64,000 bases of DNA from Chrysoperla carnea (lineage: Eukaryota > Arthropoda > Insecta > Neuroptera > Chrysopidae). The notes below the pieces were generated by a model. The model saw only the letters and a list, made by a program, of their open reading frames with translations, was not told the origin of the DNA and did not search any database. The stretch spans positions 77,511,435 to 77,575,434 of the forward strand of contig NC_058338.1 in NCBI RefSeq assembly GCF_905475395.1. The letters are read 5' to 3'. Shown in pieces: positions 1-64,000 of this stretch (positions within the stretch are counted from its first letter, which is position 1; every line of letters begins with the position of its first letter). The position numbers were made by a program, and so were the translations under genes.

Positions 1-3000
1 ACGAAGGGTTCCGTACCATCTTACAAGATATACAACATAATGTTCTTTTGTAAAAGAAAAAAATAAGTACGGAACTATTCGTATGCAAGCCCGATTCCCA
101 CTTGACCGATTTTTCTTTAATACACAACCCGCCAATTTCAGTTATCTAACTATTGCGGTTTATGATATACATAGATAGATAGACGGGGATGTGGACAGCG
201 AAGTCGTTATTTATTGAACTCTGAAGGATTTATATTGATATCGGAGTAGAGAGATACTACAGGATTTCTGGAGTCTCCCGATCAAAGCAGGTAAGGTTCC
301 AAAGCCTACGCAAGTTTATATTTTCAGGGTAAATATGACTAAAAATGTCGACATATGTGATATAAATTTACTATTGTGTATGTTTTAAACTGAATTTTTA
401 TATATCACTGAAACATAAATATTTTACGATCTTACGAATTACACAGATTGATTGATGTTGGAGATTTATTGTAATTTAAAAACGAGTAAGGTTATCAAAT
501 AAGTTCAGTGAAACTATTTTATTGGTGTATAATTCAATTTGGAAATAATTTTCACTAACAATATGCTAAAAACTAGTCTATAGTAAAGGATAGTCTCAGA
601 AATGGATTATCCAGAAGGTAAAGTAGTGCCTAAAGATGCAATAGGCACAAGTCCATGCTAAAATTTTTCGGATGAAATGATCCGCCTGAAATCATGTTGA
701 AACAGATGCTACTATATGTAAAAGTAAATTTAATCACGATGGCGTCAGTTTTGCGCGGTACAGGTGAGAAAATGAATGTCACACCCCATGGTGTCTCACC
801 CCTGCACCAGCAAATATGTACGGTGTTGCTGGATACTGACTAAATAAATTACTTAGAGCTTCTGAAATTTACGGGAGATCAAACTTTGTTTTTAACTTGC
901 GGTACCGTAGTTGCCAGCTTATTCAAAGTTAGTATCCAGAAACGCCCTACTTTGATTATGTAATAGATTTTCTAAGACGTCAAATATGTATCAAAATCTA
1001 AGCACATAAGTAAGTTGTTACACACATAAGGACATTAGTAAGGTTTGTTAAATTTTATATATTATTATTCCTAGTAAGTTTTTTTCTGTCCTATCCTTAT
1101 CTTTCTTATTCCTTAATCAAACTTCATGATTCTCCCATCATTTTCAAGTTTATTATGTCTAGGTCTTTACGCAAAATATACTCACGGTCTAAAAATGTAT
1201 CGCTTACGTAAAAACACGCTAGACAAATAATCTGAACGAAAAGATATCATAAATTTAAATAATAAGTTTATTAGGCAAACATGTTAGTTTTTACAAATGT
1301 TCTCGTAATACTCTAGGCATTACTATTTTTAATACATGTTCTCCTAATATTAATTTAAGAACTTTTGATTTTTTTTTCACCACTTTTTTACGAAATTTGT
1401 TGTTGGTTGTTTTTAGCCACGGGTACAGGGTATCCACGGGTTACGGTAGCTGCGGAAATGGAATTCCGCACGTCTCGAGCTAGTAAAAATTTATAACATT
1501 AACATAACCTCGATTATGAGCTACATCTCGTTGAGAACCATTGAGCCGTGTTAGCAATCTCGGTACCTTTATTAAGAATATTTAAACATTGTTTAATAAT
1601 TATTATAGTACAATTTTGGTTTTAGCCACTTCGGCTGTTTCTAGAATCCAAAACTTATAGTGATTATTTCTTCACCAGTGTGTTTGCATAAAACCCGCGG
1701 TTTCAAAATGAAATGAAATCTTATTCCAAGTGTCGCCCAAAAAAGAGCAAAACAAAGAAAATCGATGAAGCTGCTAGTGCCAAAAGTACCCAAAAAATGA
1801 CTGAGTGGTTATCGAAAACATCAGGATCGAGTAGCATGAAAAAACAAGGTTAAATTCAATAGGTCAAATTTGAGAGACTTCCTGTCATAATTTTTTTTAA
1901 CGACAAAATACTAATAAAATATAACGACAGAGTTTTGGGTAGACTCCCTAATTTTGGTTTTGTCTCGGGGCCATTTCAGCTCTACTTTCGGCTCCGCTCC
2001 CTTCTAATTTCAAAAAGAACTAATCCTACAAAACCTAATACAAACACGTTTTGAAGTGATTACCATTTAGTTAAAATAAACTAATGAAACTATTAAAATT
2101 ATTCCTGCAAAAGGCAAAAAAAAATCTAATCGAGTCTCGAATATAAAAAAACGATTCTGAAAGAAATAAAATATTATTTTTACGATCGAATTTATAATTG
2201 GATCATTTCACAACGATATTCTAATAAAAAAAAAAGTTTTTCTGCAGAATAAGCTCATTTTATATTTTTATTTTACTACCTCAAAACATTTGCAAATTAA
2301 TAAACAACATTGTAAACACCTAATTGATTCGCTCCTTAATTAGTATTTTTTATCTATACAATAATTAATTTGCGCAAGTGTTTAAAAAATTTATGATAAA
2401 AATTAGATTAAAAAATATTCTACGTATTATTCCTTAAAAAAATTCCAAACAAAAAGCGATCGAAATCCCCCTTCAAAAAATACACCTGCAAACAATTTTT
2501 AAGTTATAAATTGAAACCATAAAAGTTTTGTCTTCAGGGATCTTTTTATCCTAAGTTTTTAAAAATAGATAAATTTACCTACTTCAGACGATCATAAATT
2601 TCAGTTATATTTTTAATTGAAATTCTAAAACCGTATAAAAAAGTTTTACAAAATATTATGAAATATAAATTAAAAGATTTATAACTTAAAAAGATAAGGG
2701 AGAAACTTAAGTAATTTTAAAATGCTACTCAGCGATATTAACAGATATCCATCAACACACAAAGTGACAATTGTTAATAAAAAAAGATAAATAAATAAAT
2801 ATGCATACCGAAAAAGTATCCAGAAAGTTGATTCACAACACTTTTTCACTATTAATTTTCAATTGTTTTTTCTAAGTTATAAAAATTAAAGTTCTTGTCT
2901 TTCATAAAACAAAAAAATTCAGATATTTAGAAAACAAAACACCACACAAAACTTAACCACACACGCACTTAAGTTTTTCAAATCTGGACTATATGATGTA

Positions 3001-3380
3001 CGATAACTTCAGACTTGGGTGGCGACTAAACTTCGACTCTTTGCAAGTGAAGACGATTTAAAAGCAAAAAGGATAAAAGATCAAAAACCTTACTACAGTG
3101 TTGTGTTGATTCACTTGCTACTATACAAACAGGGTCAACCAATATACACTTTTAATTTATATCTTTTTTTGCTGGACCTTTTATGAACAATTAAATCTGT
3201 TGGGTTTTTTAAACAAATATTACATATGATTTGTTTATCAATATTTTGGTATATTTTTTGATTTTTTTATATTTTGAAAAATATAAATTTATTAATGAGC
3301 CTGAAATCAAAATAAAATTAAAACTACATAAAAAATAAAAGTTATAATTTTTTTATTGAGAAAGATATGCCTGGTGCTTT
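1..3380. other. Left intergenic stretch, very AT-rich
   Basis: I see no recognisable gene here. Long A/T runs dominate, especially from about 1.9 to 3.4 kb. A good splice-donor-like site (cag followed by gtaaggt) lies near 290 and could end a non-coding first exon of a gene, but nothing downstream supports it. One 46-codon frame at 1713 is listed separately. Confidence 0.5.
1713..1853 (+). CDS. Small lysine-rich ORF, 46 aa, doubtful
   Basis: An ATG-to-TAA frame encodes a basic, serine-rich peptide containing the stretch STQKMTEWLSKTSG. Its composition is less A/T-biased than the surrounding sequence, which is the only reason to list it. I do not recognise a family. It could be an exon fragment of a gene lying partly outside the window, or chance. 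No convincing splice site or Kozak context supports it. Confidence 0.15.
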   Translation: MKSYSKCRPKKSKTKKIDEAASAKSTQKMTEWLSKTSGSSSMKKQG

Positions 3381-3381
3381 A

Positions 3382-4096
3382 ATAAACAATATTTGGCGTC
3401 AATTTACTCATGTTTAATCTTAAATCTCCTCGGTTTATTATGTTCAGTTTGTTTCTTTTTTGTGTCAGGAGATTGGTAACCGCTCTGAAAACTTTTTCCA
3501 TCAGTTACGAAGATGAAAAAGCAATTAAATACTCTGGCGATATTTCATATTGCGGGATAAGCTGCAAGTATATCTTTTTGAGGCCAGAATAGCTAATACC
3601 CATTTCTAAAGTATACACTTGGTTCCTCGTGCTTATTCCAGTCAAATCCTCTTATAATGTCACATCCGTTTCATCAATGTTACCATATAGATTTATTATC
3701 CATTTTGGTATTGCCATATTTGAAACATTCTCAAACTTTATTTAAAAGTCTGCATACAGGGCATTTAGATGTTGAACGCAAGTTAAAACGTCATCTTCCT
3801 GGCATTTTGTCTGTGAGAAATTGGGAAACTGGGAAAATTCGCCTCTTCCAATGTCTTACTTCATTAGTTTAATTCTGACAAGAAATACTGAAATATGAAC
3901 TTTGTTTTGATCAAATTTAGTTATTTCACTAATAAAAAGTGAAAGTTAGAGTAGCAACTAATGTAAATGTGATAGACTATCGTGGACCCCCGTTCACATC
4001 TCACAGATCCTCAATTCTTTTATTCATTCCCATGGACCTCTTGTAGGTCATCGTGGACTCTCGGGGTCCATATGGACCACTTTGGGAATCACTAGC
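3382..4096 (-). mobile_element. Decayed hAT-type DNA transposon, transposase C-terminal part
   Basis: On the minus strand a frame ending at about 3382 reads AFSSS, a stop, LMEKVFRAVTNLLTQKRN, then IINRGDLRL and SKLTPNI. This matches the C-terminal dimerisation domain of ZBED/hAT-like transposases, where the family has AFPSSYLVE..FS.VT.LL.K.RNRL..V.RGDLRL. The stop stands where tyrosine is expected, and the frame breaks further upstream (about 3650-3800). Near 4065-4096 the minus strand reads cagtgattcccaaag-like sequence, typical of a hAT terminal inverted repeat, so this may be the 5' end. The opposite terminus was not found. It is an inactive remnant with most of the transposase lost. Confidence 0.6.
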
Positions 4097-4139
4097 CTAA
4101 ACACACCCTTCGCAAGCAAGAAATTTCGTTGTTGGCTAT

Positions 4140-4400
4140 TGATAAATGGTAAGTAATCAGGTGGTCTAAATTGGAACTACTGAAAAAGCGGTTCACTTCC
4201 TGTTTAATAGTACAAATTTTTATCGCCAGTTGGTGGGATTCATTTGATTTAAATTTGAATATTTTTATTGGCTTTAAAAAATGGTAAGTACGAGTATTGC
4301 CATTTCGTGGAATTGTAACTACTGAAATCGGGCCTTCTTCTGATTTTAATTACTACGAATTATTATGGCCAGTTGGGGAGTTGCAACTCCCAGCTATCAA
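4140..4400 (+). repeat. Interspersed repeat, copy 1 (shared with 33.8-34.6 kb)
   Basis: Internally repetitive sequence with two cycles of the phrases 'taagta', 'aactactgaaa' and 'ttatcgccagttgg'. The same order of phrases recurs at 33838-34640, where it is split by a foldback element. It is non-coding and its class is unknown. Confidence 0.55.
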
Positions 4401-4828
4401 TATCTTATTAAGCGTATCTACCGCTAAAATTTAGGAATCAATAAGGACTCTAAGGTAATAAAACCCAATCAGCGTTTTAAATTCATTTATAGCTTGAATT
4501 CTATAACTTTTTTTTATACAAAAAATTTAACTTGGACAACCTTGTTTTATGAATGAAACAGCTGCAACTGAAAAAAAACTTTTATATTATGGTTGAATGC
4601 ATATGCATTTCAGGTTCAAAAGTAACTTAAAACTTTAAAAGTAAATAAGTTCCTTTAGATAATTAAATTTTCCTAAAAGCATTGTTAACATAGAGCCTGT
4701 TTAAAAAATGTATTTATTTTTCGTTTAAAAAATTAACTGTATTTGTAAATTTGAAGAAAATTTTTTTATCTAAAATAATTTGAAAAAGCCGATAATTAAC
4801 GACATTTTACGATGTTTCAATTTGATTG

Positions 4829-4940
4829 TCAGTTAGTTTGATGTAGGTACTAAAATTTATCGACTGAGTTGGTAATAGTCTAGTGGAGCCATATTGGTTA
4901 TAATTTTATTTTACGGCGAATATATTTTTACTTGAAACAG
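4829..4940 (+). promoter_or_regulatory. Probable promoter and 5' non-coding exon of ATPsynCF6
   Basis: A TCAGTT initiator-like site near 4829 is followed by a short stretch ending in a clear donor, cag then gtaaat, at 4940/4941. The coding exon of ATPsynCF6 has an acceptor (attacag) one base before its ATG at 5160. A short first non-coding exon spliced just ahead of the start codon fits both sites. This is inferred from splice sites only. Confidence 0.35.
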
Positions 4941-5159
4941 GTAAATTTTACTGAAATTATAAATGAATTGAAATAATTTTCACTAATTACTATTCTAAAT
5001 TGATCCTTTCGTTTTCTTTAATCGTTAATTTATTTAAGTTTTTGTTTTTGCAAAAAAAGATCATTACATAATAGTCGTATTTAACCTCTAATATAACCCG
5101 AATTTGAAATTATACTATTTAATAAAATTAATTCTCGTGATTTTGTTACTCATTACAGA

Positions 5160-5553
5160 ATGTTGGTCTCTCAAATTATAACCTCAGCATCCAAACGATT
5201 TCCACGAGTGATATGCTCGAGAAATATTGGTGTTATGGCACCAATGTTCAAACAGGCTTCAGATCCAATTCAAAGTTTATTTATTGAAAAAATCAAAGAA
5301 TATAGAGCAAAAAGTGGAGGGTAAGCTTAATGTCAAGCATTTTAAAATAAGGATAGTCTTCTTACAAATCAGTTTGTCATTAATTTCCAGAGGTGCAAAA
5401 CTCGTTGATCCAAATCCAGAAATTGAACGTGAATTAAAAGCTGAGATGGATAAAGTTGCTAAAATGTATGGTGGTGGTGCTGGTGCAGATTTAACAAAAT
5501 TCCCAACATTCAACTTTACAGAACCAAAAGTTGATCCAATTGTTGAAAAGTAA
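5160..5553 (+). CDS. ATPsynCF6: ATP synthase-coupling factor 6, mitochondrial (F6 subunit)
   Basis: Subunit F6 of the peripheral stalk of mitochondrial F1Fo ATP synthase, which links F1 to the membrane part. Two exons, 5160-5320 and 5391-5553, join across a 70-bp GT-AG intron to give 107 residues, the normal length. The first 30 or so residues are basic and serine-rich (KRFPRVICSRNIGV) and look like a mitochondrial import peptide. The mature part carries the family landmarks DPIQSLFIEKIKEYRAKSGG, then DPNPEIERELKAEMDKVAKM and KFPTFNFTEPK; human has DPIQKLFVDKIREYKSK and FPTFKFEDPK. The start at 5160 lies directly after an acceptor, so an upstream non-coding exon is likely. It is unrelated in function to its neighbours. 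A near-canonical AATAAA lies at 5804. Confidence 0.95.
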
Positions 5554-7285
5554 ATGTATATTCTCTAGTTTAAAATATATTAGTCAACTCGTCAATAATT
5601 TCCATTAAATACATGTTATAAAGTTATACAAATCATAATTTTTGTTTTGAAATTCTAAATTCCTATCCTTATAATTTTAATTTTGGTAACTTCATGTCGC
5701 TCGGGCTAAATATGAGTACAGTAGAACTTTGTCTTATTCATAAATCGCATTGTCTTTTCTAAATTTCGCAATTAATTTATCAACATGATTCCCATAACCA
5801 TTAAATAAACTGACTTCTACAGCAGTTAGATTCTTATTTAGGCTCGTAGCTAGAGCTATTGCAGTGTTAGTAGAGATAGGAATGTGGCAAGTAATAGACG
5901 TAGATTGAAATTACGAAAACAGTTTAAAAATTCCAAAATACTTCATGATATTCAATAATCAGAAGAATTGGGAATTACTTACGTCTTAAAAATATGTAAC
6001 AAATAATTAAAAATCACATATGTTAAGTATTTCGGATTGTCCATTGTTACCCGCCACGGATGATATCCGTGCCTTTAACTTCAGACACGGATGACCTACA
6101 GAGACGGGCAAATGTTATTTCTGTCCGGAGGTTTAGTTAGTCAAGATTGGAGAACTTTTATGGCATGCAAATTTCCTTTCTTACAGTGTTTTTGCAATAA
6201 TAAATGGCACTGTTATCCCCTTTGTTGGCCCTTACATGCACCCTGTGAAGACATCCACCCCATTTTAATCTTATGTATAATTCATAATTGAAAATCATTA
6301 ATTATATAATTTTTTATGAATATATAGTGAAGATAATCGTGAAGAGCCAAAATCGAATGAAACTAAATCCAAATGATGAGTTTCTAATAAATTACAATAA
6401 ATATGAATGTAAGTATTTAAAAAAATACAAATTTAGGAAAGGTCAGAGTTGCTACTCCTCTCAATACAAGAAGCGGACTTATTTTATCTCTTTTAAAAAA
6501 AAAAAAAAACTTTATTCTGGACTAATATGGAGTCGGAGGAAAAATGATGAGGTCGATAAAAAGACAATATTCGATGAACTGTAAGTCATACCATGAAATC
6601 AGACTCACAGAAATAAAATTCAAAGTAGTAAACATAATTATTGATTAACATTTATTCTAACCAAAGTTGAAAGAAGGCAAGATTATGTTTGTATATTTTT
6701 AATTGAATAACAGTGGGCTAGATTACGATTAAAAAAATATTTTCCTTCCCCCTTTTGATGGAAAATTTATAAACAATTTAATAACGAAAATTATTTGACG
6801 ACTATCACTTTTCGCTGGGCTATTAAATGTTTAAAACAAAGACTACCGCGATATAGACTTCACATCCCTTGCTCTTTTTTATTCACAACTTCATGGTTTT
6901 TCTCATAAAAATACATGAGAAACTTTTGTTTCAAAGCATTTTATTACATTATCCATCTGTTCAAATTCCCTCTGTAAATTCCTAGTTTTGTCATAAATTT
7001 TATTTACATTAAATTTTCTCTATTTGAAGTTCAAATATGTAAATTGGAAGTAAAATATTAAAGAGAATATTGGATTTTCAAAGGATATATTTGAAGTTCG
7101 AATATGTAAATTGAAAATAAAATAATATAGAGAATACTGGATTTTCAAAGGATATGCACGTGTATTAATTGTGTATTTCATTATTGTATAAATTGTCAAC
7201 TCATTGCCATTTTCATTTTTTAAAATAAAATGTATTTTTAAAAAAATAATAATTTACAATATTAAAAAAATAAGCGAATTAAATA
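5554..7285. other. Spacer between ATPsynCF6 and POLE 3' ends
   Basis: The two genes converge here (+ then -). I see a possible poly(A) signal for ATPsynCF6 at 5804-5809, a lysine-rich 98-codon open frame at 6288-6584 that I judge to be AT-rich chance, and a 67-bp direct duplication at 7021-7155. No recognisable gene. Confidence 0.5.
7021..7155. repeat. 67-bp tandem duplication
   Basis: Two adjacent copies start at 7021 and 7088, each beginning tatttgaagttc and ending ttttcaaaggatat. They differ at a few positions. The duplication lies just beyond the POLE stop codon at 7286, in its probable 3' UTR or flank. Confidence 0.8.
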
Positions 7286-10200
7286 TTACTTGGAATGTTG
7301 CATTTTTAAATTATGCTCCACTAATTCTAACAACAATGGCATTTGAAAATAATTCGCAATTATATGAAATGTTTTCAAATATAAAACTAAATCATTCCAG
7401 CTAATTAATGTTTTATAATCACCGGCACAAGAACAATGCTTTGGTATATTTTCCATTTTTATCTGAAAAATAAAAACACTTTAAAATTGAGTTCTTTATT
7501 GGGGAATTGTTGCTTTTATTTACCTGTTTACATCTGGTACATTGTAAATCTTGTAAGATATACGCCATAGCTTTACGATTTAAGCAATCGATTAGCATGC
7601 TTTCTATTTCTACGTTATCGTAGCTATTCTTACATAATGGACACAACCAGGACGCTCTGAAAAATATTTATTATGCTTAATTATTGCAAACATGTATTAT
7701 TCACAGAAAAAGAAATGCAAATTTAGAATGAAATTTGGGTGGGGGGGGGGGTGAGTGTTGTTTTCGTAGGTGGGTTTAACTCATGTAATTCTTTATAGAT
7801 CAAGTTTTTTTGCTCTCCTAGTCCAACTGTTAGTCCATTTCTGTTTGCCCGTCCGTCCGTACCTCTGCTAGGCGATAGCTCAAAAAAGAGACATCCAATT
7901 TTTAGCTTGCTCAGGGCGTAAAAAAGTGTGAGTTTGTATTCATAAATGAACAACATAGGTCAATTGGGTCTTTCTTGTAAACCGTTAGAGATAAAAAAAA
8001 AAGTACAAAAGTTAAAAATAATCTTATGAAAAAATAAACAACTTTTGTCTGGATTATTTTCTAGCCAACTTACTCATCGTTCTCCATAGTACGAAAACTG
8101 TCTTTACATAAATCAATATCACGACAGTGATTGCATGCTTTACAAATGACTTCAGGTAATGTAAACGAAATACAAGGTTCTTTCCATTCAGCGTCGTCAC
8201 TAAACGCTCCAATTTTAATTAATTTTAACATATTTTTTCGTAAATCCATTACTTCAACTTCAATGCTTGGATCTAATGATAAAATTTTACAAATTGCTTT
8301 AATAAATTCTAATGCCGGATTTATTAAACCACCCGATTGAGCAGCAAATGATAATTCAGAAGCTGCTTTGCATGTAGGTAATCGACGGTGTATTTGTTCC
8401 ACAATTCTATAAAAAGAGAAAAAAAAAATCTATACTAATGATATAAATATGAATTATATATTTATTTGTATATTTGGTTATTTGTTTTTGTTTCTTTTAC
8501 GTGTTTCTTTTATTGTATTAAATATGTATACATGTCCACTGAGGAAGTGAAAAGAAAGATTCTATAAGTACTTTGTGTGTAAGAGTGACTATCTTTCTTT
8601 ACTTACTTGACGTAAAAAAAGAAACGATTGCGTAATCAACCCTGTCTTTACATGGTATTTCAACAATTAATTCAGTCAATTGTTCGTTTTCACTTGTTTC
8701 TATTAATTTCAAAACTTTTTAAGTATACTTACTGAAATAATTTTTGGGATAATTCTCCAGTAATTAAATTTTTAGCAAATTCGGAAGCGTTTTTATGTGC
8801 ACCTAAACCCAGTTGAGGCCGGTATGAACTTTGACTAGTAGATGGTCTACGTCTGACTGGAGTTTGTGTCAAAGCTCGATCAGGATCACTCCACATATAT
8901 TCATATACAGCATTTATATATGCAGCAATTACATTACTAAAACTTGAACGACATTTAACTTCTTCTGGTAAATATTCAGCTAAATTCCAATTCATTACGA
9001 TTACGGCCTACAAATAAAAACTAGATTAATTGATCGTACATAAAAACTATATTAATTGAACTCTTATTAAAGTGGTTCGGCTGTTTGAACAAGAACGGTT
9101 AATTTAACTCCTATTAAAGTGGTTCGGCTGTTTGAACAAGTACGGTGAATGTTCATTTTTTTTGCGGTAAATGCAAAGTCCCTTGATCACAATAAACGCA
9201 GTTTCGGGGCCTCTTGTGGGGCGAAATTTTGAATTATTTCATTTTAAACTTTTGATTTTTAACATAGTACCTTATGGAAGAACTCACAATAATGTTAATT
9301 GTACAAATATTATCGGCGAATGAGCTTCAAAAAAGTTTTTATCATGAAGAAAATTTACCACATATTTTGTTTATGCAAAAAAAAATCACATTACCTTACG
9401 GCGCTTTCAAAGAAGAAGACATAAAAAAATTTTGTTTTTGACGCTTTTTCGATATTTTTAGAGCATTTTCTTACATTTACGTCATACAAATTGCCTAGTT
9501 CAGCGTGCCTAGTCACGTGACAGCCGAATCACTTTAAGTATGATTTAATTAAGTCGTAGCCAAACGAACTTGAGATGGCTTTCATTTGAATCATTTTGCT
9601 CGATAAAATATTTTTCGAGTAATTGATTTGTGTTGTCAAGTTAAAACAAGTATTCAATAAATTCGGCTAAGTTTTAAATGCCAGAGAGTTTGATTGAGTT
9701 TTTAATTTGAAAATTTTTACCCCGTCATCATCATCGTCATCTTCACCTAGTTCAGATTGATCATCTCGTGGCGCCTGTTCATTATTTTCATCCATATTCG
9801 ATAAACTAATTTTATTTTCCTCTTCACCAGCAGCATTCAAACCGGTCGGTAACTTCCCTCGTACTCCACCATGATTTGCCAAATCTAACCACATTAAGTA
9901 CTCCCAGCATTGATTGTATGATATTTCAATACTATGAAATAATTCAGTATTACGAATATTTTGTACCACATATTCCACATAACTTATAGCATCCGTTACG
10001 GATTTTTTTTTGGTACATAATATGATTTTGTTAAAATTTGCAAAAATTATAATTGCACCTAAACGTTTAAATTCTGCGACTAATTGTATAAACAATTTTT
10101 TCATTAAATTATGTAATGTTTTACGCAATGCTGGATCGTACAATAAGGCATTTGGTGAACGTAGCCATCTGAAAGAATTCAAAAATATTTTCAAGCATGA

Positions 10201-13200
10201 GTCAGGCAAATGTGAAAGGTTTGTGTACCGTAAACAAACCGCGGCCAAAACAACAACAAATTGAAAAAAGGGCAAAAATTAGTTAGTTCTTAAATAAGAA
10301 AAACATTTTTTTTAAATAGTTTAATTTGAAATATCTTTGCATTTCTGTTACTTAATGTCTTCAGTATTAGGAGAACATCTATAAAAACTGTTACATTCGA
10401 ATCATGTTTGCCTGATATGCACTTATATTTTTTCGTTAAAATTATTTATCTAGCCTGTTATTTCCTATGCGGTACATGATAAGCTTTGAACGAGGGTTGT
10501 TGAATCATGAAATTTGATAAAGGAATAAGGAAGATAAGGTATGGACAGAAAAAAACATGCTGGAGAAATAATATATAAGGATAAGAGAGGTATCGCAAAT
10601 GGATCCCTAGCACCTGTCATCCGAAAGCGAGACATCTTCGAATAAGAGATGCTATTTTAAACATATGAAGCTATTTGATTCTGTCGACATAGCTTTTCAG
10701 TCGGGATTCCTGTCAGGAAGGGTCCAACGTTTCGAACCCGAACATTCTGAATCTGTTGGCCTGCAAATTTCTGAAGGTGTATAGTGGCTTCAACGTCCTC
10801 AATACATAGCCTAATAGTGGGATTAGCAGAGATCGCCATTTTATGAAGATGGTAGTTTAATCGAAAGTGTTCTACCAAGAGTCCTTCTTCTCAACTGTGC
10901 TCTAGTAAGTTTCAGCCGAGCACAGTCGAATGGCCTAGCTGTAGTAACACAAAGTTGTTAAAATTGTATGACGGAAAAACCTTGTTGTTTGAGGGTTAAC
11001 TATAGCTCAAAAAAATTATACAAACCTATAAAAGTGAACAATTTGAAAATCTGCAAATACATTTCGATACAATGTAATATCACGTAACCATGAATTCACC
11101 ATTGAACGTAAAATTTTAAATGCTGGAGCACATAATGCCGTTTCATCGTATGCTGGTAACGATGTTGGTGGTACATTTGAACCGACGATTTCTTCAAGTG
11201 ATACTTGTGGTATATTATCGAATGCAACACATGAACTTGTACCTTCTAAATCATTAACATGATGCGATTGTAATAACGTATTCACAGCCAAACTATCGAT
11301 ATCCAATTCTACGCATACAGTTGAATAACATCCTGCATTATTTGCAACAGCACTCGAACCTTCATCAAATTCGGTTAATAATCTACAAATTGAAATGAAA
11401 TAAATTATTACGATTTTAGTATAAATTGTCCAGCCAAGCGCGCTCTTAATCACATTTATAAGCATAATATAACCTTGTAAGAAGAAATCTTTGACTTACC
11501 GATTATCATCAGCTTCACGGCCACCTAAATCAGGTCTATCCGTTGGTGAACACCATAATACAAAGTTATTTTTTTGTAAAAATCGTGCATAATATAAATC
11601 TGTTCCAAATATTGTTGGATCCTGTGGCAAATTTCCAAGTGGAACGAAAAAATATCGACATTGTTCAATACTTAATTCCAACACTGATTCAATATTTAAG
11701 TAATGTCGAATCATTGCTCTGGCACCGATTTTTTGCCATTCCATTGTATTATACAATGATTCAATATCCTAAATTTAAAAAAAAATTAGAATGCAATTTC
11801 TGGCAACAAAAAAATTACTATTTATAAAATGTTCGGGAGTAAGATGGGATGTTTACTTCGGGATGCTACAATGAGTTCTCAAGAGACGGTTTATATACAG
11901 GTCAGCGAAAATTTTACAGTTTTTGTAACGTTGAAGTAATGAAGCTATTTAGTAGCGTCAATAGTAGTTAAAAAGAAATTCCTGGGAAGGAAGGAATCAA
12001 ATAATTCAGCTCTACCATTAAAAATCGAGGTGGATAGGCATATAAGACAGAAAATTGGCAAAATATATTCTTAATATTTAATACTTACTTGAATATGAAT
12101 TTGTATTAATGGAAATGATAATAATTCTGGCATTTGGGACGTTAGAGCAGTGAAATTTGAGGATGTTTGTACAGCTAACAAAGTTGGTCCTTTCTTTTCG
12201 TCACGATATGCTTGCAATGCCTTTTGTAAAATTTTGTACACTTGATTTAAATCAGTTTCCATTCGTATTTCGAATGTAACACCTGTCGGGGGTATCATAT
12301 GCTCTTCTTTTCCACGTTCTAATCTATGAATGAAATTAAGAAATTATAAAACTTAATATCACAATTTAGAATTTAGGAAAAAATTGACCGAGAAAAATTT
12401 CTGGAATAGTATCCAATTTTTGAACTCAAGGGCTAAAAACTTCATAATCCAATCAACTCCTCCACAAACTCGATCTAACCAACCCAATACTCCGGGTATT
12501 TTGTCCGATTACCCATGACTTAACTCCGCCAAACTTAACGTTCGTATAGAAGATAGAGATGAAAGTGATCTCTAAGGGGTTTATTTAGAGATGGCACCTC
12601 TATTTAATATTTGGATAAAATAAATACTTACTTAACAATTCGTTCAGCTGCATACATCGTGTTCATATTTGGCATTTGATTTGTACGAACGGTATCCACA
12701 ACAATAATGAGAGCTTTCTTTATCGGTGATAAAAACAATCCGAACATTGCTTTTGCACTATTCGGTGCTCGATTATGATACAAGTAAATATTTTTTAAAC
12801 AATGCATATTTGTGTCTGGATCACGTTTTAAATATGGCTGTTGTTTTAATGGACATATTTGTAAATTTTCCAGTGAAAATGCATTTACATCCATTGAACC
12901 AGATTGTATTAATTTTTTTGCATGATTTTTGTCCACAGTACAAACGCAACCTAATTGTAAAATTGCACGAAATTCTAAACTCATTTGTGTTTCATAAATG
13001 CCCTCAACGTCGGGTGTGGATAATTGTGACATCAGATTTCTGAAATTAAAATTAAGAAATGAATTTTTTTTTAATTTAGAATAAATGACATTTAGATAAA
13101 AAGTGGACAAAAAATGTATAAAACTTACTCGCTATGTTCCAAAAATTGTTCTTCTGGTACCGAAAATTGATACAAATAATGCACAGGTCGTGACCTTGGT

Positions 13201-16200
13201 AGAGTTCTATTACATTTTTTAAAATACATATTTTCATCGCAAACTTTCGGTTTCCGCTGATTTACATAAAAGATTCGTGGTACAGTTAAACGTATTTGAT
13301 GTAATTCACTACCAACTAAGCCCCATAATTTAAATATTCCTGGTTCATTCGTTTCAACAATTTGTATAATTTGCCATGGTGAATTTAACAAAGTACGTTG
13401 TGTACTTTTCAGAAAACCTCCAATTGTTGCTGTTGAAGCTTTTGTACGTTTAGCAACTGGTTTATTATTAACTGATGCACGATTTTCAGCTTGCCATGAC
13501 CACTTTTTCTTTTGATATATAATCCATTCTCGAAGGTTTTCCTAAAAATTTATATTTTTCATAATTTAGAATTACAGTGAAATTATTGTCAATTACTTTG
13601 GGTGGTGGTGGTCCAAGAGCTTCACGCCATGTTCTTGCAACTTTTTCATTTGAATCAACCGTCGGTTCACAGTTTTCATCATTTTCAGAATTTTGGCGTT
13701 TGCGTTTTGTTACAATTGCACGACGTTCATTTGCCATTGATGGGGTATCCATTGTATCTTCAATATCTTGAATATTCTCCTACAAATGAACTGGTTTAAT
13801 ACAGTGTTACAAATTTATTGAAAAGAATCGATTACTCACTTCGGGAGGATTCTGGCGGGGTTTCGCCGAAAATAATTCATTAATTCTCCGTTGTTTCAAT
13901 ACATCATTTTTTTCGAGCATTTTCTTATGTAGCCATTCAGGGTGTCGTATTCTAGGTACAGGATTTGATAACTGTAACAAATTTTCCATAGCTTATAAAA
14001 AAAATTCCGACCAGGATATTTACAGTACAAACATTTGGTTTAATTTTATTCGCAATGTAAGCCCGGTACCTCTTATACCGAAATATTTAAAGAAAAAACC
14101 ATGAAAATACATATCAAGATGAAAGTCTCAAAAAGAAAAACCTATTAACCGGTCCATATTTGTATTATATTAGAATATTTTTAAGCTTAAAAAATAAATC
14201 GTACTTACACCCTGCATTGCAGCTGGAATTGTGATAATTTTTTGAATTGTACCTCCGAGTCTTTCAATATAGTAATTCCAATCTAAAACTTCTCTAATAT
14301 CTACGTCCATAATTGTTGGATCTTTTAACCATTTTCGTAAATAATGTCGTTTAATACTCGGATCCGTTTGAAATATTGCTAATGGAATTGCTCTAAATTT
14401 AAGAAAATGATAATTATATAATTTGTACAAATATTTTAGTAAATTTCTTACCGTTCAGTTACTGGCGCTCCTTCAGGTTTTTTGGATATTATAAAACGAC
14501 ATGCTAAACCTTTATCTTTAACCATTTGATCACCTAAAAATTCAGCTAAACGTTTCGCTGTTGATATTGATGTTGATTTTTGACCTTCATATTCTTCTAA
14601 TTTACGTGACATTGAACGATTCTCCGAAATTAATTCAAATAATTCTGAATCTGGCATATTTGCACCTTTAGTATATAATACATCCAACCAATAATCGGCA
14701 ACTTTTGCAACTGATGAATAACATTCTTCTAATGTATTTCCTTTTAAAAATGATTCAAATACTGATGATTGAAAAATTTTTATAATTTGTAATTCACCCC
14801 GACGTTTTACTTCAAATCTAAAAATTAATGAAAAATACATAAAAATTAAGGTCACATTGAAGTTTAAGATTTAGTAGAATATTTGAATAATCAACTCAGT
14901 ATATGGAATAATTTTTACTTGAAAATAAAAAAAAATCACGTTAATTTGATTGGTTAAGTGTTTTTGTATAATTTATGGTAAAATTCGATCTCCTATACTT
15001 TCGAGAGATTTTAAGGACATTCACTCCGACGTTTTACTTGTTAAAAAAAATTATGATAAAAAAAAAGTTTAAGTAATTTTTGATGTTTAAAAAAAGGAAA
15101 AAATATACCGTGATCGAATTAATTTTGTGAATTTTTAAATTTAAAAAATGATAAAAAGCAAAGAAATATTTCTTCCAAGTTTTGTAGCTTCGGTTCCCTT
15201 TAAACGGTTCGATGGTTCTACTGCTGCTGCGTGTGCTGTGTACATCTCAACTCGTATCGAAGCTACATTCAACTCATAGCAAGAAAACATGACTATAACA
15301 CCTCTTTCTTATCCGCATTGCTTAATGTATACATACTTACTCTCTTAGGCTTTATATTATAATCGTAAAAGTTTGGATGCATGGATGTTTGTTACTCTTT
15401 CACGCAAATACTACCGAACGGATTTGGATGAAATTTGGCACATAGATAGTATAGTCTAGAATAGCACAAAAGCTTTTTAATCCCAGTAAAATGTATAGTT
15501 CCCGTGGGATATATTTGTTTTAATTTCTCATAGAGCAAAATATCGACATGATTTTTTGCATATATAGTGATAGTTTATTGGTCAGAAAATGACATCCGCT
15601 AATTTTTATCCCGGAAAAATGCACGGTTCTTATGGGATAGCACACAGGAACCGTGTTTTTTAAAGGGTTTTGTTACATTTTTCACAGTGACGATAAAAAC
15701 CCTCAAAATCTCTTTTTATCGCGGGTAACATATTTCGATAACTATATTTGAAACTTTTACCAGTTAATAATTATTATCTAAATTTTCAAAAATTCACCAA
15801 ATTTAACAATTTTCTATTCATTTAAAATTTACATACTGTTTCCTTATGAACGAACGCACATAGCCAAAACAGAATAGTAAATGAACGTCGTAGTTAAGTG
15901 GTATTTGGAGAGCTATTAATCTAATCGTCAAATAAATCTTGAAATATGTTAATAATTACCCTTTTAATTCAGCCAATGAGCCATCGAAATTAAAAACAGC
16001 ATATCGTTTTTTTAATTTTTTTCCTTCTTCTTTAGCTGCTGGCAATACCATAGCTAAATATGGACCATCAACTTCAAAGAAAATTGTATTTTCTTTTCTT
16101 TGTTCATACGTTAATTTCTCTGCGTCCTTCAATTCATGATATTGCTCATTTGTAAAATGTGTTTGTACCATACGATTTAGCACAGCATTTGGATACGAAA

Positions 16201-19200
16201 CTACAATTTTTGATTTTTTCTCATGCGTACTTAAAAATTTGAATGTATCAGGAAATGATGCAGGTAATACACACCAAATACCATCGGTATCCAATTCTAA
16301 TGGTCGGCCAACTCTTTCAACAATTTCTCGTGCTTTACGAATTACATTTGCACCAGTATGGCATACAATACCAGCCATTTCCATGCTATGCCAACGGGCA
16401 CCACGACGCATAACGTATCCATAAAACGAATTTAATATACATTTATATGCTAACTGTAATGAATCATATAATACTTCACGATTTTTTGCCGATTTAATAT
16501 CTTCAGCATTACCCGTTTTAAGTGCTTCAGCCATTATTTGTTTTGCTTTTTTCGACAAACCTTTATATTCATAGCGACGATCACGAAAATCACGTACTGT
16601 ATCAACATAAAATGAATTCTCTTTCTGACATATTGTCGATGCCCGTTCTTCGATTCGAGTTACTTTTGTTTTTTTGTACGCTTTTTTACAATAGTCGGTT
16701 AAACGTTTTTTCTCAAAATTAGCTTGTTCTTCTTTCGACAACTGATGAAATGGACGTTGAGGACCACCAGGAAATTGTGGTGGAAATTTTTCTATTTCTA
16801 ATTGTTGTTGAATGCGTTGGTATTCTCCACGAGATGCAGGCACTGGACAAATTAAATATTTATTTTTTATTTAGTTTAGTTTAGAAAAATGGGGAAACTG
16901 CACCGATTTTAATGAAACTTTTTGTAACGTGTTTATAGGACCCCAAGGAACATTCAGCCAATTTAACCTAGGCATAAGGGAGCATGGAGTTCCAGCGGGG
17001 GCATATGTAGCCCAAGTTTTTTTGAAATGCTTCAGCTGGCTGAATGTTCCTTGGGGTCCTATAAACACGTTACAAAAAGTTTCATTCAAAATTTTCACAC
17101 TTTCGACACTTTTTTCCAGCTTATTCATAGTATTATTTGTACTTGTACAATCAGTGTTCCGTGCATCAACAACAGATTGTGTATTTACTTACTGAATTCA
17201 CCACGCCATGTCCATGCCATTTTTCGTTGACATGTTGCATTTGGTCGATTAAAATCGCATGACGCACACACGGTTTCATTAACAATTGCCGATGGTTGTA
17301 AACGATTTGTTAATATAATATTTGGATACATAGCACCGACATCTAAATGATAAATTTTTGGATTTTCAACACGATTTGGATGTTGTTGAATTTCTTTTAA
17401 AGTTTCTTTAATTTCATCACAGATTTCTTGAAAATTGGTCACCATATCTATTGGGACACCTTCTTCATGTTCAATAGCATATTGCATCGTGTCTTCAACT
17501 TCATTTATCAATTTATCAAATATTTCAGTATCTAAACGGAATTTACATGGTATGTCTGCACGAAACACTCCAACTTCTAGTGCTTCAACATGCCCTCCAA
17601 CATATGTTTCTTGATGTAATACATGTCCATCCGATGTTAACTTATTGAATTCATGTTCTTCTTTATTTGGAAATATGATATTTGCATGAAATGCTTGAAC
17701 CATTAATAGTGCTTCACATAAAGTTCCAGAACCTTTTCGTAAAACCTGGAACCAATAAACATAACTAATTATTATGTCAACTATTCAAAGAATCGCTATA
17801 ACAAAGCCACATATAAAGTTTCGCGGCCTCTTACCCTGGTGGAAAAAATATTTGAAGAAAGAATAAGTCTTAGAAACTCTGAATAACATTTTTGGACTGT
17901 CTAATTCAGAGTTATCCACTTATTAAATCTAAATTAAATAGTCCAAAAACGTTAAGAAAATCAGAGTTATTCAGAGTTTCTAAGACTGTTTCACTTTTTC
18001 CATCAGGATAGTAATCATTTGTGAAAAAGGGTCCTGAACTCTGGACAATGAAGGATCCAGATATTTAATTAAAAATTGCATGTTTTACCTCGTCTGGTTC
18101 CATTGGAATAATTGTACATAAGGCGAATATAAATGGATGTACATATTTCATATACAAATAGTAAGTGGCAACTGCGTCAGACACTGAGTAATTTGATAAA
18201 ACTTGTGGTTGTTCTGTTGCTAATGTACACATATCCTCTGGATCTAGTTCCACTGGATCATAACGTAATTTTGTTTTGGCTACAGCTTTTAAATTATGCG
18301 ATCCGGCTGGTAAATACGAATCTCTTTTGACCCAACTAAAAAAAATCATCTTTTTCAGTTCAACATGTTTTAAAGTTTTGGTTATAGTTTTTAGAATAGT
18401 AAACGTAGAATTTAATATAAATTTTAATATTTTGAGAAAATTTGAAATCAATTTAGAAGATGGATTTTGATTTTGATTTTTTAAACTCATTTAAAGGAAA
18501 ATTATACCACTTAGAGATTAGATTTAACTTCATGAATGTAGACAAAAAATAAGAATAATATTTTTCGATATCTGCCTTGGCTTTCGAGACATCGAAAGCT
18601 TAATAATTAAACAAAATTTTCAATTTTCGATATTTTAAAAATTTCTCCAGGTATCGAAAAATCTTATTATTACTTTTCCTCTTACAAGGATGTTAAAAAT
18701 TTTGTCTTACTTTTCGTCTTAAGGATATACGAGCCTTGATGTTCGTACATCCTTAAACAACGCCATTGCATAAAAAGGGCAAAACTAAATTTCTGCGTCC
18801 CATTTATTCTATAAATGCTTTGTTTATACCAAGCGAGTACAGGAGCGAGCAACTCCACGGAAAATCCTAAAAACGTGGTTTGGGAGGTAATAACAAGAGT
18901 CACTGAGAGAAAACTTTCATCGCTCAGTTATATAAGAAAATTCCATTCAAACAAATTCGAATGAAAATTTTCGTTTTCGTGTACTCCATTGTGAGCATTC
19001 CATTGCAGACGAATATTCGAAACGCTTTCGAAAGTTCAAAACCTTGACCTATCGTATCTCAAAAGCCCGTGTTCTTACAATTTTATGTCAGGGAATACTT
19101 CTGATCAACTTATCAAGAGCTATCAGAATCTACAATTTCAGAAATGTTCAGTTATATTTATTTTACATACAGATACTGTGGGATCGTCTGTAAAATAGCA

Positions 19201-22200
19201 ACAAATCTTATCACTCGAATAAAAATATTGTCTCGAGTCTCGATCGAATATTTGCTTGATAGAAACATATCATAGCTCAAAATTTTCGTTTCTCTTACCA
19301 AAAGCAATCCATATGCATAGCAGAACGACATGAATAAACACCATCACGATTTTTGAAAAATCCAATAGCTTTTTTCATATCCAATTCATGGAACGCAGCA
19401 CGTGCCTCAACAAAAGGCCAATCGAAAAAGTCACCGTTATATGTGACAAATATATGTGGTCGTATATCCATAATATGTTCAAAAAATTTTAATATCAAAC
19501 TTTTTTCATTCGGTTCATTGAAGACGGTAAATTGTCCTTCATATTCCGGTTTTGGTGTATACTCAAAATCATCTACATCACAGGATATTATTTCACGATT
19601 TGTTATCAAATAACCTTGTCCATCAATCATATATGATATCATCATTATTTGATCGGTAGCTGCATCGGGAAATTTTAATGGTAATTTTGTTGTTTCAATA
19701 TCGTACGCCAACACGATTGGATCAGGACGTTCAATTAAATCGTCACATCGTGTTATTTGGGGTGGTTCCGATAAAGAACTACGTACTCTTACTTTGTACC
19801 ATAAACCACAAAAGATTTGCTTATCAATTGATACTCGAACGTGATATGGAACGTCGTATTCTCTAAATAATAATTAAAAACGGGTATGATTTTATCAGTT
19901 AAGTGAAAAATTGGAAAGTGGAATTTAAAATTATACACATTTTAAAAATACGTTTCTCATCTATACCGGATGTAAAAAAGGATCTAAGTACACAAATTTT
20001 CTGGAAAAATCCATTGAAAGTCTTACTATTACCCAGTGACGTAGCTAGGTGGATAAGGGCCCCGGTGCATAGAGAATAAGCGGGCCACTACTCTGTTCAA
20101 CGTTCCAAACAACAAAGCACATGACAATATAAAATATTTATTATACAGATGAGATCAAAAGACGAAAAAAAAAATATTTTTACAAAAATCCCAGTCAAAT
20201 TCGTCTATAACTTCACTCAAATCCAAGTTTGATGCCGCCTTGTTTTCTATCCCAATTAATATCAACATCAGTTCTATAATAAGTCATTTTTCAATTCAAG
20301 CTTGAGTTTAGAAAACGTTATTTACCTTTCGATAAAGTTTAGAGTTATTATAGATATACCGTTCTGCTGCAACCTGTTTCAGGCATTTTTTTCATCAGAA
20401 ATAATGGTAAAATATAGTACATGCTCTGGGCCTCGAAGCTCAGAGGCCGCCTAAGCACATGCTTATCAAAGACGCTTGGCGCATGTGTTGAGAATCTTAA
20501 ATTAGGAGTTCTGTTATTGTTAATGTTCATTTAACATCATCAAGACCTGACTGATTCTTTCTTTTCCATACTTAAACGGTTTCTGAGCTTCGAGAGATAG
20601 CTGTTAGAGCTAAGTGATGCAGAACACCAGGCCTCGTAACTCCTTAAAAGACCGCCTAAGCATTGAAAAGAAACAGTCAGCTCCCGAAGCTATTAAACCT
20701 CGAGGCTGCTCACAATAATTTTTTTGATGATGTTAAATGAACATTAACAATAACAGAACTTCTAATTTATGACTCTCAACATATGTGCCAAACGTCTTTG
20801 ATAAGCATGTGCTCTGAGCTTCCAGGCCCTGGTGTTCTGCACCACTTAGCCCTATGATAGCTGCGCCACTGCAGAAATTGCATTGGAAATCGCATTGGAA
20901 AAATGAAAAATGAACTATAATTCTAATTTAATAATACAGTATTATATTGACCTTCAGAATCATTTAAAAGTCATCGATGGTACATAACTGATAAAGGAAG
21001 ATGGTTAATTTGATATTTATTAATAAAGTATCTATAAACGATCCGAGAAATTGCACGACGTATGAGATTTTGGGCGATGCATCAGAAACTATACAATCAT
21101 CCTTCAAATGAATCCGAATATTTGTATTTTTTCTCTCAAAATAACCTTAGGTTCTGAGTTTTGTCGAAATTCGGAGACAATAAAATCCCTTTATCAAAAA
21201 ATTAAAAAATAAACAACAACTTTTTATTTCGGTGAAATTTCATAAAACCGGTGGAGATAGGAAAATTTTAATCCAAAATAAAGAAACTTTAATGACTGAT
21301 ATTTTCTATATCGCCAGAAATTCTACATGAAGTTCTTTAATTTGAAGTGATTTCCGGCGGTATTACGGGAACTACTCATTCAATCTTACAACTAATTGGA
21401 CTTTTGTGTCTTTTGAGTCTTCCCCTTTTATATATTACAAAAACATTGGCGTAAAAAAATTATATTTGTACAGTGATCTTTGCTTTACATCCGGTATATA
21501 AAACTGAGGTTTGGAAAAATTTGGATCTAGAAAAATTGACGAAAACTGAAATTTATACCTTATATCAATAATATTTTCCATTTGATTAGCAGTTTTTGCA
21601 TTATTTATATCTTGATTATTCCCAGTAAGAACTGATGTGAGCATTTCTGTATAAAAGGTATTTGTTTTAGCTACTTCTCGATTTTTTCTCACAGCTGATA
21701 AAATATCACGACGTACTTTTATTAAATCGGTCATATTCATAAATAATAATTTTAGATAACGTTGTTTTAAGCCAATTAAATGATTCGGCTGAAACGAAAT
21801 TATATCTTTATAATCAAAAACAAAAAAGAATTCAATTCAAGCTCTGTAAAGCTTTATTTCAAACTCTATAAACTATCTATAAAAAAACTTATTTTATCTA
21901 TAAAAAAACTTATCTATCTATAAAAAAACTTATTTTTAAGAACTCATTTTTTTTAGATTTTCCGCGCCTCACTAGGGGCTTTTTCAATCGCTAAATCACA
22001 AACCAACTTTTGTCAGTTATTTTCTGGGTTTGGTATGTAATTTTATCGGTACCCTTTAATTAAAATAAATCAGACTCAAATGATAATTTTTAATATCGAA
22101 AGAACTTTTTCTTCTTACATTATTCAGAGTGGTTGAATGTAAATAAATAAGCAAAAAGAATATCATACCAAATCTAAATCTTCTTTAAAATTTGTTTCAA

Positions 22201-22700
22201 TACTTGTTATCAACCCGGCATATTTTTTTGATAAAAACTGGATAATTTCTTGCATATTTTCTTTACGTGGTAAAATATAAAAATAAGGCATAAAAGGTAA
22301 AGATATTTTGAAACGTGAACCATCTTCTTTGATGAAATAGTAATCAACAATCGATATTAATCGTTTATCATCATCTAACAATTCATTCTGAAATAAAAAT
22401 TACAACTTATAGAAATTATAATATCTTACGAGAAAGCGAAATAATACCGTGTGCATATTTATAAGAAAACCAACACGTTCTACGTTATCCCGAACACGAT
22501 GAAATCCATATTTATTATCAATTTCATCTTTTTCTTGAGCCTCACGTAAACGTACTTCTGAATTACTATCATCCCTAAAATATAATTAAAATTTATATTT
22601 GTTAAATTAATCTACTTTTATATAATAAATAAAGAGACACGTACTTAGCAACATTTTCTGGATTGCTTGGTTGATATTTTCCTGTATTTTGTAAGTACAT
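7286..22700 (-). CDS. POLE: DNA polymerase epsilon catalytic subunit A
   Basis: Leading-strand replicative polymerase with 3'-5' proofreading, nuclear. Exons (5' to 3'): 22700-22645, 22574-22448, 22387-22169, 21788-21559, 19862-19299, 18335-18089, 17745-17193, 16842-15960, 14817-14452, 14392-14209, 13971-13840, 13779-13597, 13541-13129, 13039-12632, 12323-12089, 11768-11500, 11382-11026, 10168-9721, 9007-8733, 8406-8074, 7656-7524, 7462-7286. All borders are GT-AG and all phases agree, giving 2,263 residues (human about 2,286). Visible motifs are Exo [11 protein letters not shown] (D and E near 265-267), the Cys cluster [13 protein letters not shown] near 641-653, motif [11 protein letters not shown] near 616, motif [11 protein letters not shown] near 799, and motif C ELDTDGIW near 850. 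The inactive second polymerase half follows, with an acidic DDDDDD stretch. The C-terminal CysA/CysB zinc sites are [20 protein letters not shown] and HCSCAGDY. The start ATG follows an in-frame TAG. The gene appears intact; several introns hold transposon relics. Confidence 0.96.
7790..8045 (+). repeat. 550-bp repeat family, 5' half, in POLE intron 20
   Basis: The sequence reads gtccgtccg..., ctcaaaaa, gcttgctcagggcgtaaaaa, aacataggtcaattgggtc, then gtaaaccgttagagat and aaataaacaacttttg. This order defines a repeat family also found at 8555, 25540, 31045, 52150 (-) and 55535. The 3' half is absent here. The family has no open frame and I cannot assign its class. Confidence 0.75.
8555..8715 (+). 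repeat. 550-bp repeat family, 3' half, in POLE intron 19
   Basis: Only the 3' end of the family is present: gtggctatctttctttactta-like sequence, then cgattgcgtaatcaac, tggtatttcaacaatta and gttttcacttg. It has the same orientation as the 5' half at 7790-8045, and POLE exon 20 lies between the two halves. Confidence 0.75.
9067..9537. mobile_element. MITE with 18-bp terminal inverted repeats in POLE intron 18
   Basis: The left end reads ttaaagtggttcggctgt, and the right end is its complement acagccgaatcactttaa (one mismatch) at 9520-9537. The left terminus is duplicated in tandem with a 47-bp period (9067 and 9114). The interior has no open frame. It is a non-autonomous DNA element about 470 bp long. 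Confidence 0.75.
10640..10970 (-). mobile_element. LINE 3' fragment (post-RNase H region), in POLE intron 17
   Basis: The minus strand reads [12 protein letters not shown], then after a frame change [19 protein letters not shown] and [13 protein letters not shown], then [11 protein letters not shown]. This matches the C-terminal tail of Jockey/R1-like non-LTR retrotransposons, where the family has [14 protein letters not shown]..dnP.CRLC.E..ET..H. It is 5'-truncated and decayed, with some of the Cys/His residues changed. The same family appears at 36.4 kb and 41.8 kb. Confidence 0.65.
15345..15750. repeat. Probable interspersed repeat in POLE intron 8
   Basis: It contains gtttgttactctttcacgc, then accgaacggatttggatgaa and atttggcac, a phrase order I associate with repeats common in insect genomes, and two cycles of a phrase resembling 'cccGtgGGAtA'. 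No second copy is visible in this window, so the call rests on general familiarity only. Confidence 0.3.
16911..17086. mobile_element. Foldback element with perfect 50-bp inverted arms, POLE intron 7
   Basis: Positions 16911-16960 are the exact reverse complement of 17037-17086, separated by a 76-bp loop. The arms begin aatgaaactttttgtaacgt. The element takes up half of the 350-bp intron between POLE exons 7 and 8. The arm phrase 'aggaacattcagc' also occurs in the larger element at 34040-34603, so the two may be related. The perfect arms suggest a young insertion or arm homogenisation. Confidence 0.85.
17866..17987. mobile_element. Small palindromic element in POLE intron 6
   Basis: The sequence agtcttagaaactctgaata (17866 onwards) pairs with its complement ending at 17987, and an inner pair ttttggact/agtccaaaa adds to the stem. 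It is about 120 bp in total with no coding capacity. It looks like a miniature inverted-repeat element or its remnant. Confidence 0.7.
20033..20873. mobile_element. MITE of about 840 bp with long inverted arms, POLE intron 4
   Basis: The left end cccagtgacgtagcta faces ctgcgccactgcag at the right end (the complement of the family phrase agtggcgcagct). Longer inner arms at about 20420-20545 and 20728-20832 are inverted copies of each other, including gttaatgttcatttaacatc. No open frame is present. It is a non-autonomous inverted-repeat DNA element in the largest POLE intron. Confidence 0.8.
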
Positions 22701-23718
22701 AGTTCTTAAATTCTGTGCATAATTCTAAACTCGAAACTCGAATTTAAATGAAAAAAAAAACAGGGTTAAAACTTTTCCCGCGTAGATGAGTTATAAAGAA
22801 TATATATTCATGATCTTTATCTATAGTGAATATTTGACAGTTAAACTGGAACTTGTTCTTTTCCTCTCGGTGTAGTAAATTGAGAGTAAGCCATAGATAA
22901 AATATATTCAGTATATTATCTAGTCTGAGAGTTAGAACGACAGGCCCAAAACTTGCGATATCATGAATGAGAGAGAAGACTGCCAGAGAGTTCCACTGTG
23001 TCCTTGTCTAATCTATATGTCATTGGCATATTATTTACATTATTGTTATGAAGTAAATAGCAAAGAGAGTAAGTAAATTGTGGTATTACAAAGTAATAAG
23101 CCTATCCTTTTCTATTTACACTCTGTGTACATAATGTATAAACTATTGTACAAAGCATATAATATACATCGAAATATTTTATTTGCTTATTACTAAAAAT
23201 AACTTAATTTCTTGCTTTTTGAAGATCTTTTTTTGGTAATTGGACCAATAGGCCTTTTTATCGATTTGCTTTTGTTTCGAACAGTAGTTAAAAAACTATT
23301 AAACTATAGAAAATCTAATTAATATATTTTACTTTTATCAAACAGCATTCTTTGGCAAAGGTAGAAGATATGACATGTCTTTACTTAATTGATTGACATC
23401 AAAAATATATTCAAATTTAAAATATTTGCACCAGAGAATATATCGATAAAGGTCTATTTTACTGATATAGTCTCTATATGCACTGATAAACCCACAATCA
23501 TATATTTTATCTATGCCCACAATAGGAAATATTCATGTATTTTTTTTATATTTTTAATTCATTGTTTGATTGTGCTTGTGCTAGTACCATGGAGGTTATA
23601 ATATAAAGAAACCTTCATGGCTAGTACAATAAAAAAAAAATTTATATCATTAGTCATTTGTCAAAATTGACAAAATCAATTCGTATTCAACTAATTCTAT
23701 GTTATAAAATCATCTGAA
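22701..23718. other. Shared upstream region of POLE and the UPF0696-like gene
   Basis: The two genes are divergent, with start codons about 1.0 kb apart, so this stretch should hold both promoters. A CCAAT-box-like ggaccaatagg lies near 23243. I see no coding frame or clear repeat. Whether the genes share regulation cannot be told from sequence. Confidence 0.45.
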
Positions 23719-24279
23719 ATGGAAAATAAGGAAAATTTAAATGAATTTTCTGATGAAAAAACAAAAGTAAATCGATACTTTGTACTTTCTGATACTCTAG
23801 AAACAATTGAAATGGACGAGAACATACAACCAACTGAAATATCGGATTATGCTTTTTTACATCATAAAAATACGAATATATTAAAATCTTTTACTTTCTT
23901 ACCTTCAAAATTGTATGGTAAATGGATGATGTTTTTTAGTCATGCAGATGATTTTGATCAAAAATGGAAAGATAGTTGTAAGTTATATGATGAAGGCAAA
24001 TTATGTGGAATACGTTCAATGAAATGTTCCACAAAGTATAATAATCCAAGAGCCTCTGATTTTACTACAGGTGTTATATTATTTTATTGTGGTCCAATGA
24101 CTGATGAATCTAAAATGTTGGAATATGGTAAAAATTTATTGGATCATATTCCATATTACAATAAGTACGGTTTTATGGCTTATAAAAGTGATGAACAAAC
24201 ATATCAGGGTACAAGAGCTACGGGAAATCGTAATAATAGTTTGTATCGAATACCTGTACCAAAGACCAAAACATTCTAA
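23719..24279 (+). CDS. UPF0696/DUF1917-like protein (C11orf68/Bles03 family), 186 aa
   Basis: Single-exon gene from a clear ATG to TAA. After an acidic, variable N-terminus of about 60 residues the protein has GKWMMFFSHADDFDQKW, DEGKLCGIRSMKCST, a strand-like VILFYCGPMTDESKM, and GFMAYKSDEQTYQGTRA. This order (GKW, then W, G-L-G, K-S, a hydrophobic strand, then YKxDxxTYxGxxA) fits the DUF1917/UPF0696 family, whose known structure resembles the eIF4E fold; the molecular function is not established. Only 561 bases long and intronless beside intron-rich neighbours, so an origin by retroposition is possible. AATAAA-like signals occur at 24355 and 24542. The family call rests on motif order by eye; it could be another eIF4E-like protein. 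Confidence 0.6.
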   Translation: MENKENLNEFSDEKTKVNRYFVLSDTLETIEMDENIQPTEISDYAFLHHKNTNILKSFTFLPSKLYGKWMMFFSHADDFDQKWKDSCKLYDEGKLCGIRSMKCSTKYNNPRASDFTTGVILFYCGPMTDESKMLEYGKNLLDHIPYYNKYGFMAYKSDEQTYQGTRATGNRNNSLYRIPVPKTKTF

Positions 24280-26666
24280 TGTTTAATATAATTAATTTTC
24301 AACTTGAGCCTTATTATACTTTTATTCGATGACCATTTTGATTATAAAATGATTAAATAAATCACCATAGACATTCTGAATACTATGTTATTCGTCAATA
24401 ATTAGAAGTTTAGGGAGATTTATTTAAATCAAAATGATTAGGCCAATGAATACAACTTTGTCAAAAAGTGATTAAAAATTAAAATAGTATCTACCTTTGG
24501 TTGTAAGATATTGAATTGAATTTTTGTATATTTTTATTGTTAAATAAAGAAATAATTATTTTAATCGGGGTGGTTTCATTTATTTACCTCTATTAGATTA
24601 GAGCTTTAAATTTGGAAGCATTTATTTAAGGCATCATGGATAAGAAATTTTGTAAGTAAGGTTTTTACAACGCACTACCAGGTAAAGTTCAGCTCAAAAT
24701 AAGTCAATTTAGCAAAACATACTTTATTATAAAGTTGTTCAATATGCTAAACAATCCCGAATTCGAAATTACACAGTTATAACAGTCGCAAAAAATTCAT
24801 ATAAAAATTATGATTAATATAAATTCATTGGCGTATAATGTGGGAAATTTAAAGGAAATAAAGGATTTTGAGTATGATATTTATATGTAACTTATATTCT
24901 TCAAAAAAGGTATCTCCTTGTCTGATTTACTCTAGTTCAATTGTTCCAGATATTCATTAAATTTAAGAATATTGATTGAAATAACAATTACTTTTTCCCT
25001 AATAATAAGTAAATAAATTATTGATGCGCAGACATCCATATAACTCAATTTTGATAATATTAAGACAGTCAACTGTGAAATGAAATATATCAAGGTAGAC
25101 TAAGTTTAGCCCCAAAATTGTAACGCTTAAAAATATTGATGCTACGAACAAAATTTTGGTATTCGAACCGTGCGTGAGTATTATTGGAGGCGTTTCCATG
25201 GTAACGATACACTACTTTAATTATAGAACTGTATGGATGCATATATAATTGTATGGATTGCATTTATGACTTACATTGAAAATTTAATATTATTATCTAA
25301 CAAATTTAAATAAATAATTACGATAATTTACATTTGAAAAATAATATTTGTGCAATTTGATTTCTTATTTTCACAATTTTTAATGCATTAAGTTTATAAT
25401 TAGTGTTTTTCAATAATTTTTATTTGACATTTTATACCATAAACATGTAAAGAATTGCAAATTAGTCATAACAGTCTACTTTATCGCCAAAATTTTTCGC
25501 TGGCATCAATTTAATTGTCCCTACCATGACTACGCACACAACGTATAGGTGTTCTTATGATTTTATAATCACTTAATTAGTCCATTTTAGGTTGTATGTC
25601 TGTCTGTCCGTCTGACAACACGATCACTCAAAAACAAAAAAGTTATCAAGTTGAAATTTTTACAGCGTGCTCAGGACGTAAAAAGTGAGGTCTAGTTCGT
25701 AAATGAGCAACATGGGTCAATTGTGTCTTGAGTTCGTAGGACCCATCTATCTTGTAAACCGTTAGAGATACAACACAAGTTTAAATTTAAGAAATGTTAC
25801 TTATAAAAAAATTTACAACTTTTGCTCGAAACATTTGTTCGAAAACATCACAATAATATATATCCCGTGAGGGTGCAAATTATATAATATGTATGTACCT
25901 ATTATATGGGAATATCAATTACATGTGTGTGTGTGATATGTATGTATGTGTGGCTATCTTTCTCTACTTACATGATGTACAAAAACAAACGATTGCTTCA
26001 TCAACACTGTCTATACATGGTATTTAAACAATTAACTCAGCCAATTGTTTGTTTTCACTTGTTTTTATTTTCGTTTTAATCAGAGACTATATCAGTAAAT
26101 ATATTCTCTGGTTTTTATGGAGCTCATTAAAACAAAAACTTCGGAGCTCATTAAAATCTAGACCAGCTCAAATCTTAACAATAATGAACCCCGACTGTTA
26201 ACTTTTTTTCAGATTTTATTTAACACAGTCGAGTTTTTGTAATTTTTTCTTTCATAATCTGGCAGTTATATAATCTTTACAAGCAAACATATAATAGTAC
26301 CTTTCTTAGACTGTATATGTTCTCTCTCATACTCATGGATGTAGCATGCGAAATGATTCAAACGAATTAATATACTGTTTATACTAATTGTAAAAAAGGG
26401 AAAAAGGATTTTTAAATATTTAATAAGAACTTATTTTATGTTTTTTCTTATCGTAGATTACATAGAAATTAATATTTTTTTATTTACAAAAATAAAACAA
26501 TCAACTGTGATTTAAATTAATATTCTTTACAAATTAATAAATAAATACATTTATGAGTTAATTTAATATATTATGCAAAACTCAGTAAAATAAGTTTTTT
26601 GGAAGAATTTTCTTCATAAGACTTTCTTTTTTTTCGAATTTCCATGTACCTACACAAAATAATAAT
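24280..26666. other. Intergenic spacer with one repeat copy
   Basis: It holds 3' flanks of two converging genes. Apart from the repeat at 25079-26075 I see only AT-rich sequence and no coding frame worth listing. Confidence 0.5.
25079..26075 (+). repeat. 550-bp repeat family, copy with internal insertion
   Basis: The head (caaggtagactaagttta, gtaacgcttaaaaatattga, acaaaattttggtat) lies at 25090-25170. The body resumes near 25540 with gtataggtgttcttat, tgtctgtctgtccgtctg and the rest of the family up to gttttcacttg at about 26060. Roughly 350 bp of foreign AT-rich sequence separates the two, so something inserted into this copy. Confidence 0.7.
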
Positions 26667-29600
26667 TTATGGACCATATAATAATTGTTTTAATGATTCC
26701 TCATTAATTGTTTGTAACGAATCATTGTGTAGCTCATCATTCGATGGGACATTCTTATTCTCAATAAGTTCATTATTATTACAACATAAAAATAAATTTG
26801 TATGATCATCAGAATCCATGTGCTGTTTCTCTCCAACTATATCTTGTGTTGGTGTATTTGACAAACATAACTGTTGCAACTTTTCCGATGGTGATAGCAC
26901 ATTCATTGGTGACATAACTAATGAAAAAAAATCAGTATTTTTTATCACTTCCAAATGATTTTGTGTATCATTATTCGTATTCTCATCATCTGTTGTTTCA
27001 ACATGTTTATTATCATCTAGAAATATATCTGAATGTTCTGTTGTTTCGTTTATAGAATTTTCGGTTTTTAAATTTGTTGGAATTGATGGTGATGTTCGCA
27101 TGGCTAGATTATCATAATTTATTGATTCGGATAATGTTGAGGCAGGATGGTTCGATGGTGAAGGATTTTCAATAATTTGTGTAGATAACGGATCATTTTC
27201 ACTTCGCACAACTGTTCCAGGTGGCTGTGAAGGACATTTATGTGTTCGTTGACTGACCTGTAATTTTTAATCAACAAATTTAATACGTATTAAGGGGCTG
27301 TACTTAAATTATATAGCGCAATTAGAACGACTTTTCAACCCCTACCCCCCTACATAACAAATTATTGAAACCCCCCATCCCCCTGTTTTGTACGTAATTT
27401 TTTTCTTCTTTGAATTTTAAATTATTATGGTTTAAAAAGATTTGTGTGTTTTAAGTAATCTCTTAATACCAAAAACGGCCGCAAAGCGCTACTTTCAAAA
27501 TAGTAAAAGCTAGCTACAATCAAATCAAGAGCGAGAAGTTTAATTAAAATTTTTCTTTAAATCATCCAAGTTTTATTTATTTATTTCGATAATTATGTAC
27601 AATCGTTGAAAGACCCCCCTCTCCCGTACAATAACAAATAGTAACATTATAATTTGACCCCTCTCCCCCTAAATTTGTTACGTAATCTAAATACAGCCCC
27701 TAACAATAAAGAAAAATTATAAAAACATTTTTAAAACTCGGTTGACAAAAATTTAACTGCCAAATTCAATGATCAGGTTTTGTTTAAATTATTAAACATA
27801 ATCTTAAAATTTCCCATTTTTTACAAAATGCCAACATGATTATTGTTTTTAGTGAAAACACGTCGATTAAGATATCGAAGAGGAAATTAAAAAATGGTAC
27901 TTAGAGAATTTTAAGTTTACCCTTCACCTTCAGCCACCCCAACTTTGAAATTTCAAATGGCACTTCCTACTTGTTATACATCATTCGAATGGGCATAAAA
28001 TTCTCTATTCACCATGATAAAAAATGAAATCGATCGATTGTTTCTCAAGAAAGACTACACAGAGGATGGAAGGAAGAAGATGGAAGGATCCACCCTTAAT
28101 TACTCTTGATCTGATATGATTATTGTTTTGAGTGAAAACATGTCGATTTAGGTATCGACGGAAAGTTCAAAATGTGTACCTAGAAAATTTTGAGTTTCAT
28201 TCCTTCTCCCCCACCCACTCCAACTTTGAAATTTCAAATGGCACTTCCTACTTTGTGATACCTCATTTGAAAGGGCATAAAATTCTCTCTTTAATCATGA
28301 TTAAAAAAAGATGAAATCGATCGATTGATTCTTAAAACTATCCAGAAGATTGAATTCATACAATCGATCTCCTAGTTCCAAGCAGACAAAATCTATTATG
28401 TTTTGCATGTTAGAGTTCTCGTGTTCTGGGGTAGTGTACTACAATGAAATTTTTTTCTTTCTTAATTTAAAAACCAAATAGTAGTTAAAGTTTACCTTAT
28501 AACGAAATTTTTTTCCGCACGCAGTACAATGGTATGGCATTGCTCCAGTATGAATTCGTCTATGTACTAAACATGAAACCCGTTGTCGAAAACATTTCCC
28601 TAAAAATATAATACAATTTAGCGGAAATATCACTTTTCCCACTCCTGAAAGCATTGAACTAGTGTAATAAATGACACACATTTTACATACCACAAATCTC
28701 ACATGAAAAAGGACGCTCTCCAGAATGTATTCGTTCATGATTATGTAATGTAGATAGTTCTTTAAAAGCTCTACCACATTGCCCACAAACATGTGGTTTA
28801 TCTGAACTATGGTATAGCATATGTTTATGATAAGATTGTTGAAATGTAAAGGATTTGTTACATTGGTTACAATTATACGGCATTTCTCCTGAAACAAATA
28901 CAAACACAATAAAATTTACAGCCTGAAGCAATGTTTTTTTATATTTTACTCTGTTTTCATTTTTACAAAAACGCACATACATATATTAATAACTTTATCC
29001 CATTCAAATCTTTAGTACAGGTCCGAGCGAACGAAAGGAGGGTCAACCGTGGGTATTTCGGAAAAATACTCACGCTTTCTTGCCAAAAACTTAAATAAAA
29101 TTTTAAACCTTTTTTAAACTGTCAAAAACGCGGGCATCCAATTTGGTGACGTAATATCGGTATCATTATACGAAATAACACAAATAAGTTTGACAGATAT
29201 ATTCATAGACATATGATTATAATAAATATAAGTACTTATTATCTATGGATATATTATACCTAGCTGTCTACACTGAACTAACTGAAGGTCTATGGCTCAT
29301 ACCGATATGACATCAAAGCAGGGCTTGCTCGCGTTTTAGGTCACATGACAAACAGTTTAAAAATTACGATTTTTAATTTGAATATTTTAAAAGAAAAATG
29401 TGCTTTTATGACTCGTAATCAGAATATTTAAGTATATTTTTACATAAATTTTAACTTTTTTCAAATTTCATAATTTGTTTTTGACTAACTATAATACCCT
29501 ATTATTCAGCTTTCGATATTTCGAACACCAAGACAGATATCGAAAATTTTTATTCTTATTTTTGCCTACATTCATGAAGTTATAACAAAATTCATCATCA

Positions 29601-30562
29601 AAGTTGAAAATAAGGTACAAATAATTTCAACCCTAAATCAAAAATTGCCTTGGTGCTCGTACTAAATTAAAATAAAACAAAAAAACGAGCGAACACTGCC
29701 ATTTACCTGTATGTAAACGTTTATGTTTTTTTAAAAAATACTTTGTTGTAAACATTTTCGAACAAACATCACACTCCCATTGTTTATTATCATGTGTTCT
29801 TAAATGTACATTTAATTGTTGCTGCTTAAAAAACGTTTTATTACATATATTACAATTTAATGATGACGTCATGTTGCTTGTTGCTGTTATTGATGTATCT
29901 TTATTATCTGCGTCAGTAAGAATCATCAACGGTGACGTCACCAAATCATTATTATTCTCATGATGATTTCGTAAATTTGTAAAACCAAAATGTGCAACAC
30001 GTAAATGTATCATTAAACTGCCTTTCATACGAAATTTTTTTGTACACAAATGACATGGCAATATTGTATCACCATTTTGATTAATTTCGATATTCGAATG
30101 AACTAAATTTTTATGCATATCAACAATTTTACGATCATTAAATTTAAAACCACAAACATCACATGCAAATAATTTTGGGATTTCAATTTTTTTAAACATT
30201 TTTTTCGTAATTTTTTTCTCATCAAAATTATTATCACATATTAAAAAATTCTTCGGTACTGTGGCAGTAGTATTCGATGGTGCGGATATTATATAATTTG
30301 GTACAGCGGTCGTTGTGGAAAATTCATTAAAGATTTTCAATGGTTTTTCTTGTATTAATCCATGTAAATGTCCAAACATGTGTATGGTTAATTTATCTAA
30401 ACCCAAAAATAATTCAGAACATACAGGGCATGATAAATGACGCGTTGCAACACTCACTAACGCTAAACGTAACGAATCCGAATTTGAAAATGCTGGTTGT
30501 GAACACAAAGGGCATGGAATTATATTCGAACACATTTTTTTTGATTTTGTTACATTTATCAC
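26667..30562 (-). CDS. C2H2 zinc-finger protein, 582 aa, target unknown
   Basis: Probable nuclear DNA-binding regulator. Four exons (30562-29707, 28888-28691, 28599-28496, 27257-26667) join in phase to 582 residues. Exon 1 encodes an N-terminal CPLC/CPVC finger, then spaced fingers CDVCGFKF, CHLCTKKF, CNICNKTF and CDVCSKMF. Exons 2-3 add CNQCNKSF, CGQCGRAF and CEICGKCF with linkers such as HSGERPF. A last half-finger, CTACGKKFRYK then VSQRTHKC, is split over the exon 3/4 junction and lacks a normal second histidine. The C-terminal 190 residues are rich in Asn, Asp, Ser and Thr and look disordered. There is no ZAD, so it is not a member of the cluster at 45-62 kb. I cannot name the orthologue. 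The start could also be the second Met (30535). Introns 1 and 3 hold repeats. Confidence 0.85.
27293..27706. mobile_element. MITE in intron 3 of the zinc-finger gene
   Basis: The left end aaggggctgtacttaaatta is mirrored at the right end by atctaaatacagcccct. C-rich blocks (ccccctac, ccctctcccc) sit just inside both ends. Non-coding, about 415 bp. The inner phrase resembling 'ttacgtaa' is shared with the element at 31812-32293, suggesting one superfamily. Confidence 0.7.
27836..28340. repeat. Two diverged tandem copies of a unit of about 280 bp
   Basis: Both copies run gattattgttttagtgaaaa, then cgattaggtatcga-like sequence, ccaactttgaaatttcaaat, ggcacttcctac, gggcataaaattctc and gaaatcgatcgattg. 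Copy 1 begins near 27836 and copy 2 near 28117. Non-coding, inside intron 3 of the minus-strand zinc-finger gene. Confidence 0.75.
29061..29502 (+). repeat. Interspersed repeat shared with 60.4-60.8 kb
   Basis: About 430 bp shared with gene D intron 5 in the same strand orientation: aaaccttttttaaactgtca, aaaacgcgggcatccaat, agtttgacagatatattcat, agctgtctacactgaactaa and atgtgcttttatgactcg. There is no open frame and I cannot see terminal inverted repeats. Confidence 0.75.
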
Positions 30563-31044
30563 TAAAATTTTTCTAATAATATTTCTTTAAAAACAAACTT
30601 TGATATAAAAATGTAATGTTCTAGTTTGAATGGCCATTGGCACACTATACGAACATCAGTGTCCAAAAATAGCCCTCGTTTAATAGTGAACCTCACCTAT
30701 TTATGTTTCAACGATGTAAACATTGTTTTTAGTTGTGGGTAGGATTTATAAATAAAATTTTATTTGATCGCATCTATTTGTCTGGTCATTTTTTTGTACG
30801 AATTTTAAAAATAATTTTGAATGTTAGATTTACTTTATAACGTCATATATCTCATTGCCATTATGTATATTGACAAAGAGCATGCAGTTTTGTAATAATC
30901 GAATCACAACAAAAAATCTTTGGATTTTAATTATACCTCACCAAGGCGAGTGTAGATGATTAATTCGTAAACGTAAAAAAAATTTTGAATTCATTACATA
31001 TTCTCGTTCTAACGAAATTTTTTTCCTTTCTCCTTTCCTTTTTA

Positions 31045-31572
31045 TACCATGTACCCAAATTTGTAACGCTTAGAAATATTGATAATAAAAACAAAATTTT
31101 GGTATAGGTAAAATAAAATCACTTCATTAGTCCAGTTCCGGTTGTCTATGTTTATCTGTCTGTCTGTCCGCCTGTAAACACGATAACTCAAAAACGAAAA
31201 GAGATATTAAGCTGAATATTTTTATTGCGTTCTTAGGTGCAAAAAGTGAGGCCGAGTTCGTAAATGAGCAACATAAGTCAATTGGAACTTGGATCCGTAG
31301 GACTCATCTTGAAAACCGTTAGAAATATAACAAAACTATAAATGTAAAAAATGTTCTTTATAAAAAAAATAAACAATTAGGCTCAAATTATATAGTACGT
31401 GTTACATGGGAATATCAGTGTGTGTGACAGCTATGTATGTGCAGCTATCTAAGAGTGGCTATCTTTTCTACTTACATGACATAAGAAAACAAACGATTGC
31501 GTAATCAACACTGTCTAGGCATGGTATTTCAACAATTAACTCAGTCAATTGTTTGTTTTCACTTGCTTTATA
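31045..31572 (+). repeat. 550-bp repeat family, near-complete copy
   Basis: It runs from tataccatgtacccaa through gtaacgcttagaaatattga, gtctgtctgtccgcctg, aaaaagtgaggccgagttcg, catgacataagaaaac and tggtatttcaacaatta to gttttcacttg. It is the best copy for defining the family's ends on the plus strand. Confidence 0.8.
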
Positions 31573-31811
31573 TAACAGATAATTAAGAGCCGTTACAAAA
31601 AGGTACTATGAACTTTTCAGTGGATCTTCGATTTCTTGAAATAAACATGAAAATCTAGTAAATTTCAGAGGTATCGATTGAAAAAATGACGCCAGGATAT
31701 AACAGCTCTCGCATTCGATTTTAGTCTTTACCTCTGAAACTACTCGTATAATTGTTAAACGAGCCTTGGGCAATTTTCTCAAGATACCCCTTCGAGATAA
31801 TCGAAAGACGA

Positions 31812-32293
31812 GTTAGGCAGCGTTCTATTATTACGTAACGTTTTCTGGCAATTTTTTTGCTCCCCCCCTGCCCCATCGTAACAATTTGGGACTGACCCCC
31901 CCTGTCCATAACTTGTTACATCACATTATTAACGTGTTTATTGTAAAATCCGGTGCACCTTTTTGGGTGCACCGGATTTATCACTTGTTATCACACAAAA
32001 ATTGTATATATAAATGATGATGACTTTACCTTAAAATTGACATAGACTCGGTCCAAAAAAAAAGTGTTTCTGCGCCGGTGCCAGTTACTTTTGTATTAAT
32101 TAATATAAATTTTAGTTTTATCGAAAAAAAATAAATAAATACAAACCAAAAATTACTTAATAAGAAATAATTAGTTATAAAGTTACGTAACAATATATTT
32201 TGGGCCCTCCTTAGTAAGCATAACACAGAGTAACGTTCGATTGAAACCCACCCCCGGGTTAATATGTTACGTAATACTTGAACGTTCCCTTAC
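31812..32293. mobile_element. MITE with acgttc..attacgtaac ends
   Basis: The left end (gcgttctattattacgtaac) is mirrored at the right end (gttacgtaatacttgaacgt). C/G-rich blocks lie just inside each end, as in the element at 27293-27706. About 480 bp, with no transposase. Confidence 0.7.
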
Positions 32294-33837
32294 GAGAAAC
32301 TTCGTAAATATAAAAATTTTGACTCAAAACTACAGAAATCGAATCTATTTAACAATTGAGTTGGTAGTTTTTGGGAAATCGATTAAAATTTTATAAGAAA
32401 TGCTTTTATTTCGAAGCGATTATGGGTATGTATTTCGAAAAATACTCACTAATTTTAATGTGAGCTAGATGTTTATGGTTTTGGGTTCTACTCACCCTAA
32501 ATAATCAAAGGGTTCGAAATCTGATCCATTTTATTATTACTCTAATTTACTGAAGAAATTACTCTGGGATATCACTCCCCCTTGAAGATTTTGATCGATA
32601 TCTCGTCCAATCGTTTAAAGAGACATGATTTTAATACTCTTTTGGTCAAAATTACTCCAGAAAATTATTTTTATTCTCTAAATCAGAGACAAAAATTTAG
32701 AAAATAATCGAATTTTTGCAATGTTTTTAAGGGATTTTGAAAATCGGGAAAATTAAGAGAAAAATTTATGGTCCAAAATAACGAAAATCAGGTTCATTTA
32801 ATGATAAATAGATTATATTTTTTTAAAATTCACCTAAAATCCTGTATGAAATATTTTAATTTCGAAGCTAGTGTGGGTATATCTCGAAAAATACTTCAAG
32901 TGAGCTGAATGTATTTATTATTATTATTTTTTTTCCTAATTACTTTGAATAATATATTTAAGAATAATATATTCCCTCTAAAAATATTTGTTTAAAAAGT
33001 TTTCCGTAAATTCAAAAATGCGCTTGATATTTGAAAGAGATATCATCTAAAATTATAGGCCAAGGAAATATACAAATTTAATTTCCTTTATTGATTTTTA
33101 TTGAACTTTAAAGGGGTGAATTATCGATTGCGTGAATGTAATCACTCCTTCACCTCCCTGTAAAGTATCGTAACCATAGCAAGCGATGTATGTAACCGTT
33201 ACAATATAAATAAACAAAATTTATTGATTTGTTGATATTTTTTATTATTTATCATGCATTAGACATTTGTAGTTTTTTTGCTAAAACTAGATGATTGCGG
33301 ATTATTTTTTGAATTTGATTTTATGTACGATTGATTTACACATCTACTTTTATTATTAGTTACAACAGGTTAGTAAAAAAATGTTTTAACAAACTTTTAT
33401 CGAAATACCTACCACCAAAACTGAATATGGATATAAATAACACAATTTTGTTGAATATGTTATGTGAAAAACACTTTAATTTTCGTAGTAATATCCGAAA
33501 CATGTCGCATTATAAAATATAATAAAGTGGTTAAGCGAAAATTAAAGTGTTTAAATTTATTTATTCACATAAGATAATTAATATTATGAAATTCCACAAA
33601 TTAAAGCTCTCTATCATGAAAAATTTGTCGTTATTTCATTCGAAAATTATCTAAATCGGTAAATCTCCTACTAAGAATGGATTTGTATTTTAGCCGTAAA
33701 ATTTATTTGCACCGACTTCAAAACGTAATTTCTCTCAAAAAATTATTGATAGAAGTATTTGAGTTACTTTTTAAATTATATTTTAATTTTTTTGAGCATT
33801 TTTAATATCTTTGTTTTACATACTAATATTGATAAAT

Positions 33838-34640
33838 GATAAGTATCCCGGTAGTCTAAATTGAAACTACTGAAAACGGGTCCATTTCCTGTTTTAATTA
33901 GTAGGACTTATTATCGCCAATTGCAACTACCAGTTATCTTATTTGAATTTGTATATTTTTATTATCCAACTGATAAGCACAAGTATTGCCATTTGGTAAT
34001 ATTAAATTGAAAATACTGAAAACATTCTTTCTGTTTTATAGTACAATAAATAAGCCGGAAAATACCATCAAATGTGGAAAAGTGGTGGAACAGCTCCGAT
34101 TTCAAAAATTTTTTGTGTACGTGTTCCTTAAGCCTCTAGGAACATTCAGCTACACTAACCTTCTCATTACAAAAAAAAACTGAGAAAATTAGGGTAGTTT
34201 TCCCATCCCCAAAACACTCCAAATAGTAATAGTGAAAACAAATCAATATTTTACATCAAAAATCCTCTCCCGATGGTTTTTGAGGTCGTTGATCATGAAA
34301 TCAAGGTTAAAAATCAACTGAATATGTTGCAACCCCATTAAAACTACCCTTGAAGTGACAGAGACAAAAAATTTATTAAATTCAAAATTTTGCCTCAGAA
34401 ATTGTCTCTTGTGGTGCTTTTATGTTCGCTGATGTTCACAAATTCAAGGTTAAAAAGCAATTGAGGATGGTTTCAACCCCATTAAACCTACCCCTAGAAG
34501 TGTCAATGATAAAAAAAAAAATTAGAAATTCTCAATTTCAAAAATTTTTGAAATCGGATCTGCTCCACCACTTTTCCACATTTTCCGGCTTATTAAATGT
34601 ACTATTAATTTGTGCGATTTATTATCGCCAGTTGGCGGGG
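33838..34640 (+). repeat. Interspersed repeat, copy 2, split by an insertion
   Basis: It has the phrases of the repeat at 4140-4400 (gtctaaattgaaactactga, ttattatcgccaattg). Near 34040 the copy is interrupted by the inverted-repeat element listed next and resumes at 34604 with gatttattatcgccagttgg. Confidence 0.6.
34040..34603. mobile_element. Inverted-repeat element nested in a repeat
   Basis: The left end agtacaataaataagccgga and the right end ccggcttattaaatgtact are inverted copies. The arms extend over gtggaaaagtggtgga and ccgatttcaaaaattttt for about 65 bp. The interior contains 'ctaggaacattcagc', related to the arms of the foldback at 16911-17086. Its host repeat is continuous on either side, which shows it inserted later. 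Confidence 0.8.
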
Positions 34641-35006
34641 TAAATAAAATACATGTAATTAGTAACATATTACAAAAATTCGTAGATCTATATTATGTGG
34701 AATAAAACCCTCCTCGATTTTTGGAAACTAATGGTTTTGTAAAAAATAATTGTCGGTGTGATTTTTGATAGGACTCCTCCTTAAGCAGCCATTTTTTTAT
34801 TATTAGTAAATCTACGTGGGGCCCCAACGAGAGCCTTTTGACATTTTATTTTAGGATGGAGGATTCTATAGGCGGCGACCTAGGCTGCCTCAAAGGTAAA
34901 TCCGGCACTGAACAAAGAACATTGAAATCTATGCAGACTAAATCACCGACAAAATATAAATCCTGAAATTGAACTTTCATACACTTTTTTTGTAGAAAAC
35001 GTAAAA

Positions 35007-38000
35007 ATGGCGCAAACAAGCGCAGCCAATTCAAGTACAATGATCATGAATGATGTATTATCTGAACTCGGTTGGAATACTGGCGTACATTTACCAATTG
35101 CAACAATTGAAAATCAACAGTTACAAAGAGAATTGGAACGTTTAATACATGCACGCGCTGCAGCCAATACACATTTATTACAAACTCGAAATAAACGGCA
35201 AGAGCTTGAAAATCATAGCAAACATTTATCACAAGAACAACTTGAAATATCATCATTGTTAACCACACAACGAAGTACAAAACAAGCTGAAAATGATCAA
35301 TTGGTTGTATTAGATTTGGAACATAGTAAATTATCACAAGATATTAAAGAGGTAACTTTATTATCATATTCTCCCTTAAAATTATTATTTGCCGTATAGA
35401 AAAAAAAACAGGGATATTTTTTGCTCCAACTTAGATAAAAGACGAGAAAAGTAATTTTTCGGAAACTTTTCGTTTAATTTCAAAATTAGCCTTATCTTCG
35501 TGTCATATTGTGTTTTATTTTCGTTTTTTATATTTAGCTATCTTTTTGACAATTAAATGAGGATTTATATTTTTTGCGCCAAAATTACCCAATATTGCGA
35601 AGTATCGTCTAATTCCGAAACAAAAATTTTTGTGTGATTTTATCGATTTTTTGTCTCCAATTTGGATAAAAATATTTTTCAAGAGTAAATTAGGCCCAAG
35701 GATTCTGTCTGAAAACCCAAATAATATGAACACTCAGCTTATTTGACGATTAGAGGAGTATTTTTCGTAATGTATTCTGAATCGATTCGAAGAAGCTTTT
35801 CGACCAGGATTTTAAATGACGTCCCAAAAGTTACTCAATCGTTATATAAACCCGATTTTTGTATTTTTTGAGTCAAGTTTCATCAAATTCATAATTTAAA
35901 AAAATTTTGTTATTTTTTCGATTTTTTCAAAGGGGTGAAAAAATTGCAAAAATCGATAGGAAATTATTGGCCAGGTATTTGGTAAAAAAATCATTCTCTA
36001 GATTAGTTTTGGACCAAAAAGTTCCAAAATCTTGGCCATTTTACAATTGGGCGGGCAGTTGTTCAGATTTCATTTGATATTTCAGGAACTTGTAATTCAA
36101 TTATAAAATCAACCAGATTTTCATGTCTTTGGATTATTTAGAAGTATCATTTGATGATTAGATCACTACCTTTCGATATAGCTCCAGAATCGATCCGAAA
36201 TCAAAGTTTTTGTGCAGAGTTTTAAGTGAAATCTCAAAAATCACTCATTCAAACGTTAAACAAAGCTGATTTTTGTATGTTTTGAGTAAAAATTACCTCA
36301 TATATAAAGTTTCACGGAATTCTAAAATAAAATTTTTTTTAAATGGTGTCTATTTAACGATTTGACGTGGATTTGGCCGAAAATTGTATAAAAATGGCGA
36401 GTACAACGAAGCAATTTCAGAAACTTTTCCTTCAATTATTACTGGGACTTCGCGCAGGGCATGCAACAGAACAAAGTGTTTATGGCCACAGCTAGGGCAT
36501 TCGACTATGTTCGCCCGAAACTTACTATAACACGGTTGAGAAGGGTGGTGGGGCTTTTGACAAGACACTGTCGATTAAACTACCACCTTCTTATCATGAA
36601 GATCTCTGATGACCCCACTTGAAGGGCCTGTATGTAGGACAACGAAACCTCCATACATGTTGTTTGCACCTACAGAAACCTGCAGGGCGTCAGGTTTAGA
36701 ATATTTAAGTCCAAAGCCTTGAATCCAACAATGATGGGAGCAATCCCGATGGAGAAGTTTGGGTCTTTCTACGTGGCGTCTGGCAACAAAAGAATCTTGT
36801 AGCTTCATTTGCTTAAAATTGCATCTCTTGTCTGGAGATATCTTGCCTTCGGGTTACAGGTTTTTCTCAAGGAAGACACTGAGGACTCCTTGGTCTAAGT
36901 GCAAGGGAAACATTTGCGGTTCTGCTTTTATGTATTGCTATTATTTCCTTCAATTGCAAAATGAACTAGATTTCGAGTTCGACATTCACGATATTTCGAG
37001 ACCATACTAAAATCGTAATACATTTGTTTGTTCTAGTTTAAAAGAAAAGAAAAAGATATAGGTGATCGTGAAAATAATTTACGAAGTACATTATGTAATT
37101 TATTCAAACGTTTAGAAGATTTGAAAAAAACTGTATCGTATGATACAGATGCAATTCGATTATGGGAAGATTCATTATTAAAAACAGAAGAAGACAATGC
37201 CATTATAAAAAAATTTTCAGAACAAGATCAAAATAAGGCAAAAGAATTAGAATTAAAACGACAAAAATTACATAAAGAATTAGATTTAAGGCAACGTACA
37301 TTAGATAAATTATTAAATGAAACGAATGGTATTGAAGTGGCCTTAAATAAATCACATCAAATGTATTTGGATGCAAAAAAGGATCGAACTAATTTATTAA
37401 ATCAATGGCATGAAACTGTGCAGCATTTAAGACAGCGTCATAAAGATATGCATTTTATCAATATGGTATGTAGGTAATATTGGTTTGAATAGACGGGTCC
37501 CGAAATTTTAATAGTTAAAAATCTACAACTTTACGTTGAGAAACTGCTCGTTTAAGAATTTAAGTAACAGAATGTCTAATTTTGATTCACATTTTTTAAT
37601 GTGACATGGCGTAGGGGAAAGTGGCCTATAATGATTCCCCTAAGAAAAAATGTAATTTATAGCCAAACTATTCGACATATGTCGAAATATTTTTATATCA
37701 CCATAGGCCATCTATTGATAAATATACTAAATGACTTTAATGGTTCACTTAAAACAATGAGACATCATTTTACCCTGAGGGATCATTATACACCACTTTC
37801 CCCTACCAACTTAATTTTTGTATAATCAAGCTTTTTAACTGCCCGGTAAGCTGTTGCTTTGTTCTCCTCTATATATTTTCTCGAATTTAATTTCTAAACA
37901 TTAAAGAAATAATGATAGAATATTATAGGAAATCGAAAGATTACGTGGAACTTTAGCAAAAAAAATTGAAGATACTGAAGAGCAAAATACATTCTATGTG

Positions 38001-41000
38001 AATCAATTAAATAATAATAAAGAAACTGAAAAACAAACACAAGATTTAGCCAAAGAAACAGCACGTTGCCGTGAAAAACTAATGAATACTATAAACACAG
38101 TACGTGATGTTATGAAAGAATTACATATTGGAAAATATGAACTAGCAAGTTTAGAAAATACATTACATCAAAGCCGTACAAAATGTAAACAACTTGGAAA
38201 CGATATCTCACATAAAAGAGAACAATTGAATCAAACGAATAATACGAATCAACAACTAACAAAGCAATTAGAAAATTTAAAAAATAAAAAAATGTCAACA
38301 AACGAACGTGCTCGTGAATTACAAAAAATGGTTGATAATACACAAAGTATTTTAAATGCATTAACAGTTGAAACAGAACGATTACAAAAGATTGTATTTC
38401 GTTCATCACAACAAGCAAAAAAACTACAGGATATTGATGATGCATATCAAATTGAGATACGTGGCTTAAAATTGGGAATTGAGCTTATGGAAAAACAAGA
38501 GAAAGCATTAGAGAGAGAAGTACAAGCTACACGGGAAGATGTTTATGATTTTGATTATAATATATTACAAATTGAAGCACGTATTGAAAATATCGAAGGA
38601 ACTACTAAAGGTAAAACTTAATTTCTTTTTAAGAATGTACGAGCACCAAGGCAATTTTAAATATAAATAAAAACTGAAAATAAATCAAGTATGTAATCCC
38701 ACTAATTTTGGGAGCCGCACTTTTCAAATTGCTGGTCAAATTTTACGTTACTGCAAAATTTTTCATAATTTAAATATCATCGTTTTCATATTTTGCCCAA
38801 GGAGTTGTATAAGCGACTTTTTAACACGAAAAATAGAAAATACGACCCAAAGTTAGTATGTTTCAAAAAAATTTTCATTCAAATCGAACAAAATTTAACC
38901 AAGATATCCAAAAAAATAAATTTTTTTTATACTCTATGACGTCATTAAAATCCAAAAAAATTGATTTTGCTCTATCATACTCAAATTTTATCCTATTTTA
39001 ATAAATCAAGTATGTAATACCACAAATTTTGGACCACACTTTTCAAATTTCTGATCAAAGGGATTCAGGGTTTCCACATTTGGCCCAAAGAGTGGTATAA
39101 GCGACTTACTAAAACGAAAATTAGAAAATACGACCCAAAGTTATTATGTTTCAAAAAAAATTAAAACTCATACACAGGGCGAATAGGGTTCCACAAATAC
39201 ATTAAGAGCAATGTTAATATAAAAATAAAATATTTAATTTAGATTTAGATTATTAATAAATTTTTTAGATCAGTTTAGTGAAGAATTGGAAGAAAAATTA
39301 CAAGAACTACTAGCTGTATTACGAGAGAAAAATAGCATGAAACAAACATTAATAAAACAAATGTCATCGGTTCAAGATGATATTCGACGTTTCGGTTATC
39401 AATTTGCTAATGATAATATTGAATTGGCAAAATTGGTGAGTTATTTGAAAAAACGTTTCTCGAAAATGTGTTTACATTTTAAATCAAACTGTAAAATTAT
39501 TTTGTTGTTTATAATCTTACAGCAAGAAACATTACATAAAGAACTAAAAATGGTTGAAGGTGGCAAACGACAAGTAAAAGCTGGTCAAATACGTAGTCAG
39601 GAAAAACAAGTGGAAGAGAATATTTTAAGATTGCGAGTAATGCAAGCTCAAAAACATTTAGATAATATTGACGATTCGTTGTACACTTTAGAAAAACAAC
39701 GCATTGAAATGGAAACGGTAGGTTTTTAATAAATATACAGTTTAATACATGTAATATATGGGGGTAGAGGTTGAGAAGGATCATTTTAAATAGGGATCAA
39801 AGTAAAAATTCGTAGCGTAAGAGCTGCGTTAGCTAAGCGAATTGCCTCAGAGATTGAAATAAATGGTCCGAATCATCGGACAAGACTTTATTATATTATA
39901 AAATTGATATATTATTCTTGTAATATTTTGATTTAAAGCAGCCAATTATATTCTTTCATTTTGGCTCCACGGCTCCAGGGGAAGGAGTCCCAGAGAGTAG
40001 TTATATCACACCTAGGACCTAGTTAATATAAACCCTGATACGAAGTTTCACTGCTGTCCCCTCAGCCTCTCCCTAGAAAATCCCATTTTCCTGTATTTTG
40101 AAATGTTTTCCCTAGGGTGTGGCCTTCTCAAATTTTCCCGGATATGTGGCTTATACCAATCCTAGGAACACCTTAAAGTCTAGCCTTGTGCCCAGTTTAA
40201 TTGAAATCGTTAGAGCCGTTTTTCAGAAAACCCCAAAAATCCTGTTTTGGCTTAGAGGAAAGTACCCTTAAAAAAAGGCCTAAGGAAAAAATCGTCTGGA
40301 ATTATGACCAAACTGAACCCATGTACCGAGTTTGAGAAAAATCCGTTGAAAATTGAAGGCTTCAGCTTGGTAACAGACATACCGACATACCGACGGAAGC
40401 AAAATTTTTTAAAAACCACTTTTTTGGAATCAGGGACCCTCAAAAGGTGTATTTCCGTTGAAACCCCGATATCGATTTTTTTTTTCGATCACAATACTTT
40501 ATTCTATCTATAATATAATAAAGTAAAAATAAAAAACGAGAGAGTTGGTAATAAAACATTTAATCGTTAAATTGACATGTTTAAGTCTTTGTAACTTTTT
40601 TACTTTTACTAATATTTACTAAACATTTCTGTAAAAATTAGCCAGTTGTAGTTGATAAATTTTCATACTCTCGTTTTTCCGACATGTTGGGGGTAAAAAA
40701 ATAAATATAAAGTTACATGAATATTCCCTATTTCAAAGTTTTCGTAAATGTAAACGTTGTAGGTTACACCGGAATGAAGCAACTCACGAAGTTTCGTAAG
40801 AGTGTTATTCACGAAAACATACCCATTCTGTACTGTAGACTATTGGTGAAATGATACCACATTCATTAAAATTGATGAAGTTAAAAATACCAGAATAAAA
40901 CATCTTTGAGAAATAATATATAGAAATTATTCCGTATTTAGAGACTTACCAGCCTGAAATAAGTCTTGGCTAACCTAAACGTCTGGATTGAATCCAATTC

Positions 41001-43764
41001 TTAACACCATTGCCACATTCTGACACCCCAACCGTTCACACATCTTTCGACACTTGATTAGTCTCATTCATGACCCTCCTTTCTTCTTGGTTGCGTTTAT
41101 TTTGGCACTCTTTCTACTTCTATTCTCTGTGGTGTGGCCTTTGCTTACTATGAGAAATTCTCCAATCTATGATAGCAATAATAATTTGAATTCGAACTTT
41201 TTACAGGCAATGAAAGAACGACAGATCGAAATTGGAATGGAAAGAGATGTTTTAGCGTTACGTAAACGTAATTTACTAGAAGATAAATCAAATTTGCGTG
41301 GTGAAATTCAAGAACGTTTACTAAAAAATGAACAGTACAAAAAAAAGTATATAAATACACACACTCTTTATGTTTATTCAACTTCCAACTTTTACTTGAG
41401 CCATAAAATTTACAATACATGCAAATCACTTTTCAGATTCGAATACCAAGTATCACTGTTAGGTACTGATGATGACGGAAAACCTCTATCACCAACATAC
41501 TTCAAATTAAAAAAGACTCAGGAGCGAGTGTTATTACAACAAGAGGGTGATGAATGGGATTTAAAAGTAAAACAAGCTGAACAGGAAATTGTTGCAATGG
41601 AAAATACATTAAAGCTGGTCAATATCAGTAATGATAAATTTAAAATGAGTTTACATCCTGTTGAAGAAGCAGGTCAATGTTTAATATAGCTCGTTTTACG
41701 ATTACTTTGCAATAATTCTAACCACACACGAATTCCTTTTTTTCTAGTAGAAAATCGGGCCACTGTGACTTTAGAGGAAATTAAGCATCGGAGGCTATTA
41801 GCACGACAGAAGTCGTCTCAAATGCCCCTTCCATATGAGCCTATCATTCCTGTAGCAAGATGTTCCGTAATTTACAAGGAATGGCTATGACAAACCCATC
41901 TTGATTACTGGGACTTTGCGCAGGGAAAAACTGTGTATAACCACAACTAGCTCAATCGACTCTGCTCGCTTTAAACTTACTAGAGCACAATTGAGAAGGC
42001 TAATGATTCCCCTTTTAGATATGGAAAATTTATCAATTTTCGGGGGGGGGGGGGGGGCGTTGTGAAAATGCAATTTTTCGAACTTTTCTGTTAATTTGAC
42101 TTTATTCGATTAGTGAGAGTCCATCTTTTTTAACATGTATAGAACAGAAAATCGTTATTCTTGGGTGATTTTTTGTGCGTACTCTTAACATTTAACAATC
42201 AAGCACTTAAAATGCAATTAGGTCAAACATTTTTTCAGGATGTTATTGAGTTTACGATTTTTTTACTTGAAAACTGGAGGGTTTAGAGAAAAATGTCTTA
42301 GAACATATTTTGTTAATTTTGACCCAAATTATAAGAAAAATTTTTCCGAAGCAATTCGGTCAATATTATTTATTCGTTTAAGAAAAATTAGTTTAAACAA
42401 TACCCTACCGGGTTGCCAACCGACAACCTGCACTTTTACGTTCAAGAGACATTTTTGAGACGGAATCCTGCAAAAATTTTCCATCCGAAAATTATTCATG
42501 ATCAATGACGGATTTTACCGGGTCTAGTACGTAGGCTGGTAAAACTTCTATTCATTCAGTTTTTTCTTATCTGTAGATCGCAAGAATCTATTAACAGAAT
42601 AGGATTCCGTAACTTGAGAAAGCTGAGTTGTGAAAGAGAGGCTGTTTACGAAATAATAATACTAATAATCTATTAATTTTATAATTGTAGGGCCAGAGGA
42701 AGAAGAATTTAAAAAAATCGAACAAGAGCATTATTGTTTACTGAAAAAATTACGTGCAACGCAAAGGAAGCAAATTGAGTGTTGCAAAATAATCGAGAAC
42801 TTAACAGGAGAAATGAAAATTGTAGATGATCATTTACTAAAATTTTATAACGAAAAATCGTAAGCATACAAATTCTATTTATCCTCTCTTTCTCGTTTTT
42901 TGTACACTCATGGAACCGTATCATAAAATTTACTAACCGTTAAATTTCATTTTTTTAAATAGTCGTCTTGAAAATGATTTAGCAGCAAGCGAGAAAGATA
43001 TTTCTCTTCAAGAAGATCGTTTAACAAGAGCAAGACGTACGTTGAGCAGGTTGTCTGCGAAAGTTCGACCCACTCTACAGCAACCATTTGAGGTAAAATA
43101 AATTTTATCATTTACTATTATGTAAACTTATTCAAATATTCGACCTCACTTTAACCAACGCTATACCAAGTTTAATTAAATTTCGAAACAAAACTTTTTT
43201 CCGTTATTTTGTCGTTTTTAAAGGGCAAAAAAAAGTGCATTTCTAATAAAATTGCACTATTAAATTTCGGGGCCCGATATTAAACATCGGACTTCTATTA
43301 GTGCGACTAGTCCATATTTTGATTGTACGATCAAGCAAAAATTAATTTTAATTTTTTATTTCTAGAGAGAAATTTCAGTACGTAATTTAATCGAAAATAA
43401 TCAAAGTGCAATGCAACAAATACTTGAATTAAACATACGACATCTAGAGACGAGTCCAAATATTACACGTTTATGTGACTATTATCGAATTTCACTGCCC
43501 GGTATAGAAAGATTTCGGCCAATTCCAAGACGTTTATCGCAATTAAGTTTACCACCACCCATGTCTGCAGATCAATCAATCAATCAATCAACTACAAGTG
43601 AAACAACAAATTCAATTTATAATGCAGCTAGATCATTTAGCTCTCTTCAAAGTGTTTCTACAACAAATATTCAATTTTCATCGAGTGGTAAACCCACTTC
43701 AAGCGGTGGTGGTAGTGATGTTGTTAAAATTAAATCTTCATCTTCAATAAAAAAGAAAAAATAA
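35007..43764 (+). CDS. CCDC39: Coiled-coil domain-containing protein 39 (FAP59), axonemal ruler
   Basis: With CCDC40 it forms the 96-nm molecular ruler of motile axonemes and is needed to place inner dynein arms and the nexin-dynein regulatory complex; in an insect this mainly means sperm tails and sensory cilia. Ten exons join in phase: 35007-35351, 37037-37465, 37929-38610, 39269-39435, 39523-39717, 41207-41346, 41437-41672, 42691-42859, 42963-43092, 43366-43764; 963 residues against 941 in human. The N-terminus VLSELGWNTGVHLPIATIEN parallels human [20 protein letters not shown]. The middle is nearly continuous coiled coil. AEQEIVAMENTLKLVN parallels AEKEIYALENTLQVLN, and the tail is Ser/Lys-rich, ending SSSSIKKKK as in vertebrates. 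The gene looks intact. Introns carry a MITE, tandem repeats and two LINE scraps. Confidence 0.93.
36430..36800 (+). mobile_element. LINE 3' fragment in CCDC39 intron 1
   Basis: The plus strand reads WDFAQGMQQNKVFMATARAF, then VRPKLTITRLRRVVGLLTRH and CRLNYHLLIMKISDDPT; after one stop it continues RACM and ETSIHVVC. This is the RNase H-to-C-terminal part of a Jockey/R1-like LINE with the usual C..C..H..C cluster partly kept. Coding parts upstream are missing (5'-truncated). Same family as the fragments at 10.6 and 41.8 kb. Confidence 0.7.
37611..37806. mobile_element. Short MITE in CCDC39 intron 2
   Basis: gtaggggaaagtgg at 37611 is mirrored by ccactttcccctac at 37793-37806, with further matching (tataatgat / atcattata) inside the arms. 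It is 196 bp and non-coding. The open frame reported across it is incidental. Confidence 0.8.
38676..39165. repeat. Two tandem copies of a repeat unit in CCDC39 intron 3
   Basis: Both copies read aataaatcaagtatgtaat, then ccacacttttcaaatt-like sequence, gtataagcgact and aaaatacgacccaaagtta, and end in tatgtttcaaaaaaa. Copy 1 starts near 38676 and copy 2 near 38999. Copy 2 is shortened. Non-coding. Confidence 0.7.
39900..40520. repeat. Probable interspersed repeat in CCDC39 intron 5
   Basis: GC-richer than its surroundings, with gaaatcgttagagccgtttt, a direct repeat acataccgacataccgacgg, and a tail ending ctataatataataaagta. This composition change and the A-rich tail suggest a retroposed or other mobile repeat. 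No second copy is visible here. Confidence 0.35.
41790..42000 (+). mobile_element. LINE 3' fragment in CCDC39 intron 7
   Basis: It contains the nucleotide phrase ttactgggactttgcgcagg, also present at 36430, followed by frames reading DYWDFAQGKT and then [14 protein letters not shown]. It is a shorter and more decayed copy of the same LINE 3' region. A run of 16 G lies at 42042-42057, just after it. Confidence 0.6.
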
Positions 43765-44909
43765 ATCATTTTAAACAAATAAAAAAGAATATTGTATAAA
43801 AATTTATATAATAAATGGTTTTTATCAATTTTATGTACCTGTTTATTATTAATATAATTTTAATATTTGATGTATCATCAAATAACTACAAATGATCATA
43901 AGCAAAAAAATTCTTATCGCGAGCTCATTAACGGAACATAATGCGTACGTCTTGAGCATTCACGATTAAAAAAAGGTAGCTTATTGAAACATGGGGGTGC
44001 AAAATCTCTAAAGAATAAAGATCGTCGCCACTGAAAATTTTCCTTTGTTCTGTCGTGTCAAATGACCCGTTCTTAGGTTAGTAGTGGAAAATAAATTTCA
44101 ATAATTTGATGAATGATTCAAAAATTTTTGATAAATTTCTGATTAGAAATTATTATTTCATGAATCTAGATGATTATATGACCTAGAAATTAGTGTGAAA
44201 ACAGTTTTTCCATCATATGAGTTTATACAAAGTTGGTTAAACGCCTGGTATAAAAGCAATGTGTTTTTTATATTAAAACAAGTAAACAAACTATGAAACT
44301 ATAAAAACGCAATTATTCAGAAGAGCCTTCGAAACAAAAATAGCTTACCAAATATCACACAAATAGTACCAAATAGCACACAAATTTGCAATAATTTTAA
44401 TATACATTGATTGATCATTTTGCATTCGCCATAATATAACGCAATTATTCACATTTACAGTTTATCATGAGAACCATGACACAAAGAGGATAGGATCATG
44501 ACATATCTCAATTATTAAAGGTCCATCTATACTTCAGTGAAATATCCCCTACTCTTATCTATTTTGCATAGAAATGCATGGATTACAAAGATGTCTAACC
44601 ATCCCTTTTACGGAAGTGTTTGAATTTATATCTATTGCTCTGAACTAAAACTTCGTTTACTTATTATCAAACCAATAAACATTATTAGTTCCAATTTCTT
44701 TTTTCACAACACTGAACTGAAGTTTCCGTCGGGTCTGACATTTGTAGAGAAACATTAATGAATCAGTCTGAACGGTCTCTGCAAGTACACTTAACGGTCT
44801 GAACGCACAGAATAATAAATACACAAATATTTTGGTTGAAGAATTGCACGAGCTGATAACAATCCTAAAAAAATAATAACAACAAATTTCAAAATAAACT
44901 TTTAAAATA
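43765..44909. other. Spacer between CCDC39 and the ZAD cluster
   Basis: A poly(A) region for CCDC39 probably lies at 43780-43820 (aataaaaaag, aataaatgg). The right part should hold the promoter of ZAD gene A. I see no further gene or clear repeat. Confidence 0.5.
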
Positions 44910-47900
44910 ATGAATGCTTATTTACAATCTTTACAATGCCGACTCTGTGCTGAATGGAAATTAGCAAATGAATTAATAAATATTAAAGAAGAAGAAGCGA
45001 TTAATTTAAATTTAGAATTGAAAATACAACAATGCTTAAATTTAAATTTTGTTAACACACAATTACCCAACAATGTTTGTTTATTGTGCTGTGACAAAGT
45101 TGGGTCTACGTATGAATTTCAGGAACTTGTAAAGAAAGCGCAACAATGTTTATTAAATTCAATTGCAGAGAAGAAAACAAATTTAAAAACCAAATTTCCT
45201 GAATCTGAAAATGATTCGTATCAATATGTACAATCAGTATTAAATGACTATGAGGATGATGTATCAATTAATGAAGGTTTGGACAGTTTAAATTTGATAG
45301 TAGTTTATCCTTTTAATTTTATTGGATTTTTAGATGAAGATCTCATTAGAAGTAAGGTACAAACAAAAACTACTGGATTAAATAATGTAGGTAATGAATG
45401 TTGATAATTTTTATAATCTCCGAAGACTATTAATACTTACTTTCTTTTAGAAGTCTAGTAAAAAACGCTGTGAAAGAAAACGAAGAAAAGGAGATCGAAT
45501 TCCGAGGAAAAGTAAGATTTTTTAAACAGAATTCTTATTAAAACTCAAATAAAAAATACGTTTAATTTCTTGTAGATGGTAAAACAGCCGTAACTTTAGA
45601 TCCGGATACAGCTAAACAAAGAGCTGAACGGAGTGAATTAATACGACAAATTAAAGATGGTATTTTAAATACTTAGACTATTATAAGAGTTAGATAAATA
45701 AACTAAAAATAATTGCTTTTAGAATGGAAACTATACAAATGGAAATGCATTTTATGTGAAACAATTTACACGTCTGTAGAAGAATTTCGTAACCATTTTA
45801 AAAACGATCACAAACAAAATCCAATTTACAGTTGTACAGAATGTTCAAAAGTTTATGAATTGTACGACACTTTCAAACGGCATGTCGGATCACATAGGAA
45901 TAAATTTAAATTTAAGTATGTTCTATTTAAGGTACTATAGCAGTATCGAGGATCACAGTTAACTACTATTTTTTAGAATTTCTGAGATCATATATCCCTA
46001 TATTGAGAAAAAAAAATTAATTTTTTTTACCGTACCGTTTCAGAAATATAATTAATTAAAATTATGCAAATACACGAGCTTTTGTGTCTTTGTTCAATTT
46101 TACCGGAAATAGTTTGTGTAAAATTCGAAATTATTTAGATAAAAATTTATTTTATAATATTTAGTTGTAAAAATCAGGTGATAAAATACACGAATATCAC
46201 TGGCCAAAGAGGGTCACGTGATGTATGATATGAAGGATGTATGTCACAATTATCAGATACTTCGAAAGTATAAATTGTGAATCACGAACTCATATAACAA
46301 GAACGTGAAGCTCCTATGCCGAGCTAAATGCGCCCGTGGCTAAATTTATTTAGAAGCTGTCTTTCTCTCGAACGAGAGAGGAAGCGATGTTTACATATAT
46401 ATGTTCTTGGTTCGAACCATGGAGTGTAGAGGTAAAGAAGCGCTATTTGTAGTAGGCTGAGTTTAAAGTTCTGATTTCGGTTAAGTATCTTAAAAAATGT
46501 TACTCATCACCTGTATAACTGTGCAAAATTTCAAATCGATATTCCTATAAATAATGAAATAATGAGGATGTCTAAATGCGACACACTGTATAATTATAAA
46601 TTTTTTTAAAAACATAATATTTTTAGATGTCATTTATGCTCACGATATTTCCATCGTAGTAAACTTTATAAAGATCATTTAGAAACTCATACAACCGTGA
46701 AAAGGTGTACGTGCCCAAAATGTGGAAAAATTTATAAAACTTCAAACACTTTACGAGTACATTTACGAACACACCAAGTGATTTCAAAGCGTAAATATGA
46801 ATGCGAATTTTGTGATAAAAAATTAAACACCAAGTCTGGTCTTTTATATCATAAGAAAATTCATTTAGGTACAATATTATAAATATTAGGGGCGGCAGAA
46901 GACTTGAATACGGCAGTTGCCTGATGTCGAATTTGCTATATTACGCATAAGAATGTAAAACTACACTCGATACTATGTCAAAGTTTGAAAGTAAAATTAA
47001 AATTGATTAAAAAACGAAAGAAGTTATTAGCACTCAAAGATTGTTGTCCATCTCCTTTTAGCAAAACAAAGTTTAAACGTATCTCTATGGTGATATAGAA
47101 CAATGACGTCATTTACCTATATCTTCCTCTTTGTTTAATTAGAAATTTTAAACGTTCATTTTTTGCGTACTTCTAAAGATTTTCAAAAACCTACTTCACT
47201 TTTCTGTCCGTGCAGTGACAATTCTTCACCTGAAGTGATAAAAAAATTAAGTCAGCATGCTCATTGGTTGTTGAGTACTGTTCACACACGGAATGAAAAT
47301 TCCCAACTTAAATTCAACCTCCCAAAGTATTCAATTCCATGGGAACTTAAATATTAATTTGTTATTGGCATGGCTCTTAATTGTGGCAGAAATATCTAAA
47401 TATAAAGAAAAGTATATCCCCGACTTGAGATTGTGCAGTGTCGAGATGTACAGTGACTATGTACTTAATTCGATTCCGTAAACTATTAGTTTACAAAATA
47501 ATTTAAATAAATTTTTAGTTCAGTACTAGAGCTTTTATTACACAAGGAAAAACGTTCGAGGTTTAAAACTTCGTCGCTGAAAATTTTCGAATAAACACTC
47601 CATTCGACCTCCACTTCCTCTGCCGCTCCTTTAATTCGATCATGATTAATTTCTGTTATTCACGTAAATGGTTAATGTTGCAGGTGAAAAGGATTTCACT
47701 TGTGATCAATGTGGTAAAACATTTTTAATAAATAGTTCATTAAAATATCATGTGAGCACTGTACACTCTGATGACAAGCCATTCTGTTGTGAACATTGTC
47801 AGCGAACATTTAAAACGCAACGATTATTAAAAGTTCATTTGCAAGTTCACAGCGATGAGAAACGACACGCATGTGAAGTATGTGGAAAACGGTTTCATAG

Positions 47901-48264
47901 GAAAGAATCATTATCTTTGCACTCGTCAGTACATACTGGAGTGTTGGCGTACGCATGTGAATATTGCCATAAAGCTTTTAGAACAAAACAATTGTTACAG
48001 GTTAATATTTAACTATGAAACCTATAAAATAATTGGTACAATTCGAAACATGTAAAATAAAATGTATAATATTTTTAGGTCCATGTTAGACAACATACCG
48101 GCGAACGGCCTTATGCGTGTTTAGAATGTAATCACCATTTTACAAATTCCTCAAATTACATTAAGCATATGAGAGGAAAACATGGTGTAATGAGTACTAG
48201 AAAAAATGCTACCTATAGAGTTACTGAACCACCTGTAGAGAAAGAAAAGCCAATAAAAAATTAA
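44910..48264 (+). CDS. ZAD gene A: ZAD plus ten C2H2 zinc fingers, 500 aa
   Basis: Probable nuclear DNA-binding protein; ZAD is a zinc-coordinating dimerisation domain typical of arthropods. Eight exons (44910-45276, 45334-45386, 45451-45511, 45576-45659, 45723-45915, 46627-46868, 47684-48000, 48079-48264) join in phase to 500 residues. ZAD at about residues 9-80: CRLCAEW ... [13 protein letters not shown], then a helical QELVKKAQQ. An acidic linker and a basic stretch (KKRCERKRRRK-like) lead to ten fingers, from CILCETIY to CLECNHHF, the later ones with linkers such as HTGERPY. The exon layout is shared with genes B and D, so they are tandem duplicates. Closest to B in the ZAD and in fingers 8-9. 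The DNA target is unknown. Confidence 0.88.
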
Positions 48265-49069
48265 TTAATTCATCAACAAATTTTTTTTTCTTATTTAATT
48301 ACAATTTCTTTTAAACAGAAGCCAAATGAATTAAGAACCTTCCTCCGATTTTTATCCGCTCAATATCACAAGCTTTTTCACGGGTGATTTTTTCTCTTCG
48401 GGCAATACTCCATAGAGAGATAATATACTAATCGTTCAGTTTACATCTAGGCATAGACGCACCACGAGTATGACAGAGTATATGCGTTAAGCAATGCATC
48501 TAAGTAAGAGATATAGATGTTATATGAAATTGTAAAGTACGTCTTACAACTCTAAGCGTCTTACAACTAGGTTATCTTCCTTCAAGAAAAAATTATATGT
48601 GTATTTCTTCTGTAAAAGTTGCTACCTAACTTTTCCCATCAAATATTTATTAAGCAAAATTTTGAAATCGAAATATTTTAATAAAAAGTTTCATCAGAAG
48701 CCAAAATATTTAACATAAAAATCTTAACCGGTAATTCTTTTCTCTAAACACGGATTACTAAAAATTGCGATTACTTATGGAGTGAGTCACAATGCTTGTA
48801 TTTTGCCAATATGAGCGTTTAGTTTTTTAGCTTTGACAGCGTAAAATGGCTCTGGCTGATCGCCTCTTTATAATCGTATCGAATAATGCACATTTTAGTA
48901 TCAGTCTATTTTTAATATAGGTCTGTATACAATGATGACGTAAATATTCAACTATGGTGCATTTGGTGCAGTTAATTAAAATGTAAACAAAAAATTGCCG
49001 AATATCTTGGTTGTAGAATTGTACAAGCTGAAGAACATTTATAAATTTAAATTTATTAATAAAAAAAGT
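48265..49069. other. Spacer between ZAD genes A and B
   Basis: It holds the 3' end of A and probably the promoter of B. No gene, tandem repeat or inverted repeat stands out. Confidence 0.45.
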
Positions 49070-51838
49070 ATGAGTGCTTATTTACAATGTAGACTCTGCG
49101 CTGAATGGAAATTAACAAATGAATTAATAAATATTAAAGAAGAAGAATCAATTAATTTAAATCTAGAATTGAAAATACAACAATGCTTAAATTTAAATTT
49201 TGATAACACACAATTACCCAACAATGTTTGTTTATTGTGCTGTGACAAAGTTGGATCTACATATGATTTTCAAGAACTTGTAAAAAAAGCACAACAATGT
49301 TTATTAGATGCAATTGCAGAGAAGAAAATAAATTTAAAAACCGAATTACCTGAATCTGAAAATGATTCGTATCAATATGTACAATCAGTATTAAACGACT
49401 ATGAGGATGATGTATCAGTTAAAGAAGAAGGTTTGGTCTAAATTCTGTAGTTGTTCCCTTTTTTAACTTATCTACTAAAGCGACAAAGTTCTTTATTTTC
49501 TTGGTTTGATTTTAGATGAAGATGACGGTAGAATTATACAAAAACCAAATAGTATCAAATTAGAAAATGTAATAGATTTTGAAATAAATTAATTCCCGAT
49601 AAAGAATTAACTGTATATACTTAATCCATTTTCAGGATACAGGCGAAAAACAACAAATTAAATTACGGAAAATAAAAAGGGAACGAATCCAAAAAAAATG
49701 TATGTGGATTTTTGATTAGGTACTGAATAATTTGTGCTTACAATACTTTTAACAAACATTTATCTTACTTTAGATACAAAAAAAGCAGCAACAACATTGG
49801 ACCCAGAAATAGCCAAACGAAGAGCAGAAAGAAGTGAATTAATTCGACAAATTAAAGATGGTATTAAAAAAAAAAAAAAAAAAAAAAATTTGTAGTCACA
49901 TAAATTAAAGATTGACTTTCTATTTTTAGAATGGAAATCATACAAATGGAAATGCATTTTATGTGAGAGTGAATGTTTATCGTTAAAAGATTTTCGTAAC
50001 CATTTCACAAACGATCACAAACAAGATCCAATTTATAGTTGTACAGAATGTCCAAAAGTTTACGAATTATACGACACTTTCAAACGACATGTTGGATGCC
50101 ATAGAAATAAATATAAATTTAAGTATGTTCTTTAACCAATTTCATTTTAAACTACAGGTTGTTTCAAAGCCAAATGTTTTCCTTTCATATTTTTGTTCGC
50201 TTGAAACCATCTATAAGTCTGTAAACTGTTGCAAAAAATTAAAAAAAAAAAAAACTGGGTATTCTCTATCACTTTTAGTTTCGATAGCATTAGAACCGAA
50301 AGTAGAGCTGAAAAGTTCCCAGGACAAAACCAAATTTGGGGGCCCCATCCAAAAATCATCGATTTTATAACTTAATTAAATGTGTAATTTTATCTCTTAC
50401 CGTTTAATTTTATCTCTAATCGACTTTAACCATTTGACTTCTTAGATTTAAGTTGTGGGTTGGAATCCAGGCAGCGGCAGTCTGATCGTCGTCGCTTGGA
50501 TAAGAACGAAGTAACCGACTCCACCCACATCATAAAAAATTTAATTGTAATCGGATGTAGTTTAATAAATAAAGATTAAAATGTGGAGGACCTCTGTTAT
50601 AGACGTATATGTCTGAGGTACGGAGGTTAAACCCCATTATTATTATAAATATTATCGAAGATAATAAATGAGAACTCTAGGATATATCGAAATTTATTTC
50701 CCCATTATTATTATTATATTAATACTCAAACAAGACTATTGATTTAAGGTGCCAAATATGTTCACGCTATTTTCATCACACATCACTTTACAAGCTGCAT
50801 TTAAAAACTCATTCCAAAGATAAGAATTACACATGTCCGAAATGTGGAAAAACTTTTAAAACTTCAAATACATTACGTGGACATTTACGAATACATCAGC
50901 CTGATTCTAAACCAAAATATGAATGTGAATTTTGTAAAAAAACATTAGAATCAAAATCAGGTTTAATGTATCACAAGAAAATTCATTTGGGTATGTTTTG
51001 GTTCTAAGAAACATTATTGTCAGAAATAAAAAGTAATCTTTACATTCTTATTTAATATTGTAGGTGAAAAAGATTTTAGTTGTGATCAATGTGGAAAAAT
51101 GTTTTTAGCAAAAAGTATTTTACAATGCCATATAAATACCGTACATTCCGATGTGAAACCGTTTAGCTGTGATCAATGTCAACGGACGTTTAAAACTAAA
51201 CGAATATTAAAATCACATTTACAAGTGCACAGTGATGATAAGCGGCACGCATGTGAAGTATGTGGAAAGCGTTTTCATAGGAAAGAATCTTTATCATTAC
51301 ATTCGTCGGTACATACAGGAGTTTTAGCATTTACATGTGAATATTGCCATAAAGGTTTCAGGACAAAACAATTGCTAACGGTTAGTATTAGATTCGCATA
51401 ACTGTAATTTTCAAAGCATTACACATTTTTATAGAAATAGAAATTTTGATAGAAAATAGAACTATAGTAATATATATAGAATCTAATCGAGATACTTTTA
51501 AAAAATGATTGTAATATTCTATTGATGACATTAAAAGTTTTACTTGTTCTGTATTCTAATTTATTGTTAGACGCATTAATTTCAGAAATCAGAACGTAAT
51601 GATTGTGTAAAATCGAGTCGGTTGTATAGTCAGTATTGAACATAATTTACTTTTACAGGTTCATATTAGACAACACACCGGAGAACGTCCGTATACGTGT
51701 CTTGAATGCAATCATCATTTTGCAAATTCTTCAAATTATATCAAACATATGAGAGGAAAACATGGTGTAAAGAGTACAAGACAAAATCATTCAGAACAGA
51801 AGGAATCGCCTATAGATAAAGATACGTTAGAAAAATAG
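49070..51838 (+). CDS. ZAD gene B: ZAD plus ten C2H2 zinc fingers, 498 aa
   Basis: Tandem paralogue of gene A. Exons 49070-49430, 49516-49568, 49636-49699, 49774-49860, 49930-50122, 50749-50990, 51064-51380, 51659-51838 join in phase to 498 residues; exons 2, 5, 6 and 7 have the same lengths as in A (53, 193, 242 and 317 nt). The ZAD has [20 protein letters not shown] and [16 protein letters not shown]. Fingers run from the one in exon 5 through [48 protein letters not shown] and CEYCHKGF to CLECNHHF. A 22-base poly-A lies in the short intron after exon 4. Finger 8 is nearly identical to A, while other fingers differ at helix positions that usually contact DNA, so target specificity may have diverged. 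Confidence 0.88.
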
Positions 51839-52837
51839 AATTTATACACAATACCTTAATTGTACTATACTTTAAAAAAAATTTTAATAAACGATTTTTT
51901 TTAGTAAATTCCACGTCCTTGTCTATTTGCCTATTTTTAAATTAATATGAGTAATAGCGTACAGTATAATGACATACAATTAGTTCGTTTCTGTTTTTAT
52001 AAAATTTTATAAATGTTCATATTACGGCAGAAATCAGAAATCAACTAAACCTTCTGAAGAATGCAATCTCGAGAAAACCTTTTAAAGATTTTACCTTTCG
52101 ATACTTTTTTCTTACATTATGGCCTGTGTTATTCATACATAATCGTATGAATTAAACTTAAAACAAGTGAAAATAAGCAACTGATTGAGTTAATTGTTGA
52201 AATACCATGCATAGACAGTGTTGATTACTCTGTATTATTAAAATATTAAAATTCAATAATACATATTATACAATTTACGCCTAATTTGCGCCCTCACGGG
52301 TAAACAGTGATGTTTACGAAAAAATGTTTCAAACAAAAGTTGTTTATTTTTTGATAAGGAAGATTTTTTACATTTAAACTTTTGTTCTATCTCTAACGGT
52401 GGGTACAAGATGGGTCCTACGGACCCATTGGTCAAGACCCAATTGACCTATGTTGCTCATTTACGAACTTGACCTCACTTTTTACGTCCTGAGTACGCTG
52501 TAAAAATTTCAGCTTGATATCTTTTATCGTTTTTGAGTTATCGTGTTGACAGACAGACGGACAGACAACCGAAAATATATAAACACCTATATCAAAATTT
52601 TGTTCTTAGCATTAATATTTTTAAGCGTTACAAACTTGGGACTAAACTTAGTATACCTTGCATATTACATATATGCATGGTATAATAATTGAAAATAAAT
52701 TTCTTGAGTTTAACTGATCTCTAACTTTATGAACGCACCCTTATGTCAAAATTAAATTTGTCAAATTATTTGATCAATAAATAAACAAACTTCATTTAAA
52801 ACCATAAACTGTGTTTATAATATAAAACTATTTAAAT
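51839..52837. other. Spacer between ZAD genes B and C
   Basis: About half is an inverted copy of the 550-bp repeat family (next entry). The last 100 bases (ttatgtcaaaatt, aataaacaaacttcat) resemble the sequence just upstream of gene D, supporting a shared ancestral promoter for C and D. Confidence 0.55.
52150..52690 (-). repeat. 550-bp repeat family, inverted copy
   Basis: Reading the minus strand it runs from tataccatgcatatatgtaa through gtaacgcttaaaaatatt, gtctgtccgtctgtctgtc, aaaaagtgaggtcaagttcg, gtgagggcgcaaatta and tggtatttcaacaatta to ttttcacttgttttaag. Nearly complete, lacking the 'tggctatctttct' segment. It is the only copy in this orientation in the window. Confidence 0.8.
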
Positions 52838-55800
52838 ATGAGTACTTATTTACAATGTAGACTTTGTGCTGAGTGGAAAGTTGCAAACGAATTAATAAAT
52901 ATTAACCATGAGAAAGCTATTCAAATAAAATTAGTAACAAAAATTCAACAATGTTTAAATTTGAATTTTGATAACCTAAAATTACCCGAAAATGTTTGTT
53001 TATTATGCTGCGATAAAGTAGGATCTACTTATGATTTTCAAGAACTTGTAAAGAAAGCTCAACAAAAATTATTCGATGCAATTGAAGAGAAAATAGTATA
53101 TATTAAAACAGAAATACCAGATCCAGAAGACGAGTGGTATCAAACAACATTGAATAATCATAATGCTAACGAAGAGAAAAAAGTAAATTTTAAAACTGAA
53201 TTACCAGAGGTAGAAAATGTGTGGTATCAACATGTTGAAACAACATTGAATGAACACGTTGCAAACAAAGAAAAATTACTAAAGAGTAAAACTGAATTAC
53301 CAGAATCAGAAAATGAATGGTATCAAGATGTGGATACAACATTGAATGATTATGGTCCAAATGAAGATAAATTAGTAAATTTTAAAACTGAACCAGAACC
53401 ACAAAATGAGTGGTATCAACAGGTTGAAACAACATTGAATGATTATGACGATGATATCGTAAAGGAAGAAGGTTTGGATATTACTATTTTGTCATATCCT
53501 TATACCAGTTTTATTAAAATTATCCCCGTCATTATTTGTGGAATTTATGAGGAACGAAATAGTCCCAAATTAAAGTCGGAAAAAAAGGTTTTTTTTCCCG
53601 ACTTTTAAAAATTTTTTGCAGATTTGGGCTTTGGTAGAAAAAAAAGTTGGGAAAATTAAAATGAGCATTCTATATTTTCCAGTCCTTATTATTAGTTAGA
53701 GAGATGTACATATGATTTACTGATGGTCATGGTAACCGTCTGCTGAGCCTGAAATATGGTAGTAGGCAATGTTCCAAGTCGCCCTGTAAGGTTCCTCGAA
53801 TTTCTATGTGTCATATTCCCCCCCAGGGGGAGATTTGAAAAACTGTCACTAAGTTAAGGTTCTGGAAACTGTCTGCTTGTTTGATAATTCATTAGATGTG
53901 ATTCTGAACAGTCATCTTGCAAAGTTTGAGCTCAACAAGTTGTCCCACTTGTTGAGCTCAAACATTCCCGAATTATGCCAAAAAAACCGAAAATGTCGTT
54001 ACGCGGTAAAAAAATTTGAAGTGATGGTTCTGGAAACTGTAAAACTGGTTTGGTTATGTTGAGGATGTCAAAAGGATCAGAAAAATATGTTTGGCAGAAA
54101 AGCAAGTGGCCAGGGATTTTTTTGGCAGCACTTTGAAAAACGCAAATTATTCCCTGGGGGGGGGATGACACATAGAAATTTGAGGAACCTTACAGGGCGA
54201 CTCGGAACATTACCTACTATCATATTTAAGGCTCAGCAGACGGTTGCCATGACCATCAGTAAATCATATATACATCTCTCTAACTATATTTAGTAACACT
54301 AAAATTAACGTTGCACTTATTTATTATTTTTGAATTTGTTTAATATTTCATAGTTTATTTTTAGTGAAAGTTGGAGAAAATTCAGAAGTTGAGAGAGAAA
54401 TTCAAGTTTCTACACCAAAAACTGTAAGTCACACTTAATTTAAATAGATACAGCCTGATTCAAGAATTTTTTCAATTTAAATAAAATTTCCTTACAGTTT
54501 TTGATATTTACGAGGCAGCAATTGTCTCAAGACCAGAGTTTCCAGAAAATTTTCTATCAAGTAGCATTATCTGTGATAAAAAAGAGCCTAATGTAGTACT
54601 CAAAGCGCCTCATTAACTTCAACCAATACTAATATGTTACAATGGCACGCAAATTTTTGTAGCACAAGCACTTTTTAAAGTAACTCATTCATATAATAGT
54701 CTAAGATCCCAATTAGGATCGACCTTCACCCATCTGTTTACCGGATGAAAGTTATTTTTTATGAAATATAAAATGTTAACAAATATCCCTGCAATAGGTT
54801 GCCTATAAAAATGTGGTCCAGACTACTTTTAGTGAAAATATCAAGAGTAAAATTTTTAGAAATTTTTCACTGACTTGCATATCTTACGAATTTTGATCTA
54901 CTCGAAAGTAAAAGCCATAAAGAATATGCAGCAGCTATGTTGTTTGCCTTTTTTCGTTCACTATTATCGCATTTATACAAGTTGAAAATAGTAATTACGT
55001 GCATCTGTTAATTCATTGACTCGCATATCTAAATAAAGATAATTTTGTTACAATTACGGTGGCATATGATTGGCCACAAAATATTGGTCAAAAATAATGT
55101 TTACAAGCTTTCCAAGTTTTGATATTTATATTAAAAATGGTCTGGACCATATTTTTTAAGGCAACCCGTTACAGGAATATTTGTTAATATTTTACATTTC
55201 ATAAAAAATAACTTTCATTCGGTAAACAGATGGGTGAAGGTCGACCCTAATTCGGATCTTGTACTATAAAAAAATAGAGCAATTTGGGAAAAGTAGTACA
55301 ATCTAGCAACCCTGATCAAGACGAATTTGATTTACCAGAGTGAAAGTAGCCTAAAGTAGACGAAAGAGATGTTATCATTATGGCTATCTAGGGAGGTAAT
55401 AGTCAGTGTTGCCAGATAGACTTATCCACTTGCCCCTATATCGCCTAAACGACCACTTAAAATCCCCTAGATTAAAACCAGATGCCCTAAATTAAATGAC
55501 TTTGAAATTATCATACTTTTTAATAAGTTTTTATACCATGTTTATATGAAATATATTAAGGTATACTAAGTTTTGTACCATGTGCGTAACGCTCAAAAAT
55601 ATTTATGCTACGAGCAAAATTTTTAGGTGTTCATAAAATCCATTTCCGGTTGTCCATTCGTTTGAATGTCCATTCGTCCACACGACAACACAATAAATCC
55701 AAAAAGGAAAAAAGATATCAAGCTGAAATTTGTTTAGCGTGCTCGGACGTAAAAAGTGAGGTTGAGTTCGTATATGAGCAACATAGATCAATTATGTTTT

Positions 55801-57873
55801 GAGTCCGTAGGACACATCTTCTAAACCGTTAGAGATAGAACAAATGTTCAAATGTAAAAAATGTTCATTAAAAAAAAATAAACAACTTTTGTTTAAAACA
55901 TTTTTTTGTAAACATCACTGTTTACCCACGAAGGCGCAAATTATGTAGTATATATTATATGAGCCATGTGTATGTGACATGTATGTATAAGTGGCTCTCT
56001 AAAAATGGCTATCTTTCTTTACTTACATGAAGTAAAAAGGCAAAAAATTGCGTAATCAACATTGTCTATGCATGGTATTTCAACAATTAACTCAGTCAAT
56101 TGTTTGTTTTCACTTGTTTTATATATAATTTCTGTTTGGAACTTAAATCGTAATCAACATAATCTATACATGGTATTTCCCCTAGATTTTCCACCAAACT
56201 TTTTAAAATTCATTAAAAGGGCAACACTGGTGATAGTTGTATTCCTTGACCACAAGCATGTGTGTTAAGATCTCAAATTTGCCATTTTAAGTCATTTAGA
56301 AACCGAACTATTAATAATGTATTTCAAAATGGTCGCTATAAAATCAATGCTATATCAAAGGTTTACTCTTATAAAAAATTAAAATCTTGGTAGCTGGTTA
56401 TTTCCTGGTAAATATTTATTATTTTTACCCAGGGCTTCACATAAATATACGAAATTCGACAATACTTTACCCCAATAACCGAATAATACATTATGTTTTT
56501 TTTTTTGTCTTTTGCTGTAGGTTCGTGTCCGACGTAGAAATTGTGAGAAAAAAAGAATACCCATTGACCCTGAATCAATGAAATTAGCAGTTCAAGCTGT
56601 TACTGGACCGAATAAAGTATCAATGAGAGAAGCTGCTAGAATTTTTAATGTCAAATTCTCTACACTTTTACGTCATGTTAATTTGTTCAAGGCATCTGGT
56701 GCAACTGACTTTGAATATAAGGCTAGCTATGATGTCAAGAAGGTCTTTACGGAAGAAGAAGAACTAAAACTAATAGAGTATGTAAAAACCATCACTAAAA
56801 TGAATAAGGGTCTCACAAAAAAACAGCTTCGTGAAGTAGCCTATCAGTTTGCTGTCACAAACAAAAAAAGATACCCCTCTTCTTGGGATATATTTAAACT
56901 TGCAGGAGAAGAATGGATGAGATTATTTTTGAAAAGACATTCCGACGATGGTGACCTAACCATCAACCTGTTACCTACAGCCAGTTTTTATAAAACAACT
57001 TTAGCTAAATTTTTTGATAATTTGAATGACGTACATAAACGCTTTGGACCGTTCCCACCTCAAAGAATTTGGACACAAAATGAAATCGCCGTGACTACGG
57101 AGCAAGATCCTTCAACAGTTATCTCAGTTAAAAAGTTTGGTGACATGACGCTAACAGAAACTGAGCATCTAATAATTATATCCGCTTGTTCCAATGCTTT
57201 AGGAAATCTAATACCTCCCATGATGCTGTTCCCTAGTGCTCATTATAAAGATTACATGATAAAGGGAGCACCCCCAGGTACAATCGGTGAAGCTAACTTT
57301 TCGGGCGGTTTGAACGAAGAGTTGTTTTATAAATTTATGGAGCATTTTATAAAACACACTAAACCTTCAAAAGAAGAACGTGTCATCCTTATAACTGATA
57401 ACGATGAAACTCATCTTGCACCAAAAACCTTAGACTTAGCGTCTAATGCTGGGGTGGTGTTCGTAACTTTCCCACCTCAAATTTCTCACAAATTACAACC
57501 ACTGAATATCTCTGTCTTTCTTGCGTTCAAGCTGTATTATGACCTAGCAGTTCAATCGTGGCTTGTCAAAAATCCTGGAAAAAAAGTTGGCGTTTATAAT
57601 GTTGCCGAGTGCGTTGGAAAAGCTTACCCAAAAGCTTTTACTACTGACAGAATAACTAGTGGCTTTGAAAAAGCAGGAATTTATCCTCTAGACAAAGCAA
57701 TACCTAAAGATAATGAGATTGGGGAGGATAACACGTCATCTTCAAAGAGGAAGAAAAAAAGCTCACTACAAGAAAATGTTTCAAAACCTTCAACGAGCAC
57801 GTCTTCACCAGAGAGCTATTTTCAAAATAAAAAAATTAAACTAGAATATGACAATTTGGGTATTCTAAAATAA
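52838..57873 (+). CDS. ZAD gene C: predicted ZAD-pogo transposase fusion, 681 aa
   Basis: Exons 52838-53471 and 54365-54423 match exons 1-2 of gene D in sequence and phase (ZAD: CRLCAEW ... [13 protein letters not shown]). The linker after the ZAD is expanded to four repeats of about 30 residues containing KTE and EWYQ. No C2H2 exons follow. Instead a pyrimidine-rich acceptor at 56520 opens a phase-0 exon, 56521-57873, that continues the frame: psq HTH (VSMREAARIFNVKFSTLLRH), CENP-B-type HTH (FTEEEELKLIEYVK, EEWMRLFLKRH), then a DDE domain. Total 2,046 nt, no internal stop. An in-frame stop directly before the exon and the lack of an ATG until 56578 favour splicing from upstream. Alternatives are a ZAD-only product ending at 54596, an independent transposase starting at 56578, or splicing of C exon 2 into gene D exon 3, which is also phase 0. 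Confidence 0.6.
53694..54286. mobile_element. MITE with arms of about 135 bp, in gene C intron 1
   Basis: tagttagagagatgta at the left is mirrored at the right by tacatctctctaacta. The arms, including accgtctgctgagcct and gccctgtaaggttcctc, are about 95 percent identical by eye. The interior holds a second perfect palindrome with 16-base arms, 53925-53940 and 53947-53962 (tttgagctcaacaagt). No transposase. It adds about 590 bp to the intron. Confidence 0.85.
54690..55270. mobile_element. MITE with arms of about 140 bp, in gene C intron 2
   Basis: The left arm starts at 54696 (atagtctaagatcc) and includes cgaccttcacccatctgttt and ggttgcc...tggtccagac. The right arm is the inverted copy ending at 55267 (ggatcttgtactat). 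About 570 bp, with no open frame. Confidence 0.85.
55404..56229. mobile_element. MITE with cagtgttgcc ends, carrying a nested repeat
   Basis: The left end cagtgttgcca (55404) is mirrored by ggcaacactg at 56220-56229. Inside both ends are matching phrases (cccctagatt). The middle, 55535-56130, is a full plus-strand copy of the 550-bp repeat family, so that repeat inserted into the MITE. The MITE lies about 290 bp before the transposase exon of gene C. Confidence 0.7.
55535..56130 (+). repeat. 550-bp repeat family, nested copy
   Basis: It runs from ttttataccatgtttatatg through gtaacgctcaaaaatattta, aaaaagtgaggttgagttcg, tttacccacgaaggcgcaaa and tggtatttcaacaatta to gttttcacttgttttata. The target on either side is the MITE at 55404-56229. 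Confidence 0.8.
56521..57873 (+). mobile_element. Pogo/Tigger-like transposase-derived coding exon
   Basis: A 450-codon open frame. Order of domains: basic stretch RVRRRNCEKKR, psq-type HTH, CENP-B-type HTH (about residues 52-121 counted from the Met at 56578), then DDE domain. In the family the catalytic residues sit in N.DE, LDNH.SH and LQPLD; here they are TQNE (Asn 168), ITDNDETH (Asp 274 kept) and LQPLN (Asn 310). The usual S-ERG loop is also changed (LTETEH). The fold-defining phrases NALGNLIPPMMLFP and TFPPQISHKLQPL are well kept. So the protein should fold and bind DNA but not cut it. A Lys-rich stretch near residue 390 (KRKKK) looks like a nuclear signal. I found no terminal inverted repeats that would make it a mobile unit. 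Confidence 0.88.
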
Positions 57874-57899
57874 TCATAATAAGCACAGAAAAATAATAA

Positions 57900-58034
57900 T
57901 TCGAGAGAAAAAAATCCTTAAATGTCAAAGACAAAAATAAGAATAAAAGAGGTTTGTTAGATTATAACAGTGAATCTGAAAATGAAGAAGTGAATTTAAT
58001 CTGTTATAAGCCAGGAACGAAAATCAAGTTTTAA
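57900..58034 (+). pseudogene. Possible displaced transposase C-terminal tail
   Basis: Just after the transposase stop an open stretch in another frame (+2) reads KSLNVKDKNKNKRGLLD, then YNSESENEEVNLICY and a stop at 58032-58034. An acidic Ser/Glu-rich tail near a Cys is common at the end of pogo-like transposases, so this may be the old C-terminus put out of frame, or a small separate exon. Weak evidence. Confidence 0.3.
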
Positions 58035-58148
58035 TTTTAAAAGCCAGGTATTTTAAGAGAAAAGGTATGTGTTTAGGGCCAGGAACTATACGAAAATCAT
58101 GTTTTAATTTTAAAAGACAGGTTTTTTAAGGAAAGAGGTAATGTTTTG
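58011..58148. repeat. 68-bp tandem duplication
   Basis: Two adjacent copies start at 58011 and 58079: ccaggaac..acgaaaatca, gttttaattttaaaag, caggt.ttttaag. Several substitutions separate them. It overlaps the end of the displaced tail. Confidence 0.75.
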
Positions 58149-58957
58149 TTATGATTTAGCAACAAGAAGGGACCACCAGTGGAATAGATAGGAAAAATTA
58201 TTGTTGATTCAAAGATCAATACGATTTTGAATATCAGATTCATTTTACTAACTGTGAACTGCCAGGAAATTTATAAAGAAATCCGAAGAAATATTTAATA
58301 TTTTAGTGAAAAATAAATGTGATAAACTGCCAAACAAAGTTAATTACGTGTATCGATTGCGACTGATGAACAGTTGTGATTCTATATTTTATAGTTTTAA
58401 CCGTAAATTAATTCTTTTTGTAATGAAAAAAGTAAATAAAAATTGTTATTTAAAAATGTTGTTTTTAATTTGTTCTGCCTTTTGTTGAAGTGAGCGCTCG
58501 GTATAACTCAGATAGTACTAACAACCCATGCATCTTGAGAAAGAACAGATTGTCGATATATGGGGTGTCAGCCTCGATACTAACTGAGAAATTGTGATGT
58601 AAGTGTAAGAAGATTCTGTGGACATATTAAACTTGTTCAGCATAAATAGTCGGTTTAATACGCATACACTGCTATACGAAAGCGCGGTTTTTCTACGTTT
58701 TATAAAACAGCAAACGCGCTAATTTTTTGGTAAACGCAAAATATTTGATGCTCATCCACATAAAAGCGAATGTACATTACCTTTATTTAACCTTGATCGT
58801 AAACTACCGCCATTATAATTTTTTTAAATCTTTTGTTTTTAGCATTTGTGAAGACATCATAAATCGAAATCTTCTGAACGCTCCCTAGTTCTTATGTCAA
58901 AATTGAATAAACAAACTTCATCACTGTCAAGTTGATAGTTGACTGTCAATTTGAAGT

Positions 58958-61802
58958 ATGAGTACTTGTTTACAATGTAGACTTTGTGCTGAATGGAAAG
59001 TTGGAAATGAATTAATAAATATTAAACACGAGAAAGCTATCCAACTAAAATTAGAATCAAAAATTCAACAATGTTTAAATTTGAATTTTGATAACCTAAA
59101 ATTACCCAATAATGTTTGTTTATTATGTTGTGATAAAGTGGGGTCTACTTATGATTTTCAAGAACTTGTAAAGAAAGCTCAACAAAGTTTATTAGATGCA
59201 ATTGGAGCGAAAATAGAGAATTTCAAAACTGAATTACCAGAATCAGAAAACGAGTGGTATCAATATGTTGAAACAGCATTGGATGATTATGACGATGAAA
59301 TTGTAAAAGAAGGTTTGCATATTACATTTTATTTTCTGGTCACTTTGTATATTTTAAAAATTGTTTCATATATTTCTGTTTATTTATAGTGAAAGTTGAA
59401 GAAAATTCACAAGTTACCGGACAAAAAAATGTAAGTCTTAACACATTTGACAATCCTCTTCAGTAGCATTAAACCCTTAAAATTAAAATCAAAATAAAAT
59501 AAAATATATATTTACTCTATCCTTAAACAAAATAATTGACTGCTGTTTTAATGAAATATTAAAAATTCAAATTTGTATGTGGCAGTTTAAGGATGGTCAT
59601 ATAAACCAAAGCATGTCATTAATATTTTCTCTTCAGTCATCACAAATAAAGCCGTCTTTTTCAATTTTTTATTTTTAGATTACTAACGTAAAACATGAGG
59701 AAAAAATTGAAGCAACATCAAGAGGCAATTCTTCTACTCGAAAGAAACGTATGAACTATTGAATAACTGTTTACAATACCTAAAACTTAAGAAAATTATT
59801 TTATTTAAGGTAAAAAAACAGCGTTGGATCCAGAAATTGCCAAACGAAAAGCGTTAAGAAACGCAAAAATACAGCGTACCAAAAACGGTATTATTTAATT
59901 TTGGTTTATTTTCAAATCATTAAATTTAATCACTATTTCCGTTTTTTGTTAGCAATGAAAAATTATGTATGGAAATGCGCAACGTGTGAAATTGAATGTC
60001 ATTCTGTAGAAAATTTACGTAAACATTTCACGGATGAACATAAACAGAAACCAATTTATAGTTGTACAGAGTGTTCAAAAACGTATGACATATTTCAAAC
60101 TTTTCAGAAGCATGTGAAGGCACATAGAGATAAATTTAGATTTAAGTAAGTTATGAAGATTATGAAAATATAAGTAAGATATAATTTTAATTAATTTTGT
60201 TAAAACTTTGTATATACAGAGTGTTTCACTTAATTAGTTCGAATTCGTCATAGATGCGTTTGGGCGCACATTAAAATAAATTTTCACTAAATTCCCATTG
60301 ATCCAATAGGGTATTCCACTATTTTTGAAAAAGTACTTCAAAATGTTGATTTTGCTAATAAAAAGCCATCAAAAATTTATTTCGGAAAAATACACACGTT
60401 TTCTTAAAACTTAAATTAAATTTTAAACCTTTTTTAAACTGTCAAAAACGCGGGCATCCAATTAGATGACGTAATATGGGTATACTATACGAAATAACCC
60501 AAATCAGTTTGACAGATATATTCATAGACATCTGATTATAATACCCAGCTGTCTACACTGAACTAACTGATAGTCTATGACTCATATCGCTATGACATCA
60601 CAGCAGGGCTTATCCGCGTTTTAGGTCACGTGATATACAGTTTAAAAATTACTATTTTTAATTTTAATATGATAAAAGAAAAATGTGCTTTTATGACTCG
60701 AAATCAGAATATTTACGTATATCTTTACATAAATTTTTTCTTTTTTCAAATTTTATGATTTATTTTTGACTAACGATAATACCCTATTGTTAAGATATCG
60801 AAAACGAAATGATAGGTTTTCTTATTTGGCGGGGTCCCTAAACGTACTTCTAAATTGGTTAAAATTATTTGATAAATTGGGCATACAAGACACTCTGCAC
60901 TGTTTTTTTTTTGAAGTAATATTTTGTTTGTTTCAAATTCATAAAATTTTTAGGTGTGACTTATGCTCAATGCATTTTCATCTACCGTTTCTCTTAAGAA
61001 ATCATCATTTACGAAGTCATTCCGAAACGAATTATACATGTCCAGAATGTGGGAAGAATTTTAAAACTCCATTCTATTTACAAAAGCATTTACGATATTT
61101 ACATCCACCAGATGTAAGACAGAAATATGATTGTGATATTTGTGGTAGAAATTTTTTGACAACGAAAGGTTTATTATACCATCAGAAAACAGCACATTCA
61201 GGTATATATTTTAATATATACCTATGTGAATTATTACCTACATATGTGAAAATAAGCATTATTTATTAATTTTTATTACAGATAAACGAGATTTTAGCTG
61301 TGATCAATGTGGAAAAATGTTTGTAGTACAGAGTCAATTACAGATTCATTTAAATACGGTACACTCGGATTTAAAACCATTCAGCTGTAATCAATGCCAA
61401 CAGACATTTAAGAGTAATCAAATATTAAAATCTCATTTATTAGTCCATAGTAATGAAAAACGACATTCGTGTGAAGTGTGTGGAAAACGATTCAATAGAA
61501 AAGATATATTGAGACAACATTTAACTGTTCATAGTGGCGTTCAAAAGTTCGAATGTGAACATTGCAATAAACGTTTTCGAACAAAATCACAATTGAAGGT
61601 TATTACTATTACGAGGTAAATTAATCTCTATACATGCCATTAATCAATTATATTTTAGGTCCATATCAGACAACACACAGGCGAACGTCCTTACTCATGT
61701 TTGGAATGTAATCATCATTTTGCAGATATCTCAAATTATCTCAAACATATGAGAGGGAAACATGGTTTAACGAGTACGAAAAAAAATACACCAACGAATT
61801 GA
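58958..61802 (+). CDS. ZAD gene D: ZAD plus ten C2H2 zinc fingers, 481 aa
   Basis: Fourth member of the cluster and the closest relative of gene C in the ZAD and linker exons. Exons 58958-59312, 59390-59430, 59679-59748, 59810-59887, 59953-60145, 60954-61201, 61282-61598, 61659-61802 join in phase to 481 residues. The ZAD has [20 protein letters not shown] and [10 protein letters not shown]. The linker has a single [13 protein letters not shown] unit where C has four. Ten fingers run from CATCEIEC through [48 protein letters not shown] and CEHCNKRF to CLECNHHF. The protein ends shortly after the last finger. Intron 5 carries the repeat shared with 29.1 kb. This gene shows what C's missing finger exons would have looked like. 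Confidence 0.88.
60380..60785 (+). repeat. Interspersed repeat shared with 29.1-29.5 kb
   Basis: It has the same phrases in the same order as 29061-29502 (aaaacgcgggcatccaat, agtttgacagatatattcat, agctgtctacactgaactaa, atgtgcttttatgactcg), with a shorter middle lacking about 30 bp. Non-coding, in gene D intron 5. Confidence 0.75.
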
Positions 61803-64000
61803 TGAAATGAATAAACTGGGAATAGTTTTAAATTTATTTATTCATATTCATATACTTAGATCGCACGTAACGAGTACAGTTAAGTTTGTTCACTCATTTT
61901 ACTCAGCGGTGAATTTTTATCTGGTCAGATAACCAAGGCGTTTCACTTTTGATTCTCGATCACGCAGAATTAGTTGATTACTTGGAAAGGGCATATGGGT
62001 ACCGTGCCACTTTGGAGTCTAGGGAAACTTTCTCAATAATAATAATAATAATAACAACAAAAGACCAATACAATGGTGCTTGTTTCGTCAAATAAACGAT
62101 AAGTCAAAATAGACTAAAAAAAAGATGAAAAAGAATTTACAAGTGAAATTTACAATAATTTCAAAAAAAAAGACAAATTTTCGAATACGGAATCCTTAAC
62201 TAGCACTTGAAACATAGCTAAGAACACTCTCCATTAAAATACTTTTCAAACGAAAGAAATAAAATCAAAATCAGTTCATTCTTTTAGGCGCTACAATGCC
62301 ACAGACACACGCACATAGCGGTCAAACTTATAACACCCCTTTTTTTATTCGGGGGTTAAAAATCATTCAGGTTATACAAATATAAGTTTGTTAAAAAATC
62401 TTTCAATTTAAAGGTTTTTGTTAACGTACAATATAAAAATAATTGGGCTTAAAATTGATCCTTGTGGAATAGAAAAATTTGGCAATGTTACTAGCTCTGA
62501 TCGTTGATCTTCGAATGAGATAAATTGCCATCGGTCACTAAGATAGCTTTCACCACGGATACTCATTCTTTCCAGTTTGTGTAGTAAAATATCGTGGATA
62601 AGTGACGTATTGTATCAAAAGCCTTTCTCAGATTGCCAATGGTGTACTTCTACTCACCAAGGGCTCTGACTAAGCACAGTCTCACCACTATAGGTACACT
62701 TTTCGTGCAATCTAGAGATCAGTTTATGTTCTAATACTGATAATTAGTGATGTATCTAAAGTGATAAGAGTATCATATAATTCCAGTATGCATCGAAGCA
62801 AGTTTTATTTAATTCTAGCGGTATGAGAATTATAATTTCATGTCCTAAGGTGTGACACTCCAGACACAATTTAAAATTTTAATAGAAAACAATATAATAT
62901 CCATGGTAAAAACAAAACTGCTCATCTCTGACGTTTTCGATTGTAAAAAAACTGACTAATGTAAGAAATTCATTTCAACACGTAGGTATAATTTCAAATA
63001 TTAGAGCTTGAATATCTCGAAAACATGTCATTTTTTTTTTTAGTTGATGCCAATGATGACATATATTTTTTTTACGTTAATGTTTTAAATATTTAATTGT
63101 ATTGTAAACTTGATGTAGGTACAGCCATTTAGACGTTTTATTAAATAATTATTTTATTTTCTACAATAAATAAGTATATTCATTTAATAAATTTATAACA
63201 ACATTGATTTTTCGTTCAATTATTTTCCTGATTCACTTTTTAAAATAAAATTGATATAATAGGGAATATTCATGAAATTTAAATTTTAATGACTGGACAG
63301 TTCAACTAAAACATTATTTTAGTAATTCATATCTTTTTAATTACTTAAAATTAATTAATAAAAGTGAAAATTCTATTCTACGCATGACAGGCTTATGTGA
63401 AAGGGGCGTTTGAGACAACCCCTCTCGTGCTAACGAGCCCTTTTGATTAGGTGATAAATTTTGTTTTCTAAAAAAAAGTTTGCTAAAAATAAAAGCAAAT
63501 TTAAGTAATTATGGCGTAATAACTTGGAAAATAATCATAAAAATCTTTGAAGATATAGTAATAATATGGTGTTTTAGTTCTGTTTCTTAATACGTTGCAT
63601 CATAGCGGCATTGTACAAGTTTCGCTAAATAAAAATTCTTAATTTTTCCCTTGGTTATTATGGATTTAACGTAACACTCAAGTTAACTGTACATTTATTT
63701 TAATTTCTGTAAAAAATTGCCTTAAGCGCAATTATCAGCACCTTATTATGAGAATTTTTAAATCCGGTAAATGTTCCTTCTGGAATTGGTTATTTTTTTT
63801 AGCTATTTGAACTTCAATCATCGGCGGTTTTTTCTTATTCCAACTCAATAGAAATAAGCATTCCATATCAGTAGAAATGAGCATCAAATATAATAAAATT
63901 TGGTACGCACAGTCTGAACACGAAAAATTAAATTAAATTATTAAATTTCCTTGGGTAATTATAGTTTTTTTTATTCAGAAATTTACCTTCATAATAGTGC
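61803..64000. other. Right intergenic stretch
   Basis: Downstream of gene D. It holds a short (aat)n run at 62036-62056, a phrase common at the ends of insect repeats near 62287-62350 (gcgctacaatgccacagaca, then cttataacacccc), a LINE reverse-transcriptase fragment (next entry), and AT-rich sequence to the window end. I see no host gene. Confidence 0.5.
62412..62630 (-). mobile_element. LINE reverse-transcriptase fragment, antisense
   Basis: The minus strand reads KAFDTIRHL (RT motif A, F-D present), and after a frame change KLERMSIRGESYLSDRWQF, ISFEDQRSELVTLPN and IPQGSILSPIIFILYVN (RT motif with PQGS..SP). This is typical of non-LTR (LINE) reverse transcriptases. The usual longer loop between RGES and YLSDR is shortened. 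It is a broken internal fragment; whether it belongs to the same LINE family as the 3' scraps cannot be told. Confidence 0.7.

What the first reader, a model, noticed from the sequence alone, without database searches (positions are those of the whole stretch)
52838..57873. Candidate host-transposase fusion: ZAD domain spliced to a pogo-like transposase
Seen: ZAD exon ends in phase 1, linker exon of 59 nt restores phase 0, and the transposase exon starts at a strong acceptor in phase 0, giving one 681-codon frame. The zinc-finger exons present in all three sister genes are absent. Known: transposase capture by splicing to a host domain has made transcription factors in vertebrates (for example with KRAB). 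Inference: here an arthropod dimerisation domain gained a new DNA-binding module in place of its C2H2 array. I know of no described ZAD-pogo fusion, but I cannot search.
Basis: partly seen in the sequence, partly recalled or inferred. Interest (0 to 1): 0.88.

Follow-up and report, generated by a model that had tools for sequence, protein, structure and literature searches.

The report
ZAD domain fused to dead transposase
In a cluster of insect-type gene-regulator genes, one copy seems to have swapped its DNA-reading zinc fingers for a disabled jumping-gene protein, which would be a natural route to a new regulator, although no RNA evidence was available to prove the two halves are joined.

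Summary
Exon 1 (52838-53471), exon 2 (54365-54423) and a 1353-nt exon (56521-57873) give one 681-codon frame with zf-AD, HTH_psq, a sub-threshold HTH_Tnp_Tc5 and DDE_1. The intron phases are those of sisters B and D. The acceptor at 56520 scores highest of 28 eligible AGs (184 in all) under an ad hoc score. No zinc-finger remnant and no transposon ends above chance were found. New here: the transposase keeps 450 open codons although two of three catalytic aspartates (positions assigned by recalled pogo motifs) are asparagine (N187, D293, N329; 35-residue spacing). Likeliest reading: a host-transposase fusion, ZAD joined by splicing to a catalytically dead pogo transposase, a counterpart of vertebrate POGK (KRAB plus pogo; PMC7386202). 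Not shown: a transcript, orthologues, or selection on the transposase. The test on this gene's own ZAD branch is inconclusive (3 silent, 7 replacement). Ten open-access literature searches, read as capped listings, showed no ZAD-pogo fusion. Verdict: real gene structure, probable domesticated fusion, new variant of a known kind.

The parts
52838..53471 (+). Exon 1: ZAD domain plus a linker expanded by extra in-frame [13 protein letters not shown]-type modules (634 nt, ends in phase 1)
   Evidence: homologous to exon 1 of sisters A, B, D
53472..54364 (+). Intron 1, holding a MITE-like inverted-repeat element at 53654-54325
   Evidence: donor AAG|GTTTGG as in sisters A and B, GTTTGC in D
54365..54423 (+). 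Exon 2: 59-nt linker exon, ends in phase 0
   Evidence: matches sister D exon 2 up to about 54390
54424..56520 (+). Intron 2, holding a MITE-like element (54696-55267) and a copy of a window-repeated element (about 55500-56180); no detectable zinc-finger remnant
56521..57873 (+). Exon 3: pogo-like transposase, 450 codons, HTH_psq + HTH_Tnp_Tc5-like + DDE_1; putative catalytic triad N187/D293/N329
58312..58317 (+). Possible poly(A) signal AATAAA for the fusion gene (others at 57942 and 58435)
   Evidence: pattern match only, such hexamers also occur in introns 1 and 2

Best explanation
Gene C of a tandem ZAD zinc-finger cluster lacks zinc-finger exons and uses a pogo-superfamily transposase copy as its last exon. 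Shown by sequence: the exon anatomy, inherited phases, an intact joint frame, a putatively lost catalytic triad and no recognisable transposon ends. Inferred: the native exon 2 donor (54424) is spliced to an acceptor at 56520 just upstream of the former transposase N-terminus, so the ZAD promoter drives a 681-aa protein. ZAD would give dimerisation (recalled property of the domain), the psq-type HTH and the second CENP-B-like HTH would give sequence-specific DNA binding, probably to pogo-type ends spread in the genome, and the dead DDE domain would act only as a scaffold. The protein would thus work as a DNA-binding regulator or silencer, in the way proposed for vertebrate fusions such as POGK.
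For: Joint 681-codon frame with domains. Phase-0 intron 2 shared with sisters B and D. Acceptor 56520 is rank 1 of 28 eligible (184 AGs) and the only eligible one that opens the whole 450-codon frame; 56826 opens the last 348 codons of it. An in-frame TAG directly precedes exon 3 and its first in-frame ATG is codon 20, so the first 19 residues, open though they are, would need the splice to be translated. Two of three catalytic positions are Asn with 35-residue spacing, like the partly lost triads of domesticated pogo proteins in PMC7386202 Table 1. No transposon ends above chance: TA-flanked best 13 of 18, and 20 of 20 controls reached 13-15. Exon length differences to sister D are multiples of 3 (279 and 18 nt). 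No zinc fingers detectable, so the ZAD exon has no other recognised C-terminal module in the interval. ZAD core C versus D omega 0.276, bootstrap 0.076-0.868. Under a neutral simulation with assumed indel rates the exon 3 frame stays intact in 0.8% of 2000 runs at 3% divergence and in 0 of 2000 at 6.5%.
Against: No transcript, orthologue or dN/dS for the transposase. On gene C's own branch the ZAD core shows 3 silent and 7 replacement changes against 3 and 2 on D's branch, 4 ambiguous: compatible with relaxed constraint. Exon 3 has higher GC3 (0.291) than C exon 1 (0.175) or D exon 1 (0.161), which suggests a recent arrival. The ATG at codon 20 of exon 3 (56578) would let the transposase be made on its own. 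A T-rich inverted pair, 56491-56512 and 57927-57948, 18 of 22, brackets exon 3; 3 of 25 simulations did as well and it has no TA flanks, but it is not excluded as worn transposon ends. The age of the capture is unknown, so frame survival by youth is not excluded. The catalytic positions rest on recalled pogo motifs plus spacing; the AlphaFold model was poor (mean pLDDT 41).
Confidence: 0.6

Rival explanations
1. Chance neighbourhood: a pogo element inserted downstream of a truncated ZAD duplicate. The two are not spliced together; the ZAD gene makes a short ZAD-only protein or nothing, and the transposase is a recent inactive copy whose frame has simply not decayed yet.
For: Higher GC3 of exon 3, relaxed-looking ZAD branch, ATG at codon 20 of exon 3, introns holding repeats, poly(A)-like hexamers before exon 3, a T-rich inverted pair bracketing exon 3. 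At 1% neutral divergence the frame survives in 19.7% of simulations.
Against: No TA-flanked inverted ends above chance, although a young insertion should show them; the bracketing T-rich pair is reached by 3 of 25 simulations; two putative catalytic substitutions; a strong acceptor at the exact start of the frame in the inherited phase; no second copy of the transposase in the 64 kb window.
Confidence: 0.25
2. Unstable chimera: the splice is used, but the fusion is a recent, non-functional allele or pseudogene without a selected role.
For: C branch of ZAD with 3 silent and 7 replacement changes; composition of exon 3 not matched to its host gene.
Against: ZAD match, linker frame and transposase frame are all intact; length changes against sister D keep the frame.
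Confidence: 0.15

Closest known systems
POGK (KRAB plus Passer-type pogo transposase, vertebrates)
   Same: Host regulatory N-terminal domain fused to an entire pogo transposase; catalytic triad partly lost (DN35D) with 35-residue spacing (PMC7386202 sections 9 and 10 read).
   Different: KRAB instead of ZAD; BrkDBD/HTH_Tnp_Tc5 instead of HTH_psq/HTH_Tnp_Tc5 (the latter pair is reported there for Fot and Fot-like transposases, passage); distributed and conserved in mammals, with Ka/Ks 0.062.
POGZ and CENP-B (domesticated pogo fusions)
   Same: Entire pogo transposase joined to additional functional domains.
   Different: Zinc fingers or a C-terminal dimerisation domain; no ZAD.
ZAD-ZNF transcription factors of insects
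   Same: ZAD exon, exon 2 and intron phases of the same tandem cluster.
   Different: C2H2 array replaced by a transposase. ZAD proteins without C2H2 exist in Drosophila (dlip, dbr and three others, PMC7655104 section 5); the word transposase does not occur in that paper's text.
KRABINER and other host-transposase fusions (Cosby et al. 2021)
   Same: Transposase capture onto a host regulatory gene (the paper is not held; described in a passage of PMC12062965; splicing detail recalled).
   Different: Tetrapod study; KRAB with mariner (recalled), not arthropod ZAD with pogo.

Membership tests
Host-transposase fusion gene | One open frame joins a host domain and a transposase through splice sites in matching phase | tested here: met
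   inferred from DNA only
Host-transposase fusion gene | Chimeric transcript observed | not testable with these tools
   No RNA data
Host-transposase fusion gene | Purifying selection and presence in related species | not testable with these tools
   No relatives found in the collections searched
pogo superfamily transposase | N-terminal HTH plus CENP-B-like HTH plus DDE_1 domain | tested here: met
   HTH_psq and DDE_1 above their cut-offs; HTH_Tnp_Tc5 seen but below its cut-off
pogo superfamily transposase | Intact DDD triad (active element) | tested here: not met
   N187, D293, N329; motif positions recalled
Intact pogo transposon | TIRs and TA target duplication | tested here: not met
   TA-flanked best 13 of 18, equal to controls; without TA, 18 of 22 in a T-rich pair, 3 of 25 simulations as good; ungapped searches only, upstream limit 54424
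ZAD-ZNF gene | zf-AD domain | tested here: met
   1.3e-8, 35.4 bits against a cut-off of 28
ZAD-ZNF gene | C-terminal C2H2 array | tested here: not met
   no remnant in 54424-58950

The most novel reading that the evidence does not exclude
A domesticated arthropod silencer or regulator in which a ZAD dimer carries a catalytically dead pogo DNA-binding module to the ends of pogo-family elements: an independent arthropod parallel to KRAB-pogo fusions, with an amplified linker rich in psi-KxE (SUMO-type) motifs as the effector part.
Probability: 0.3. Interest if true: 0.78.

Novelty: new variant of a known kind. Interest (0 to 1): 0.62.

Why it matters
[quoted passage not shown] That would make transposase capture a general route to new transcription factors rather than a vertebrate habit. 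The cluster offers ready controls: unfused paralogues lie on either side.

Tried and rejected
Relatives: the search for related loci with the transposase in viral contigs (4 stretches matched a pattern, none confirmed) and in genome contigs (79 stretches, none confirmed); tblastn in plasmids, no match; a recalled LQPLD-type motif as a DNA pattern gave 1 viral and 22 bacterial loci, none a relative (best E 0.32); DDE_1 in one unrelated genome and 14 controls gave nothing (which itself says this does not show absence). The phage collection was not searched.

Remnant zinc-finger exon upstream of exon 3: a weak hit at about 56259-56369 (E 0.03) was rejected because 14 of 100 simulated sequences did as well. 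Transposon ends: the TA-flanked search is at chance; a T-rich inverted pair bracketing exon 3 (I21) reaches 18 of 22, as do 3 of 25 simulations, and lacks TA flanks. Idea that the first residues of exon 3 derive from the sisters' basic exons 3 and 4: protein similarity is weak (5, 9 and 19 of 300 shuffles reach it for B, A and D) and the C versus D DNA comparison (blastn, E up to 1e-3) finds nothing there; rejected, though the B value is suggestive.

Structure: AlphaFold of exon 3 and of its first 180 residues, single sequence, was poor (mean pLDDT 41 and 54) apart from the first HTH; a Foldseek search of the second model gave no match at E <= 0.001, with Pax-6 paired domain, LCoR HTH and CENP-B 1hlv among insignificant rows. 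PDB sequence searches with the transposase found nothing; the ZAD gave only an insignificant match to a Drosophila chain, 7po9, E 0.21. NCBIfam gave a match to IS630 transposase below its cut-off.

Literature: 10 searches of the open-access library; two gave no paper at all, and the others were judged by title and start of abstract, several as capped listings (for example 20 of 5,122 and 15 of 476). None listed is about a ZAD-pogo fusion. Subscription papers and protein databases such as InterPro were not searched. Read: sections 9 and 10 plus passages of PMC7386202; section 5 plus passages of PMC7655104; passages of PMC12062965, PMC10027918, PMC13389597, PMC11837612, PMC11462757 and PMC7325037. 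Not held: PMC4231638, PMC8186458.

Full report
Observation. Gene C of a four-gene tandem ZAD cluster (A from 44910, B from 49070, C from 52838, D from 58958) has exon 1 at 52838-53471, exon 2 at 54365-54423, and then a 1353-nt exon at 56521-57873. The joined frame is 681 codons without an internal stop. Pfam finds zf-AD (1.3e-8), HTH_psq (1.4e-7) and DDE_1 (1.5e-13) above their cut-offs and HTH_Tnp_Tc5 below its own. The first exon of each sister also has zf-AD. The species is not known to me and no whole genome is held; 'insect-type' rests on the ZAD domain and is recalled knowledge.

How surprising is the phase? Exon 1 ends in phase 1 and exon 2 in phase 0 in B and D as well (361+53 and 355+41 are multiples of 3); my model of A does not (385 nt). 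So only the new junction is informative, a 1 in 3 event. Stronger points are the acceptor, rank 1 of 28 eligible AGs (184 AGs in all) under a simple pyrimidine score that I made up for the purpose, and its position: the frame begins exactly at it, with an in-frame TAG just before and the first in-frame ATG of the exon only at codon 20. One other eligible AG (56826) opens 348 codons of the same frame. The exon 2 donor ACT|GTAAGT scores 5 of 7 consensus positions, tied with six others for the best of 174 GTs; the exon 1 donor scores 4, as do the exon 1 donors of A, B and D.

The transposase. The spacing between the second and third catalytic positions is 35 residues (D293 and position 329), and by the recalled pogo motifs (N-x-D-E-T-G and L-Q-P-L-D) positions 187 and 329 should be Asp but are Asn. 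PMC7386202 (sections 9 and 10) reports the same kind of partial loss in domesticated vertebrate pogo genes, for instance DN35D in POGK and DD34N in TIGD7, while JRK, JRKL and POGZ keep theirs. The 450-codon frame is nevertheless open; in simulations without constraint, with assumed indel rates, it survives in 19.7% of 2000 runs at 1% divergence, 0.8% at 3%, and 0 at 6.5%. The intron 2 MITE arms are 87% identical, which would mean about 6% decay per arm if they started identical; but whether that insertion came before or after the transposase is unknown, so this does not date the fusion.

Transposon ends and zinc fingers. Among 23100 TA-flanked pairs of 18-mers around exon 3 the best match was 13 of 18, and 20 of 20 simulated controls reached 13 to 15. 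Without the TA requirement a T-rich pair, 56491-56512 with 57927-57948, brackets exon 3 at 18 of 22; 3 of 25 simulations reached 18 and neither end is next to TA, so I read it as chance, but worn ends are not excluded. It overlaps the T run of the acceptor. No sister zinc-finger sequence is detectable between exon 2 and the next gene (10 of 12 sister regions used as queries). C and D are 83-90% identical in the matched pieces of exon 1, its flanks and the start of exon 2, and blastn finds no match beyond 54390 up to 58900, so the paralogues part in or just after exon 2.

Selection. Over the first 80 ZAD codons the six gene pairs give omega 0.09 to 0.28; C versus D is 0.276 (bootstrap 0.076-0.868). 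Split by outgroup B, C's branch has 3 silent and 7 replacement changes and D's 3 and 2, with 4 ambiguous. That is against a strong claim of constraint on gene C. Exon 3 also has a higher GC3 (0.291) than C exon 1 (0.175), which points to a fairly recent arrival.

Mechanism. I commit to a splice-captured, catalytically dead pogo transposase that gives the ZAD protein a new DNA-binding module. Dimerisation by ZAD is recalled knowledge; DNA binding by the psq-type HTH rests on the family match and a modest model of the first HTH only (block pLDDT 86-88 in its core). Exon 1 of C carries four psi-KxE motifs, all in the expanded linker, against one in A, three in B and three in D, of which two in B and one in D lie in the linker; a SUMO-dependent effector role is speculation.

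Novelty. Host-transposase fusions, including pogo with KRAB, are known; ZAD proteins without zinc fingers are known (PMC7655104). Ten searches of the open-access library, judged by titles and starts of abstracts in partly capped listings, gave no ZAD-pogo fusion. Protein architecture databases were not available, so unannounced examples may exist in them.

Verdict. Observation confirmed; functional fusion gene probable (about 0.60); selected function plausible but unproven; new variant of a known kind.

Noticed in passing
window 55500-56180, 52150-52700, 25080-26068, 31177-31574, 7901-8710: One repeated element with several copies in the window; one lies in intron 2 of gene C and an inverted one just upstream of gene C.
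   Followed up: partly
window 53654-54325 and 54696-55267: Two MITE-like elements with long inverted arms (136 nt at 92.6% and 149 nt at 87%) in introns 1 and 2 of gene C.
   Followed up: partly
window 53080-53470: Exon 1 of gene C is 279 nt longer than that of sister D, through extra in-frame copies of a [20 protein letters not shown] module with psi-KxE motifs.
   Followed up: partly
window about 57930-58034: Past the stop of exon 3 another frame reads KDKNKNKRGLLDYNSESENEEVNLICYKPGTKIKF, possibly the former C-terminal tail of the transposase.
   Followed up: no
window 58017-58147: Two tandem copies of a 73-bp unit about 145 bases after the transposase stop.
   Followed up: no
window 56491-56512 and 57927-57948: A T-rich inverted pair (18 of 22) brackets the transposase exon and overlaps the T run of its acceptor; 3 of 25 simulations do as well.
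   Followed up: yes
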